Assembly (NCBI GenBank): GCA_030018275.1
Contig: JASEGB010000011.1
Span: 1 to 51,908 of the forward strand
Reading direction: 5' to 3'
Length of the DNA: 51,908 nucleotides
Source: Actinomycetota bacterium
GTDB lineage: Bacteria; Actinomycetota; Aquicultoria; Subteraquimicrobiales; Subteraquimicrobiaceae
Below are positions 1 through 51,908 of the stretch, one piece after another; position 1 is the stretch's first letter, and each line of letters starts with the position of its first letter. The position numbers and the translations under genes were made by a program. The notes below the pieces were generated by a model that was given only the letters and a program-made list of their open reading frames with translations, was not told the origin of the DNA and did no database searches.

Positions 1-201
1 TTGGGCTTCACTTTCTCTAGCAGGCTCGCCGACATCGCCCGGCCGAATCGAGTTCGTTATCCTACGGACTGGGAGTTCATCTCCCGCTATTTCTCTTTGG
101 GCGGGCACAAGACCCGCCCCTACATCATTCAAATTCTACTTTTTAGCATGAAGTTAATAAAGTAGGAGATTGGCGAAAGATTTTTGACCCTTAACATCCG
201 T
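1..201. other. Non-coding left edge with a GC-rich hairpin
   Basis: I see no complete gene here. A minus-strand frame is open across roughly 1-97, but it runs off the window edge and I do not recognise it. At 99-119 there is a perfect 7-bp inverted repeat, GGGCGGG and CCCGCCC, around a 7-nt loop. There is no T-run on either side, so it is not a convincing intrinsic terminator. The form resembles short GC-rich interspersed hairpins common in environmental bacterial genomes. hppA ends at 202. Confidence 0.5.
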
Positions 202-2241
202 TTATCTGACGAATAGTGGTGCAAATATCAAGGCCACCACAGTCATGACCTTGATCAAAATATTCATGCAGGGTCCGGCGGTATCTTTAAATGGGTCCCC
301 AACGGTATCTCCGACCACGGATGCCGCGTGGGTTGGTGTCCCTTTCCCGCCGAGATTCCCGGCCTCAATGTATTTCTTGGCATTATCCCAAGCTCCCCCG
401 GCATTGGCCATAAAGATAGCCATCAAGAAACCACAAACCAGCGCCCCAGCCAGATAACCGCCAAGTGCTTGAGGACTCCATAAACCGATGACGATGGGGC
501 TAAACACGGCGATGGAGCCGGGGATGATCATCTCCCTCAATGCGGCGGTGGTTGATATATCGACACACCTGGCATACTGAGGTTTAGCACCCTCCTTGCC
601 CTCTCTCAAACCGGGGATTTCTCTGAATTGCCGTCTTACCTCCTCAATCATCTTGAAGGCTGCCCTTCCCACGGCTTTAATGGCCAATGATGAGAAGAGG
701 AAGGGGAACATTCCTCCAAGAAATAGCCCGATTATAGTATCGGCCCGGGCGATATCGATGGTTGGAAGCTTGCAGACGGCACAAAAGGCTTTAAAGAGAG
801 CCAATGCGGTAACCGCAGCTGAAGCAATGGCAAATCCCTTTGCGATTGCCGCCGTGGTGTTACCCAGTGCGTCCAGACTATCAGTAATCCTCCTTATTCC
901 AGAAGGTCTCTTTGACATCTCGGCGATGCCACCAGCATTATCCGCTATGGGGCCATAGGCATCCACGGAGACTACTATACCCGTGGTGGAGAGCATACCA
1001 ATGGCCGCAAGCGAAATGCCGTAAACTCCTCCACCAACCCCGTTGATTACCACGCCTTTCATCGCCGCCTCTCCGGCTATATACGCGATGAAGATCGCCA
1101 CACAGAGGATGATGATGGAAAAAGCGGTGCTTCCCATCCCCGCAGAAATTCCCGCGAGGATATTTGTTGCGGCACCGGTGAACGAAGACTGCGCGATTTC
1201 CTTGACGGGATTGTATTTATCGGAAGTGTAATATTCGGAGACCTGACCAATGGCCATTCCCGCAGCCAATCCAGCCACAATCGACCAGAAGAAACCCATC
1301 CTACCCGCTCCCAACATGAGATACACCAGTACAGCACAAGCCAGGGTGGTAAAAAGAGCAGCGGAGTAAGTCCCCATACTCAGAGCTCGACTAAGGTGGA
1401 CCTCCTCTCGGGCACGCACAAAAAGAGAGCCGAGAATGGAGCAGATAATGCCCACGGATGCGATGAGGAGAGGCAAAATCATGCCCTTCCAACCAAGGAG
1501 TATGGCACCCAAAACAAGCGGGGCAACGATGGAACCCACATAAGACTCGTACAAATCTGCTCCCATACCCGCCACATCGCCGACATTATCCCCCACATTA
1601 TCGGCGATGACCGCGGGATTTCTGGGATCATCCTCGGGGATACCAGCTTCAACCTTGCCCACCAAATCCGCTCCCACGTCGGCGGCTTTGGTATAAATCC
1701 CCCCACCAACTCGAGCGAAGAGAGCAATTGAACTGGCCCCCAGACCAAAACCGGCGATAATATCCGGGGCATTAGGGAGATTTAGCCAGCATTGGAAGAC
1801 GAGATAACAGATACTCAAGCCGAAAAGGCCAAGACCTGCTACCGTTAAACCCATGACCGCCCCGCCACGAAAGGCCACTCCCAGGGCTTCCGCCACTCCC
1901 TCTTCAGCCGCCCTGGTGGTCCTGGCATTGGCTCGGGTGGCTATGGTTAAACCTATGAAACCGGCCAATCCCGATAGAACGGCTCCGCATAAGTAGGCAA
2001 TCGCCGTTAGTTTGCTGATGAGAAAGAAAATGAGCGTTGCTATGACCACCAAAAAAACGGCTACATATCTATATTCCCTGCTCAGAAAGGCATTTGCACC
2101 TTCTTGGATGGCGCGAGAAATTTCAGCCATTTTTTCGGTCCCAACGGGATGCTCAAGAACGGTATAAGCACAGTAGGCAGCCGTGATAAGCCCACAGACT
2201 GCGCAAAGTGCGGCAATTCCCGCCAAGATAGCCAAAGACAT
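202..2241 (-). CDS. hppA: Membrane-bound pyrophosphatase (K+-dependent type)
   Basis: This is a polytopic ion-pumping pyrophosphatase that couples PPi hydrolysis to H+ or Na+ export across the membrane. The family's catalytic block is clear: [19 protein letters not shown], followed by [12 protein letters not shown] and, near the C-terminus, [12 protein letters not shown] and [10 protein letters not shown]. The GNTTAA motif has Ala where K+-independent enzymes carry Lys, which predicts the K+-requiring subfamily; the pumped ion cannot be read with confidence. The frame is open to 2331, but I chose the ATG at 2241 because GGAGG sits about 7 nt upstream and the protein then begins [12 protein letters not shown], a typical first membrane helix. 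The length of 679 residues is normal. It is transcribed alone. Confidence 0.95.
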
Positions 2242-2432
2242 GAGCTTTCCTCCTTCGCCAAAAAACCCCAGGGAAATAAAGAAAAAGCTCCATTCAAAAA
2301 TAGGAGCAGCGCGGCTAAAAAGCGAAGCCACATTCAGTTTCGAATAAAATATAAATACTTTTGTTCATGCCTGTCAAGACGCCTATTTTTCGTGAAATAA
2401 TGTTTTAAAATAGTAGGTGAAAAGGTTGTTAG

Positions 2433-2445
2433 GGGGACTGTCCCC
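2433..2445. repeat. GGGGACTGTCCCC interspersed palindrome
   Basis: A short palindrome with GGGGA and TCCCC arms sits in the roughly 300-nt gap between hppA and tRNA-Gly. The same motif is a widespread intergenic repeat in bacteria, often linked to REP-associated transposases, but no such transposase is visible here. The rest of the gap (2242-2544) holds no gene I can support. Confidence 0.4.
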
Positions 2446-2544
2446 GCAAGTTCTTCATAAATGGATACCTTGAGCTTGGCACAAAAATTGAGCGTACAAA
2501 ATTTGCGAACTATTTGGAACAAAAAGCGATTAGTTAACATTACT

Positions 2545-2620
2545 TGGAGCGGATGACGGGACTTGAACCCGCGACCTTCAGCTTGGGAAGCTGACGTTCT
2601 ACCAACTGAACTACATCCGC
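2545..2620 (-). tRNA. tRNA-Gly(CCC)
   Basis: The minus strand folds as a full cloverleaf. The acceptor arms GCGGATG and CATCCGC pair perfectly and are followed by T73 and an encoded CCA. The anticodon loop TTCCCAA gives anticodon CCC, and the T-arm contains GGGTTCAAGTCCC. The RNA is 76 nt including CCA. A near-consensus promoter lies just upstream. Confidence 0.95.
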
Positions 2621-2629
2621 CTGGTTCAA

Positions 2630-2658
2630 ATTATAGGGCAAGAAGGTGAATTTGTTAA
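2630..2658 (-). promoter_or_regulatory. Sigma-70-type promoter of tRNA-Gly
   Basis: On the minus strand TTAACA (2653-2658) and TATAAT (2630-2635) are separated by exactly 17 nt. The -10 box ends 9 nt before the tRNA 5' end, which places initiation very close to the mature end. Confidence 0.75.
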
Positions 2659-2662
2659 GACT

Positions 2663-3163
2663 TCAGAGCCGCTGCCTCTGCAATTTTTTCACTTTCAATT
2701 GATTGATCGCAAACAGCCCTCCGCTTATCATCAAAAGGACGAGGGCTATCAAAGCTCTTCTTATATTAAAAGGATGGGCAACAGTGTGTCCCCTCTTTAT
2801 TACATCTACCTTGATGGCATGAATATCCATATCGCCACCATGCTCAGGACATGCCCGATGAAAGATTCCCTCAATGAGAATCGTATCTCCAAGGTACCTG
2901 TACTCTCCCTTGTGCCTTATCTTCCTGGCTAAATCGGCAGAGCACCATATCCCAAGTGCATTTTCGCCGTCGTAAACATTTATCCAGGCATGATTCCCTC
3001 TTATCATCACATCGCCCACAACCTCTCCCCGATAGATGACCTTCTTCCCATCAAATTCCCTTGAGTTCTCAATTAGTTCAGTACTTGAGATAGAAGCGGC
3101 CATTGCCGTGGAGGTTACCAGCAAGAGTATCATGATCGCGCAAAAAGTTGATCGCAGCCTCAC
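2663..3163 (-). CDS. Secreted OB-fold-like protein with C-terminal membrane anchor, function unknown
   Basis: This 166-residue protein has an N-terminal signal peptide (MRLRSTFCAIMILLLVTSTA), a soluble domain of about 100 residues and one C-terminal membrane helix (ALIALVLLMISGGLFAI) followed by a basic tail. The soluble part (ELIENSREFDGKKVIYRGEV, then GNHAWINVYDGENALGIW, then YLGDTILIEGIFHRACPEHG) has the strand order and spacing of small OB-fold nucleic-acid-binding-like domains seen in exported lipoproteins. Its start overlaps the trkH stop by 4 nt, so it is translationally coupled to the K+ transporter. An accessory role for TrkH is only an inference. No enzymatic motif is visible. Confidence 0.7.
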   Translation of the reverse strand: MRLRSTFCAIMILLLVTSTAMAASISSTELIENSREFDGKKVIYRGEVVGDVMIRGNHAWINVYDGENALGIWCSADLARKIRHKGEYRYLGDTILIEGIFHRACPEHGGDMDIHAIKVDVIKRGHTVAHPFNIRRALIALVLLMISGGLFAINQLKVKKLQRQRL

Positions 3164-4659
3164 TTACCTCTCACCACGGAAACTATGAAGCCTATTAAGG
3201 CAAAAACTGAGACGAACTCCATTCTGCCAGCCCACATCTGGAATATGTAGGTTACCTTCATTAGAGCGGGCATGTTTGGGGAAGTTACTCCGCAGGAAAG
3301 TCCAGTATTGCTCCCCGCGGAGACCGCATCAAATAATGCTTGAAAGGGAGGATAGCCGCAATAAATGCCCACTAAGGCACCAAAAATGTATGAAAGGACA
3401 TATAAGAGGGTGATTAAAACCGCTGAACGTATAATTCTCTCATCCAATACTATCTCCTTGATGTGATGAATCCGCTCCACCACCAAAGCGGATTCTGGAA
3501 GGATAACTCTTTTAATGTCTTGAACTAATGCTTTGAATACGATGCCTACCCTCAAACCCTTTATGCCTCCCGCAGTTGAACAGGTGCTTGCGCCAATGGC
3601 CATTGCGAGGCAGGTAGCCAACATGGCCGGTGGACCCCATTGCTCGATGAATTGCCTGCCATAAATGGTTTGATTGCCCGTGGTCGTATGTCCGGAGACC
3701 AAAATATAAAAACCTTTCCTGAAAATTTCAATGGCATCTGAATATATGCCCGTCTTCATCAGACCAGCTGTGACCAAAACGAAGAGGACTATTAGCGTGG
3801 TAGAGAATGAAAGTAGCTCGATGTTCCGATAGATCTCCCTCCGATTGCCCGTCCAAATTGCATAGTGAACGGCGAAATTAAAAGAGCCCATCACGAAGAT
3901 GATCAGAGTCAATATCTCTATAAGCAAGCTATGGTAGTAAAGGAGATTTTGAGACTGTGGTGCAAAACCTCCCGTGCTCCAGGCTCCCATGAACAACCAG
4001 ATGCCATGAAGAAAAGCTCTGGGCATCGGTATCCCTTCGCACATCGCCGCAATCCAAAGAACCAATGAGCCCAGAAAAAGATAGGTCAAACTTATGAACC
4101 AAATGGCTCGAGCGGTGTTAATGACATTGGGTAAGAGTTGTTCCTCCTTAGCCTCTCCCACATACATTTTGACTAAACCTGTGCCCCGGACCAAGAAGGT
4201 CAGAGCGATCACTATAATTCCCTGACCGCCGACGTAAGTGAGTAAGTGTCTCCATGTATTCAAGGCATAAGAGATGTGGTCCAAATCCTGTAGCAAATAT
4301 AAACCAGTAGTTGTACACCCGCTCATGATGTCGAAGCAGGCATCGAGGTAGCTTCCAAAGTGTCCGCTTAGGAAATGGGGTAAAGCTCCCACAACCATAG
4401 CGATTATCCACGAAACCGAGGCCACCACCATTCCATGCATCCAAGACATGATGGCTTCGTGTCGGCAACAAATGACCAATAAATATCCCACGAGAAAACA
4501 AGCGGTCGCCCCCACGATAAAGTCTATGCAAGCGTTCCACTCCCGATACAGCAACCCCACAACCAAGGGAATGAACATCAAAAGCCCAACGGTGATTATA
4601 ACCTTACCAATGTAATAACCAATGATCTTAAAATCGGATTTTCTGGGACGCAGTAGCAT
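3160..4659 (-). CDS. trkH: K+ uptake protein, TrkH/KtrB family
   Basis: This is the membrane-spanning K+ translocation subunit of a Trk/Ktr system, 499 residues with repeated M1-P-M2 units. Selectivity-filter-like segments are visible: SGCTTTGLYLLQDL, STGGFAPQSQ, SGHTTTGNQT and SAGSNTGLSCG. It also has the conserved GASTCSTAGGIKGLRVGI stretch. A clear GGAGG precedes the ATG at 4659. It belongs to a minus-strand operon led by two TrkA proteins and followed by an OB-fold membrane protein. Its N-terminus is strongly similar to the truncated copy immediately upstream (4682-4912), so this is the surviving member of a tandem pair. Confidence 0.93.
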   Translation of the reverse strand: MLLRPRKSDFKIIGYYIGKVIITVGLLMFIPLVVGLLYREWNACIDFIVGATACFLVGYLLVICCRHEAIMSWMHGMVVASVSWIIAMVVGALPHFLSGHFGSYLDACFDIMSGCTTTGLYLLQDLDHISYALNTWRHLLTYVGGQGIIVIALTFLVRGTGLVKMYVGEAKEEQLLPNVINTARAIWFISLTYLFLGSLVLWIAAMCEGIPMPRAFLHGIWLFMGAWSTGGFAPQSQNLLYYHSLLIEILTLIIFVMGSFNFAVHYAIWTGNRREIYRNIELLSFSTTLIVLFVLVTAGLMKTGIYSDAIEIFRKGFYILVSGHTTTGNQTIYGRQFIEQWGPPAMLATCLAMAIGASTCSTAGGIKGLRVGIVFKALVQDIKRVILPESALVVERIHHIKEIVLDERIIRSAVLITLLYVLSYIFGALVGIYCGYPPFQALFDAVSAGSNTGLSCGVTSPNMPALMKVTYIFQMWAGRMEFVSVFALIGFIVSVVRGK

Positions 4660-4681
4660 TTATCCTCCCAATCACTTTCCC

Positions 4682-4912
4682 TTAACCGCGGAGCCAATTC
4701 ATTTCCTTCTCAACTCGGCAAAATATGGATAAAAGATATCCGACTATGAAACAGGATGCTGCACCGATAACGAAGATGACGGCTATATTCCATTCTCGAC
4801 AGAGGAGGGAAACGACGAGGGGAATGAATTTGGCCATGCCCACACCCAGCACCAATCTTCCAGTATAAAAACCAATGATCTTGAAGTCCAAAAGCGTGGG
4901 GCGAAGTAGCAC
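4682..4912 (-). pseudogene. Truncated tandem copy of trkH (N-terminal 76 residues)
   Basis: The product closely matches the first about 75 residues of the intact TrkH next to it: LLRPTLLDFKIIGFYTG here against LLRPRKSDFKIIGYYIG there, then PLVVSLLCREWN against PLVVGLLYREWN. It stops at ...EMNWLRG, exactly where TrkH would enter its first pore unit, and the following bases (CGCGGTTAAGGGAAAG) resemble a frame-shifted TrkH tail (VRGK, stop). The simplest reading is a second trkH gene that lost its middle by internal deletion. The GTG start at 4912 overlaps the stop of the small gene upstream as TAGTG. It might still be translated as a two-helix peptide. Confidence 0.75.
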
Positions 4913-5034
4913 TAGAGACACCTCAAGAAGAGCCAGCCCACGACGTAGGCAATTAACATTATGGTCAGAACGAAGAAGATTTCTATTCCTACGCCCACGA
5001 CGTAACCAAGATAGCGCCTTGTCTTCTCCCTCAT
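4912..5034 (-). CDS. Small membrane protein of the Trk locus (40 residues)
   Basis: An ATG at 5034 opens a 40-codon frame. It has a basic N-terminus (MREKTRRYLGY) and one long hydrophobic helix (GIEIFFVLTIMLIAYVVGWL), and ends at TAG. It sits between trkA and the trkH remnant, all co-directional, and its stop overlaps the next start by 1 nt. The basic-then-hydrophobic layout and the tight coupling argue for a real single-pass protein. A role as a small Trk accessory subunit is inference; I recognise no family. Confidence 0.55.
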   Translation of the reverse strand: MREKTRRYLGYVVGVGIEIFFVLTIMLIAYVVGWLFLRCL

Positions 5035-5051
5035 AATTCGCACCGCCTGCT

Positions 5052-5738
5052 TCAACGTCTACTTGGCTGGGCCTTTCCGAGGAGGGTATTTCTGAAATTT
5101 TCTTCCTTATCCACAGAGGTCAGGGCGATAACACCATCGCCGCTTTGCAGCACAGTGCTACCCCTGGGGATGATTATCTCATCGCCTCTCACGATGGAGA
5201 CGAGGACACAGTCCTTGGGAAATCCGAGTTCAGAGACCTTCTTGCCTGCCACAGGGCTATCTTGGGAAAGATCCAGTTCCACCAGCGCGAGTCTTCCTTT
5301 CTTGAGCGCTTGCAGGGTAATGATATCCCCAATGGTGGCTTCCTCCTCGATGAGCTTGGCGATGACCGTGGTGCTCGATATGGCCTCTATTCCCAAGGTG
5401 AGGAAGATATTTTCGTTCCTGGGATCGTTAACCCTAGCCACAACCCTGGGAACATTGAAGGTCTCCTTGGCGAGCTGACACATAACCAGGTTATCATCGT
5501 CATCCCCGGTGACGGCGGCTAGGACATCCGCCCTGTCCACTCCCGCTTCTTCAAGGTATCTGATATCGCAGGCATCTCCCTTTATCACCAAAACATTGGG
5601 AGATTCTTCAGCAATTCTTTCGCATTTCTCCCGACTTTTCTCAACCATCACCACCGTGTGACCCTTTAAAGATAAAGTCTTCGCTAAAGCCGCTCCGACT
5701 TTGCCCCCACCACCGATGATTATGTACATTTCTCCCAC
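5052..5738 (-). CDS. trkA: TrkA-type K+ channel regulator (RCK protein 1)
   Basis: This cytosolic gating subunit binds NAD(H) or nucleotide and controls TrkH. The 228-residue protein has a Rossmann RCK_N domain with IIIGGGGKVGAALAKTL and acidic VMVEKSREKC, the conserved IKGDACD and AAVTGDDDDNLVMCQLAK segments, and a C-terminal RCK_C domain (LVELDLSQDSPVAGKKVSEL to the end). Each of the two adjacent TrkA genes encodes a single RCK unit, whereas E. coli TrkA carries two units in one chain. This split-pair arrangement is usual in actinobacteria (ceoB/ceoC). The gene lies 6 nt downstream of the second copy. Confidence 0.93.
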   Translation of the reverse strand: MGEMYIIIGGGGKVGAALAKTLSLKGHTVVMVEKSREKCERIAEESPNVLVIKGDACDIRYLEEAGVDRADVLAAVTGDDDDNLVMCQLAKETFNVPRVVARVNDPRNENIFLTLGIEAISSTTVIAKLIEEEATIGDIITLQALKKGRLALVELDLSQDSPVAGKKVSELGFPKDCVLVSIVRGDEIIIPRGSTVLQSGDGVIALTSVDKEENFRNTLLGKAQPSRR

Positions 5739-5744
5739 TTCCTT

Positions 5745-6401
5745 TCAATCGAACTTAAGATCGTAAGATTCCCTGATCTTCTCAAGGGCAGCGGATTTGA
5801 CCACGCCTATAATGGTATCCTCCTCCTCAATTTTACTATCTGGTGTGGGGATTAGAACCCGCTTATCCCTCAAGATGGAAACGAGGCGAAACTCTCCTAA
5901 CAGTTCAATTTCGGAGGCTTTTCGCCCAATGATCGTTTTAGAAGCGGGAAATTCTACGATCTCCGCTCCATCTTCTCCTAGACTGAAATGTGGAACGAAG
6001 TATTGCCCAAGGATTTTATCGTGGATGAATCGAGCTACCATGGTGGTCCCACAAACAGTTTCCAGACCGAGTCTATGATAAGTGTGCTCCCTATCGGGAT
6101 AATAAACCCTGGATACCACTCGAGGAACCTTAAATACATATTTTGCCACCTGACCCGCCATAATATTGGCATTGTCCAGGTCCGTGACCGCAGCAAAGGC
6201 ATCGGCTTTATCTATGCCCGCCCTCTTCAAAGCCTCCTGATCAAAACCATTTCCAACCAAGGTAAGACCATTAAATCCGGAACCCAAACGTTTAAAGGAA
6301 TCGGACCTTCTATCGATCACCACGACGTCGTGGCCCTCATCGGCCAACATCATTGCCAGCTGTGCTCCCACGCGTCCGCAACCCACCACTATCACATACA
6401 T
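5745..6401 (-). CDS. trkA: TrkA-type K+ channel regulator (RCK protein 2)
   Basis: The 218-residue protein is a second RCK subunit and probably the first gene of the K+ uptake operon. It has VIVVGCGRVGAQLAMMLADE as the nucleotide-binding loop, VVVIDRR as the acidic strand end, and a TrkA_C domain near residues 135-215. It is clearly diverged from its neighbour, so the two probably form a hetero-assembly on TrkH. No gene lies in 6402-6574, which should hold the operon promoter. Confidence 0.92.
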   Translation of the reverse strand: MYVIVVGCGRVGAQLAMMLADEGHDVVVIDRRSDSFKRLGSGFNGLTLVGNGFDQEALKRAGIDKADAFAAVTDLDNANIMAGQVAKYVFKVPRVVSRVYYPDREHTYHRLGLETVCGTTMVARFIHDKILGQYFVPHFSLGEDGAEIVEFPASKTIIGRKASEIELLGEFRLVSILRDKRVLIPTPDSKIEEEDTIIGVVKSAALEKIRESYDLKFD

Positions 6402-6574
6402 CTGCTATCGCCTCCCGGAAATACCACAAGAATTAATTAGAAGCAAAAAACCTTTATCTCAACGAAGGATTACTCGCCAAGATAAAGGTCACCTGGATAT
6501 TCTCAGCCACCTCGCCATGGTATTTTTCAAATAATAATTCTCTCTCATCTTTCTGTCAATAGTCGTTACCTGAT

Positions 6575-7348
6575 CTACTCTTGCCGGTTGAATTCGAAGA
6601 CCCCTAAGCAAATCATGACCAGACCGAAGCCTATGGCCACCAAGAGATCCCCGGAAATCGAGTGTTCCTTGAATCCAATCACCGTATACCGGAGGATATC
6701 CACACCATAGGTTAAGGGATTAATTCTCACGAGATAATCCATCCATGATGGTAGGCCCCTTACCGGAAACATGGCTCCAGATAGGAAAAACATGGGAAGG
6801 GTCAAAAAATTCACGATCATGTGAAAACCTTCCATGCTCCTCATCCGAGCTGCGATGACTATTCCCATGGAAGTCAAGGAGAGAGAAACCAAGAACATGA
6901 GGATCAAAAGTTTGATAACCATTGCAAATGTAAGGCTCACTCCAATGAGGGGTGCGAAGACGAGCATGAGTGTTCCTTGAAAAAGCGCCACCGTTGCCCC
7001 ACCCAGGGCTTTCCCCAAAGCCACCGCCGAGCGAGATATTGGGGCAACCAAAACCTCCTTTAGGAAACCGAATTCTCTGTCCCAGACGATGGATAATGCG
7101 GAAAAAACTGAGGTAAAAAGGAGGGTCATCCCAATGATGCCCGGGTATATGAAGACCACGTAGTCCTCGACTCCGGGGATGAAACCACCATGGGCAAAGG
7201 CTTTACCGAGACCTCCGCCCAAACCCGTTCCCAAGACGAATAAAAATAGAGCGGGCTGAGCGATGGCACCTACGATTCGCGGTTTGTCGCGCCAAAATCT
7301 CTTAACATCTCTCAACCAAATCGTATAAATACCCTTCAGTTCCTTCAT
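6575..7348 (-). CDS. ABC-2 type transporter permease
   Basis: This 257-residue integral membrane protein of the ABC-2/DrrB type has about six hydrophobic helices. The family marker WDREFGFLKEVLVAPISR stands before the third helix, followed by GKALGGATVALFQG. A GGGGGAG ribosome site precedes the ATG. Together with the ATPase gene upstream it forms an exporter. Family members export drugs, lipids or polysaccharides, and the substrate cannot be told from sequence. A 230-nt repeat-rich spacer separates it from the ATPase gene, which is unusual for such a pair. Confidence 0.88.
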   Translation of the reverse strand: MKELKGIYTIWLRDVKRFWRDKPRIVGAIAQPALFLFVLGTGLGGGLGKAFAHGGFIPGVEDYVVFIYPGIIGMTLLFTSVFSALSIVWDREFGFLKEVLVAPISRSAVALGKALGGATVALFQGTLMLVFAPLIGVSLTFAMVIKLLILMFLVSLSLTSMGIVIAARMRSMEGFHMIVNFLTLPMFFLSGAMFPVRGLPSWMDYLVRINPLTYGVDILRYTVIGFKEHSISGDLLVAIGFGLVMICLGVFEFNRQE

Positions 7349-7418
7349 TTATATTCTCCCCCACGTTTGCTGGTTCTAGACAAGAAAACTTCACTCATCC
7401 TGCCCGCCATAGCCTGCG

Positions 7419-7473
7419 CCCGCCTGCCACTGCAAGGCACAAGCGGACAGGGCATCAGGCGCTGGCAGGCGGG
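7419..7473. repeat. Inverted repeat of the CCTGCC/GGCAGG family
   Basis: Perfect 11-bp arms, CCCGCCTGCCA (7419-7429) and TGGCAGGCGGG (7463-7473), flank a 33-nt GC-rich loop. It lies between the two genes of an ABC exporter. The arm sequence is akin to the palindromes found inside three coding regions of this window (near 14430, 40745 and 44215), so it may be an intergenic member of that family. Confidence 0.6.
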
Positions 7474-7490
7474 TCATGGCAAACACTTCA

Positions 7491-7556
7491 TAGAAACGGA
7501 CCTTCAGGTCCGTTAATCCAGCTTTACCAGTCTAAAGACCTGTTTCTACGGGAATA
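7491..7556. repeat. TAGAAAC-type nested hairpin repeat
   Basis: AACGGACC and GGTCCGTT form an 8-bp stem with a TTCA loop (7495-7514). An outer inverted pair, TAGAAAC (7491) and GTTTCTA (near 7549), encloses it. The layout resembles short dispersed TAGAAAC...GTTTCTA hairpins in environmental genomes. It could stabilise or terminate mRNA between the two ABC genes, but there is no T-run. Confidence 0.45.
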
Positions 7557-7578
7557 AAGGTTAGACCTCAATTTAAAA

Positions 7579-8562
7579 TTATCGTTTTCTCATCCTGGTA
7601 CTTTGTCTAAATATATCCAAAGGACTTGCACTTTCGTCCCTGATGGCATGACCCGTCAATTCAAGGAATACATCATCGAGTGTGGGGCGTCTCCAATTGA
7701 CGAATGTTATCTTCACGCCAAAAGCACTGATAAATTCCGGTATAAACCTTTCTCCATCGATGATACTAAAACGCAGACCGGAGCCGTCGCGGCCCACCGA
7801 AATATTGTATTTTGCCTTGATTTCCCTCAATGCCTTATCATCGTCAACCGTTTTAATTTGAATGATATCCCCGCCCACTCCCTTCTTCAGATTATCTGGG
7901 GTATCCAGAGCCACTATCCTTCCATAATCAATGATACTCACGCGGTCGCAATTCTCAGCTTCATCCATATAGTGCGTGGTCAAGAAAATGGTGATGTCCT
8001 CTCGCTTTTTTAGTTCGTGAATGTATTGCCAGATGTGATTCCTGGTTTGAGGATCTAGACCCAAAGTGGGCTCGTCCAAAAAGAGAACCTTCGGATAATG
8101 CAGGAGACCCCGAGCAATTTCCAATCGTCTTTTCATGCCGCCGGAAAAATTGATGACCAAATCATTCTGCCTTTCCTCCAACTCCACGAGGCGAAGGACT
8201 TCCAAGATCCTCTCCTGCATATCCTCGACGGAGAGGTTGTAGATCATGGCGTGAAACTCGAGATTTTCTCTGGCGGTGAGTCTATTATCCAGGCTTGGGT
8301 CCTGAAAGACCAACCCTATGGATTGGCGCACCGCATTTGGGTCTTTACTTACATCAAATCCATTGACTACCGCACTGCCAGAGGTGGGTTTGAGTAGAGT
8401 GCAAAGCATATTGATGGTCGTGGTCTTCCCTGCTCCGTTGGGACCCAAAAAGCCAAAAATCTCTCCCCTTTTGACCGAAAAAGTCACTCCTCTGACGGCC
8501 TCAAATCCATCGAATTTTTTCACTAGATTATGCGCTTCTATTATGTTTGGTTTTGATGCCAC
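7579..8562 (-). CDS. ABC transporter ATP-binding protein (DrrA/CcmA type)
   Basis: This is the ATPase of an ABC-2 exporter. The Walker A motif is GPNGAGKTT, the signature is FSGGMKRRLEIARGLL, Walker B is VLFLDEPTLGLD, and the H-loop is LTTHYMDEAENCDRV. The C-terminal extension ending in FLELTGHAIRDES is typical of the DrrA subfamily. The open frame reaches 8595, but the first residues (MYIIESYGWCV) look untranslated. A GTG at 8562 lies behind GGGTGG and gives a normal N-terminus (VASKPNIIEAHNLVKKF). Its permease partner follows at 6575-7348. Confidence 0.9.
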   Translation of the reverse strand: MASKPNIIEAHNLVKKFDGFEAVRGVTFSVKRGEIFGFLGPNGAGKTTTINMLCTLLKPTSGSAVVNGFDVSKDPNAVRQSIGLVFQDPSLDNRLTARENLEFHAMIYNLSVEDMQERILEVLRLVELEERQNDLVINFSGGMKRRLEIARGLLHYPKVLFLDEPTLGLDPQTRNHIWQYIHELKKREDITIFLTTHYMDEAENCDRVSIIDYGRIVALDTPDNLKKGVGGDIIQIKTVDDDKALREIKAKYNISVGRDGSGLRFSIIDGERFIPEFISAFGVKITFVNWRRPTLDDVFLELTGHAIRDESASPLDIFRQSTRMRKR

Positions 8563-8954
8563 CACACACCACCCATACGATTCAATGATGTACATAAGTG
8601 GGCCATAAATTACTGGATATTTTAATCATACAGCAAATTCTGAAATTACGACCCATGTATGATGTATGTAAAATTCATACTACAACAATTGTGCTAGATA
8701 TCAATATGTAGCCTAGACATAAATCGCCTGCGGCAGAAGCTCCTTTTGCTAAAACATTATCCTTAAGCAAAGGATGATTTTAAATTCTAAGCACAAAGCA
8801 CCAATTCTAAACGATATTAAATGACCAAAACTTCGTTGTGAACTCAGTTGAACAATCCAAAGGTTCAAAACAAAATGAAATAGGGGGAGCAACCATGGTT
8901 GGTAAAATATGTTACAATTCTTTAGAATTCTTCGACCAATAATGAGAGGGACAC
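8563..8954. other. Divergent intergenic region, no gene seen
   Basis: About 390 AT-rich bases separate the exporter ATPase (minus) from the importer operon (plus). Short ORFs here have no coding character. The region must contain both promoters, but I could not pick a convincing -35/-10 pair for either. There is no tRNA-like fold. Confidence 0.4.
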
Positions 8955-10640
8955 GTGAACAGATTAAAAGTTGGATTGATGATCTTAATTCCATTTATCT
9001 TTTTGCTTTTGGTCCTAAGATACATCGCGGGTTACATGCCGGGGGAGGCGAGAAATCTTCCCTTCTTCGCCTTCTGCTCCTTCTCCCGCATGCTGGTGGC
9101 ATACGTTTTCTCCTTCATCTTCGCCATCGCCTATGGTTATGCTTCTGCCACCAGAAAATGGGCCGAAAAGACACTCCTTCCCGCCCTGGATATCCTTCAA
9201 TCGGTTCCGGTCTTAGGCTTCTTTCCCGTAGCCGTTCTTCTCTTCATAAGCGTGTTCCGGGGAGAAAGGTTCGGAATCGAATTGGCCTCGATTTTCCTCA
9301 TCTTCACCAGCCAGGCTTGGAACATGGCCTTCGGTGTCTATGAATCCATTATCACCATTCCCAAGGATCTCCGACGGGCGAGTGCAGCCTATGGTCTCAG
9401 GGGATGGCTGAGGTTCAAGCGTCTTTTCCTCCCCGCTTGTGTACCAAAATTGATCTACAATAGCATGATGTCCTGGGCTGGAGGATGGTATTTTTTAATG
9501 GCCTGCGAAATTATTTCCTTGGGATGCATACGGCATAGATTACCCGGGTTGGGGAGTTTCCTTCTATTGAGCTCCGCCAAGGGAAGATTTGACTTGATTC
9601 TGTGGGGTCTTATGGTGCTGATTTTAATCATAGTCGCCCTGGATACCTTGGTGTGGAGACCCCTTTCACTCTGGGCGAACAAGTTCACCTACCAAATGAC
9701 GGCCACGGGAGAGACTGCTCCTCAAAGCCCACTATTTTCCCTGTATAAAGATATCATCATCTTCCTGAGGTTGAATTATATTGAGATAAAATTCTTAAAA
9801 TTGGTGGAAATAATCGATCGCCCCATCAAGAAACTTTATTCCCGTCTCAAAGGTTGGACTTTCTGGCGAAGCCTGGTCAAAGGTGTTAAAGCTATGGCTC
9901 TTATCCCCATATGCGGGGGTGCTATCTACATCGCATACTGGGTGACGATTGGCTTAATGAATATTTTCTCCAGACCTTTCCCCGCAGAAGCTAAGCTCAT
10001 CCCCTTGGCCATTCTAGCCTCCTTCGCCAGATTATCGGCAGCATACATCCTCTGCTTAGCCTGGACCATTCCAATGGCCGTATTGATTGGAAAGAACGAA
10101 AGACTCTCCAGGGTCCTCACTCCCCTAATTCAGATAGCGGCTTCCATTCCAGCCACGGCACTTTTCCCCCTCATCGTGATCGTGGTTATCCACTATCTCT
10201 GGGGCGGGATGGATTTAGCATCGATCCTTTTAGTTTTGACCGGAATGCAATGGTACGTACTGTTTAACTTACTTGCGGGGGTGAGATCCATCCCCGCAGA
10301 TTTGGATCAAGCCGTCAAATCCTTCGGGGTATCCGGATGGAATTATTGGAAAAGACTCATCCTCCCCGCCATTTTCCCCTCTCTGATCACGGGGAGCATC
10401 ACCGGCTGGGGAGGCGGCTGGAATGCCTTGATCGTCTCGGAATATCTGTTCTTCAGGGGTAAAACCCACACCGCCTTTGGGATTGGAATGTTGCTCGATA
10501 AAGCAACATATGAAATGGGCGACAGCTTAATGATATTATTATCTTTGACGGGAATGATTTTAACCATCGTGATCATGAATAGGTTTGTCTGGCGAAGACT
10601 TTATGAGAAGGCGGCAACGAAATATGTCATAGAATTTTAG
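8955..10640 (+). CDS. ABC importer, two fused permease domains (NitT/TauT-like)
   Basis: The 561-residue protein contains two homologous BPD_transp-type permease units in tandem, roughly residues 20-245 and 320-555. Each has the EAA-type loop: one carries [19 protein letters not shown], the other [19 protein letters not shown]. Each is followed by [13 protein letters not shown] or [13 protein letters not shown], characteristic of nitrate/sulfonate/taurine permeases. The start is GTG with GAGAGG upstream. It is followed 11 nt later by its ATPase and then by an AAA-associated-domain protein. No substrate-binding protein is encoded nearby, so the substrate is unknown. Confidence 0.88.
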
Positions 10641-10651
10641 GGAGGATTTTA

Positions 10652-11407
10652 ATGGTTTTACTTGAAGTAAAAAATATATCAAAATCATTCTTTGAAGACA
10701 GTAAGAGGATTACCATCATCGAAGATATCACTTTCGATGTTTCAGAAGGTAAATTCGTATGTGTGGTTGGACCTTCCGGGTGCGGTAAAAGCACCCTTTT
10801 AAGGATGATTGCGGGACTCGATAAACCCACTACCGGAGAGATCTTATACCGAGGAAAACCCATTCAAAATGCCAACCTGCACGTAGCACTGGTCTTTCAA
10901 TCCTTCGCACTCCTTCCCTGGCTTACGGTCATGCAAAATGTATGCCTGGGATTGGAAGCTCGAGGCATACCACCCGAGCAAGGGATAAAAAGAGCGGAAA
11001 AATACATCGATAAAGTGGGATTGGAGGGATTTGAAGAGGCGTATCCCCGGGAGTTATCAGGGGGGATGAAGCAGAGGGTGGGACTCGCCCGAGCACTGGT
11101 GGTGGAACCAGAACTGCTCCTGATGGATGAGCCCTTCTCTGCACTGGATGCCTTGACCGCGGAAAACCTCCGCGAGGAGGTGTTGGATTTATGGCAAGAC
11201 AAAAGCCTTCCCTTTAGAGGGGTGGTGATGGTCACCCATAGCATTGAAGAGGCAGTTTATATGGGCGAGAAGGTGGTGGTGATATCGTCAAGACCGGGAA
11301 AGGTGATCGATAATATACGCATTGAACTTTCTCGACCAAGGGATCGGAGGGATGAGAATTTCAACAAAATAACCGATAAAATCTACTCGCTTATCGTAGG
11401 GCATTAA
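10652..11407 (+). CDS. ABC importer ATP-binding protein (NitT/TauT-like)
   Basis: The 251-residue ATPase pairs with the fused permease upstream. Walker A is GPSGCGKST, the Q-loop is [18 protein letters not shown], the signature is [15 protein letters not shown], Walker B is [12 protein letters not shown], and the switch is [17 protein letters not shown]. This pattern is typical of the SsuB/NrtD/TauB group. GGAGG precedes the ATG by about 6 nt. The middle gene of a three-gene operon. Confidence 0.92.
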
Positions 11408-11432
11408 GGTAAAGGAGGAAAGAGAAATTAAG

Positions 11433-11921
11433 ATGAGCGTGGAGCCGCTGCCCCGAACCGGCATTAGTAATGTGATTGGTTTGCTTGAATTCATTGACGA
11501 CGCAGGGGGAAAGGAAGATGTATTCAGGCTTACTAGGGAGCTTCAATATGATTTGGAGGATATATTGCCAGTGATCGAAGCTTCGGAGTTGTTGGAGCTC
11601 TCTGAGGTAAGCGACGGGGATATAAAGCTTACAGCGTTGGGTAAAAAATTATTGGAATCGGACGTCAATGAAAGAAAGTTAATCGTAAAAAGGCAGCTAA
11701 AAAAGATCAAAGTATTCCAAGAGGTAATATCAACCTTGAAGGCAAGAGTCGACAGACACTTGGACAGAGAATTCGTTGTTGAACTCTTTGAGACGAACCT
11801 ATCTGAAGAGGACGCGGAAAGCTTAGTTCATACCCTCATTGAGTGGGGTAGATATGCTGAATTAATCGGCTATAACCACGATACTGAAGAGATATACCTC
11901 GATCAAGAGGATCAGGATTAA
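11433..11921 (+). CDS. AAA-associated C-terminal domain protein of ABC importer
   Basis: The 162-residue soluble protein matches the small domain found at the C-terminus of some nitrate/sulfonate-type ATPases or as a separate gene beside them. The central part (TALGKKLLESDVNERKLIV) has the winged-helix-like TxxG..l...d...R pattern of that family, and a C-terminal helical part ends with a run of acidic residues. It is the third gene of the importer operon and probably regulates the ATPase. Its stop overlaps the convergent subtilase stop by 4 nt. Confidence 0.75.
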   Translation: MSVEPLPRTGISNVIGLLEFIDDAGGKEDVFRLTRELQYDLEDILPVIEASELLELSEVSDGDIKLTALGKKLLESDVNERKLIVKRQLKKIKVFQEVISTLKARVDRHLDREFVVELFETNLSEEDAESLVHTLIEWGRYAELIGYNHDTEEIYLDQEDQD

Positions 11922-13228
11922 TCCCCCTTGAGCCTCTTTTTAACAAAATGTACGATCTCCCAAAAAGTTGCCAGGCAACCGGGTTTTGTCGGTCCAAGTT
12001 CTGGAGCTTCCGGTGGATTTTCGTGTGTTTGAACATACCTTAAAGCATCTTCGGCGACTATTCTTCCCGCCCCTTGGGCATATTGGTCCACGCCTAAATC
12101 CTTTGCCGTATGGATGAAAGCTTCCTTTATCAAACGTGGTGAGGCGACCGGTTTTGCTTGGAGGAGTAGGGCACTAAGGCCAGCCACGTGTGGAGTGGCC
12201 ATGCTTGTCCCGGTAGCGGAGGTATAATGGTCATTAACCGGTTTGCCCATCAATACCTCATCCGCGCGGCAAGAGATTATATCCACACCAGGGGCTACCA
12301 CATCGGGTTTTAACCTCTCATCGGCGGTGGGTCCTCGGGAGGAAAACTTCGCCACCTTATCCCTATCCGTGGAGGCTCCCACGGTTATCACATTCCTTGC
12401 GCAACCAGGACTTCCGATGGTATATTTCTTCGGACCATCATTTCCAGCCGCGACGCAAATTATAACACCCTGACCAACGGCTGCATCGCACGTCTCGCTC
12501 AAGGCATCCGTTCCATCGCAGGGACCCTCGGAGCCCAAAGATAAATTTACGATGTGGGCTCCCATCTCCACAGCCCACTCAATTCCCGCCATTACATCAC
12601 TCATCCTGCCAATACCATCACCCTTTAGAACCTTGGCTGCCAAGATATTTGCCTCCGGTGCCACTCCTCTATACCTCCCCTTCGAGGAAGCGCCACTACC
12701 TGTGGCTATTCCCGCCACATGGGTCCCATGTCCATTGAGATCCCTGAAACCCTCCAGAGTAAAATCCCTCGTCGCCACCACCCTGGGGAAGAGATCCGGG
12801 TGGTTTTTATCCACTCCCGTATCCACAATGGCGATATTAACCCCTTTCCCCATGTACTCCCCCCAAATTTTTGGGACTCCTATCAGCGGAACCGAGGTAT
12901 CCAAAGTCGCATAAACCTTTCTATCCATTTCTATTCTTTCAACCCAAGGTTCTTCGGCAAGCCTTTCAACCTCCCCAGCAGGTAAAGCCAAGGAAAAGAC
13001 ATTGATTAGCCTTATTTGATGGCGGATGGTGTAATAGGGCTTCTCCATGAGCTTGGAGGCACATTCCCTCCCCACTTGACCTACCTTGACGATTACATGA
13101 ATGTGCTCATGGGGTTCTTTCCTTTTGATTCTCGCTACAAGCTCCGGTGTGATATACATACATCCTGCCCTCTTCAAAACCAGTCCTTTATTCACCCTTT
13201 GATTTAACCCTGGACATAATTCGTCCAC
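11918..13228 (-). CDS. Subtilisin-like serine protease (S8) with I9-type propeptide
   Basis: The catalytic triad is complete: Asp in IAIVDTGVDKNHPDL, His in GHGTHVAGIATG, and Ser in GTSMATPHVAG. The oxyanion Asn is in VCVAAGNDGP-like context (IICVAAGNDGPKKY). About 90 residues precede the catalytic domain and form an I9-like propeptide (HIHVIVKVGQVGRECASKL ... RLINVFSLALPAGEVERL). There is no signal peptide, so the enzyme is either intracellular or exported by another route. The GTG at 13228 has GGAAG upstream; an ATG at 13159 is an alternative. The upstream gene (13472-13753) encodes a second, free-standing propeptide-like domain. Confidence 0.93.
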   Translation of the reverse strand: MDELCPGLNQRVNKGLVLKRAGCMYITPELVARIKRKEPHEHIHVIVKVGQVGRECASKLMEKPYYTIRHQIRLINVFSLALPAGEVERLAEEPWVERIEMDRKVYATLDTSVPLIGVPKIWGEYMGKGVNIAIVDTGVDKNHPDLFPRVVATRDFTLEGFRDLNGHGTHVAGIATGSGASSKGRYRGVAPEANILAAKVLKGDGIGRMSDVMAGIEWAVEMGAHIVNLSLGSEGPCDGTDALSETCDAAVGQGVIICVAAGNDGPKKYTIGSPGCARNVITVGASTDRDKVAKFSSRGPTADERLKPDVVAPGVDIISCRADEVLMGKPVNDHYTSATGTSMATPHVAGLSALLLQAKPVASPRLIKEAFIHTAKDLGVDQYAQGAGRIVAEDALRYVQTHENPPEAPELGPTKPGCLATFWEIVHFVKKRLKGD

Positions 13229-13260
13229 AGGAGTTTCTTCCAGTATGCTGTTTATTCCAG

Positions 13261-13383
13261 GTCAATGCAAAATGCAAAAATCAAAAATAAAAATGACATA
13301 TCAAAATGTAAAATATTGTTCTTTTAAACCATTTTAAATTTTAGATTGTCATTTTGCACTTTTCATTTTGAATTTTGAATTTG
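13261..13383. repeat. AT-rich imperfect palindrome
   Basis: Left arm elements AAAATGCAAAAATC and AAAATGACATATC recur in inverted form in the right half as GATTGTCATTTTGC and CATTTTGAATTTTG. The arms are about 50 nt with an AT-rich centre near 13320. It fills the spacer between the subtilase and the inhibitor-like gene. Long AT-rich palindromes of this type are frequent dispersed, non-coding repeats. No further copy was seen in this window. Confidence 0.5.
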
Positions 13384-13471
13384 AGATGTGCTTAATTAAG
13401 AATTTATGTCTAGCCTATGCCCTTTGATTATTTATACCCATGACCAGTGGCCTCTAATTTCAACCTTCAAC

Positions 13472-13753
13472 TTACAAAGCTTTAACTTCCTTATCCTCCT
13501 CGATTTTTACCACCCATGCCTCTTTCTCAAGCTCTAAGGCCATCTTGGCGGAAGTCTCAATGGCCACCGCATTTATCAGTCTATATTCATGTTTCACCCG
13601 CACACCACGCTTTTCAAGAACGGAGGGAAGATTTTTGGGAGGCCGTGCGAGATGGATGACCAACCGCACGATCTCATCCGGTTTTTCTCTCGCCAAATCC
13701 TTCAATTCCTTCAAAAATTCCCTTTCATGCACCGATATCGCCTTTTTATCCAA
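13472..13753 (-). CDS. Stand-alone peptidase-inhibitor I9-like (propeptide) protein
   Basis: This 93-residue protein aligns by eye with the propeptide of the neighbouring subtilase. IVRLVIHLARP corresponds to HIHVIVKV, HEYRLINAVAIETSAKMALE to HQIRLINVFSLALPAGEVER, and EAWVVKIEEDKEVKAL to EPWVERIEMDRKVYAT. There is no protease domain and no signal peptide. Free-standing I9 domains can act in trans as inhibitors or folding chaperones of subtilases. The start used is TTG; an internal GTG (VHERE) is also possible. The inhibitor role is inference from homology and position. Confidence 0.7.
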   Translation of the reverse strand: MDKKAISVHEREFLKELKDLAREKPDEIVRLVIHLARPPKNLPSVLEKRGVRVKHEYRLINAVAIETSAKMALELEKEAWVVKIEEDKEVKAL

Positions 13754-13859
13754 ATCTTTTGCCTTTATAATATATCAAAAGCATCTTTCATTTCTCCCAT
13801 TTTGTTAAGAAATTTGAAAAGCTTTGTCACCAGAATATTATCTTAGTTAGGTGATATAA

Positions 13860-14480
13860 ATGCTGAAGAAAAGATCGCTGCGCAAAGATATCCTCGAGCA
13901 AAGGAACAATCAAGGTAGCAAAGAGATGATGAAAAAAAGCAAAAAAATCGAGGAGCGCCTTTTTGAAATGACTCAATTTAAAGAGGCTTGGACCATCATG
14001 TTTTATGCCTCCTTCAAGAGTGAGGTCAGGACCGAATCGATGATAAGGAAAGCTCTTGCCCTGGGGAAAAGGGTCGTTCTTCCCATCCTTGAAACCCAAA
14101 GCGGAGAACTGGACGCCTCACGCATTCAAGACTTTGATCAGGATTTACAACCAGGTGCCTATGGGATTTTGGAGCCGAAACAGACCCAACCGGTGGACGC
14201 TTTAGAAATCGACATGGTCATATTGCCCGGAATAGTTTTTGATGAGCGCGGACACAGACTTGGTTACGGAGGCGGTTGCTACGATAGATTCTTAAATAAA
14301 ATAAATCCCCAGACGATCCTGGTCGGCTTAGCCTACGAACTCCAGCTCGTGAATGAAGTTCCCACCGCCCCCCACGATATTCCCGTCCATAAAATCGTGA
14401 CCGAGGAAAGGATAATCGACTGCCTGCCTGTCGGCAGACATGGCAAAGGAGAGGAGATTTGGAGATCCTCGAAATCCTAA
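13860..14480 (+). CDS. 5-formyltetrahydrofolate cyclo-ligase
   Basis: It makes 5,10-methenyl-THF from 5-formyl-THF and ATP in one-carbon metabolism. Family motifs are the N-terminal KKRSLRKDILEQR, FYASFKSEVRTE, the phosphate-binding GYGGGCYDRFL and VGLAYELQLVNEVPTAPHDI. The length of 206 residues is slightly above normal because a palindromic element (14421-14446) is inserted in frame near residue 187, encoding CLPVGRHG after the usual ...VTEERIID end. The catalytic part is untouched. Transcribed divergently from the I9-like gene and overlapping the M20 peptidase start. Confidence 0.92.
   Translation: MLKKRSLRKDILEQRNNQGSKEMMKKSKKIEERLFEMTQFKEAWTIMFYASFKSEVRTESMIRKALALGKRVVLPILETQSGELDASRIQDFDQDLQPGAYGILEPKQTQPVDALEIDMVILPGIVFDERGHRLGYGGGCYDRFLNKINPQTILVGLAYELQLVNEVPTAPHDIPVHKIVTEERIIDCLPVGRHGKGEEIWRSSKS
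14421..14446 (+). repeat. Intragenic palindromic element, copy 1
   Basis: The core CCTGCCTGTCGGCAGACA is identical over 18 nt to the element inside the membrane phosphatase-like gene at 44209-44226. It contains the near-palindrome TGCCTGTCGGCA. It is read here as CLPVGRHG at the C-terminus of the cyclo-ligase. Confidence 0.75.
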
Positions 14481-15407
14481 AGGAGTTGGTATCCATCCCC
14501 AGCCCACCGTGGCAGGAGGAAAGGATTCAGCAATATCTGGGAACTTCTCCTTTGCACTCACACCGATACTTTCCCGCCTTACCTCCACCCTCGTCCATAT
14601 TCGCCTCAAGTTCAGGGGGGAAACCTCATAGGGAGAGGGGCGGTGGATGCCAAAGGACAGATAGCGGCACTCCTGGAAGCGGTCAAGTTTAGCAAGAGGG
14701 ATTGCGTAATTGCCCTCGTGGTGGACGAAGAAAACGAGGGAAAAAGCTCGGAAATTCTCGAAGTAGAAGTTGAAGCGGCTGTAGTTCTGGAACCGACGAA
14801 CCTGGATATCGCCATCGCCGAGGCTGGCGCCGTGGAGGTGGAAATCGAAGTAAAGGGGAAAGGGGTACATGCCGCCACACCCGATAGGGGGAAATGCCAT
14901 ACTAAAGCCCTTGAAATCTACGAAAGAATCAAAACACTCCCCTTTTTAAGACAAAGGCATGCTCTCCTCCCAAAATCGTGGGTTAACTTGGGAGTCATAG
15001 AAGGCGGATGCGATGTGGGGATGGTTCCCGAGAAATGTAAGATTCAACTTGATGTAGTCATCCTTCCAGGCGTAGATGTCGAAGAAGCGATAAAACAGAT
15101 TAAGGGTTTAACCGAAGGAGAGGGGGCTTCCTTAAAGATATTGGATATCTCGCCGCCGTTCTCGGTCGAGCAATCAGAGAAAATAGTGAGGACCCTTTCG
15201 AAAGCATTCAAAGAAGTCACCCAACGAGAGCCAAGATTTTGTGGGATGCGGAGCTGGACCGATGCTGAAAACCTTATGGCAAAGGGGATCCCCACCCTCA
15301 TCTTCGGAGCAGGCGACTTGGCTCATGCTCACTCATCCCATGAGTCCATCTCCATAAAGGACCTTGAAACCATGGCAAAAATCTTAGCCCACCTCATCGA
15401 CCTCTAG
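14459..15407 (+). pseudogene. M20-family peptidase/deacylase, frameshifted near the N-terminus
   Basis: The zinc-dependent M20 core is well preserved. In frame from about 14548: LLLCTHTDTFPPY (metal His and Asp), GRGAVDAKGQIAAL, VVDEENEGKSS (catalytic Glu pair), KGKGVHAATPDRG, and the final metal His in AHAHSSHES. The real N-terminus (MEILEILKELVSIPSPPWQE, TTG start behind the cyclo-ligase) lies in another frame and stops matching after IQQYL near 14545. About 30-40 residues that normally link these parts are missing, so a deletion that also shifted frame is the simplest explanation. An internal GTG start at 14643 would skip the first metal ligands. Confidence 0.75.
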
Positions 15408-15630
15408 GCGTAAAACAAAACTTCTTTTCTCTTCTCCTTCTATCCTCTCTCCCACTCTTATTTTGGGAGCAATTATGGCTTGAAATTCTGTTTTTAAAAT
15501 ATCATCGGTAGATACATATTGATCCTGCTTGAAAATATAGTTTGTTATTCATATTGACCTTCCCTTGTTAGTTTCTCTTTAAATTATAGTCGATTATGAG
15601 ACTTATTTTAAGAAAGGCATTTCAAATATA
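15408..15630. other. Intergenic region, no gene seen
   Basis: AT-rich sequence after the M20 gene. No coding frame, tRNA or strong hairpin with a T-run is visible. Confidence 0.35.
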
Positions 15631-15650
15631 TTACGAACATATGTTCGTAA
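15631..15650. promoter_or_regulatory. Probable LexA (SOS) box
   Basis: TTACGAACATATGTTCGTAA is a perfect 20-nt palindrome. It contains CGAACATATGTTCG, a match to the Gram-positive/actinobacterial LexA consensus CGAAC-N4-GTTCG. The only plus-strand frame downstream is the small ORF at 15776. A related box lies at 51821-51836. Confidence 0.6.
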
Positions 15651-15775
15651 TCAAGTTCTGCAAGAAAGTTTTTGATGTTTATAATAAACATAAAATTAAC
15701 CGCCACATTCAAAGACCAAATAGAAAATAATTGGCAGGTGCTTTTACATAGAATTAATAAAGCAAGTTGTGAATT

Positions 15776-15949
15776 ATGGCGAAAACAACCGAGAAATTCG
15801 TAGAGCTTAGGAAGTTGCTCACAAACCAAGCTTATAGTGGACGGTCAGATTTTATCCTTTGGAAGAGTCTTATGCAGGCTCTGGAAAAAGATCCTCAGAG
15901 CACCCTCAAAATAACAATCTCCTCACCTATCATATCAAAAATCACCTGA
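15776..15949 (+). CDS. Small ORF downstream of the SOS-type box, possibly truncated
   Basis: A 57-codon frame begins MAKTTEKFVELRKLL and has a plausible helical, charged composition up to about EKDPQSTL (near 15900). Beyond that it runs antisense through the end of the toxin gene, where the composition changes. I do not recognise the product. The 3' part was probably lost when the toxin-antitoxin segment joined here. No clear ribosome site is seen. Confidence 0.3.
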   Translation: MAKTTEKFVELRKLLTNQAYSGRSDFILWKSLMQALEKDPQSTLKITISSPIISKIT

Positions 15950-16122
15950 TAATCGCCTACTCTGAACCGGTATTCGCCAATTTTGGGATCAATTAATTTT
16001 GTAGAATGAGCCAATGGCCAGAGAAGTTTCTCAAGAGCTTTCTTTAGACGTCGCCTGGCAACTATATCAAGTTTTCTAATATCCTTAACAGTCCTATGGG
16101 TGTAGACAAGCCGGTAGGCCAC
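15895..16122 (-). CDS. RelE/ParE-family toxin, C-terminally shortened
   Basis: The 75-residue product (MAYRLVYTHRTVKDIRKLD ... YRFRVGDYQVIFDMIGEEIV) fits the RelE/ParE mRNA-interferase fold. The normal end of the family, ILRVGHRREIY-like, is cut to ILRVL and a stop, so the usual last 8-10 residues, which carry catalytic residues in many members, are missing. GTG start overlaps the antitoxin stop as TAGTG. With a frameshifted antitoxin beside it the pair is probably decaying. Confidence 0.7.
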   Translation of the reverse strand: MAYRLVYTHRTVKDIRKLDIVARRRLKKALEKLLWPLAHSTKLIDPKIGEYRFRVGDYQVIFDMIGEEIVILRVL

Positions 16123-16371
16123 TACAGCTCCCCAAATACCTCTTCGTGACTAAAAATACCAGCTTTATAATCGGCTCGGGCTTCCTTGATGCTTTTCAGA
16201 TATTCTGGATTGGTAGCAGCTAAAAGATCCTCAAAGAAATCCAGATTTACCAGAGCGGATATGGGGGCGTCCCTTTTTGGTCACAATAAAATGGTCTTCA
16301 CCTTTAGAAACCTCCTTCAATACATCAGCTAGATGGTCGCGTAATGTTGTCGCTTTAACAAATTTGAGCAT
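16122..16371 (-). pseudogene. Phd/YefM-family antitoxin with a frameshift
   Basis: The N-terminal frame reads MLKFVKATTLRDHLADVLKE and then FIVTKKGRP, the standard Phd/YefM DNA-binding domain. Right after this a run of five C (CGCCCCCAT on the minus strand) shifts the frame. In the next frame the expected continuation reads ISALVNLDFFEDLLAA and ends ...SHEEVFGEL, the toxin-binding tail. Removing one C restores a normal antitoxin of about 83 residues. A homopolymer sequencing error is an alternative to real decay. Confidence 0.75.
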
Positions 16372-16390
16372 GACCCTCAACTCCTATTAA

Positions 16391-16416
16391 AATGTCATTA
16401 TAAAATGTCATTATAA
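16391..16416. promoter_or_regulatory. Tandem 13-mer, probable antitoxin operator
   Basis: AATGTCATTATAA occurs twice in direct tandem (16391-16403 and 16404-16416), 20 nt upstream of the antitoxin start. On the minus strand it reads TTATAATGACATT, which includes a TATAAT-like -10. Repeated operators at this position are typical for autoregulated Phd/YefM loci. Confidence 0.5.
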
Positions 16417-16456
16417 ATGTAAATTTGTCAACCTAAATTATTTCCCATGTTGAAAA

Positions 16457-17059
16457 TTACGTGTACAGGATCATTCTCAGCCAGATTCCCCACCGGTAGA
16501 GCTTCATGAATCCCAGTTTCTCATATACCTTTATTGCCCGTTCATTTCTTCCGCCTACCCAGAGGGTGATCCTCTTCCGACCCTTGGATTTCAGATACTC
16601 CACGACCTCCTGAATTAGAGCCTTTCCAATCCCCTTCCCTTGATACCTCTTATCCACCGCCAACTCATGAATCTCACCCACGAGATCCTCCTGCCAGTCA
16701 TACCACTTAGAATGTACAGCGATGAAACCCACGGTCTTACTATCCCAGATCGCCATGAAAAACCCTTGAGGATCGCCTTTGAATAGCCACTTCAAATACC
16801 TTTTAACTTCACGGCGATTGGGGTAAGCATATTCTGGAAAATCCTGGTAAGCAGATATGTAAGTCCTTATGAGCTCAGGGATCATTCGCCTGAACTTTTC
16901 CTCAGATAAAGTCTCTATTTTTACCATCACTGTCAATTTATTTTCGTTCTGAGCCCTCTTTTCCTTCAAAAACAACCTCTTTAATCCATCCCCCATAAAC
17001 TTAAACATCAGCTCACTTGCCTGAGGTTGCAAAAAGGAGTATAAAAAGGGAAGCATCAT
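16457..17059 (-). CDS. GNAT-family N-acetyltransferase
   Basis: The acetyl-CoA binding core is plain: IHELAVDKRYQGKGIGKALI (motif A) then GRKRITLWVGGRNERAIKVY and EKLGFMKLYRW. The substrate is not predictable. The open frame gives 200 residues, but the first about 44 (rich in Phe, Leu and Lys) are not part of the fold, and an ATG at 16927 (MVKIETLSEEKF) would give a normal length; neither start has a good ribosome site. Transcribed divergently from nrdR. Confidence 0.8.
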   Translation of the reverse strand: MMLPFLYSFLQPQASELMFKFMGDGLKRLFLKEKRAQNENKLTVMVKIETLSEEKFRRMIPELIRTYISAYQDFPEYAYPNRREVKRYLKWLFKGDPQGFFMAIWDSKTVGFIAVHSKWYDWQEDLVGEIHELAVDKRYQGKGIGKALIQEVVEYLKSKGRKRITLWVGGRNERAIKVYEKLGFMKLYRWGIWLRMILYT

Positions 17060-17137
17060 AAAAATAATACAGGTGTGGCATAAATACCATTCAAAGGTAT
17101 AGTCATTTGTGAAATAAGCGGAGCGGTTTAACAGGCC

Positions 17138-17602
17138 ATGAAGTGTCCCTTTTGTGGTTATTTAGAGACAAAGGTAATAGATTCAAGAGCAACTGAAGCC
17201 GGGGACGCTATCCGGCGAAGAAGAGAGTGCCTCGAGTGCCAGCGGAGATTCACCACCTATGAGAGGCAGGAAGAAATCCCCCTGATGGTCATCAAAAAAA
17301 ATGGTCAGCGTGAGCCCTTCGATAGAGCCAAACTCTTAAAAGGCTTGCAAAGGGCCACGGTGAAGAGGGAGATTACTCTCTCCCAGTTGGAAAATATCGT
17401 CACCGATATCGAGAGTGAACTCCGCAATCAATTCAAATATGAGGTACCATCGAAGGAAATCGGCGAAATGGCCTTGAAGAGATTGAGAGAAATAGATAAG
17501 GTGGCTTATGTGCGCTTCGCTTCCGTTTATCGAGAGTTTAAGGATATAGACGAATTCACCGCAGAGCTCGCCAAGCTCCACAGAAATCTGGATAAAAAGT
17601 AG
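17138..17602 (+). CDS. nrdR: Transcriptional repressor NrdR
   Basis: This is the zinc-finger and ATP-cone regulator of ribonucleotide reductase genes. The Zn ribbon uses [13 protein letters not shown] and [13 protein letters not shown]. The ATP-cone spans about residues 49-139 ([20 protein letters not shown]). The length of 154 residues is standard. No nrd genes are in the window. It ends 2 nt before the convergent pilin-like gene. Confidence 0.96.
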
Positions 17603-17603
17603 A

Positions 17604-18119
17604 TTAGTTCCTCAGCTTCACCCTGGATATCAGCGAAATACTGCAAGCGGGATCGGAAGAGCGAGTGACGGTGAGGGATATTTTGACCGCCTCGACTGAA
17701 CTGGGTATCCAGGTTTGATTGTTGTTCGAATCGTAATAACTCAGTTGGAAGGAGCTCACGTCCTCTAGTTTAACCACGCCTCCGGAGTAACTTGCACCTT
17801 CGATGCGCATGAGATTCGTGCCCGATAAATAATATCGAACTATAACATCGCTGGTATTTTTGAAAACTATCCCGTCCGATTGAGCATCGAGAACCTGGGC
17901 AGCACCTCTTATTTCGTTGCTCATATCATCCAAAGCTTTCTGCGATTCTCTTTGAATATCCCATTCGGTCCTGGTCAACTTCTCGGTCTGGATACCGCTG
18001 TAAAATAGGGCATAGATGGAGAATATCACCAAGATCATTATCGCGGAACCTATAACCAGTTCCGCAATGGTGCTTAAGCCGGATTTCTTCTTAAGGATCC
18101 CTGAGATGCTTCCGCCCAT
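17604..18119 (-). CDS. Type IV pilin-like (PilW-type) minor pilin
   Basis: The 171-residue protein has a short basic leader and a hydrophobic N-terminal helix (GLSTIAELVIGSAIMILVIF), followed by a globular part rich in Ser, Thr and Asn. The leader is atypical: the conserved Glu is six residues after Gly rather than five. It is the last gene of a three-gene cluster of surface-exposed pilin-like proteins. A minor pseudopilin role is inference from fold and neighbours. Confidence 0.7.
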   Translation of the reverse strand: MGGSISGILKKKSGLSTIAELVIGSAIMILVIFSIYALFYSGIQTEKLTRTEWDIQRESQKALDDMSNEIRGAAQVLDAQSDGIVFKNTSDVIVRYYLSGTNLMRIEGASYSGGVVKLEDVSSFQLSYYDSNNNQTWIPSSVEAVKISLTVTRSSDPACSISLISRVKLRN

Positions 18120-18122
18120 GAA

Positions 18123-18512
18123 TTAAACTCCTCCATCCCGCAGGATATAGAAGGTATAGGAGGCAAGAGGTGCCTTGTCATCCTTGGGGTGTTCATAAAC
18201 GTGAATTTTTACGGTATTCATCCCCACTTCTGGGCTGTCTATGGTCACCAATCTCTCAATGCCAAATTGCGGAGCTTCGCTGAGTTGATAATAGGGTACC
18301 GTTGTGGCTAAGGTACCCAAGGATTTAACCTCCTCTGCCTCCTTTCGGGCTAAACTCGCCGCAATGACCCTGAATTTCGCCTTAGAACTTGTCTCCGAAC
18401 TGAAAATGAAAGCGGGGAGGACCATGGCCGCAATGAGCATTACTAACGCCACGGCCACAACGACTTCGCTAATTGAAAATCCATCCTTGTTCTTAAGCCC
18501 AGCCATGAACAT
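18123..18512 (-). CDS. Type IV pilin-like (PilV/PulI-type) prepilin
   Basis: The 129-residue protein has a canonical class III leader: KNKDGFSISEVVVAVALVML, with Gly-Phe cleavage site and Glu at mature position 5. The rest is a short globular domain (YPLSEAPQFG-like YYQLSEAPQFGIERL). It lies 3 nt upstream of the PilW-like gene. No prepilin peptidase, ATPase or PilC gene is in the window, so assembly machinery must be elsewhere. Confidence 0.8.
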   Translation of the reverse strand: MFMAGLKNKDGFSISEVVVAVALVMLIAAMVLPAFIFSSETSSKAKFRVIAASLARKEAEEVKSLGTLATTVPYYQLSEAPQFGIERLVTIDSPEVGMNTVKIHVYEHPKDDKAPLASYTFYILRDGGV

Positions 18513-18521
18513 TTCCTCCCC

Positions 18522-19721
18522 TTACAGCTCCTTCCAAGAAACTACCCGATAATCAGTACCGGGCAAAACTGGTGGATCTGATATCAAATCCGTATCGTAT
18601 GTGAAAGTTGGATTGCCTGAGAGGTAGACATACTTAGCGGACGCAGCTCCAAATATTTCGGGATTACCTGAAATCGCCAAGGCACCATTGGGTGCGTAGA
18701 GAACTCCACCGAGTTCCGGATTTCCAGAAATGGTTATGGCATTGCCGCTTGCCAGACTGATGAAGGCCAGCTTATTGGTACTACCCGGTGTGTAGATGGA
18801 ATTTCCGGAAAGCGAAATCCTGCCTTCGGCGACGATGGTACCATCTCCCGTGCTCCCATTCCCCGAAATTCGGACGTCACCTGTGACATAAACCACCCCT
18901 CTTATCTCAACCTGAGCATCGCCGCTAACCCTCAAATTTCCGTGAATCACTCCCTGTACCACATAGGTGCCGCTCCTGCTGATATTTACATCACCCCAGG
19001 TTTCTCCATTGACCAATGCTTGATTATAAAAACCCAGGGTATTCACGGTGGGGAAGTCCACTGGGCTTACTCCAGTTTGGGTCCCTTGAGTGAAAGTGGG
19101 GCGACCGGAAATGATGATCGATCCCGTAGCCGTGGCCAAACCATCTATCTCGGGATTTCCACTGATTCTAATGTTCGTATTGGCATGTATGTTTCCCATA
19201 TGATCGAGGGGAGCTGAGTTCGTTTTGGCATTCCCGGACATATCTAAATTGAAATTGGAAGCGATTGCATAATTGAAGACCTGCGGAAGTTGCTTCCTGG
19301 CTATGACCTCTACGGTTCTTGTCACCCAACCCGATCCATGCGATACTTTGACCCTACCTTTAGAGGTAATAGTCAGCTCGTTCTCTCCGGGTCCATCCAC
19401 GACCTTCATGGTGTACTTGGATTTGTTGTTTTCCAGCCAATATTCCAGGCTGCCATCGGGTCGCCAAGGAGTTGAATCATCCGCGTGCCCACCGAGAGCT
19501 GAGGGAGTATTGAGATTCCACAACGCATAATTGATTCCCGATTCAGCTACGTATAGGGCATTGGTTTGACTCTTTTTAAATTGGGCGATTTCTAAACCAT
19601 TTACCGTCAAACCGATGGTGCCCGTGAGGAAAACCGTGAGCACGGCGAGGACCATCAAAGTGGTAAAGATTGCTACATAGCCCTCTTCTTTTCTCAGAGC
19701 GCTTGTAAACCCGTTGTACAT
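18522..19721 (-). CDS. PilX-like membrane-anchored protein with SGN-repeat beta-solenoid
   Basis: The N-terminus (KEEGYVAIFTTLMVLAVLTV) is the PilX-like hydrophobic anchor, followed by ALYVAESGINYALWNL. From about residue 150 to 380 the protein contains around ten variants of a short Ser-Gly-Asn repeat (ITISGNPELGG, LAISGNPEIFG, VYLSGNPTF, VRISGNGST, ISLSGNSIY), spaced as in a right-handed beta-solenoid of the polymer-forming/DUF7305 kind. It leads a pilin-like operon and probably forms a surface or pilus-tip scaffold. Length 399 residues. No catalytic motif is present. Confidence 0.75.
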   Translation of the reverse strand: MYNGFTSALRKEEGYVAIFTTLMVLAVLTVFLTGTIGLTVNGLEIAQFKKSQTNALYVAESGINYALWNLNTPSALGGHADDSTPWRPDGSLEYWLENNKSKYTMKVVDGPGENELTITSKGRVKVSHGSGWVTRTVEVIARKQLPQVFNYAIASNFNLDMSGNAKTNSAPLDHMGNIHANTNIRISGNPEIDGLATATGSIIISGRPTFTQGTQTGVSPVDFPTVNTLGFYNQALVNGETWGDVNISRSGTYVVQGVIHGNLRVSGDAQVEIRGVVYVTGDVRISGNGSTGDGTIVAEGRISLSGNSIYTPGSTNKLAFISLASGNAITISGNPELGGVLYAPNGALAISGNPEIFGAASAKYVYLSGNPTFTYDTDLISDPPVLPGTDYRVVSWKEL

Positions 19722-19800
19722 CTTTCGCCTCCAAAACCAACTTACTCTCTATTTGTTATCGGCATCCTTTGCCTATCCCTTTATAGATTTGGGATGGAAC

Positions 19801-21069
19801 TCACCTTTCGCTTTTAACTCCTTGCGCTTTTATTAAGGTTCGCTCCAGGGAAAACCCCCTCTTAACCCCAGAAATTTCCAGGAAATCGAGGGCTATGAGT
19901 CTTGGAGGCTTTAGCTGTATGTGAAGCAGATATAGGGAATAGGGGATATCCTCTTCGACTCGGAAGGTTCTCAAACCTGCAGCTCCCGTGGTTCCAGCAT
20001 TAATGAGAACCGTCCCCTTAATCTTTTTGACACTCGGTACATGGGTATGACCACACAGGATAATGGGTACAGCTCCCATGGCTTCCTCGGCCATCCTTCG
20101 ATCGTGAACCGCCAAAATCAAGGGTTTCTGCATGGACTTTATTTCCCTGACCAATTCTCGGGCAATCTTCTTCATCGCTCCGTTGGAGGCAGGTGTCATC
20201 CGAACCGAATTTGAGGCTGGATCGGGGAAACCAAGCAACTTAATCCCTCCGATGGTCACCGGTTCACCCTCCAAAACCCCGATATTTTCAATTCTTTTGA
20301 GCTCGGCGATTACCTGAGGAGAATCATAATTGCCTGCTACCCGCTCAACCAGATCCACAGCCGCCGGGTTGTTGTGAATATCTGAGATGTGTAGGACTCT
20401 TATCGTCTCCTTATCGAGCTCTACGGGTCCCCATGCTTCCACCCTTGAATAAAATTTGTGAAGGTTTGTCGCGATTAATCGGATTTCCTTTCGAAAAATC
20501 TCGATAGCGCTCAGTTTTTCCTCCACTCGACCAACGATCCACGGGGCTGCCACGAGTGCGCCGATGACCCGGGGGCGTTGCCTCAATGCATCTGCATCAA
20601 AAGTACCATAAGTGGTTCCAACGAGCAGCAAAGCGAGACATAAACCTATTAGAATGCCCTTGAGGACTGAAATCAGGCTTCGTTTGGGAAGAAAAAGTGC
20701 ACCCGCCGCCCCTCCCAGAGCTGCGAAAAGGAAGAGTCTAAATATGAAATTCCAAATGATTGCACGCGCTCTTTCCTCCAATTTTCGCAGCAGTTCTCCT
20801 GACCTCAAGGTTCCCATGGATATTCCCTTGAGTTTTTGGAGATCGATTCTGATTAATGTAACTTTGAGTTCCAATGGTGAGAGGTGAGTTTGAGCTTTTA
20901 CCTCACCCAATGGGGGAATGGAAATGGAAGTGGAGGGTTTGACGCTCAGTTCGATCTCAAATCCATTTAAATCGTAAGAGGCTGGACCCAAAAGGGTTAT
21001 GGACAATAAACTGAAGAGGCAGGTACAGAGGATGAGTAAGGCGCGTGCTTAGCCCATGAATCGTTTCAT
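19801..21069 (-). pseudogene. Metallophosphoesterase membrane protein with nonsense codon and internal deletion
   Basis: The family is recognisable: HISDIHNNP (first metal motif), AGNYDSP, LAVHDRRMA and the final CGHTHVPSVKKIKGTVLINA. Two lesions are visible. First, from the ATG at 21069, coupled directly to the preceding stop, the frame reads MKRFMG, then TAA, then a good signal/membrane helix (RALLILCTCLFSLLSITLLG); the frame open without a stop begins only at TTG 21006, inside that helix. Second, between HISDIHNNP and AGNYD only about 13 residues remain, so the usual GDxxD metal-binding motif is missing. The product, if made, is probably inactive. Confidence 0.75.
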
Positions 21070-21876
21070 TTACTTATCTTTTAACTCTTTCTTTCGCTTA
21101 TTTTGCCTTGAGGTTTGAATATCCTTCCACTTTTCCTGAGCTAAGGAAAAGCCCACGCTCAAAGCCAATTCGTGAAGTTTACCCCTTTCCTTTGCCTTGC
21201 AGACGTGTTCCTCGCCTATGATCTCTCCCTTAGCTATAATGATCCGGTCCTGGTCATCTTTGATCGTCATCCCGGCCATTTTGCCCAGGCAATATGCTTC
21301 TTCCTTTTCCCCGAGGACTCTATCGATGCCCTTTTTTGTCTTCGCAGCGCTCTTGGCGAGATGCTCAAAGGCCTCCTTTAACCCGAAAGACTCTTCCTGA
21401 ACCTCATCCGAGACGATTACTGCATCCTCGCCCACACTGACGAGCATGGTTGCCGGTATGCCACTTCTCCCTCGGGTTATATCCTTAACCCAACCCCGGG
21501 TCACCTCCAGCTCCCTAAGGGCTCCGGAATCCGCGTGTATTATTACGTCGCTTACCTCCCCCAACCTTGTGCCAGCTCTCGTTAAAACCGGGGTATTTAA
21601 AATTCCAAGCTTTTTTTCCATCAAATTCTTGATCTCAGGGGCTTTTTTTGAGGGGATCAAAACATCGCGATTTGGAAGTATCAGTGCATTCTCTCCGATG
21701 CTTTCAACCTTCTCATACAGGACAAACTTAACTCCCCCCAAGAGACCCTTAATCCCGATGGCAATTACTCGCAGAGTCATGTTCTCCGGATCAAAAATTA
21801 CATCTTTAACCTTGCCTATTTCTTTGCCCTCCTCTAAAACAACCACCGGGAGATTCAAAATATCACTTACTCTCAT
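21070..21876 (-). CDS. PRC-barrel domain protein
   Basis: Two PRC-barrel units occur in the first 150 residues: MRVSDILNLPVVVLEEGKEI with GKVKDVIFDPE, and NTPVLTRAGTRLGEVSDVII. A charged, partly helical C-terminal region follows (AEHLAKSAAKTKKGIDRVLG-like) and ends in a basic tail. PRC-barrels occur in stress, RNA-maturation and cell-division proteins; no specific job can be assigned. The gene follows a YtxH-type gene and abuts the phosphoesterase start (TAAATG). Confidence 0.8.
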   Translation of the reverse strand: MRVSDILNLPVVVLEEGKEIGKVKDVIFDPENMTLRVIAIGIKGLLGGVKFVLYEKVESIGENALILPNRDVLIPSKKAPEIKNLMEKKLGILNTPVLTRAGTRLGEVSDVIIHADSGALRELEVTRGWVKDITRGRSGIPATMLVSVGEDAVIVSDEVQEESFGLKEAFEHLAKSAAKTKKGIDRVLGEKEEAYCLGKMAGMTIKDDQDRIIIAKGEIIGEEHVCKAKERGKLHELALSVGFSLAQEKWKDIQTSRQNKRKKELKDK

Positions 21877-21916
21877 CGATCACAGCCCTCTATGTTCATG
21901 CTCTTTAAAGGGAAAG

Positions 21917-22258
21917 TCACTCTTCCTTCTTGGCCTTTTTCTTCGCTTCCATCTTCTCCTTTACCGTCTCTACCTGGCTTTTTATTTTCTCCCTCGCTTC
22001 CTCAATTTTCTCCTTCAAACCTTCAGTTTTTTGACAGGCAGTCTCCTTGCCGGACTCGATGGCCTCTCGCAATTTTTCTTTCTGGACCTGATAGGCTTCC
22101 TTTCCCGTTTCCATGAGTTCTTCAGCTTTTGATTTCAGCTGCTCTCTGGTTTCCCTCCCGGGTCTGGGAGCGAAAAGTAAACCCGTTAGAACTCCAACGA
22201 TTCCTCCGAAAATAAAACCTATGAGCCCCGCCAAAAATCCGCCACGCCTTTCGGCCAT
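21917..22258 (-). CDS. YtxH-domain general stress protein
   Basis: The 113-residue protein has one glycine-rich membrane helix (FLAGLIGFIFGGIVGVLTGL), the family signature LLFAPRPGRETREQLKSKAE, and a long charged coiled-coil tail of Glu and Lys. A second YtxH-type gene lies at 43055-43357. Members are membrane-associated stress proteins of unclear biochemistry. Confidence 0.85.
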   Translation of the reverse strand: MAERRGGFLAGLIGFIFGGIVGVLTGLLFAPRPGRETREQLKSKAEELMETGKEAYQVQKEKLREAIESGKETACQKTEGLKEKIEEAREKIKSQVETVKEKMEAKKKAKKEE

Positions 22259-22327
22259 TCTTCCTCACCCCCCTCAAGAGTGTGCCTTTGTTTAACATCT
22301 TCATTGTAGGAGAAACCCCTCCCCCTT

Positions 22328-23368
22328 TCAAGGAAGCGGTTTAACCCTCATGTAATTGATGTACAACGTCTGAATGAATTTTATGGGAAAACCTCGACCG
22401 AGTATGCGAGCGGCCAAATCGATCCTTTTATTGGGCATCCTCAATAGCCAGCCTTGAATTCTTAAAAAGAGGGAAAAGGCAAACCTGTGTCTGTGGACGA
22501 AATGTTGGTACTCCTTTAACGCCTCCCCTAAGGCGCATTCCCCATCGATGACCTTTTGAATTATCTGCCCACACCTCTGACCAAAATAAATGCTTTGTCT
22601 TATTCCCTCGCCGGTCGTAGGGAAAGCTTGTCCAGCGGAGTCGCCCACTAAAAATAGGTGACCAACGGTGGGTTTTCGCAATTTAAAGGGGATGAATCCG
22701 CCATGCACTCTCCCCATGCTCAGTCCAAAACTGGTCACGAATTCTCTCAAACGGCTCATCAGATTCGTATTCCCCGTATAGCTTCCCAACCCAAATCGAC
22801 ACCTTTCCCCGGCGGGGAAAATCCAGGCATAACCGGTCTCAATCACCTTTGGATCCATGAAGAAAGAGAGCTCTTGGCCCTGGCTCTGGTAGTAAACTTC
22901 GGTTTCCACCCCGAAAAAAAGTTCCTCTTTGCTCACAAAATCCTTCTGGATGGATGAGGCGAGCCTCGCCCGCCATCCCGTACAATCCACAATGCAAGGT
23001 GAGAAAAAGGAGCCCTTATCCGTAATCAACTGCCCATCTTCAAAACCCAAGACGTTGGCTTTTAGGAATTCTCCATGAAATCTGTGAGCCAACCGGAGAC
23101 AGCATTCACGATAATCGAAGGTGCAAAGGGGCTCCACGGTTTGATATTCCGTACATCCAAAGGAGGTTTGAAATCTTACCCTCCCCAGTATTTGAAGCAC
23201 TGAATCCTCGCAGCCCAATGACCGCAATACCTCGTAATATGTGGCGCAGGCGGAGGTGGGCAAACTGCCTATATCCTTGCGATCGATCAACAGAATTTTT
23301 CCCCTAAGTTGGGTGGCGACCGACAATCCCGCGAAACTCGCTCCGGCGATGATGGCATCGTACTTCAT
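22328..23368 (-). CDS. Geranylgeranyl-reductase-like FAD-dependent oxidoreductase
   Basis: The FAD-binding GxGxxG-type start is MKYDAIIAGASFAGLSVATQ, and the second FAD motif is VGHLFLVGDSAGQAFPTTGEG, which is diagnostic of the geranylgeranyl reductase/menaquinone-saturase group. The 346-residue length fits. The TSACATYYEVL stretch occupies the position of the catalytic Cys region in digeranylgeranyl reductases. Possible substrates are isoprenoid lipids or the menaquinone side chain. No isoprenoid genes lie nearby. Confidence 0.8.
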   Translation of the reverse strand: MKYDAIIAGASFAGLSVATQLRGKILLIDRKDIGSLPTSACATYYEVLRSLGCEDSVLQILGRVRFQTSFGCTEYQTVEPLCTFDYRECCLRLAHRFHGEFLKANVLGFEDGQLITDKGSFFSPCIVDCTGWRARLASSIQKDFVSKEELFFGVETEVYYQSQGQELSFFMDPKVIETGYAWIFPAGERCRFGLGSYTGNTNLMSRLREFVTSFGLSMGRVHGGFIPFKLRKPTVGHLFLVGDSAGQAFPTTGEGIRQSIYFGQRCGQIIQKVIDGECALGEALKEYQHFVHRHRFAFSLFLRIQGWLLRMPNKRIDLAARILGRGFPIKFIQTLYINYMRVKPLP

Positions 23369-23395
23369 GTGACCACCGAATTATACCTGACCCTG

Positions 23396-23668
23396 AACTG
23401 GACTATTAACGAGTTTGGTTTACACATATATTTAAGGGAGGGGTAAGTGTTAAGAAAGTGTCGGAGCCTCGCTTATGAAAACTTTTGAACAGACTCACAG
23501 TTCTGTAGCGAGGCGAGACCCGAGCGGCCCCGAAGGACTCGTTTCACTCGCCAACGGGGTAAACGGCCGTAACTGCGCCTGCCCCGTAGACGCGACAGCG
23601 TTCTTCGGGGTGTTTTCGGAGCACTTCACCCCGACCATAGTGCTAACCCATCTTGTTAATAATGCACC
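23396..23668. repeat. Segment flanked by inverted copies of an intergenic repeat (MITE-like)
   Basis: A copy running AACTGGACTATTAACGAG... to GGGAGGGGTAAGTG (23396-23449) is answered by an inverted copy of its core (23639-23668, CATCTTGTTAATAAT). The core motif is GTGTCAAC-N4-CTTGTTAATA in one orientation. About 190 nt of GC-rich sequence lies between. Related copies lie at 34487-34544 and 49627-49718. The inverted pair suggests a small non-autonomous element; no target duplication was identified. Confidence 0.5.
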
Positions 23669-23673
23669 TGAAT

Positions 23674-24618
23674 TTATCTTTCAAGTGCTAATCTCACTAG
23701 CTTGTCCACCAAATCTGGAAATTCCATTCCCGCCGCTTTGGCGGCCATGGGAAGAAGGCTCGTTTCGGTCATTCCGGGGCTGGTATTGAGCTCAAGTACG
23801 TAGGGGACATCATCTTCGCCAATTATCATATCCACTCGTGAGACATCGCGACACCTAAGGATACGATGAACTTTAACCGCGGTGTTCTGGACTTTTTCGG
23901 TGAGTTCCTTCGATATCCTTGCAGGCACGAAGTAATCGGTCATTCCCATGGTATACATGGACTCAAAATCGAAGAATTCTTTTTTGGGGACAATTTCTAC
24001 CACGGGTAATGGTTTAGGATTAGCGTTTCCGATGATGCTTACGGCCACTTCTTTCCCCTTGATATATTCCTCCAAAAGCACCTTATCATCGTAACTCAAG
24101 GCTCCAATCAAGGCACTGGGCAACTCTTCTGGCGTCTTTACGAACTTTATGCCCAGAGCCGAACCCTGGCAGGCGGGTTTGACCACAATCGGTAAACCTA
24201 TTTTTTTGATCACCTCGCCCAGAACACCCGAGGCTCCCATCTCCTTAAAGCTCCCTGAGCTCAGCGCGTAGAATTTTGGGGTGGGGATTCCCTCGATTTG
24301 GAAAATTTCCTTTGATAGGACCTTATCGAAACCAACTATACTTGAGTAAACGCCTGGACCCGTGTAAGGGACACCCAGTATCTCCAGAAGCTCTTGGACG
24401 GTTCCATCCTCTCCGTACTTACCATGAAGGGCGATATATACCAGTTCTACATGCTCTCTTAGCAGGTTATTGACCAAATTTTCATTTATATCCAGCTGTA
24501 TGACTTTGTATCCCTTTTCCTTAAGGGCGTCGGAAATCCTGCGGCCGCTTTTTAGCGATACCTCCCTTTCCAAAGAGCGACCTCCCATGAGTACGGCAAT
24601 TTTCTCTCTCACCTTCAT
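23674..24618 (-). CDS. ddl: D-alanine-D-alanine ligase family protein (first of two)
   Basis: This ATP-grasp ligase starts VLMGGRSLEREVSLKSG and has VYIALHGKYGEDGTVQ, VPYTGPGVYSSIVGFDK, VKPACQGSALGIKFV and VLELNTSPGMTETSLLP. The ACQGSALG form resembles the second Ddl type of actinobacteria, whereas the paralogue at 42094-43035 has the common AREGSTIG form. It is the last gene of a T-box-controlled operon, 6 nt after a PhzF-like gene. D-Ala-D-Ala formation is likely, but the altered glycine loop and operon partners leave room for another substrate. Confidence 0.85.
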   Translation of the reverse strand: MKVREKIAVLMGGRSLEREVSLKSGRRISDALKEKGYKVIQLDINENLVNNLLREHVELVYIALHGKYGEDGTVQELLEILGVPYTGPGVYSSIVGFDKVLSKEIFQIEGIPTPKFYALSSGSFKEMGASGVLGEVIKKIGLPIVVKPACQGSALGIKFVKTPEELPSALIGALSYDDKVLLEEYIKGKEVAVSIIGNANPKPLPVVEIVPKKEFFDFESMYTMGMTDYFVPARISKELTEKVQNTAVKVHRILRCRDVSRVDMIIGEDDVPYVLELNTSPGMTETSLLPMAAKAAGMEFPDLVDKLVRLALER

Positions 24619-24624
24619 CTCCCC

Positions 24625-25530
24625 CTATAGGAAAATTTCTCCTTCAAAGACCGTAACCGCCTTACCACCCACCTTAATCAGATGAACCTCCGTATCGGTG
24701 AAGTGCAATTCTACTATGATCTCGCTTGGACGGTTGAGAACATGCCCTTGCTCAGCGATGAGGGTCAGCGGTGAGTTCCCCCTTATGATCTTATTCTTCA
24801 CCAGATAAGCTCCCAAAGCTCCATTGGCGATACCGCTGGCGACCTCCTCCGGGATGCCAAGCTTTGGAGCAAAGGATCTCGTGTGAACCATGGCAATGGG
24901 TGAAATCGTTTCAAGGGTGAACACGTGAGTGCAAGCCCCGATTTCCTCATCGAGTTGAGTAAGGGAGTTAAAATCGGGTTTCATTTCCTGAAGTGTGGGT
25001 AGGTGCTTGAGTGGCACCATGAGCCTGGGCAAGCTGGTGGAAACGATTTCCACCGGGAAACTGGCTCCGGCTATCTCCGATGGATCGATTCCAAGAGCAT
25101 CGGCCAGCCTCTGCAGTGAGCCTTCGAAGGGAGCAAAAACTGGTTTTACCTGCGTTGTCATGATCTTTCTTATCTCTGCTCCACGACAATGAATTTCAAT
25201 GGGGAGGATCCCAGCCTTCGTTTGCTGAACGATTTTCATGACGGGTCCCTTCGGGAAGAACCTCGCTTCCTCCACCATGGTGTGGACGGCGGCAATACTG
25301 GCGTCACTTAAGAGATCCACCTCAGTCTTTGGGGTGTAAAAGCGAACTTTAAAATCGGCTTTCTTTTCGGTGGGTTTTAAAATGAATGCCGTTTGAAGAT
25401 CCATTTCTCGAGCAATTTTTGCCATTTCACCCTCGGTCAACTCGTCTCCCTCTGTTACCACCGCTATGGGATTGCCGGCAAAGGGTACGGAGGTGAAGGT
25501 ATCCACCTGTTTGATTCTGATCCTCTTCAT
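24625..25530 (-). CDS. PhzF-family isomerase/epimerase
   Basis: The 301-residue protein belongs to the DAP-epimerase-fold PhzF family. It starts IRIKQVDTFTSVPFAGNPIA, followed by EMAKIAREMDLQTAFIL with the catalytic-type Glu/Asp region. It then has VDLLSDASIAAVH and the C-terminal GNSPLTLIAEQGHVL. In the usual motif FAGNPAAV and GHPTLAS, the second is changed to SDASIAA, so the glycine half of the active site differs. The substrate is unknown. It sits between a PLP aminotransferase and a Ddl. Confidence 0.85.
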   Translation of the reverse strand: MKRIRIKQVDTFTSVPFAGNPIAVVTEGDELTEGEMAKIAREMDLQTAFILKPTEKKADFKVRFYTPKTEVDLLSDASIAAVHTMVEEARFFPKGPVMKIVQQTKAGILPIEIHCRGAEIRKIMTTQVKPVFAPFEGSLQRLADALGIDPSEIAGASFPVEIVSTSLPRLMVPLKHLPTLQEMKPDFNSLTQLDEEIGACTHVFTLETISPIAMVHTRSFAPKLGIPEEVASGIANGALGAYLVKNKIIRGNSPLTLIAEQGHVLNRPSEIIVELHFTDTEVHLIKVGGKAVTVFEGEIFL

Positions 25531-25540
25531 GGGAAATCCC

Positions 25541-26797
25541 CTAAAGGTGTAATTTCTTAGCCACCGATTTATACAGTATGATGTACCTTTTAACGACCTT
25601 GGAAAGTCTCTTTATTCCCTCGTGTATGACCTCTTCTTCCGGGTAACAAAAGGCCAAACGCATGTAATTCTTACCGCTCGCATCGGCAAAGAATCCCCGG
25701 CCCGGAACATAGGCGACCTTTTCTGAAATTGCCTCCGCCAACATCTCAGTGGTATCGACATACTCCGGTAAAGCCACCCAAACGAAGAAACCTCCCTGCG
25801 GCTTTGTCCATCTCACCTCGTCGGGGAAGAACTCCTCCAAAGCCTGGAGCATGGCATCCCTCCTGCTCCGATAAATTTCAACTAACTTCTCTATATGCCT
25901 CTTCCACAGATTGTGGGTAAAGTATTCCTCCACGACTCTTTGGGCGAAGGAGCTTGAGCACAAGTCGGCAGCCTGTTTCGCAAATATAAGCTTTTCAAGA
26001 ATTGGTTTTGGCGCCACAACCCATCCCAGTCTCAAACCTGGAGAAAATATCTTTGAGAAAGTCCCCACGTAAATTACCGAATCGTCCATGGCTTTCAAGT
26101 TCTTTATGTCCTCTCCCTCAAATCTCAGCCGTCCGTAGGCGTTATCCTCCACAACGATTAAGCCATGCTCCCTTGCCAAACTTAAGAGGTGCTCGCGTCT
26201 CTTCAGGGAAAGGGTGACTCCGGCGGGGTTGTGGAAATTGGGGACCAAATAAATGAATTTGAGGACCTCGCCTTTCTTTGTAAACTCTTCGAGGGTCTCC
26301 TGTAAAAGGTCAACCTGTAAACCATCCTTATCCAGTGGGATGGAGACAATATTGGCTTCATAACTGGCGAAGGCATTGAGTGCCCCCACGTAGCTTGGTG
26401 CCTCCACGATGATCTTATCGCCGGGATTGATGAAGATCTTGCTCAATAAATCCAAAGCTTGCTGTGCCCCGTCGGTGACCAAAATATCATCGAAATCGAC
26501 CTTTATGCCCTCTTCCTCCATGAGCTTTATTATGTGCTTCTTCAATCCCTTATGCCCCTCGGATGGACCATATTGAAGCGCTGCACTTCCCTCTCGTTGC
26601 ATGGCATGTTCTGTGGCCTCAACTACCTTCTCAAAGCGAAAGAGTCTCGTATATGGCAGACCACCAGCGAGGGAGATAATATCCGGTCTCGCCGTGACGC
26701 TCAGCAAATCTCTGATCCCAGAAGATTTCATGGAAGCAGTTCTATGGGCATATAATTCCACCCATTTATCGAACTTGAATTCGGTCATAGATTTCAC
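25541..26797 (-). CDS. PLP-dependent aminotransferase, class I/II (LysN/2-aminoadipate type)
   Basis: The 418-residue enzyme has fold-type I features: ISLAGGLPYTRLF, LQYGPSEGHKGLKKHI, VPNFHNPAGVTLS, EDNAYGRLRFEG, and the PLP lysine in VGTFSKIFSPGLRLGW. GGLP and the Tyr-Gly-Pro-Ser-Glu-Gly stretch are typical of the LysN/ARO8-like group, which acts on branched or aromatic amino acids or 2-aminoadipate. The GTG start at 26797 lies 30 nt after a T-box terminator, so expression should follow the charging state of a tRNA. First gene of the aminotransferase-PhzF-Ddl operon. Confidence 0.88.
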   Translation of the reverse strand: MKSMTEFKFDKWVELYAHRTASMKSSGIRDLLSVTARPDIISLAGGLPYTRLFRFEKVVEATEHAMQREGSAALQYGPSEGHKGLKKHIIKLMEEEGIKVDFDDILVTDGAQQALDLLSKIFINPGDKIIVEAPSYVGALNAFASYEANIVSIPLDKDGLQVDLLQETLEEFTKKGEVLKFIYLVPNFHNPAGVTLSLKRREHLLSLAREHGLIVVEDNAYGRLRFEGEDIKNLKAMDDSVIYVGTFSKIFSPGLRLGWVVAPKPILEKLIFAKQAADLCSSSFAQRVVEEYFTHNLWKRHIEKLVEIYRSRRDAMLQALEEFFPDEVRWTKPQGGFFVWVALPEYVDTTEMLAEAISEKVAYVPGRGFFADASGKNYMRLAFCYPEEEVIHEGIKRLSKVVKRYIILYKSVAKKLHL

Positions 26798-26826
26798 CCA
26801 TCATTAAAGAATTCAACCATACTAAA

Positions 26827-27085
26827 CAAAAACCTCTCATCCTAGCGGACGAGAGGTTGATCTCGCGGTACCACCACTTTTCGCCAGAACCTTGCGATTC
26901 CGACCTCGGAAAGTACTCATAGTACCTCCGCCTTTAACGCAGCTCGCGTCCAAACCTACTTTCCGTTCGGCTTGGCGGCTCCGGGACGGCTTTCCGCAAG
27001 ATACTGGTATCGGACTCTCACCTACCTCCGACTCTCTTGCACCTAGCTGGTCTTACGTACTCTTCCCTTCAAAGCCTTTTGATAA
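26827..27085 (-). promoter_or_regulatory. T-box leader with intrinsic terminator
   Basis: On the minus strand the canonical T-box GTGGTACCGCGA lies at 26863-26874. It is followed by a terminator hairpin AACCTCTC ... GAGAGGTT (26831-26858) and a T-run. Upstream, stem I can be traced: GAAGAGTACGTAAGA pairs partly with TCTTGCG, and the distal part has AGAGAGTCGGAGGTAGG. I could not fix the specifier codon with confidence, so the sensed tRNA is left open. It controls the operon starting at 26797. Confidence 0.9.
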
Positions 27086-27291
27086 AATTTAGGTTTAGAA
27101 AAATAATATTACATACTCTCAGGGATGTCAAACTTGCGAATTGCCTCACCTAAAATCTACTCCAAATTGTATCGTTGCCTCAAATAAAAATCTACTTGAA
27201 AAGGAGTGAGCTTTTAGGTTGCCCTTTTAAGATCAACCATTATGGCACTAACCATGGGAGAAAGAAAAGCAGTGACCAAAAAAGTAAGCTA

Positions 27292-28456
27292 GTGCCCCCT
27301 CAATGCTCCCCTATGCCACTTTCGTCAAGGAAGCCCTTTCACATTTTTGGTTGTGATAGTCGATATAGCTTAGGATGCCCTCGCCTAACTCCTGTTTGGT
27401 TTTATAGTTACTGCCAGAAACAGCAAATCTCTTCAAGTTTTGAAAGAATGGCTCGATATGGTTGAGCCAAGCTGAGTTCGTCGGAAGAAAGATAAGCTCA
27501 ACTCTGCCATCTTCCTCAGCCCACTTGTAAACTTCTCTGTGTTTGTGAGCCGAGAAATTATCCAGGATTATGTAGAGCATATCTTGAGGATAATCCTTCC
27601 TTAACTCCTCAAAGAACTCAATTACTTCTTGATGCCTTTTTCTCGAAAACATCTTCCCTTTTACTTTGCCTGTTTCAACCTCAAGGGCTGCGAGTAAGTT
27701 TCTTGTTCCGCCCCGGCGGTAGCGGGCAGGAATTCTTTCTGGCTTTCCTCTCTTTTGCCAGGAACTTCCGGGATAAGGCTTAACCTCAACTGGCCCCAGT
27801 TCATCGAAGCAGAGTAAGATCCCATCTTTGGGCGGATTGGTGTAGAGGTCAAGTACTCGGTTTTTTTAACCTCAAATTCGGGGTCATTTGACTCCATCCA
27901 AGTCTTTGTTCTCTGAAAGGAGATGCCTTCCTTCTTTAGAATCTTTCGGATGCTTTCATGGCTTATCGAGGAAACAACTCCAGTCCGGATGAGATACTCT
28001 TTTAGTTTCATAAGAGACCAGGCTGTTATTGGCTCACCCAAATCCTTAGGCCTTGCAGTTGCTATCTTTACGATCTCACAACAGATGGAGTCCCCAAAAG
28101 TTGGGGGAGACCTCCATTTTCCCCTTTTTTGAGAAGTCCCTCAAAGCCATGCTGATCATATACCTTTATCCATTTGCGGACAGTCTTTGGGTGGATATTA
28201 ACCTTAGGCGTTATCTCTGGGGCTTTGTACCCCTGGCTTGAATAAAGGATTATACGGAGTCTCTTCTTCACCTCCTCAGGGATATTGCTGTCAAGCAGGT
28301 GGTAAATGTGTTGCGTCTCTTGCTCCGAAAGTGGTCTGACGTAGACTGCCATCTCTTCCTCCTTTTCTGGCACAGATGACTACCCTGTCTTTCCCATTAT
28401 CCAAAAAGGGAAATGGTTGCTTGATAAAGTATTCTACCGCAAGTTTGATGCGGCAC
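27292..28456 (-). mobile_element. IS630-family element nested in the ISNCY copy
   Basis: The element is bounded by TA dinucleotides (27290-27291 and 28457-28458), the normal target duplication of IS630/Tc1 elements. Its imperfect inverted ends are GTGCCCCCTCAATG on the left and, reversed, GTGCCGCATCAAAC on the right. It is 1165 bp. It carries one disrupted transposase gene on the minus strand. It entered after codon 13 of the ISNCY-like transposase. Confidence 0.85.
27311..28373 (-). pseudogene. IS630-family transposase with two frameshifts
   Basis: Three consecutive frames give one transposase. The N-terminal helix-turn-helix part is ITPKVNIHPKTVRKWIKVYD. The middle is GEPITAWSLMKLKEYLI ... 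HESIRKILKKEGISF. The C-terminal DDE part is LCFDELGPVEVKPYPG, LYIILDNFSAHKH and NSAWLNHIEPFFQNLKR. The first shift is near 28095 at a C5 run, the second near 27865 at an A7 run; both are of -1 type. The catalytic residues survive. The A7 could be a programmed slip, but two shifts argue for decay or homopolymer errors. Confidence 0.85.
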
Positions 28457-29710
28457 TAGATACCAAAGGGCAGCTAAAAAGGAGAAGGAATCGATCCTCG
28501 ATGAGTTCGTCAAATTGACCGGTTACAATCGCTCATATGCCGCATATCTTTTAAGGAACTGGGGAAGAAAAATAAGGGTAAGATTTGAAGGAAAGGATAT
28601 GGTGATAATCCTGGGAGGAAAAGAAAGAAAAGGCAGAGGAAAGTCGAGAGGAAATATGACCAAAAGGTCCTCTTGGCCCTAAAGAGGATCTGGATCATCT
28701 GCGACTGCATCTGTGGCAAAAGACTCCATCCCTTCCTTCCCGAGATAGTTCCGGTTTTGGAGGGATTTGGGGAACTAGAGATTGGCGATTAGGTGAGGGA
28801 AAGGCTCTTTTAAGATAAGCCCGGCAACCATGGACAGACTTCTTGGCTACGAGAAAAGAAAGCTTCAACTCAAGGGAAGGTCGACCACAAAACCGGGAAC
28901 CCTACTCAAAAACAAGATACTCGTGAGAACCTTCTCCGACTGGGATGAGCAAAAGCTGGGATTTTTGGAGATAGAGATGGTCTCCCATGATGGAGGAAGT
29001 ACAAGGGGGGACTTCATTCAAACCCTGGATGCCACTGACATCTGTACAACTTGGACGGAGACAAAAGCAGTTAAAAACAAGGCCCAGAGGTGGGTATTTG
29101 AGGCCCTTGAAGAGATGACAAGGAAGGTTCCCTTCGATGTCTTAGGGATCGATTCAGATAATGGGTCTGAGTTCATCAATGCTCATCTCTTGAGGTTCTG
29201 CGGAAGGGAAAAGATCACCTTCACCAGAAGTAGACCATACAGGAAGAATGACAACTGTTTTGTGGAACAGAAGAACTATTCTGTGGTGAGAAAAACTGTG
29301 GGCTACCCAAGGTACGATACCGAAGAGGAGCTAAAGGTGTTAAATGAGCTATTACTATTTGAGGTGTACACAAATTTCTTCCAACCGACGATGAAGCTCG
29401 TTGAGAAGACAAGAGTTGGCAGTAAGGTCAAAAAGAGATATGATCGGGCAAAGACACCCTTTAAGCGGGTATTAGAGTCACCACATGTCCCCGAAGAAAA
29501 CAAGGAGAGGCTCAAGGGGGAGTATGTTACACTTAATCCTGCGGAGCTCAAAAGAAAGATCACCAAACTACAGACAGAACTATTGAAGCTGGCGACCTCA
29601 AGGGAAAAGTTGAGAGGAAAACAAGAGAAAGGAAACAAAGATTTCGAATACATTTTTGATGAGGCAACGAATACTCATTTCGAATACCTTTTTACATGAG
29701 GCAACAAGAC

Positions 29711-29739
29711 TTGACCCTTGCTTGTGGGCTTCTTATAAT
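29711..29739 (+). promoter_or_regulatory. Consensus sigma-70-type promoter of tRNA-Arg
   Basis: TTGACC (29711-29716) and TATAAT (29734-29739) are separated by exactly 17 nt and lie 18 nt before the tRNA. The -35 starts only 7 nt after the right end of the ISNCY-like element, so the element stopped just short of the tRNA promoter. Confidence 0.8.
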
Positions 29740-29757
29740 CAAAGGACAGATACATAC

Positions 29758-29834
29758 GGGGCTGTAGCTCAGTTGGATAGAGCGGCTGCCTCCTAAGCAG
29801 CAGGTCGCGCGTTCGAATCGCGCCAGTCCCACCA
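29758..29834 (+). tRNA. tRNA-Arg(CCT)
   Basis: The acceptor arms GGGGCTG and CAGTCCC pair (with a wobble), followed by A73 and an encoded CCA. The anticodon stem GCTGC/GCAGC holds the loop CTCCTAA, giving anticodon CCT. The T-arm is GCGCG TTCGAAT CGCGC. Length 77 nt. A tyrosine-recombinase remnant ends at the next base, marking this tRNA as a past integration site. Confidence 0.95.
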
Positions 29835-30680
29835 CTATTTTGGCAGGTTAGAGGGGAAGGCATTCTCAGTATACATTGTCGAGAATGCTTTCTCTTTTGA
29901 TTTTTCTAACATTTTTCTAACAGATTCGCCAAAGACAGTGCTCTGAAGCCTCTCTCCGGCACCGTGTTGCACCTGTGGCATTAAGTGCCCGTATCTGTCC
30001 AAAGTCACCTGCAATGAGGAATGCCCTAGCTGCTGCTGTATGAACTTGAGGTTTTCTCCCTGGGCGATGAGAAGAGAGGTATAGGTGTGGCGAAGATCGT
30101 GAAATCTTATCTTGCGAAGACCGGCACGCCTTAAAGCCGGTAAGAAGTGGCGCCTTACCATATTCTCGGCGTCCATTATCTTTCCCTCTTTGTTTGGAAA
30201 GACAAGATCGAGTTCACTCGGTGGACAAGAAAGCCTGTGTCTTTTTAAGACGGATATAAGATAGGGGGGAACGATGATTCCCCTTATAGCCGCCTTCGAC
30301 TTCGGTTCCTGAAGCTTTCCTAAAACCAGGGAGCGCCTGACATGGATTTGATTTGTGGCCCAATTGATGTCCGACCACTTCAGGGCCAAAAGCTCTCCGC
30401 GTCTCATTCCCGTAAGAGCCGTGGTCAAGAACAGGGGATAGTATTCGGGATCCTTGATTTTTACATTCTCCAGGAACATTCGAAGCTCGGAAGTCGAGAG
30501 GAAATCCATCTCCTTCCTTTCAGCCCGGGGCTTTTCCACATATTGTGCTGGATTGTTTACAAGGTATCCCCAGATAACCGCCCTCTTTAAGATGGTTTTC
30601 ATTATCCGCAAGTGATATCCAATGGACGTTGAAGAAAGCTTTCCCTCTCTCCGCTTCTTGGCAAGCCATTTACTGCGCCT
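29835..30680 (-). pseudogene. Phage-type tyrosine recombinase (integrase), N-terminally truncated
   Basis: The C-terminal catalytic domain is intact: Arg in TALTGMRRGELLALKWSDI, His-x-x-Arg in RFHDLRHTYTSLLIAQGE, HxxxH/K-type LGHSSLQVTLDRYGHL with the nucleophilic Tyr. Upstream only the end of the core-binding domain remains (RREGKLSSTSIGYHLRIMKT), and the frame meets TAG at 30681-30683, next to an IS1634 fragment. The normal N-terminal arm-binding domain is gone. The stop codon abuts the 3' end of tRNA-Arg, the standard position of int beside an attachment site. Confidence 0.85.
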
Positions 30681-30701
30681 CTAGATGCTTTCATTTGCGC
30701 C

Positions 30702-31005
30702 TTAGGCGTTTAAGATCGCCCACTCAACAGGTGCCCGATATTCACGCTCCTTCAAAGACTCTACAATGACCCTGTGAAGCCCAAGCTTCTCCCAGAGCTT
30801 CCTTAAGATATATGCCCCTCCCAGGGGGACACTCTTAATGTATTGCAAGGGAGAACCACCTTTACCTTTGTCCAGAGAGACCTGAACCTGAAGGGCATCC
30901 TCTGGACTTAAGAAACGACAGAGACTCCTGGCCAATCTCTTAATGGCATCAATGTCGAGTTCATCTGCCCTACCAAAGCTATATATAACATCAGCCCTTG
31001 CAAAG
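30702..31005 (-). pseudogene. IS1634-family transposase fragment
   Basis: The readable part starts near 31005 (FARADVIYSFGRADELDIDA, then IKRLARSLCRFLSPEDALQ) and continues to GGAYILRKLWEKLGLHRVIV and ends APVEWAILNA. This corresponds to the N-terminal quarter of IS1634/IS4-like transposases (VIYNFGR..., LWE+LGL). The first methionine region and the whole DDE domain are absent. It separates the integrase remnant from the helicase remnant. Confidence 0.7.
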
Positions 31006-31324
31006 CCTCATCAACTATGACCTAATCCCAGTCAACGCTTCGAAGGGATGGCAAAATTTCCTTTCTCTTTGTAAAGTCAATGGATGTAATAACCTGATTC
31101 TCCCTTCGCCATGGATTCTCTGCATAGTGGGCACCCAATAAACCTCTATCAATCACTGTGATGGGTTCTTGAAACTTCTCCTTTAATTCCCTTCTCCATT
31201 GGTCTTTGAGATGCCCTGGAACGACTACTAGAATCCGCCTTGCAAGACCGCGTAATTTCAATTCTTTGATGATCAGTCCTGCCATGATGGTTTTGCCCGC
31301 ACCAGGATCATCTGCAATGGTCAT
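31005..31324 (-). pseudogene. SNF2-type helicase fragment (motif I to motif II)
   Basis: The fragment begins exactly at the galT stop (ATGA overlap): MTIADDPGAGKTIMAGLI is Walker A, then RRILVVVPGHLKDQWRRELK is motif Ia, and ITSIDFTKRKEILPSL leads to VDWD. There the frame has TAG (31023-31025) and then VIVDEA, the DExx motif II, so a sense codon (probably TTG, Leu) became a stop. The relatives are large SNF2/HepA-like helicases, some of them in defence islands. Everything before motif I and after motif II is missing. Confidence 0.75.
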
Positions 31325-32328
31325 TTGGCTTGCCTCAATGCCTTGGCGGCATCCTCCGGTGAAATGATGTTGATATAAATTCCCGTCCCCCATTCAAATC
31401 CTGCGGGCATGGTCAACCTGGGGATTATCTCTATATGCCAGTGATAAAAGAGCAAACCCGGTGTCCTTAAGGGTGCTACGTGAATCATGAGGTTATAAGG
31501 TGGGTCATTTAACACCTTGCTCATTTTCCGGAAAACCTTGGAAATCATTTTGGCTAAATCGCTCACTTCCTTTTGCGTTATCTCCTCAAGGGCTGCAGCA
31601 TGTTTCTTTGGAAGTATGTACAACTCGCAGGGAAATCGAGAGGCAAAGGGGCAAAGGGCGAACATGGTATCGTTTTCCAGTACCTTTCTACTCACTTTAG
31701 CTTCCGCTTCCGCCTTTATCATCCTGCAATAAATGCATTCCTTGTTCCGTAAATAATAGTCCTTGGCCTCCTCAAGCTCTTCAAAAATTCTGGGTGGAAT
31801 TATGGGGGTAGCTACCAATTGAGAATGAGGGTGTTCTAAGGAGGCCCCCGCCGCCAGCCCATAGTTCTTAAAAATGAGCACATAGGTGATGCGTGGGTCC
31901 CTTCTCCAAAACTTATAGCGTTGACAGTAAGTACGAATAACCGCCTCTATCTGACTTGGGGGCATTGTGGCCAGGGTATCCTCGTGGTTTGGGCTCTCCA
32001 CGATCACTTCGTGAGCTCCCACCCCGCTCAAGAGGTGATAAATGGTATCCGCCTCGGCTTGACTAAGTTCTATTTCAGGCCTAAGGGCTGGATACTTGTT
32101 GGGGAGCACCCGTGTCTTCCAACCTTTGGTTCGCTTATCTATCTCCCCAGGCCATATGGCATGTACCTCTTCTGGAGGAGCCATCTCCTCACCACCGCAA
32201 AATGGGCAGGGTCTTAAGGCACTGGGTGGTCCAACCTCCCTTTCTCTAAAATCGCTGGGCCTCTTCCCGCGTTCGGTGGACAAGACTATCCAAGTGTGAC
32301 TGGTAGGATCCTTTCTGATTTCGGACAT
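31321..32328 (-). CDS. galT: Galactose-1-phosphate uridylyltransferase
   Basis: It exchanges UMP between UDP-glucose and hexose 1-phosphate. The active-site HPH is in ASLEHPHSQLVATPIIPPR. The zinc-type ligands are in RPCPFCGGEEMAPPEEVHAI and the second half has LFYHWHIEIIPRLT. I chose the ATG at 32328 because GGAGG lies 5 nt upstream and the protein begins MSEIRKDPTSHTWIVLSTER, the family's usual start; the frame is open further to 32406. Length 335 residues. A helicase fragment is joined at its stop. It is divergent from gpgS and could help supply UDP-glucose. Confidence 0.92.
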   Translation of the reverse strand: MSEIRKDPTSHTWIVLSTERGKRPSDFREREVGPPSALRPCPFCGGEEMAPPEEVHAIWPGEIDKRTKGWKTRVLPNKYPALRPEIELSQAEADTIYHLLSGVGAHEVIVESPNHEDTLATMPPSQIEAVIRTYCQRYKFWRRDPRITYVLIFKNYGLAAGASLEHPHSQLVATPIIPPRIFEELEEAKDYYLRNKECIYCRMIKAEAEAKVSRKVLENDTMFALCPFASRFPCELYILPKKHAAALEEITQKEVSDLAKMISKVFRKMSKVLNDPPYNLMIHVAPLRTPGLLFYHWHIEIIPRLTMPAGFEWGTGIYINIISPEDAAKALRQAK

Positions 32329-32546
32329 CTTTCCTCCAATTCCTACACCGTCTGGATTTCTAATGGTATTAGAATTTATCGTAAACCATGTGACTGCTTC
32401 AAGCAAGAGAGTGAGGACCTGCTATAATAAATTCACGGAGCTTAAATTGATGAATTATGGTAAACTGGGTTTGGCTTGAGACTCTGCGGGCAATGAGAAG
32501 GATTTTCTAAAGCAGGTACAAATAAAAAGAGGAGGTGCTTTAGGCC

Positions 32547-33539
32547 ATGATCAAAAAGTGGTTCAATGAGCGTACCTTCCACCATAAGCAGTTTTCAAAC
32601 ATTTCCAAGCTAGTGAAACTCAAAAAAGAGCAAGATTTGTTCATTAGCTTGGGGCTGCCCACGTTCAATGTTGAAAAATCCATTGGAGAAATCATTTCCG
32701 TCATCAAAGAAAGCTTAGTAGAAAAGTATCCCCTCTTGGATCAAATCGCCATCATCGATAGCCACTCCTCAGATGCCACGGTTTCCATAGCGCAGGAGTT
32801 AGGTGTGGAAATCTACTTTGACGATGAGGTCTTGACATCCATGGGTACCGAGCAGGGGAAGGGAGAGGCGTTGTGGAAAAGTCTACATGTTCTCACCGGT
32901 GATATCATTGTCTGGATCGATTCCGATATCGAAAACATCCATCCTCGATTCGTATATGGGTTGGTTGGTCCCCTTCTGCACAATCCAGAAATCGCTTTTG
33001 TGAAGGGATTTTATCAGCGTCCCATTCGGGAACAGGGGCGTTTAAAAGAAACTGGTGGCGGAAGAGTCACCGAAATTTTGGCAAGACCAATCCTCAATCT
33101 CTTCTATCCTGAGCTAGCCTGTTTTATTCAACCTCTTTCCGGCGAATATGCGGGGAGAAGGGAAGTGCTGGAAAGTGTCCCCTTCTATACGGGATATGCG
33201 GTGGAATTTGGGCTACTCGTGGAAATTTGGCGCCAATTTGGTTTCATGTCCATGGCTCAGGTGGATTTGGAGAAGCGGATACACCCAAATCAGCCAACTC
33301 GAGCCTTGGGGAGGATGGCCTTCGCCATCTACCAGGCCGTCTTTCAGCTCCTCGATGAGGACAACAAAATTAGGCTCCTTACGAGACTAAATAAAGTTCT
33401 GCGGACCGTAAAGTATCGAGAAGGAACATACACCTTGGTTGATAACGAAATAAAGATAGCGAAAAGGCCGCCCATAAATAGCGTCCCCGAATACACAGCC
33501 TATCGCAAACAACTAGCCGTATCTGCCGAGGAAATGTAG
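32547..33539 (+). CDS. gpgS: Glucosyl-3-phosphoglycerate synthase (GT81)
   Basis: This glycosyltransferase makes the first intermediate of the compatible solute glucosylglycerate from a nucleotide-activated glucose and 3-phosphoglycerate. Visible features are SLGLPTFNVEKSIGEIISVI, the sugar-nucleotide loop AIIDSHSSDAT, the metal motif WIDSDIENIHPRF, KGFYQRP, and the acceptor loop LSGEYAGRREVLESVPF with GYAVEFGLLVEI. The length of 330 residues fits GpgS. RBS GAGG is 12-14 nt upstream. It is followed by its phosphatase. A TATAAT box lies at about 32423. Confidence 0.88.
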   Translation: MIKKWFNERTFHHKQFSNISKLVKLKKEQDLFISLGLPTFNVEKSIGEIISVIKESLVEKYPLLDQIAIIDSHSSDATVSIAQELGVEIYFDDEVLTSMGTEQGKGEALWKSLHVLTGDIIVWIDSDIENIHPRFVYGLVGPLLHNPEIAFVKGFYQRPIREQGRLKETGGGRVTEILARPILNLFYPELACFIQPLSGEYAGRREVLESVPFYTGYAVEFGLLVEIWRQFGFMSMAQVDLEKRIHPNQPTRALGRMAFAIYQAVFQLLDEDNKIRLLTRLNKVLRTVKYREGTYTLVDNEIKIAKRPPINSVPEYTAYRKQLAVSAEEM

Positions 33540-33571
33540 GTGGAAGTCGATCCATAATCAACTCAAATGGG

Positions 33572-34468
33572 ATGGGATCCTTAAAAGAAAGAACGATAGT
33601 GAAAAGCGCAGAGAAGATAAAAAATCTCATTCATGGAGTGAGGGTGATTTACACGGACATCGATGGCACCCTTCTGGGACCGGGGGGATGCCTCTTTTTA
33701 ACACCGGATAAAGAATATACCCTGCAAACGGCGGAAGCCATCATTCTGACCCACAAATGCAATTTAGATGTGGTCATGGTTTCCGGGAGGAATAAAAATC
33801 AGCTCCTGGGGGACGCCAGAATCTTAGGTTTTAAAAATTATATAGCGGAACTTGGTTGTGAAATAGTTTATAACCTGAGCGAAAAGGTCATCCTAAACGT
33901 GGGGAACTTTCAAATAACCGAGGGAAGCGTTTTCAATACCATAGCTAATTCTAAAGCCCCAGAATTTCTCCTTAAAACCTTTTCAAATCGCTTAGAATAC
34001 CATACTCCCTGGTCTGTTGGGCAGGAGTGCACCCACCTGTTTAGGGGTTACATCGATGTGACCAAAGCCAATGAGTTGCTCCGGGAAAAGAGTTTCACCG
34101 ATCTTAAGATCGTGGACAACGGCGTTATCAACCAGAGAGGCTCTTTAAAAGAGATTCCAGAAGTCCATGCCTATCATCTGCTGCCAAGATGGAGCGATAA
34201 AGCATCGGGTGTGCAAAAGGATAGAGAGATAAGGAAACTTCCCAAAAATGCCGTTATCGCCATCGGGGACGCTCCCTCCGATGTTGCCCTAAGTTCTCAA
34301 GTGGGAGCCGTATTCATAGTCAAAAACGCCTTGGGCAAATATTCCGATATCGGAAGGCAGATTCTTTCCCAGGAAAATGTCTTCCTCACTCATGATGAGA
34401 TGAGAATCGGCTGGGCCGAAGTAATTCACTTCCTGGTCGAGAACAAGCTGCTCATTCGCAACCCATGA
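33572..34468 (+). CDS. HAD-IIB phosphatase, mannosyl/glucosyl-3-phosphoglycerate phosphatase type
   Basis: The HAD motif I is VIYTDIDGTLLGPGG, motif II VVMVSGRNKNQL, and motif IV AIGDAPSDVALSSQVG. The KASGVQKD segment supplies the motif III Lys. GYIAELGCEI-like NYIAELGCEIVYNL is typical of the family. Location 32 nt after gpgS strongly suggests that it removes the phosphate to release glucosylglycerate. N-terminal about 20 residues are outside the fold. Confidence 0.85.
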   Translation: MGSLKERTIVKSAEKIKNLIHGVRVIYTDIDGTLLGPGGCLFLTPDKEYTLQTAEAIILTHKCNLDVVMVSGRNKNQLLGDARILGFKNYIAELGCEIVYNLSEKVILNVGNFQITEGSVFNTIANSKAPEFLLKTFSNRLEYHTPWSVGQECTHLFRGYIDVTKANELLREKSFTDLKIVDNGVINQRGSLKEIPEVHAYHLLPRWSDKASGVQKDREIRKLPKNAVIAIGDAPSDVALSSQVGAVFIVKNALGKYSDIGRQILSQENVFLTHDEMRIGWAEVIHFLVENKLLIRNP

Positions 34469-34486
34469 CCCTTGACCCGCGAACCA

Positions 34487-34544
34487 TAACCTGAATATTA
34501 ACGAGTTAGGTTGACACTTTTGTCATTCGAGGGAGGGGTAAGTG
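34487..34544. repeat. Intergenic repeat, third site
   Basis: ATAACCTGAATATTAACGAG followed by TTAGGTTGACAC and ending GGGAGGGGTAAGTG matches the copy at 23396-23449 at both ends. It sits between the phosphatase and mscS stops (convergent). It is preceded by CCCTTGACCC-type sequence like the other copies. Confidence 0.6.
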
Positions 34545-34558
34545 CGGAGAAAACCCTT

Positions 34559-35464
34559 TTACTTTATCACAATCGATTTTTTGTATTTGGATAAGGCCTC
34601 TTCACTGATCTGATATATGGCGGGAGGGGGAATTTCTCCAAGACCTAGAGTCGCCTTGAGTTCCTGGGAGATGTGCTGGACACACTCGTCTATGACCCGG
34701 TCTTGAAAGGGAACGATGTAAATCCTTATCCTCACGAGGATCTTATCGGCGAAGGGGATTACGCCAAGCATCTTTGGCGGGGCTAGGAGAAAGTGTTGCC
34801 TTTGGACTAAATCTTTACTCAAGTGGCTTAAAGCCTCTTTTGCCTCAGACTCTTCAATATCGGTTGGCAGGGTGAAATCCAAATTATAGGCTAGATATCC
34901 ATGGGTGTACCTATCCACGCCGACTATACTCCCATTGGGTACATAATGGAGGTTCCCATTTAAATCCCTTATTTTGGTTACTCTGAGTCCAAACTCTTCC
35001 ACTATGCCATAGGCTTCATAGGGTCCAGCTTTTAAATGCACCAGGTCGTCGACGGCGTATTGGCTTTCAAAGAGGATGAAAAATCCGGAGACCACATCCC
35101 TCACCAGGCTTTGAGCGCCGAAACCCAAAGCGATGCCCACGACTCCAGCGGCGGCGATCATGGGGACGGGATCCACTCCCAATTCTTTTAAGATCATGAA
35201 ACCGCAAATGAAGAAGATCAAATATTTCAGCAGATTCTGAAAGAGGGTTTCCAGTGTATGGGCTTTCTTGCGAGTGGCGATTGCCTCCGGGGTCATCTCC
35301 TCTTTCTTCCTCACCCTGAAATGCACGACTCTATGGATAAGCGTGCACCCCACTCGATACGCGACGATGCTTAAAGATAGGATGACGATGATCGCCAATC
35401 CTTTGTTGATCGTGTATTTTGCAACTCGTTTAAAAATCTCGTCCCAGCTCCTCTGGGGAAGAAT
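34559..35464 (-). CDS. mscS: Small-conductance mechanosensitive channel (MscS family)
   Basis: The pore helix and MscS beta-domain are plain: VPMIAAAGVVGIALGFGAQS (TM3), LVRDVVSGFFILFESQYAVD, and GTIVEEFGLRVTKIRDLNG-like YGIVEEFGLRVTKIRD with VPNGSI. It opens under membrane tension to release solutes. No ATG or GTG is available at the 5' end. GGAGGTG lies 8 nt before an ATT at 35464, which adds LPQRSWDEIFKRVAKY to the front. The alternative is a TTG at 35398 with no usable ribosome site. The ATT start is inference. It follows the deacetylase stop by 5 nt. Confidence 0.88.
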   Translation of the reverse strand: MLPQRSWDEIFKRVAKYTINKGLAIIVILSLSIVAYRVGCTLIHRVVHFRVRKKEEMTPEAIATRKKAHTLETLFQNLLKYLIFFICGFMILKELGVDPVPMIAAAGVVGIALGFGAQSLVRDVVSGFFILFESQYAVDDLVHLKAGPYEAYGIVEEFGLRVTKIRDLNGNLHYVPNGSIVGVDRYTHGYLAYNLDFTLPTDIEESEAKEALSHLSKDLVQRQHFLLAPPKMLGVIPFADKILVRIRIYIVPFQDRVIDECVQHISQELKATLGLGEIPPPAIYQISEEALSKYKKSIVIK

Positions 35465-35469
35465 TTCGC

Positions 35470-36351
35470 TTACACCTCCTCGAATAGCTCGAATTCCTTC
35501 GCTTCTTCAATCAATCCTTCGCTCATCTTAAGCATCTCGGATATCGGAACGATCTTGAAACCTTTCTGTTGGAGATAATCGATGACCATGGGAAGTGCCT
35601 GTACGGTGTTTTCACGGGAAGCACCCTCATTTCTAAAGAGGGCTCCGCTGTCATGGAATAGAATTGTCCCTCCCCTTCTCACATATAGCTTAATCCGATG
35701 GAGTATCGCTTTGGCGCTTATGCCACTCCAGTCAGCGGTACTCACCGTCCACAAAATTATCCTATATCCCTCCTCTCGGAGTATCTTCCGCAGGGCATTG
35801 CTATACATTCCTCGAGGGGGACGAAAGAGGCGAGTTTTAACGCCGGTGGCTTTTTGGATCGCCCTATCGGCCTTCCTCACCTGATTTAGAACAATTCTCC
35901 TCGTGGACGGAACTAATTCTCGGTGAGAGTAAGTGTGATTGCCGATATCGTGGCCCTCCTCAACTATCCTCCTGGCGATATCGGGATATTTCTCCACCTG
36001 CCTGCCCAACACAAAAAAGGTCGCCTTAACACCTTTTGCCTTTAATATATCGAGGATTTGAGGCGTGTATATGGGGTTGGGACCATCATCGAAGCTTATG
36101 GAGACCAGACGTTCATGAGGGTCCCCTCTGAATATTCCCTCCTGAGAACCAAAACCGTGATAGACATAATAAGTCAGAAAAATGGCGAGCAAAAAAAGTG
36201 AGACACTCAAGGTCAAGAAAATGATCTGCAAGAGTCGTTCAATTTCCTGAAGTTTCCCCCCAGCGGTTTGCCTCAATAAAACCACGGATACGAGAACCAA
36301 GGCCAAGGTGAGTAACCAGCGGCGGATTAGTTTGTATCTAGTATGTTTCAA
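35470..36351 (-). CDS. Membrane-anchored polysaccharide deacetylase (NodB domain), copy 1
   Basis: Two N-terminal hydrophobic segments anchor a NodB-type catalytic domain. Motif 1 is ISFDDGPNPIYTPQILDIL with the metal Asp, motif 2 HDIGNHTYSHRELV with both metal His, motif 3 LFRPPRGMYSNAL, motif 4 IILWTVSTADWSG, and motif 5 ILFHDSG. GGAGG is placed correctly for a TTG start at 36351. The likely substrate is peptidoglycan or another cell-wall glycan. It overlaps the next deacetylase by 14 nt. Confidence 0.88.
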   Translation of the reverse strand: MKHTRYKLIRRWLLTLALVLVSVVLLRQTAGGKLQEIERLLQIIFLTLSVSLFLLAIFLTYYVYHGFGSQEGIFRGDPHERLVSISFDDGPNPIYTPQILDILKAKGVKATFFVLGRQVEKYPDIARRIVEEGHDIGNHTYSHRELVPSTRRIVLNQVRKADRAIQKATGVKTRLFRPPRGMYSNALRKILREEGYRIILWTVSTADWSGISAKAILHRIKLYVRRGGTILFHDSGALFRNEGASRENTVQALPMVIDYLQQKGFKIVPISEMLKMSEGLIEEAKEFELFEEV

Positions 36352-37525
36352 ATCCCGACCCTCCTTCAAGTTCCGGGGTCAAATCGTCGATCACTTCAGA
36401 TCCGCAGGATTGGAAGAGTTCTGAGAGGGTGACAAACTTAAATCCTCTCTCCTTCAATTTTTTAATTATACCGGGTAAAGCCCTTATGGTCATCGTTCTA
36501 TCCAGTCCTCCGTCGTGAGCCAAAATGACTCCCCCTTCTCCGATGCCTTCAACCACTCTCTTTTGCATTTCCTTCGAGCTCGATACCGAGCTATTTTCCA
36601 TTGCAACGGACCATAGGATGACTTGATAGCCTTTCTCTCGTGCAATCTTGAAGACTTCGCCATTTATTGCTCCCTTTGGGGGACGGAAATAGCGGGGCTT
36701 TGGAGCGCCCAGACGCCGAAGAATCTCCTCACAGCCTTCAATTTCAACATGTATTCGTTCACAGTTGCATCTCGGTAGGTTAGGGTGAGAAAGGGTGTGA
36801 TTTCCTATCTCGTGGCCCTCCATAATTTCCTCTCTAATTATCTCGGGATAACGTTTAACTCGCTCGCCGATGACAAAGAATGTGGCCTTAATTCCATTTT
36901 GCCTCAAAATTTCGAGCACCTTTGGTGTATATTTGGGGTCGGGACCATCATCGAAGGTCAAGGCGATCTTTCCTACGGTTGGGAGGTCTGTTCTATGAAA
37001 AATTGTGGATCGAGGAGACCTGATCATCCTTCTTGAGCACAGTTTCCCCGTGTAAGCCTTCGTCCTTTCGATTTCGATGCCCGGTAGTCCCTCCTGGATG
37101 AGGGAGAGAATCGCTCCCCTCCCAACCACCCTACAGTTGGAGGAAGTCAGCCTTACTCTCTCCAGTTCCCGCTCCCTTCGATGCCCACCGTTTGCGGCAA
37201 TGATCGAATCCCCATTTTTTACTACAGCCCGTAGTCCTGCACGGCGACCATTCAACCAGATAATGGGTGGTTCGCCACATCCTTCCCCCAGTAACTGGCC
37301 ATTCGTATCGTAAAGATCGCCTCTTTTGAGGTGCATCCGCTTCCCCTTTAACATCTGCCCTATGGTGATTCCCCTTCTCACCAAGAAAGGTTCGCCATTG
37401 AGCCTTGCGGGGATGTATGGGCGGGAAAAAAATATTATTCCACCCACAAAGATTGGCAAGATCATGAGTTTTGTTTTTAACGGCTCAATCTTAATTAACC
37501 CCACAAAAATGAAATTCTCACTCAA
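36338..37525 (-). CDS. Polysaccharide deacetylase with N-terminal beta-grasp-like domain, copy 2
   Basis: After one membrane helix (LMILPIFVGGIIFF) comes a domain of about 140 residues. It contains ITIGQMLKGKRMHLKRGDLY, NGRRAGLRAVVKNGDSI and RVRLTSSNCRVVG, which looks like the beta-grasp/FAD-less Ubl segments found before some cell-wall hydrolases. The NodB domain follows: LTFDDGPDPKYTPKVLEIL, HEIGNHTLSHPNLP, YFRPPKGAIN, ILWSVAMENSSVS and ILAHDGG. The TTG start at 37525 overlaps the FBP aldolase stop (TTGAGTGA). The true start could be an internal ATG at 37465. Confidence 0.85.
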   Translation of the reverse strand: MSENFIFVGLIKIEPLKTKLMILPIFVGGIIFFSRPYIPARLNGEPFLVRRGITIGQMLKGKRMHLKRGDLYDTNGQLLGEGCGEPPIIWLNGRRAGLRAVVKNGDSIIAANGGHRRERELERVRLTSSNCRVVGRGAILSLIQEGLPGIEIERTKAYTGKLCSRRMIRSPRSTIFHRTDLPTVGKIALTFDDGPDPKYTPKVLEILRQNGIKATFFVIGERVKRYPEIIREEIMEGHEIGNHTLSHPNLPRCNCERIHVEIEGCEEILRRLGAPKPRYFRPPKGAINGEVFKIAREKGYQVILWSVAMENSSVSSSKEMQKRVVEGIGEGGVILAHDGGLDRTMTIRALPGIIKKLKERGFKFVTLSELFQSCGSEVIDDLTPELEGGSGFETY

Positions 37526-38618
37526 CGGCCACGAATCTATCTTTGAGCTTCTCCATCACCGAAGGCATGGTGGTGTATTCCATCTCCTCCAAGGGTAAGC
37601 GATGGGGTTCAAAGGGTCCATGCCTTCGAATGTAGTCCGCAACCCTGAGGGCGATGCTCCGGGCACGGTCAAAGGCGGGATCGGCGAAAATGTCCCTGGG
37701 ACCGATGAGTCTCCCCCTCGATAGTTGAAAGCCGTGGGCAACCACACGAGGAGGACCATCAAACCTGGTTGGTGTGTCACTTTTAAAGGAAACGGGCATC
37801 AATGGACCGTGGTGAGAACCTCGCATCCAACCGGCAACGAGGTGAGGCATGGAAAAAGGCTCCAAGACCTCGCCCACAGCGGGCAAACCACTTTGACATC
37901 TCACGATCATCACCGGATCATCTTTGCCCACATACCTTCCGGCGATGAGGGATAAGCGCTGAGTTGAGGTGGCCGCAGCGACCTCGCCGTCCTTGCGGAA
38001 GACATATTTTATCACGAATCGTCCCGGTGCCCCAATGAAGACGAGTATATCATAAAGTTCATCGGGACAGGAGAACATTATTTTCCTCTTTTCAATGAGG
38101 TCATCCACCTCGAAATTGAAACCATCGTGCATCTTCGGGTCTATGACCAGGCCTGCGGTATTAAAGGGATCAGCGAACATCTTGAAAAGCGGATAGTTCC
38201 AAGCACCGGGTTCGGTCTTGTCCGCCAGGAAGATGATGACCGGTTCACTTTCCCGTTCCACGAATTCAATCTCGGCCACGCCCGGTCCCATGCCCTTGAC
38301 GTTACCCGAAAATGCCTCGGCTAAAAGGTCTTGGCCGGCTCCATACTGTCCATACTCCCTCGCAACCTCGGTAACCTTCTCAAAGGTCTCCCAGGCAAAG
38401 CGGTGGATTTCTACATCATCAACCCCTCGCTTGTGGGTCATGATCAGGGCGATATCGTCGCCCACCTTGCTCCTGCAGTAGTCGATGAGCAATCCCTTTT
38501 TCTTGACTTCAGCCAGACACTCCTCAGCTTTTTTGAGCAATGCCGGGTGTACATCGGAGTGCCCGACAAAGCCTCCTACATCTGCTTTAATAACGCTTAA
38601 GGTTATCTTTTCTCCCAT
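37518..38618 (-). CDS. Bifunctional fructose-1,6-bisphosphate aldolase/phosphatase (type V)
   Basis: This enzyme makes fructose 6-phosphate from triose phosphates in one gluconeogenic step and is typical of archaea and deep-branching or thermophilic bacteria. Recognisable segments are LSVIKADVGGFVGHSDVHP, GDDIALIMTHKRGVDD, the Lys-Tyr catalytic region EYGQYGAGQDLLAEAFSGN, LADKTEPGAWNYPL, FADPFNTAGLVIDPKMHDGF and GRDIFADPAFD-like GPRDIFADPAFDRAR. The length of 366 residues is normal. Its presence suggests a gluconeogenic or autotrophic lifestyle. No other glycolytic gene lies nearby. Confidence 0.93.
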   Translation of the reverse strand: MGEKITLSVIKADVGGFVGHSDVHPALLKKAEECLAEVKKKGLLIDYCRSKVGDDIALIMTHKRGVDDVEIHRFAWETFEKVTEVAREYGQYGAGQDLLAEAFSGNVKGMGPGVAEIEFVERESEPVIIFLADKTEPGAWNYPLFKMFADPFNTAGLVIDPKMHDGFNFEVDDLIEKRKIMFSCPDELYDILVFIGAPGRFVIKYVFRKDGEVAAATSTQRLSLIAGRYVGKDDPVMIVRCQSGLPAVGEVLEPFSMPHLVAGWMRGSHHGPLMPVSFKSDTPTRFDGPPRVVAHGFQLSRGRLIGPRDIFADPAFDRARSIALRVADYIRRHGPFEPHRLPLEEMEYTTMPSVMEKLKDRFVAVE

Positions 38619-38756
38619 CGTGTTTATCCCTCCTATTGATTTTTCTTGCGCCTCTCAATATTTTTCTGGAACGTCCCTGGTTTTCCTCCCTCCTTTTTAA
38701 GCTCTTAGAAGTTCCCCTCTAAAGCTACCATTAAAACAGCCTAACACCAACCCTTG
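38619..38756. other. Short intergenic region, no gene seen
   Basis: About 140 nt between the aldolase start and the right end of the ISNCY-like derivative. It should hold the aldolase operon promoter. No hairpin or ORF stands out. Confidence 0.35.
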
Positions 38757-39315
38757 TTGCCTCATGTAAAAAGGTATTCGAAATGAGTATTCGTTGCCTC
38801 ATCAAAAATGTATTCGAAATCTTTGTTTCCTTTCTCTTGTTTTCCTCTCAACTTTTCCCTTGAGGTCGCCAGCTTCAATAGTTCTGTCTGTAGTTTGGTG
38901 ATCTTTCTTTTGAGCTCCGCAGGATTAAGTGTAACATACTCCCCCTTGAGCCTCTCCTTGTTTTCTTCGGGGACATGTGGTGATTCTAATACCCGCTTAA
39001 AGGGTGTCTTTGCCCGATCATATCTCTTTTTGACCTTACTGCCAACTCTTGTCTTCTCAACGAGCTTCATCGTCGGTTGGAAGAAATTTGTGTACAGGTG
39101 AGGATCTCCCCCCTTTTTCTTCTTGCCCACCCTTCGGTAGCTCAAGGCGAGCTCTTTGGTGATCGCCTGTCTTTGTCTCATGCTCAGTCCCATGGTTGCC
39201 TCCTCTCCTCCAAAAAGTGATCCATTTTAAGGAGACAACCAAACCTCCAATCCATTTCAAGTACTTTTTTATTTGAGGCAACGATTGGATTTGATGTACA
39301 TTTTAGGTGAGGCAA
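38757..39315 (-). mobile_element. ISNCY-like element, copy 2, internally deleted derivative
   Basis: It has the same double subterminal boxes as copy 1: TTGCCTCA at 38757-38764 and 38794-38801, and TGAGGCAA at 39274-39281 and 39308-39315. It is only 559 bp because about 0.8 kb of the transposase is gone. The last about 336 bp of copy 1 (29369-29704) and this copy appear identical, whereas the opposite ends have diverged. Confidence 0.85.
38762..39193 (-). pseudogene. In-frame deleted ISNCY-like transposase (143 codons)
   Basis: The frame joins the normal N-terminus (MRQRQAITKELALSYRRVGK) directly to the C-terminal tail beginning TNFFQPTMKLVEKTRVG and ending FEYLFT, skipping the catalytic domain. 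GGAGG lies in the leader (GGAGGAGAGGAGGCAACC). It could produce a DNA-binding peptide lacking DDE residues, but has no transposase activity on its own. Confidence 0.75.
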
Positions 39316-39404
39316 TTCGAACCCTGGTCTTTACCAATAATTTAATGTATACTTTGACAAGCAGCAATATTTATTGCTGTAATTTTTGGTAAAAAGATGT
39401 CTTC

Positions 39405-42092
39405 ATGCCCGAAAACAAATATTGGCACACTCTGAAGATAAGAGAAATTGAGAGCATCCTGAAGACGGATGTAAAGGCGGGTTTGCATCCCGAGCAGGCT
39501 CAGAATAGGCTGATTCGTTTCGGCCTCAATGAGCTTGAAGAAGAGAAAAAGCCCACTCCGCTCCAAATCTTTCTCTCCCAATTTAAAGACTTTCTGGTGT
39601 ATGTGCTCATCGTCGCCATCATCATTTCTGGGCTCCTGCTAAAGGAGCTCGTTGATGCATTGGCGATTTCAGCCATACTCATCCTCAATGCCATTTTAGG
39701 ATTCGTGCAGGAATTCAGAGCGGAAAAAGCCATGGAAGCTCTCAAGAGGCTCACTGCTCCAACGGCTAAGGTTATTCGCCTGGGTCAAGAGATGGAGATA
39801 CCGGCAAAAGAGCTCGTTCCCGGAGACCTCATCCTGCTTCAAACGGGGGATCATGTGCCCGCAGATGCCAGAATCATGGAATGCACCGCCTTTGCCACGG
39901 ATGAATCTGCCCTCACCGGCGAATCACAACCCGTCAACAAACACACGAAACCCGTCTCCAATCCTCTTCTCCCTTTGGGAGATAGGAAAAATATGGTGTA
40001 TATGGGAACGGCTGCAGCTCGGGGAAGAGCAAAGGCTGTGGTCGTGGCCACTGGAAAGTCCACGGAAATGGGTCAGATTGCGGGGATGCTTCAGGTTGCA
40101 GGGGAGAAGACCCCCCTTCAAAAGGAACTCAAAAGAGTGGGGAAGAGAATAGCTCTTCTCTGCTTGCTGGTATGCTCCGTTGTTTTCCTCAGTGGAATAT
40201 TGAGGGGATTTAGTTGGGCGCTCATGTTTCTCGCCGCGGTGAGCCTAGCCGTAGCGGCCATCCCCGAAGGGCTCCCCGCGGTAGTCACGGTTACCCTAGC
40301 TTTGGGAGTCCAAAATATGGCGAAAAAAAATGCCATAGTTCGGAGATTGCATGCGGTGGAAACCTTGGGCTCTGCCACAGCGATCTGCACCGATAAAACG
40401 GGCACGCTTACCAAAAACCAGATGACCGTAAATCTCATCTACCTCGAAGATAAAATGTGGAAATTAACGGATGAAGGCCGGCTAAGGATCAATGGCAAGG
40501 AGATTGCTCCCTCTGAGAACATCATTCTCCTCTTTAAAATCGCTGCTCTCTGCAACGATGCTCGTTTCCGAGATGGAAAACCGGTAGGAGATCCCACCGA
40601 AGGAGCTCTTCTTATCGCCGCAGAGAAAGTAGGCTTAAAGAAGGATGCGCTTGAAAAACAAGCACCACGCTTAAATGAGATTCCCTTCGATTCTGAACGC
40701 AAGAGGATGACCACGGTTCATAAATTAGTCGGCGGCCCTGCCTGCCGGCAGGTAGGTCAAGAGTCGAGGGTCGAGGGTTATGTGGCTTTGGTTAAAGGAG
40801 CCCCCGAGGTAGTTTTGACTCGGTGCTCCAATATATATAGGGGCGGCATCAAACCGCTCTCAGAAGAGGAGCGCAAGGGATTGTTGCACAAAAATGGCAG
40901 TATGGCTCGGAGGGGTTACCGCGTTCTGGCCATGGCCTACAGGGAATTTTCTGAACCACCAGAGATTGAACCGGAGGCGTTAGAAAAGGATCTGACATTT
41001 GTTGGGCTCGTGGGCATGACCGATCCCCCAAGAAGCGAGGTCTATGGAGCCATAAAGACCTGTCACAAGGCCAAAGTGCAGGTGGCTATGGTCACCGGCG
41101 ACCATAAATTGACTGCCGAAACCATAGCCAAAGAGATCGATCTCCTCGATCGCAAACAGGTCATAACCGGCCCGGAACTCAAAGAAATATCCGAGGAGGA
41201 ATTGACTTCAAGGATTGAGGAAATCGCCGTTTATGCGAGAGTTGATCCAAAGGATAAGATCAAGATAATCAAGGCATTTAAAAATCGAGGTCACATCGTG
41301 GGGATGACTGGTGATGGGGTAAACGACGCTCCCGCGGTTAAAATGGCGGATATTGGTATAGCCATGGGGATAGCGGGAACGGATGTCACCAAGGAAGCTT
41401 CCGACATCACCCTCACCGACGATAACTTCGCCACCATCGTCACCGCAATACGCGAGGGTAGATCGATCTTTGATAACATCAAAAAATTCATTCTGTTCCT
41501 TCTTTCCTGCAACGTTAGCGAGGTTCTAACCATGTTTTTAGCCATGATTGCAGGACTTCCCTTACCGCTTCTGCCCATTCAGATACTTTGGATAAATCTT
41601 GTAACCGATGGTCTTCCCGCCCTGGCTTTGGGAACGGATCCACCGGCCCCAGATCTTATGCACCGTCCTCCCCGCCAAATTGGTGAAGGCATACTGACCA
41701 AAGAAAGACAGTTACAAATTCTTTGGCAGGGGTTGGTGCTTGCCTTAGGGGCTCTATTCGCCTTCATGGCCGGCCTATTCTGGTTGAAGATCCCTCTTCG
41801 AAGCGCTCAATCCATGGTTTTCACGGCGATGGTACTTGCACAAATCCTCCACACTTTGAACTTTAGATGTGAGCGGCACTCGGTTTTTACCCTCCACTCC
41901 CTAGCCAATAAGCCTCTTCTCGCTGCAATTTGGGGTTCAATAATTCTCCACTTGGGAGTGCTGTACATTCCCCCGCTTCAATCCATCTTTCACACGGCGT
42001 TTCTCGGCACCAGGGAATGGGGTATAATCCTCACGGCTTCTTTGGTTCCACTGATAATCGTCGATGCGCTAAGGAATGCAATAAGGAAATGA
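39405..42092 (+). CDS. Cation-transporting P-type ATPase, Ca2+ (PMR1/SERCA) type
   Basis: The 895-residue pump has the phosphorylation motif ICTDKTGTLTKNQM near residue 330, TGES at TDESALTGESQPV, and the hinge MTGDGVNDAPAVKMADIG. The transmembrane ion-site residues are AAIPEGLPAVVTV in M4 and NLVTDGLPALALG in M6, the Ca2+-type pattern. An N-terminal cation-ATPase domain starts IREIESILKTDV. A palindromic element (40736-40760) is inserted near residue 445 and adds roughly GGPACRQVGQESRVEG before YVALVKGAPEVVL without breaking the frame. The stop is 1 nt from the convergent ddl stop. Confidence 0.93.
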   Translation: MPENKYWHTLKIREIESILKTDVKAGLHPEQAQNRLIRFGLNELEEEKKPTPLQIFLSQFKDFLVYVLIVAIIISGLLLKELVDALAISAILILNAILGFVQEFRAEKAMEALKRLTAPTAKVIRLGQEMEIPAKELVPGDLILLQTGDHVPADARIMECTAFATDESALTGESQPVNKHTKPVSNPLLPLGDRKNMVYMGTAAARGRAKAVVVATGKSTEMGQIAGMLQVAGEKTPLQKELKRVGKRIALLCLLVCSVVFLSGILRGFSWALMFLAAVSLAVAAIPEGLPAVVTVTLALGVQNMAKKNAIVRRLHAVETLGSATAICTDKTGTLTKNQMTVNLIYLEDKMWKLTDEGRLRINGKEIAPSENIILLFKIAALCNDARFRDGKPVGDPTEGALLIAAEKVGLKKDALEKQAPRLNEIPFDSERKRMTTVHKLVGGPACRQVGQESRVEGYVALVKGAPEVVLTRCSNIYRGGIKPLSEEERKGLLHKNGSMARRGYRVLAMAYREFSEPPEIEPEALEKDLTFVGLVGMTDPPRSEVYGAIKTCHKAKVQVAMVTGDHKLTAETIAKEIDLLDRKQVITGPELKEISEEELTSRIEEIAVYARVDPKDKIKIIKAFKNRGHIVGMTGDGVNDAPAVKMADIGIAMGIAGTDVTKEASDITLTDDNFATIVTAIREGRSIFDNIKKFILFLLSCNVSEVLTMFLAMIAGLPLPLLPIQILWINLVTDGLPALALGTDPPAPDLMHRPPRQIGEGILTKERQLQILWQGLVLALGALFAFMAGLFWLKIPLRSAQSMVFTAMVLAQILHTLNFRCERHSVFTLHSLANKPLLAAIWGSIILHLGVLYIPPLQSIFHTAFLGTREWGIILTASLVPLIIVDALRNAIRK
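40736..40760 (+). repeat. Intragenic palindromic element, copy 2
   Basis: CCTGCCTGCCGGCAGGTAGG is a near-perfect palindrome inside the Ca2+-ATPase gene, followed by a duplicated GTCGAGG. It lies in the variable nucleotide-binding-domain loop just before the conserved KGAPE motif, a position that tolerates extra residues. Confidence 0.75.
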
Positions 42093-42093
42093 T

Positions 42094-43035
42094 TTACTTC
42101 TCCAGCGCCATTTCCACTATTTTGGAGACCAAATCGGGGAATGGGATACCCGCCGCTCTGGCTGCATCGGGGAAGAGGCTTAAGCTGGTCATCCCGGGAA
42201 TGGTATTTACCTCCAAAATATAGGGAATCCCTTCCCTGGTAACAATGGTGTCCACTCGAGAGAATCCCCGACAACCCAGAGCCTTATGGGCCTTGAGTGC
42301 CATTTCCTGAACCGCTCTTTGGTGCTCGGGGGGAATGCGAGCGGGGATGATATGCTCGCTCATGCCTGGTGTATATTTTGCCTGGTAGTCATATATCCCT
42401 TTTTTGGAGATGACCTCTAAAGTGGGCAATGCCTCGGGGTCTTTATCGCCCAAGATGCCCACGGTGACCTCCGTTCCTTCGATGAATTTCTCCACTAAAA
42501 GTTGCTCATCGTACCCGAAAGCATCTTGAAGGGCAGCATGGAGTTGATCAGCTTTCTGAACCACACTCAAACCAATGGTCGAGCCCTCCCGCGCGGGCTT
42601 AATGACCATGGGAAAACTGATCTCTCCGATCAGCTTCTCCCTGACTGAAGCCGGATCTTTTTTGTATTCCTCTTGAGAGATAGTGCAAAAATCGGCGGTG
42701 TTCACTCCGGAAGCCTTAAAAATCCTTTTGGCCATAATTTTATTTATGCCTAAAGCGCTGGCCAGAACCCCCGAACCGGTATATGGCAATCCCAGGATCT
42801 CCAACATTCCTTGGACAGTTCCATCCTCTCCGTATCGTCCATGGAGGGCGATGAATACCACATCCACCCTTTCCCTCTTTAAATTCTCGACCACATTTTC
42901 ATCCAAATATACTTTGACCGCCGGGTAACCCTTCTGAACCAGAGCTTTATATATTTCCTCTCCAGTCATTATGGAAATTTCTCGCTCCGCGGACCGTCCG
43001 CCCATTAAAACAGCCACTTTTGGCTTAGTGTTCAT
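42094..43035 (-). CDS. ddl: D-alanine-D-alanine ligase (second copy)
   Basis: This is a standard 313-residue Ddl: VLMGGRSAEREISIMTG, VFIALHGRYGEDGTVQ, LPYTGSGVLASALGINK, VIKPAREGSTIGLSVV, MSEHIIPARIPPE and LEVNTIPGMTSLSLFPDA. The common AREGS loop and overall fit make it the better candidate for peptidoglycan D-Ala-D-Ala synthesis. No T-box is seen upstream. It starts 19 nt after a YtxH-type gene. Confidence 0.93.
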   Translation of the reverse strand: MNTKPKVAVLMGGRSAEREISIMTGEEIYKALVQKGYPAVKVYLDENVVENLKRERVDVVFIALHGRYGEDGTVQGMLEILGLPYTGSGVLASALGINKIMAKRIFKASGVNTADFCTISQEEYKKDPASVREKLIGEISFPMVIKPAREGSTIGLSVVQKADQLHAALQDAFGYDEQLLVEKFIEGTEVTVGILGDKDPEALPTLEVISKKGIYDYQAKYTPGMSEHIIPARIPPEHQRAVQEMALKAHKALGCRGFSRVDTIVTREGIPYILEVNTIPGMTSLSLFPDAARAAGIPFPDLVSKIVEMALEK

Positions 43036-43054
43036 GACCGAATTTGTCCTCTTT

Positions 43055-43357
43055 TTAAACCTTGTTCAAATTATATTTCTCCAGCTCTGCCCTGAGTTTA
43101 TCCAGCTTCCGTCTCATGCTCCTGCCCTCGAGCCCAAGGGCACTTTCGCCCTTGGCTGCTGCCTGTTCCAAGCTCTTCCCGGCTTGCTCAATGAGCTCTT
43201 GCACAGAGGTTTTCAGATCCGTTGCCTTGCTGGTGATCTTCTCTCTCGTTGCCGCTCCAGATTGAGGAGCTAAGAGCAGACCAATTACGGAACCCAAGGC
43301 TACACCGAGCAGGAGTCCCAATCCGAATTCCTCATAGCCGAATCGCCGATCCTCCAT
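43055..43357 (-). CDS. YtxH-domain protein (second)
   Basis: The 100-residue protein has one membrane helix (FGLGLLLGVALGSVIGLL) and the signature LLAPQSGAATREKITSKATD, followed by a helical charged tail. Same architecture as 21917-22258, but the tail is shorter and less Lys-rich. Confidence 0.85.
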   Translation of the reverse strand: MEDRRFGYEEFGLGLLLGVALGSVIGLLLAPQSGAATREKITSKATDLKTSVQELIEQAGKSLEQAAAKGESALGLEGRSMRRKLDKLRAELEKYNLNKV

Positions 43358-43390
43358 CTCATTCCTCCCATTGCCTCGATTTTCTTATAG

Positions 43391-45610
43391 TTAAGTCCTT
43401 TGCTCTTCTATTATAATATACAAGAGGGTTACGACGGCAAAAATGCAGGTAGTTGCAGCAGCAGCTGCTCCCGTATCGTTGAAGATAAAGGCAACAATGC
43501 TGGCAACCGCTATGCCCATTAACCCCGAAGTGAGACAGGGATAATCGCCTTTTATCTTCTTTAAGATACCAGCCGGTCGAATTATTAAAATGGGGAAAAT
43601 CACCAATACCGCTATCAAGACCCTCGTCCAGAAAGTGTACCTGGTTCCCTTGACATTCATGGCAAACTTGCGTTGAATTATCTTTAATCCCTCACTTAAG
43701 CCTCCTTTTCGAATTAGGGTGATGGCCTTCCCCAGATGGGATGGGGGCGATATCCCGAATAAATCGAGGAATATAAGGAATGCAAGAGCAATGATTACCG
43801 CAAGGGCGATGAAGAGAATCAATTTCAAAGATATCTTGCGCTTCAGAAGCCCAAAATAGGTGGTAAGATATCCCACAACTGCGGCTATGGCTCCTCCGAC
43901 ATTGGTCCCCAGAGCTGGATGCCCGAATATGACTACCAGGCACAGAAAGGTCAGCCCAGCTAGCTTTACATGGGATTTTCGAGTAAAATTTGGTATCTCC
44001 AGGAGCGCGGTAATTCCAGCGATGCTTGAACCGATTAAAATCCCCATGCATTCGTTGCCTATACCGTAGAATCGTGCCCCGATAATGGGGCAATATCCTA
44101 TTATCGAACGCTGCATGAGATGAGATCCCGTGAGCACATCCAGCAAAAGCACGCCTGAAGTGAGCAAGGTTATGAAGATGATAGGTGAAAGGGCTCTCCT
44201 TCCAGACCTGCCTGTCGGCAGACACGGCAACAAACTTATTAACACAACCACCGCACTTCCCAGGAAGGCCAAAATCATAGTCAAAGCGAGAGAAGAATAG
44301 ATCGAAAAAGGCAAAAAAAGCAAGGTGACAGGGACACAGATAAGCCACAGCAACAGAAATTGCAGAGCTCTGAGTCGCTTGCGAGTCGTACCCATAAGCA
44401 AAAGTATGGTGGAGATGATCAGAACGAGTGCGATGGTGGTAACGTACATTTTTAGTGCGGGGACGCGAATTTTAGACCTATTGAATATTCGCTCATTGAG
44501 GGAGAGCAAATAGGAAATGGGTTGGTCTTGTGGTTCCGATTGGAGAGGGCATCCCAACATTTCGCTGGAAATTTTGGCTTCGAGGTATGAAAGTATGGTC
44601 GGGGTAATGTCGATGTTGCTCACAATTCCATGGCTTCTCGTGGTTTCAGAGGTGAGTACCCCCGGCTTTATGCCTCCCCCAGCCACGATGATGGGTGTGA
44701 GACTATTGCCCTCCTTGATCATCTCAATCGGTGGGGTGGGTGTAACCACAATGATGAGGGTCTTGCCCAGGTCAATCCGCGAGATTAGCCTCCCGATGAA
44801 CTCATCTGCTCGCTTTAAAGCGGATTTTCTCTCACTGGATACCTTCCAATCCATGAGCAGTGGGGAGCAGGCATTGACCCGCGATGTGTCGCCCGTCTCT
44901 ATCGCCAGAAAATCGACTTTTCTCAAGAGATGAAGGGATTTGGAAAGGAGAACATCGTAGTCCGTTTGCCAACCACCTGGGCTCATGGGATTTTTTCGAA
45001 GAATATTCCGTCCAACATCCCCAAAAGGAGTTCTCCCCAGCTGATCCATGGATATTAAGGATATCTCTCGATGGAATTCTTGATCCACATCGGCGTTTCC
45101 GAGGACACCCGCTTTGAGCTTCGCCTCCTTCAATGCCGTCCCCAAACTTCCTGGAAAAATATTCCAAGGAAGTCTTGCGTTTTGGCGGGAAATCTTGGCA
45201 ATGGTCAAAGTGACTACTCCATCTGGCGGGGGTTTTATCCCCGTCCGCTGCCAGAAGATTTCACCGGTGGGATTTGTTTCATAAACCTCAGAGGAATTGA
45301 AGGCTAAACCCCCAAGGGCTCCGCCTTCCGCTTTCGCTCCCGCTCCAATGGAAAGATAATTGTTAGTAGGGGATATCCTCGAAGCCGTCCTGGTGTTCAT
45401 CAATCCCATGGCGCCTTTTTCGATCAGCCCATGGAGATGGATTAAATCACGGTGGCTTAAATCCTCGATGCCAACCCCATCGATGACAATGAGAATGACC
45501 TTTCTGCTCTCTCTTGCCTCTGTCCTCACGGGGCAGAACAGGGAGAATAATCCAATAACCAGAAAAACTGGGATAAAAAAGAGGCAATTTCTCCTCAATT
45601 TGGTGGTCAT
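43391..45610 (-). CDS. Alkaline-phosphatase-fold protein with multi-helix membrane domain
   Basis: After a signal-like helix (FFIPVFLVIGLFSLF), residues of about 35-370 form an alkaline-phosphatase/sulfatase-type domain. It has VILIVIDGVGIEDLSHRDL with the first metal Asp, TASRISPTNNYLSIGAG in the nucleophile region, FLAIETGDTSRV, and THGIVSNIDITPTILSYL-like SHGIVSNIDITPTIL at the end. The C-terminal half has about nine membrane helices. A palindromic element adds LPTGRSG in a loop near residue 463. I chose the ATG at 45610 behind GGGAGAG, which removes the overlap with the upstream gene. The substrate is unknown; an envelope phospho-group enzyme is a guess. Confidence 0.75.
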   Translation of the reverse strand: MTTKLRRNCLFFIPVFLVIGLFSLFCPVRTEARESRKVILIVIDGVGIEDLSHRDLIHLHGLIEKGAMGLMNTRTASRISPTNNYLSIGAGAKAEGGALGGLAFNSSEVYETNPTGEIFWQRTGIKPPPDGVVTLTIAKISRQNARLPWNIFPGSLGTALKEAKLKAGVLGNADVDQEFHREISLISMDQLGRTPFGDVGRNILRKNPMSPGGWQTDYDVLLSKSLHLLRKVDFLAIETGDTSRVNACSPLLMDWKVSSERKSALKRADEFIGRLISRIDLGKTLIIVVTPTPPIEMIKEGNSLTPIIVAGGGIKPGVLTSETTRSHGIVSNIDITPTILSYLEAKISSEMLGCPLQSEPQDQPISYLLSLNERIFNRSKIRVPALKMYVTTIALVLIISTILLLMGTTRKRLRALQFLLLWLICVPVTLLFLPFSIYSSLALTMILAFLGSAVVVLISLLPCLPTGRSGRRALSPIIFITLLTSGVLLLDVLTGSHLMQRSIIGYCPIIGARFYGIGNECMGILIGSSIAGITALLEIPNFTRKSHVKLAGLTFLCLVVIFGHPALGTNVGGAIAAVVGYLTTYFGLLKRKISLKLILFIALAVIIALAFLIFLDLFGISPPSHLGKAITLIRKGGLSEGLKIIQRKFAMNVKGTRYTFWTRVLIAVLVIFPILIIRPAGILKKIKGDYPCLTSGLMGIAVASIVAFIFNDTGAAAAATTCIFAVVTLLYIIIEEQRT
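44205..44231 (+). repeat. Intragenic palindromic element, copy 3
   Basis: CCTGCCTGTCGGCAGACA is identical over 18 nt to the element in the cyclo-ligase gene, with the continuation CGGCAA against TGGCAA. Here it is read on the opposite strand as PCLPTGRSG within a loop between membrane helices. Confidence 0.75.
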
Positions 45611-45638
45611 TTCTCTCCCAGCCCTTGCGCTGATATCG

Positions 45639-46778
45639 TCAGCTTTTTTCACAAATATATCGCATGGTTTCTATGGCTTGATCTATATCCTCCATTGTGT
45701 TAAAGTATCCCATGCTGAATCTCACTGCCCCAAGCCCCTCTGTGCCAATGGTCCTATGAGCATCTGGTGCGCAGTGTAGCCCAGACCGAACTGTAATATC
45801 GAAGGCCTGATCCAAAATGAACTCCACTTCGTGAGGGTTCATTCCCTCCACATTCAAGGAAACCACCGGTGCTCTCTCCTCACCGGCCTGTGGTCCATAG
45901 AGTTTAATCCGGGGCATTTTCCTCAATCCCTCCAATAAATGAAGAGTAAGATCCCTCTCCAAATCATGGATGCTTTGAAGTCCTATATCTCGAATGAATT
46001 TTAAGCTCGCTCCCAAACCGGCGATCCCGGGCGTATTTGGGGTTCCCGCCTCGTATCTCTCCGGCCGGATGCGCGGCTGAAATGGGTCATCGGAATATCC
46101 GCCAGTGCCTCCCTGTTTTAGCTCCTTGAGATCGATATCGGGGTTTATATAAAGACCACCCGTGCCTTGAGGTCCCAAAAGCCCTTTATGCCCACAAAAG
46201 GCCAAAAGATCGATGTTCATGTCTTGAACGTCTATAGGGAAGATCCCAGCAGTTTGAGCTGCGTCGACCATGAAAAAAATGGCCTTTCCCCGCGCGATTT
46301 CCCCAACGTCCTCGATGGGCATCAGTGTTCCCGTGACGTTTGAGGCATGGGTCATCACGATGAGTTTAGTATCGTGTGAGATGGAGTCCCGGAGATCATC
46401 GAGGTCAAGATGGCCCTTATGAGAGCACTTTATCTTCGTGACCTTGATCCCTTGTGCTTCTAAATCCTTTAAGGGTCTGGTCACGGCATTGTGCTCCATG
46501 CTCGTGGTGATGACATTGTCGCCGGGCTTAAGGAGCCCCTTGAGTCCCAAGTTTATGGCTTCGGTGGCATTGAGAGTGAAAACTATGTTTGCGGGATCTT
46601 TGACGTTGAAAAGCTCGGCTAAAAGCTCCCGCGTTTCTAGAATGACCCGGCTCGCTGCGAGTGCCATTTTATGAGCCCCTCGGCCCGGGCTCCCCGCCCG
46701 CTTGAAACATTCCTCGATTGCTTCCATCACTGGCTTCGGTTTGGGATAGGAGGTTGCGGCGTTGTCCAGATATATCAT
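45639..46778 (-). CDS. Cysteine desulfurase, class V aminotransferase family
   Basis: The 379-residue PLP enzyme starts MIYLDNAATSYPKPKPVMEA. The PLP lysine is in LLAFCGHKGLLGPQGTGGLY, the cofactor-binding segments are FTLNATEAINLGLKGLL and THASNVTGTLMPIEDVG, and the catalytic loop Cys is in VRSGLHCAPDAHRTIG. It is closest to the group of short cysteine desulfurases with RSGLHCAP. It mobilises sulfur from cysteine; no suf or isc partners are adjacent, so the acceptor is unknown. Confidence 0.9.
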   Translation of the reverse strand: MIYLDNAATSYPKPKPVMEAIEECFKRAGSPGRGAHKMALAASRVILETRELLAELFNVKDPANIVFTLNATEAINLGLKGLLKPGDNVITTSMEHNAVTRPLKDLEAQGIKVTKIKCSHKGHLDLDDLRDSISHDTKLIVMTHASNVTGTLMPIEDVGEIARGKAIFFMVDAAQTAGIFPIDVQDMNIDLLAFCGHKGLLGPQGTGGLYINPDIDLKELKQGGTGGYSDDPFQPRIRPERYEAGTPNTPGIAGLGASLKFIRDIGLQSIHDLERDLTLHLLEGLRKMPRIKLYGPQAGEERAPVVSLNVEGMNPHEVEFILDQAFDITVRSGLHCAPDAHRTIGTEGLGAVRFSMGYFNTMEDIDQAIETMRYICEKS

Positions 46779-46809
46779 CTAACTCCTCTCCTCTTCAATG
46801 CCTAAAATT

Positions 46810-46835
46810 ATACCCCACCGAGGGCGGTGGGGTAT
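46810..46835 (-). terminator. Intrinsic-type terminator of the par operon
   Basis: ATACCCCACC and GGTGGGGTAT form a perfect 10-bp stem with a 6-nt loop, followed on the minus strand by TAATTTTA. It lies 50 nt after the parB stop. Confidence 0.75.
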
Positions 46836-46884
46836 AGATTATTATACCTTCGATGAATGCCTTCGCATCTCCGCTTGCTTTCGA

Positions 46885-47739
46885 TTATTGCACGGGGATC
46901 CTTTGCATTATCAGTTTGTAGATCCTCTCAAGCTCATCAATGGATTTGAATTCTATCTCGATTTTTCCCTTCTTTTGAGCCATCTTCACTCTAACCCTGG
47001 CGGAAAGCGTCTCGCTCAAGTTTTTGGCGATCGTTTTAAAAGCCTTTGGCTGAAGAACCCTGCGATGCTTGGCGCCGGACATTTGCCAGAGTCGTACCAT
47101 GTTCTCAGTTTGCCTCACGGAAAGCCCTTCAGCCACAACTCGCTTGGCCAATTTTTTCTGCTGCTCCGGATCCTCCAAGGAAAGAAGGGCACGAGCATGA
47201 CCAGAAGAGATATCTCCGTCGGTAATGAGCTGTTTTATCTCATCGGGCAATTGTAAGAGGCGTAGCGTATTGGTGATGGCAACGCGACTTCTCCCAACAC
47301 GGTTCGCCAGCTCTCCTTGAGTGATGTTGTATTGCTCAATGAGTTGGCGGTAAGCCATGGCTTCCTCTATGGCGTTTAGATCCTCTCGCTGCAGGTTCTC
47401 GATGAGCGAAATCTCCAGAGACTCCGTATCCGTCGATTCTTTGATCACCGCGGGAATGGTGGTGAGCCCCGCTTCCTTGGCAGCTTTCCATCTTCTTTCT
47501 CCGGCTACAAGCTCGAAGCCGTCGCTCTTGGGTCTTACCACCACGGGTTGAACGAGACCGAATTCCTTTATTGAGGCAACGAGCTCCTCAAAAGCTTGGG
47601 GGTCGAATTGCTTTCGAGGTTGATTCGGGTTTGGAGAGATATTCTCCACGGGAATCTCCTCAGCCCAAACCCCCTCCTCTTCCTGGCCTAAGGTAGAAAT
47701 GAGTGCGCTCAAGCCTCGCCCCAATCCTCGTTTAACCAC
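46885..47739 (-). CDS. parB: Chromosome-partitioning protein ParB (Spo0J)
   Basis: The 284-residue centromere-binding CTPase has the CTP/parS motifs ISPNPNQPRKQFDPQAFEEL, VVRPKSDGFELVAGERRWKA and SLIENLQREDLNAIEEAMAY, then a helix-turn-helix LANRVGRSRVAITNTLRLL. The C-terminal dimerisation domain ends KGKIEIEFKSIDELERIYKL. Its start overlaps parA by 8 nt. A parS site is at 49494-49509. Confidence 0.96.
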   Translation of the reverse strand: MVKRGLGRGLSALISTLGQEEEGVWAEEIPVENISPNPNQPRKQFDPQAFEELVASIKEFGLVQPVVVRPKSDGFELVAGERRWKAAKEAGLTTIPAVIKESTDTESLEISLIENLQREDLNAIEEAMAYRQLIEQYNITQGELANRVGRSRVAITNTLRLLQLPDEIKQLITDGDISSGHARALLSLEDPEQQKKLAKRVVAEGLSVRQTENMVRLWQMSGAKHRRVLQPKAFKTIAKNLSETLSARVRVKMAQKKGKIEIEFKSIDELERIYKLIMQRIPVQ

Positions 47740-48634
47740 GTTGCATCACTTCCTTTGCAAAATTTTTGTAGGCTTCGGCTCCCTTAGATGTAGCATCATA
47801 AACGGTGATGGGTTGACCATAACTGGGAGCCTCGCTCAACCTCACCGTCCGGGGAATGATGGTGTTATAGACTTTATCTTGGAAAAACTTTACAACCTCA
47901 TCAACGACCTGCTGAGATAATTTGGTTCGGATGTCGTGCATGGTCATGAGAACCCCCGCGATCTCCAAATCGTGATTCAGGTGAGTTTTCACCAGCCTTA
48001 TGCTTTCTAACAATTTGCTCAGTCCCTCTAGAGCATAATATTCGCATTGAATGGGGATTATGATTTCGCCTGCAGCCGTAAGGGCATTTATGGTTAGGAG
48101 GCCCAAAGAGGGAGGACAATCGATGATGATGTAATCAAATTTTTCCCTTATGGGTTCAATGGCCTTCTTTAGTCTGCACTCACGAGAGATGGATGAAACC
48201 AGTTCTATCTCCGCTCCCGCCAGCTGAAGAGTGGCAGGAATTGCAAACAAATGTTCGATATCGGTCTTTTCTATGAGTTCTCCAAGGGACTTATCTTCAA
48301 CTAGAGCATTGTAGATACAATATTTTCGCTCAATTTTATCTAACCCCACACCGCTTGTGGCATTACCTTGAGGATCGATATCTATGAGTAGAACTTTGTA
48401 CCCTGATTGCGCGAGGCACGCGCTTAAATTAACTGCGGTGGTGCTTTTCCCCACCCCTCCTTTTTGATTGGCAATAGCGAAAATTTTAGATTTCCGGAGA
48501 GAGGATTTTTCGCGGAATTGAAGATCCTTTGGGGTCTCAGCTAACTCGGGGGTTTTGATATGCACACCTTCTCTGACCCTTGCTGCAGATTTTGCTTCTT
48601 TTCTGCGTCTAAAGATTTCTAGTACCATATCCAA
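47732..48634 (-). CDS. parA: Chromosome-partitioning ATPase ParA (Soj)
   Basis: The deviant Walker A is IFAIANQKGGVGKSTTAVN, the A' motif VLLIDIDPQGNATSGVG, and the B motif YIIIDCPPSLGLLTINAL. The protein has an N-terminal extension of about 48 residues (RRRKEAKSAARVREGVHIKT region) that is absent in minimal Soj. The start codon is TTG at 48634, with an ATG two codons later. It forms an operon with parB downstream. Confidence 0.95.
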   Translation of the reverse strand: MDMVLEIFRRRKEAKSAARVREGVHIKTPELAETPKDLQFREKSSLRKSKIFAIANQKGGVGKSTTAVNLSACLAQSGYKVLLIDIDPQGNATSGVGLDKIERKYCIYNALVEDKSLGELIEKTDIEHLFAIPATLQLAGAEIELVSSISRECRLKKAIEPIREKFDYIIIDCPPSLGLLTINALTAAGEIIIPIQCEYYALEGLSKLLESIRLVKTHLNHDLEIAGVLMTMHDIRTKLSQQVVDEVVKFFQDKVYNTIIPRTVRLSEAPSYGQPITVYDATSKGAEAYKNFAKEVMQRG

Positions 48635-48655
48635 AACTATTATTCTTTATCGCAT

Positions 48656-49426
48656 TCAAAATTCCTTTTTTAAAAACGAAATTTTTTGAAATTTTTTGCT
48701 GCAAAAACCCAGTGGTCTCTTAGTGGGTATTCCTGTCCTCCGTGGATATCGGTCTGCGGTGGGCATTGCTTTTTTGGTTAGAACCAGATACCTTTGTGCG
48801 TTCAAGAAGGGTATGGCTATATCCATCACCTTCTCAACTTCTCCACCCAATATGGAAGCTGCCCTTTGGGAGACTTCTAGCTCATTTTTAAGCTTCTGAC
48901 TCTTTTGGGCTATGAAGTATCCTCCTATTTTGAGGAGAGGAAGGGTGTACTCCATAAGGGCGGGAAGGGAGGAGACGGCTCTCGCCAAAACTATATCAAA
49001 GGATTCTCTAACTTTTTCCTTTCTCGCGAATTCTTCAGCTCGGAGACAAACAACCTGGGAGTCCTCAAGCTTCAGCGCTTCAACCATATATATGAGGAAT
49101 TGCGCTCTTCTTTTTGAAGAATCAAGGAGCGTCAATTCAATTTTGGGTCTAGCGATCTTTATGGGGAGACCGGGAAAACCAGCTCCGGTTCCCACATCAA
49201 CCACCTTGGAGTAACCCTCAATTTTATCGCTGACCAGGCAGCTTAGAGAATCCAAAAAGTGCTTAACCACTATATCACGATCATCCTTAAGACTAGTGAG
49301 ATTAACCCGCCTATTCCATTTCTTTAACTCATCAAGGTAAAATAGGAAAGCGTTCACCCGTTGAGGAGTGAGGGCGACCCCAAAAATTCTTGCTCCTTCA
49401 ATGAGTATTTCTTCGATTCCCTTCAT
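48656..49426 (-). CDS. rsmG: 16S rRNA (guanine-527-N7)-methyltransferase
   Basis: The SAM-binding core is VDVGTGAGFPGLPIKIARP, with LTLLDSSKRRAQFL and the catalytic region ARAVSSLPALMEYTLPLLK. The end KRPLGFCSKKF follows the family marker PRRTGIPTKRPL. Length 256 residues. It forms the rsmG-parA-parB group of the origin region; mnmG and mnmE, which often precede rsmG in other phyla, are absent. Confidence 0.95.
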   Translation of the reverse strand: MKGIEEILIEGARIFGVALTPQRVNAFLFYLDELKKWNRRVNLTSLKDDRDIVVKHFLDSLSCLVSDKIEGYSKVVDVGTGAGFPGLPIKIARPKIELTLLDSSKRRAQFLIYMVEALKLEDSQVVCLRAEEFARKEKVRESFDIVLARAVSSLPALMEYTLPLLKIGGYFIAQKSQKLKNELEVSQRAASILGGEVEKVMDIAIPFLNAQRYLVLTKKAMPTADRYPRRTGIPTKRPLGFCSKKFQKISFLKKEF

Positions 49427-49451
49427 TCTAGCTTCCCTCTCTCTGCGATTA

Positions 49452-49478
49452 GAGGCGATTTAAACTGCATTTCGCCTC
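49452..49478. other. Hairpin in the rsmG-khpB gap
   Basis: GAGGCGA and TCGCCTC pair around a 13-nt loop. There is no T-run on either strand. It lies 25 nt upstream of rsmG, so it may be part of the promoter or mRNA leader. Confidence 0.4.
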
Positions 49479-49493
49479 AGAAAAAGAGCAGGT

Positions 49494-49509
49494 AGTTCCA
49501 CGTGGAACT
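49494..49509. promoter_or_regulatory. parS: parS centromere-like site
   Basis: AGTTCCACGTGGAACT is a perfect 16-nt palindrome that matches the bacterial parS consensus TGTTTCACGTGAAACA with the known C/G variant at the fifth positions. It lies upstream of rsmG-parA-parB, where origin-proximal parS sites are expected. Confidence 0.8.
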
Positions 49510-49538
49510 CGGTTGAATAAATGCATTTTAGGGGTGCT

Positions 49539-49646
49539 ATGCCAAAATTTCTTGGAACGAGAATTTTTGTCACAATCTCCTTTGGCATTGGGATGGTCTT
49601 AGGTTTACATCTTAGACATTCGAGTGGTGTCAACTCATCTTGTTAA
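49539..49646 (+). CDS. Possible 35-residue membrane peptide
   Basis: An ATG behind AGGGGTG (5-nt spacing) opens a frame with one hydrophobic helix: GTRIFVTISFGIGMVLGLHL, then RHSSGVNSSC and a stop. The last residues and stop come from the intergenic repeat at 49627. It could be the remnant of a larger gene truncated by that repeat (the start is reminiscent of DUF881-type anchors), or chance. Low confidence. Confidence 0.25.
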   Translation: MPKFLGTRIFVTISFGIGMVLGLHLRHSSGVNSSC

Positions 49647-49718
49647 TAATACATTTAACCTTTTAACTCTTAACACCTAACCCTTAACTGGACTATAAAC
49701 AAGTCAAGCTGATACACC
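49627..49718. repeat. Pair of intergenic repeat copies beside khpB
   Basis: GTGTCAACTCATCTTGTTAA (from 49627) shares CATCTTGTTAATAAT with the site at 23648. AACTGGACTATAAACAAGTC (from 49686) shares AACTGGACTAT with the one at 23396. The two are inverted relative to each other and separated by AT-rich CTTAACACCTAACCCTTAAC sequence. They end exactly at the khpB stop. Confidence 0.55.
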
Positions 49719-50336
49719 TTAATCCTTTACCTTTTCATGCTTCGGATATATCGTTACTCTCCTATAAGGTTCTTCTCCATCGCTCCTAGTCTCAATGTCT
49801 GGATAATCGTGAAGTATGGAATGTATTATCTTGCGTTCATAAGCGGTCATGGGTCTTAGGGTTACCGCCTTACCCGTGGCTGTGGCTTTCTCCGCCATTT
49901 TTCTGGCCAATTCTTCAAGTCCTTTCTTCCTTCGCGCTCTATATTTTTCAATATCCAGTATGATGTACTTTCGGTGGAAAGCTCCTTTATTTGCCACAGT
50001 GTTGAGGAGAAACTGCATAGCATCGAGCGTTTTTCCACGGCGACCGATTAATGGTCCCATGCCTTCCCCTTCGATGTTTATGAGCATGTGGTCCTCTTCT
50101 TCGATGGGATTCACAGCCGCCTCAATTTTCATTTCCCGGAGAACGTCTCTGAGGAAATCTATTCCTCTGCTTACCCTCCTGTCCCTTATGGCCAGCTTAA
50201 CTTTTACCCCAACTTCCCCCTCATTCTCGCTCAAAACTTCTATTTCTACATCCTTCCTGCTTTCACCGATATCCTTTAAGGCTTTTTCGATCGCCTCCTC
50301 GGTGGATGCTCCCTCAGCCTCGATGACTCGGTTCAT
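49719..50336 (-). CDS. khpB: RNA-binding protein KhpB (Jag)
   Basis: The 205-residue protein has the Jag_N domain (EGASTEEAIEKALKDIG), a KH domain with GEGMGPLIGRRGKTLDAMQF, and an R3H domain near RPMTAYERKIIHSILHDYPD with the R..H pair. It acts with KhpA as a global RNA chaperone linked to cell elongation. It lies 14 nt after yidC in the rpmH operon. Confidence 0.95.
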   Translation of the reverse strand: MNRVIEAEGASTEEAIEKALKDIGESRKDVEIEVLSENEGEVGVKVKLAIRDRRVSRGIDFLRDVLREMKIEAAVNPIEEEDHMLINIEGEGMGPLIGRRGKTLDAMQFLLNTVANKGAFHRKYIILDIEKYRARRKKGLEELARKMAEKATATGKAVTLRPMTAYERKIIHSILHDYPDIETRSDGEEPYRRVTIYPKHEKVKD

Positions 50337-50350
50337 TTCTACCCTCCTAA

Positions 50351-51022
50351 TTAAACCCTCTCCTTGTCCCGGGAGGGTAATTCCTTCGCCTTTGAAGGCA
50401 GAACTGGAGTGGATTCAACTCTCAACGTCAAATACTGCTGAATTACGGTCAAAACGTTAAAGGTAACCCAGTACAATAAAACTCCGGCCGGTAGCCGTAA
50501 TGCTATCAAGCCCATGAATAAGGACATAAAGGTCATCATCTTTTCCTGTTGAGGATCGGTGCCCATGGTCTTCGAAGAAAGATAGGTCGATACGACGATT
50601 AATACGACCAGAATAAAATAGGGATCAGGTTTACTTAAGTTTGTGAGCCACAAAAAACCAGCTTGGGCTAGCTCTTTATTTACTGAAAGCATTCTAAATA
50701 ACGCGATAAAGATGGGAAGCTGCAGGAGGAGGGGCAAACAACCGCTTAATGGGTTAACCTTATGTTCAGAATAAAATTTCATCAATTCTTTTTGCAGTTT
50801 TTCTTTATCGTGTTTGTATTTCTCCTGAATCTTCTTTAGCTTAGGTTGCAATCTTTGAAGTTCCTGTGCTGACTTAACCTGCTTAATGGTCAAGGGAAGC
50901 AAAGCCACCTTTACGGCGACCGTAAGCAAAATTATAGCCAGACCATAACTGTGAACATAGCCATAAAAAAATTTAAGAGCTTCCAACAATATTTTTTCTA
51001 TGGGCTCTAATATTGCACCCAA
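50351..51022 (-). CDS. yidC: Membrane protein insertase YidC
   Basis: The 223-residue short form lacks the large periplasmic domain of proteobacterial YidC. Its five membrane helices include YGLAIILLTVAVKVALLPLT and the cytoplasmic loop QVKSAQELQRLQPKLKKIQE, with NPLSGCLPLLLQLPIFIALF and LPAGVLLYWVTFNVLTVIQQ. It inserts membrane proteins alone or with SecYEG. Confidence 0.96.
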   Translation of the reverse strand: MGAILEPIEKILLEALKFFYGYVHSYGLAIILLTVAVKVALLPLTIKQVKSAQELQRLQPKLKKIQEKYKHDKEKLQKELMKFYSEHKVNPLSGCLPLLLQLPIFIALFRMLSVNKELAQAGFLWLTNLSKPDPYFILVVLIVVSTYLSSKTMGTDPQQEKMMTFMSLFMGLIALRLPAGVLLYWVTFNVLTVIQQYLTLRVESTPVLPSKAKELPSRDKERV

Positions 51023-51039
51023 TTATCGTGTTTCCCCTT

Positions 51040-51249
51040 TCATTTGACTGGGTCATAACCTCCCGGAGAGAATGGATGGCAGCGTAGGACTCGACTTATG
51101 GAAAGGAATAATCCCCTGCATAGTCCATATCTCTCTATCGCTTGAATAGCATATTGGGAACAACTCGGATAAAACCGGCAGACAGGAGGCAAATATCTTG
51201 AAATGAATCTTCTATATCCTTTTATCAACAAAAGAATGAGTATCTTCAT
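51040..51249 (-). CDS. yidD: Membrane protein insertion efficiency factor YidD
   Basis: The 69-residue protein has the invariant core [20 protein letters not shown], followed by [11 protein letters not shown] and [13 protein letters not shown]. The start overlaps rnpA by 4 nt. Confidence 0.95.
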
Positions 51250-51596
51250 TTCCTCGTTAAAAGGTTGGCCTCCCCAGAGATGCTCATGAGAATTTGCTCT
51301 ACCTCTTCGAAGGTTTTCTCCTTGAGAGGTTGATGGGCAATCACGATTAAATCATAGCATTTTTTAAATTTTTCTTCATTTGTTCTGTATGCTTCTCTAA
51401 GGAGACGCTTCAATCTATTACGAGCCGCCGCTTTCCCTATTCTGCCACTGATGCAAAAGGCTATTCGGTTTCCCCCGCTATTCTCCCTTTTGAGAAACCT
51501 TATGGTCAAGTACCTATTTGAAGCCTTCAATCCATACTTATATATCCCTTTGAAGTCCCTGAGCGAAGAGAGAGTGGTTTTCCTCACCATAATCAC
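51246..51596 (-). CDS. rnpA: Ribonuclease P protein component
   Basis: The 116-residue RNase P protein subunit helps mature tRNA 5' ends. The RNR motif region is [20 protein letters not shown], and the strand order [20 protein letters not shown] precedes it. The start may be the ATG at 51596 or the internal ATG two codons later ([12 protein letters not shown]). It lies 6 nt after rpmH. Confidence 0.95.
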
Positions 51597-51602
51597 CGAG
51601 GA

Positions 51603-51737
51603 TCATGCGGAAAGTCGTTGTCTATTTTTTCTCCTCCGGTTGGCGATGATTTTTCTTCCCGCTTTTGTGCACATTCGGATTCTAAATCCATGTTTCCTTT
51701 TTCTTTTCCTTATCTTCGGCTGATAAGTTCTCTTCAT
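51603..51737 (-). CDS. rpmH: 50S ribosomal protein L34
   Basis: The 44-residue basic protein begins [20 protein letters not shown] and ends [17 protein letters not shown]. The ATG at 51737 has AGGAG upstream; the frame is open further but without family match. It is the first gene of the rpmH-rnpA-yidD-yidC-khpB operon. Confidence 0.97.
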
Positions 51738-51771
51738 AAAAATGCTCCTGAGCTCGTAAAAGAATAGGGTT

Positions 51772-51800
51772 ATTATAACGGGGGGCATGGTCGGTGTCAA
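51772..51800 (-). promoter_or_regulatory. Perfect-consensus promoter of rpmH
   Basis: TTGACA (51795-51800) and TATAAT (51772-51777) on the minus strand are separated by exactly 17 nt, about 35 nt upstream of the rpmH start. Both hexamers are full consensus. Confidence 0.9.
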
Positions 51801-51820
51801 GGAAACCACCGCCTTCTTTT

Positions 51821-51836
51821 TCGAACAAATGTTCGA
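51821..51836. promoter_or_regulatory. Probable LexA (SOS) box near the replication origin
   Basis: TCGAACAAATGTTCGA has the perfect arms TCGAAC and GTTCGA around AAAT, matching the LexA consensus CGAAC-N4-GTTCG. It lies 20 nt upstream of the rpmH -35 box and points equally into the region beyond the window, where dnaA is expected. Confidence 0.55.
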
Positions 51837-51908
51837 TTTTAAAAATGGAATGAATGGTAACGTAAACTATTGTGTGTAAATTCTTTTAATAGAAATATTT
51901 AGGGTGTA

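Follow-up and report, generated by a model that had tools for sequence, protein, structure and literature searches.

A collapsed trkH gene and a conserved small membrane protein gene that may encode an overlooked partner of the TrkH channel

Trk is a main bacterial potassium uptake system and is described as being composed of TrkH and TrkA. The locus analyzed here raises the question of why a trk operon should carry the front part of a second trkH gene beside an intact one, and of what the very small membrane protein encoded just ahead of both might do. The locus lies in a stretch of 51,908 nucleotides from an Actinomycetota bacterium (class Aquicultoria), the whole of which is called the window below. 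The original prediction for this DNA was that a tandem trkH pair had collapsed, and that the small protein and the trkH remnant could both still be made and modulate TrkH. The joint explanation that we consider best, to which we assign a probability of roughly 0.6, is that the upstream trkH became dispensable and collapsed, and that the small gene codes for a KdpF-like subunit of TrkH.

All genes of the locus are on the minus strand, in the order trkA1 (5745..6401), trkA2 (5052..5738), the small gene (4912..5034), the trkH stump (4682..4912), the intact trkH (trkH2, 3160..4659) and a gene for a 166-aa protein (2663..3163), with the operon spacing that had been described for them. The two trkA genes code for single-RCK TrkA proteins of 218 aa and 228 aa, respectively, each with the Pfam TrkA_N and TrkA_C domains. 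The start of the downstream 166-aa gene overlaps the trkH stop (GTGA); its product is over the cut-off of no Pfam or NCBIfam family, and the gene is a conserved neighbour with a match directly after trkH in 25/31 loci.

The intact TrkH of 499 aa is over the curated Pfam TrkH cut-off along its full length (125.3 bits vs 27; 3e-36), its residues 11-487 align with solved TrkH (PDB 4j9u and 3pjz; about 2e-29), and its AlphaFold2 model has a mean pLDDT of 80.9. It falls under the NCBIfam cut-offs, with 219 bits vs 331 for TIGR00933 and 144 vs 866 for PRK10750, and judged by these scores it is a divergent member of the family. In the genome of 1.49 Mb (38 contigs) the TrkH model matches once at E<=0.001, and this match is the intact gene, which also has its own ribosome-binding-like GGGAGG (4660..4671, minus strand) directly 5' of its ATG.

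The remnant of the other copy (trkH1) follows immediately on the small gene, which is the usual place of trkH; it was the upstream copy that collapsed and the downstream copy that survived. Its GTG start at 4912 overlaps the TAG of the small gene as TAGTG, just as had been described, and its frame from 4912 to 4682 comprises 76 codons (79 if the in-frame GTG at 4921 is used) before a new stop. The first ~75 residues of TrkH that it retains, which make up the two-helix N-terminal unit, share 57% identity with the corresponding N-terminus of the intact protein, and a search of the same genome with the stump protein returned two matches, these being the stump itself and the intact TrkH N-terminus. 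The other end of the lost gene is present as a scrap in a different frame, where 4692-4672 (21 nt) encodes SAVKGK followed by a stop, which is the C-terminus of TrkH (compare ISAVKGK and stop in genome G022). The shifted trkH-like tail of the original prediction is real, an equally high score being reached by 2/500 shuffles of the 60-nt tail. When the lost gene is taken to have been 1,500 nt like the intact copies, ~1,259 nt (about 1.26 kb) are missing, which agrees with the earlier estimate of ~1.3 kb. With the two ends of its parent gene retained, the middle lost and the frame broken, the stump has the marks of a pseudogene.

In the sister species G002 the arrangement is the same and the deletion ends are different. 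Its stump is shorter at the front, where 42 native residues are followed by seven unrelated codons and a stop, and longer at the back, where the homologous tail VFALLGVIFAAVR is equalled by 0/500 shuffles. Because the window and G002 each keep what the other lost, neither deletion derives from the other, and the ancestor therefore had at least the first 75 residues together with the longer back end. That the deletion ends differ between sister species also indicates that the upstream copy became dispensable and eroded separately in each line. Between the two species, the stump shows 4 non-silent and 3 silent changes over 42 codons; for the first 76 codons of the intact trkH the counts are 5 and 4, respectively, and both sets are too small to judge by. 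In G001, from the same genus, there is no stump and the small gene directly overlaps trkH. As read from the DNA, the parts that remain establish that the small gene was once followed directly by an upstream trkH, which an internal deletion has destroyed, so that the collapse itself stands as originally proposed. The most plausible reading of the stump is a pseudogene in decay, and the intact copy presumably carries the function.

A different fate had been suggested for the stump, which as a separate two-helix unit from the N-terminus may still be produced and could modulate TrkH. In line with this are its open frame, the start of which overlaps the small-gene stop, and the position of its end, which in the predicted model of the intact TrkH (helices 7-27, 29-37 and 41-64, the next being 73-98) falls at the border after the first helices. 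However, just 42 native residues are kept in the G002 frame, and there is no third free stump among 60 genomes, 30 of which have a match to the stump protein (in G032, G033 and G035 a contig end cuts off the match). A conserved free domain is rejected, the G002 frame being both different and shorter, and we consider it extremely improbable that the stump has been kept as a modulator.

Trees of the operon genes bear on the origin of the two trkH copies. The remnants of the window and G002 group with the TrkH of another family, f5 (97/83, or 93/88 without the G002 remnant), and the trkA1 genes of the same two genomes also group with f5 (98/90). The intact trkH groups with G010, G287 and G206 (99/94), and forcing it together with f5 is rejected (p-AU 0.0175; this and all p-AU values below are lenient, the groups having been named after the trees were seen). 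The trkA2 genes of the window and G002 are outside a 15-row clade that holds their genus-mate G001 (96/99), and a placement of trkA2 beside f5 alone is absent from the best tree and not rejected (p-AU 0.368). A single clade of the window, G002 and G001 is rejected for trkA2 (p-AU 5e-7), trkA1 (1.5e-4) and intact trkH (0.003). From these placements the operon looks mosaic, and from the 57% identity together with the f5 grouping, which trkA1 shares, the trkH pair is probably no recent duplicate. It is likely, short of proof, that the pair consists of two divergent homologues that were joined by transfer of an operon segment.

The original prediction had instead implied that trkH was duplicated in place and that one copy then collapsed, without transfer of operon parts. 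Tandem trkH pairs do exist, since G007 has two complete tandem copies and G005 has the small gene and trkH twice, where the second trkH seems to be frameshifted. Grouping the remnants together with their own TrkH is also not rejected (p-AU 0.338, 80 columns), nor is a clade made of f5, the remnants and their own TrkH (p-AU 0.273), and the downstream gene carries no sign of transfer, its nearest neighbour by path after G002 being G001 in a tree that is unresolved. These observations are countered by the low identity of the remnant to its neighbour, by the placement of both the remnants and trkA1 with f5, by the failure of the window, G002 and G001 to form one clade for either trkA gene, and by the SAVKGK tail, which matches an f5 member. 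In-place duplication, if old, is conceivable but appears doubtful to us, and a joining of divergent homologues is the origin that we favour for the pair.

The second half of the question concerns the small gene. It runs from an ATG at 5034 to a TAG that ends at 4912 and codes for 40 aa, for which AlphaFold2 predicts a single helix over residues 2-39 (mean pLDDT 90.9), in accordance with the single-helix gene that had been described. Part of the check that had been proposed was to compare relatives for a conserved small ORF, and this ORF is found in three phyla. Specifically, of 25 trkA2-trkH gaps compared (the window, the class loci, L055, L056, L058 and L059), all 25 contained an ORF of ~40-62 residues with one hydrophobic helix that ends at trkH or <=88 nt before it, the stump taking the place of trkH in this respect in the window and G002. 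A scan that used position and hydropathy only located a helix ORF at 78/100 trkH starts where TrkH is >=33% identical to that of the window, made up of 25/28 in the class, 31/48 in the phylum outside the class (represented by 44 loci picked from a longer list), 21/23 in the Omnitrophota and 1/1 for L055, which belongs to a third phylum. The three misses in the class are the window, G002 and the second trkH of G007, and the window and L034 did not count as hits, since the remnant there lies between the small gene and the intact trkH. In the phylum outside the class, 17/48 TrkH starts are without a helix ORF by the scan criteria; L079, L084 and L132 are near misses of the hydropathy scan in which a helix ORF is shown by other readings. 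In the phylum of L055, 5 of nine genomes carry this TrkH, and a helix ORF with [GS]xxxE is present in 5/5 loci. Note that the hydropathy limit was 2.2 in the 100-start scan vs 2.05 in the scan used for this third phylum and for the 122-TrkH tree, and the counts of the two scans differ by a few loci because their limits differ (hydropathy; stop <=60 or 100 nt; GxxxE vs [GS]xxxE). Some loci repeat one genome place (L053/L044, L054/L076, L056/L081, L060/L074, L058/L114 and L055/L159), with one member of each of the first five pairs being in the 100-start scan.

Control positions gave a very different result. Among low-identity, "canonical-like" TrkH (<33%), 0/22 had a helix ORF (19 Bacteroidota, 3 Omnitrophota), and at the starts of other genes the count was 0/264 (trkA1 88, trkA2 97, downstream gene 79, a gene matched by both TrkA queries counting twice). 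In a midpoint-rooted tree of 122 TrkH, the small protein with its motif accompanies 62/68 members of one group and 5/54 outside it. A profile of the small protein, mostly trained on the class, recovered 18/23 Omnitrophota loci at E<=1e-3, one of which was in the training set, the 25 training loci having also been among the loci scored; with this profile 61/63 peptides have the motif, a count that is set aside because the peptides were preselected by the profile. In L054 and L060 the trkA genes are downstream and the small gene is still in front of trkH, and in G005 it has been copied along with trkH; these arrangements indicate that it goes with trkH and not with trkA. The window's genome has no second copy of the small gene (profile search at E<=10, the profile including the window copy). 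That the small ORF arose by chance is rejected by the control starts and by the shuffled-motif controls described below. By these comparisons the small gene is demonstrably real, conserved, and the companion of one TrkH clade in at least three phyla.

The motif in question is Gly-x-x-x-Glu, formed in the window protein by G14 and E18. It is present in 24/25 helix ORFs of the class (shuffled mean 2.3, highest 8; 1,000 rounds), in 21/21 of the Omnitrophota (shuffled mean 1.4, highest 6; 1,000 rounds) and in 18/31 of the phylum outside the class (shuffled mean 4.6, highest 11). In the latter the motif follows TrkH identity to the window, being present in 16/16 at >=46% and in 2/15 at 33-46%. Across 39 pairs other than window-G002, the pN/pS of the small gene is 0.20-0.68, where the pairs share sequences and are thus non-independent and several are near saturation at silent sites. 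The window and G002 copies differ by 7 amino-acid-changing and 0 silent differences, comprising five hydrophobic swaps, one Leu to Ser and one Arg to Ser, with the motif kept; for the same two genomes dN/dS is 0.05-0.14 for trkA1, trkA2 and trkH and 0.22 for the downstream gene. From the 7 non-silent and 0 silent differences, purifying selection on the small gene is not visible in the window lineage, and selection on it may have been relaxed there since the loss of its trkH.

The stop of the small gene overlaps the trkH start (+4 or +1) in 45/78 cases and abuts it in 9/78, which raises the alternative that the main task of the small ORF is to couple translation and bring ribosomes to the trkH start, its peptide needing only to be harmless and membrane-bound. 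It would also fit this alternative that the intact trkH of the window has its own GGGAGG and that the small gene has there collected only non-silent differences. However, a motif at the amino-acid level has been retained in three phyla, all 39 of the other pairs have a pN/pS below 1, the gene persists without trkH overlap in loci such as L055, L113 and L122, and a helix would seem unnecessary for coupling. A role as coupler is therefore improbable in our estimation; a pure leader peptide is a further conceivable role.

Because the small ORF adjoins and often overlaps trkH on the same strand, it could also derive from a longer ancestral TrkH whose first helix was split off. This origin is very improbable, given that the TrkH proteins behind the small ORF already have the N-terminal helices of solved TrkH and that none of the loci scanned has the small protein fused to TrkH.

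What is found for the small protein, namely a single predicted helix and a conserved linkage to one partner, is what characterizes a small transporter subunit, and by analogy we infer that it serves this TrkH clade as a small subunit like KdpF. KdpF has one helix, is encoded by a gene that precedes kdpA, and steadies the Kdp complex. Its partner KdpA is a member of the superfamily of TrkH (excerpt of PMC12629597), and TrkAH is placed in the same potassium channel-like superfamily (excerpt of PMC6255902). The small protein would be a single-pass membrane protein with its N-terminus inside, as suggested by its basic N-terminal residues, and it would be made together with TrkH by translational coupling, as suggested by the frequent overlap of its stop with the trkH start. 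It would then act as a small subunit that binds TrkH within the membrane and steadies or tunes the channel, a role that we propose by analogy with KdpF in KdpFABC, whose partner KdpA is from the same superfamily as TrkH. To a broader form of this proposal we give even odds: a TrkH clade in at least three phyla would use an undescribed third Trk component, which is a helix protein with Gly-x-x-x-Glu at the start of its membrane helix that is made from adjoining or overlapping genes; KdpF-like subunits would be recurrent in the superfamily, beyond KdpFABC; and the window peptide would have outlived its coupled trkH and now serve the second copy.

A small membrane partner in a whole Trk clade would, if true, change the subunit list and provide a direct handle on the tuning of TrkH assembly or gating. 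The window lineage offers a natural experiment in this regard, as the coupled trkH is gone and the frame and motif of the peptide remain in both species seen. Neither of the two gene-family libraries scanned has a model for the small protein: the window protein is over no Pfam or NCBIfam family cut-off, and among 21 members no model reaches its cut-off, the lowest E values being 0.0048 and 0.0059 in one member each. In excerpts from the open-licence PMC literature, no description of a small protein encoded with trkH is present among the matches listed, those on microproteins (human, fly and others) do not mention TrkH, and the excerpt of PMC10903887 has no mention of Trk or potassium. The small protein may be a partner of the TrkH channel that has so far been overlooked.

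Among known cases, the stump resembles an ordinary post-duplication pseudogene in having both gene ends, an internal deletion and a different erosion in the sister species, and differs in that the two trkH copies here seem, without this being proven, to be of different descent. The structures PDB 3pjz, 4j9u and 6v4j are of Vibrio TrkH-TrkA, which the present system resembles in the match of the intact TrkH over residues 11-487 and in the TrkA genes beside it. It differs from solved TrkH in the small helix ORF, which is missing in front of trkH in all low-identity TrkH loci assessed (22/22). TrkH in the solved complexes is a homodimer with TrkA rings, and solved TrkA has RCK1 and RCK2 (excerpt of PMC6987127), whereas TrkA here is made as two separate single-RCK proteins. 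Small membrane proteins are known to act on large membrane complexes (excerpts of PMC7267776 and PMC6005532). AcrZ, CydX and others of this kind belong to transport or enzyme complexes; compared by description with the candidate protein here, they differ in their partner and in that the small gene here adjoins or overlaps the gene of its presumed partner. KdpF is likewise a short protein made together with a potassium channel-like partner of the TrkH superfamily, and no KdpF model is among the Pfam and NCBIfam matches of the 21 members at E<=1. The differences from KdpF are that the partner here, judged by the neighbouring trkA and trkH genes, would be TrkH with TrkA and not KdpA with KdpB, and that the small protein carries Gly-x-x-x-Glu.

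Two related loci carry more than one copy of trkH. The tandem pair at locus L038 of genome G007 (positions 1493-4653) consists of two complete trkH genes, and the final bases of the small single-helix gene are repeated before the second copy. Judging by this repeat, the duplication break apparently lies within the 3' end of the small gene. At locus L037 of genome G005 both the small gene and trkH are present in two copies (2904-6513), and matches to the second trkH are split over two frames. This second trkH looks frameshifted, and is perhaps another second copy in decay.

Loci from the window's phylum, outside its class, with a TrkH that is 33-46% identical to the intact TrkH of the window often keep a short helix ORF before trkH that lacks the Gly-x-x-x-Glu motif, with L098, L107, L111 and L112 among the examples. 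These motif-less ORFs may point to an older, more divergent relation. As regards trkA, L054, L056, L059 and L060 each have at least three such genes close to one trkH gene or two, and in L054 and L060 the trkA genes are located downstream of trkH.

A 709-codon ORF (window 202-2331, minus strand), which looks from its sequence like a membrane-bound pyrophosphatase, adjoins the trk operon. Directly downstream of the window's intact trkH is a gene (2663-3163, minus strand) coding for a 166-aa protein, whose start overlaps the trkH stop as GTGA and which has no Pfam or NCBIfam family above cut-off. Of the 31 loci compared, 25 have a homologue of this protein directly 3' of a trkH, and four of the remaining six terminate at or close to trkH. 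The 166-aa protein is a second uncharacterised neighbour, besides the small gene, of the window's TrkH clade.
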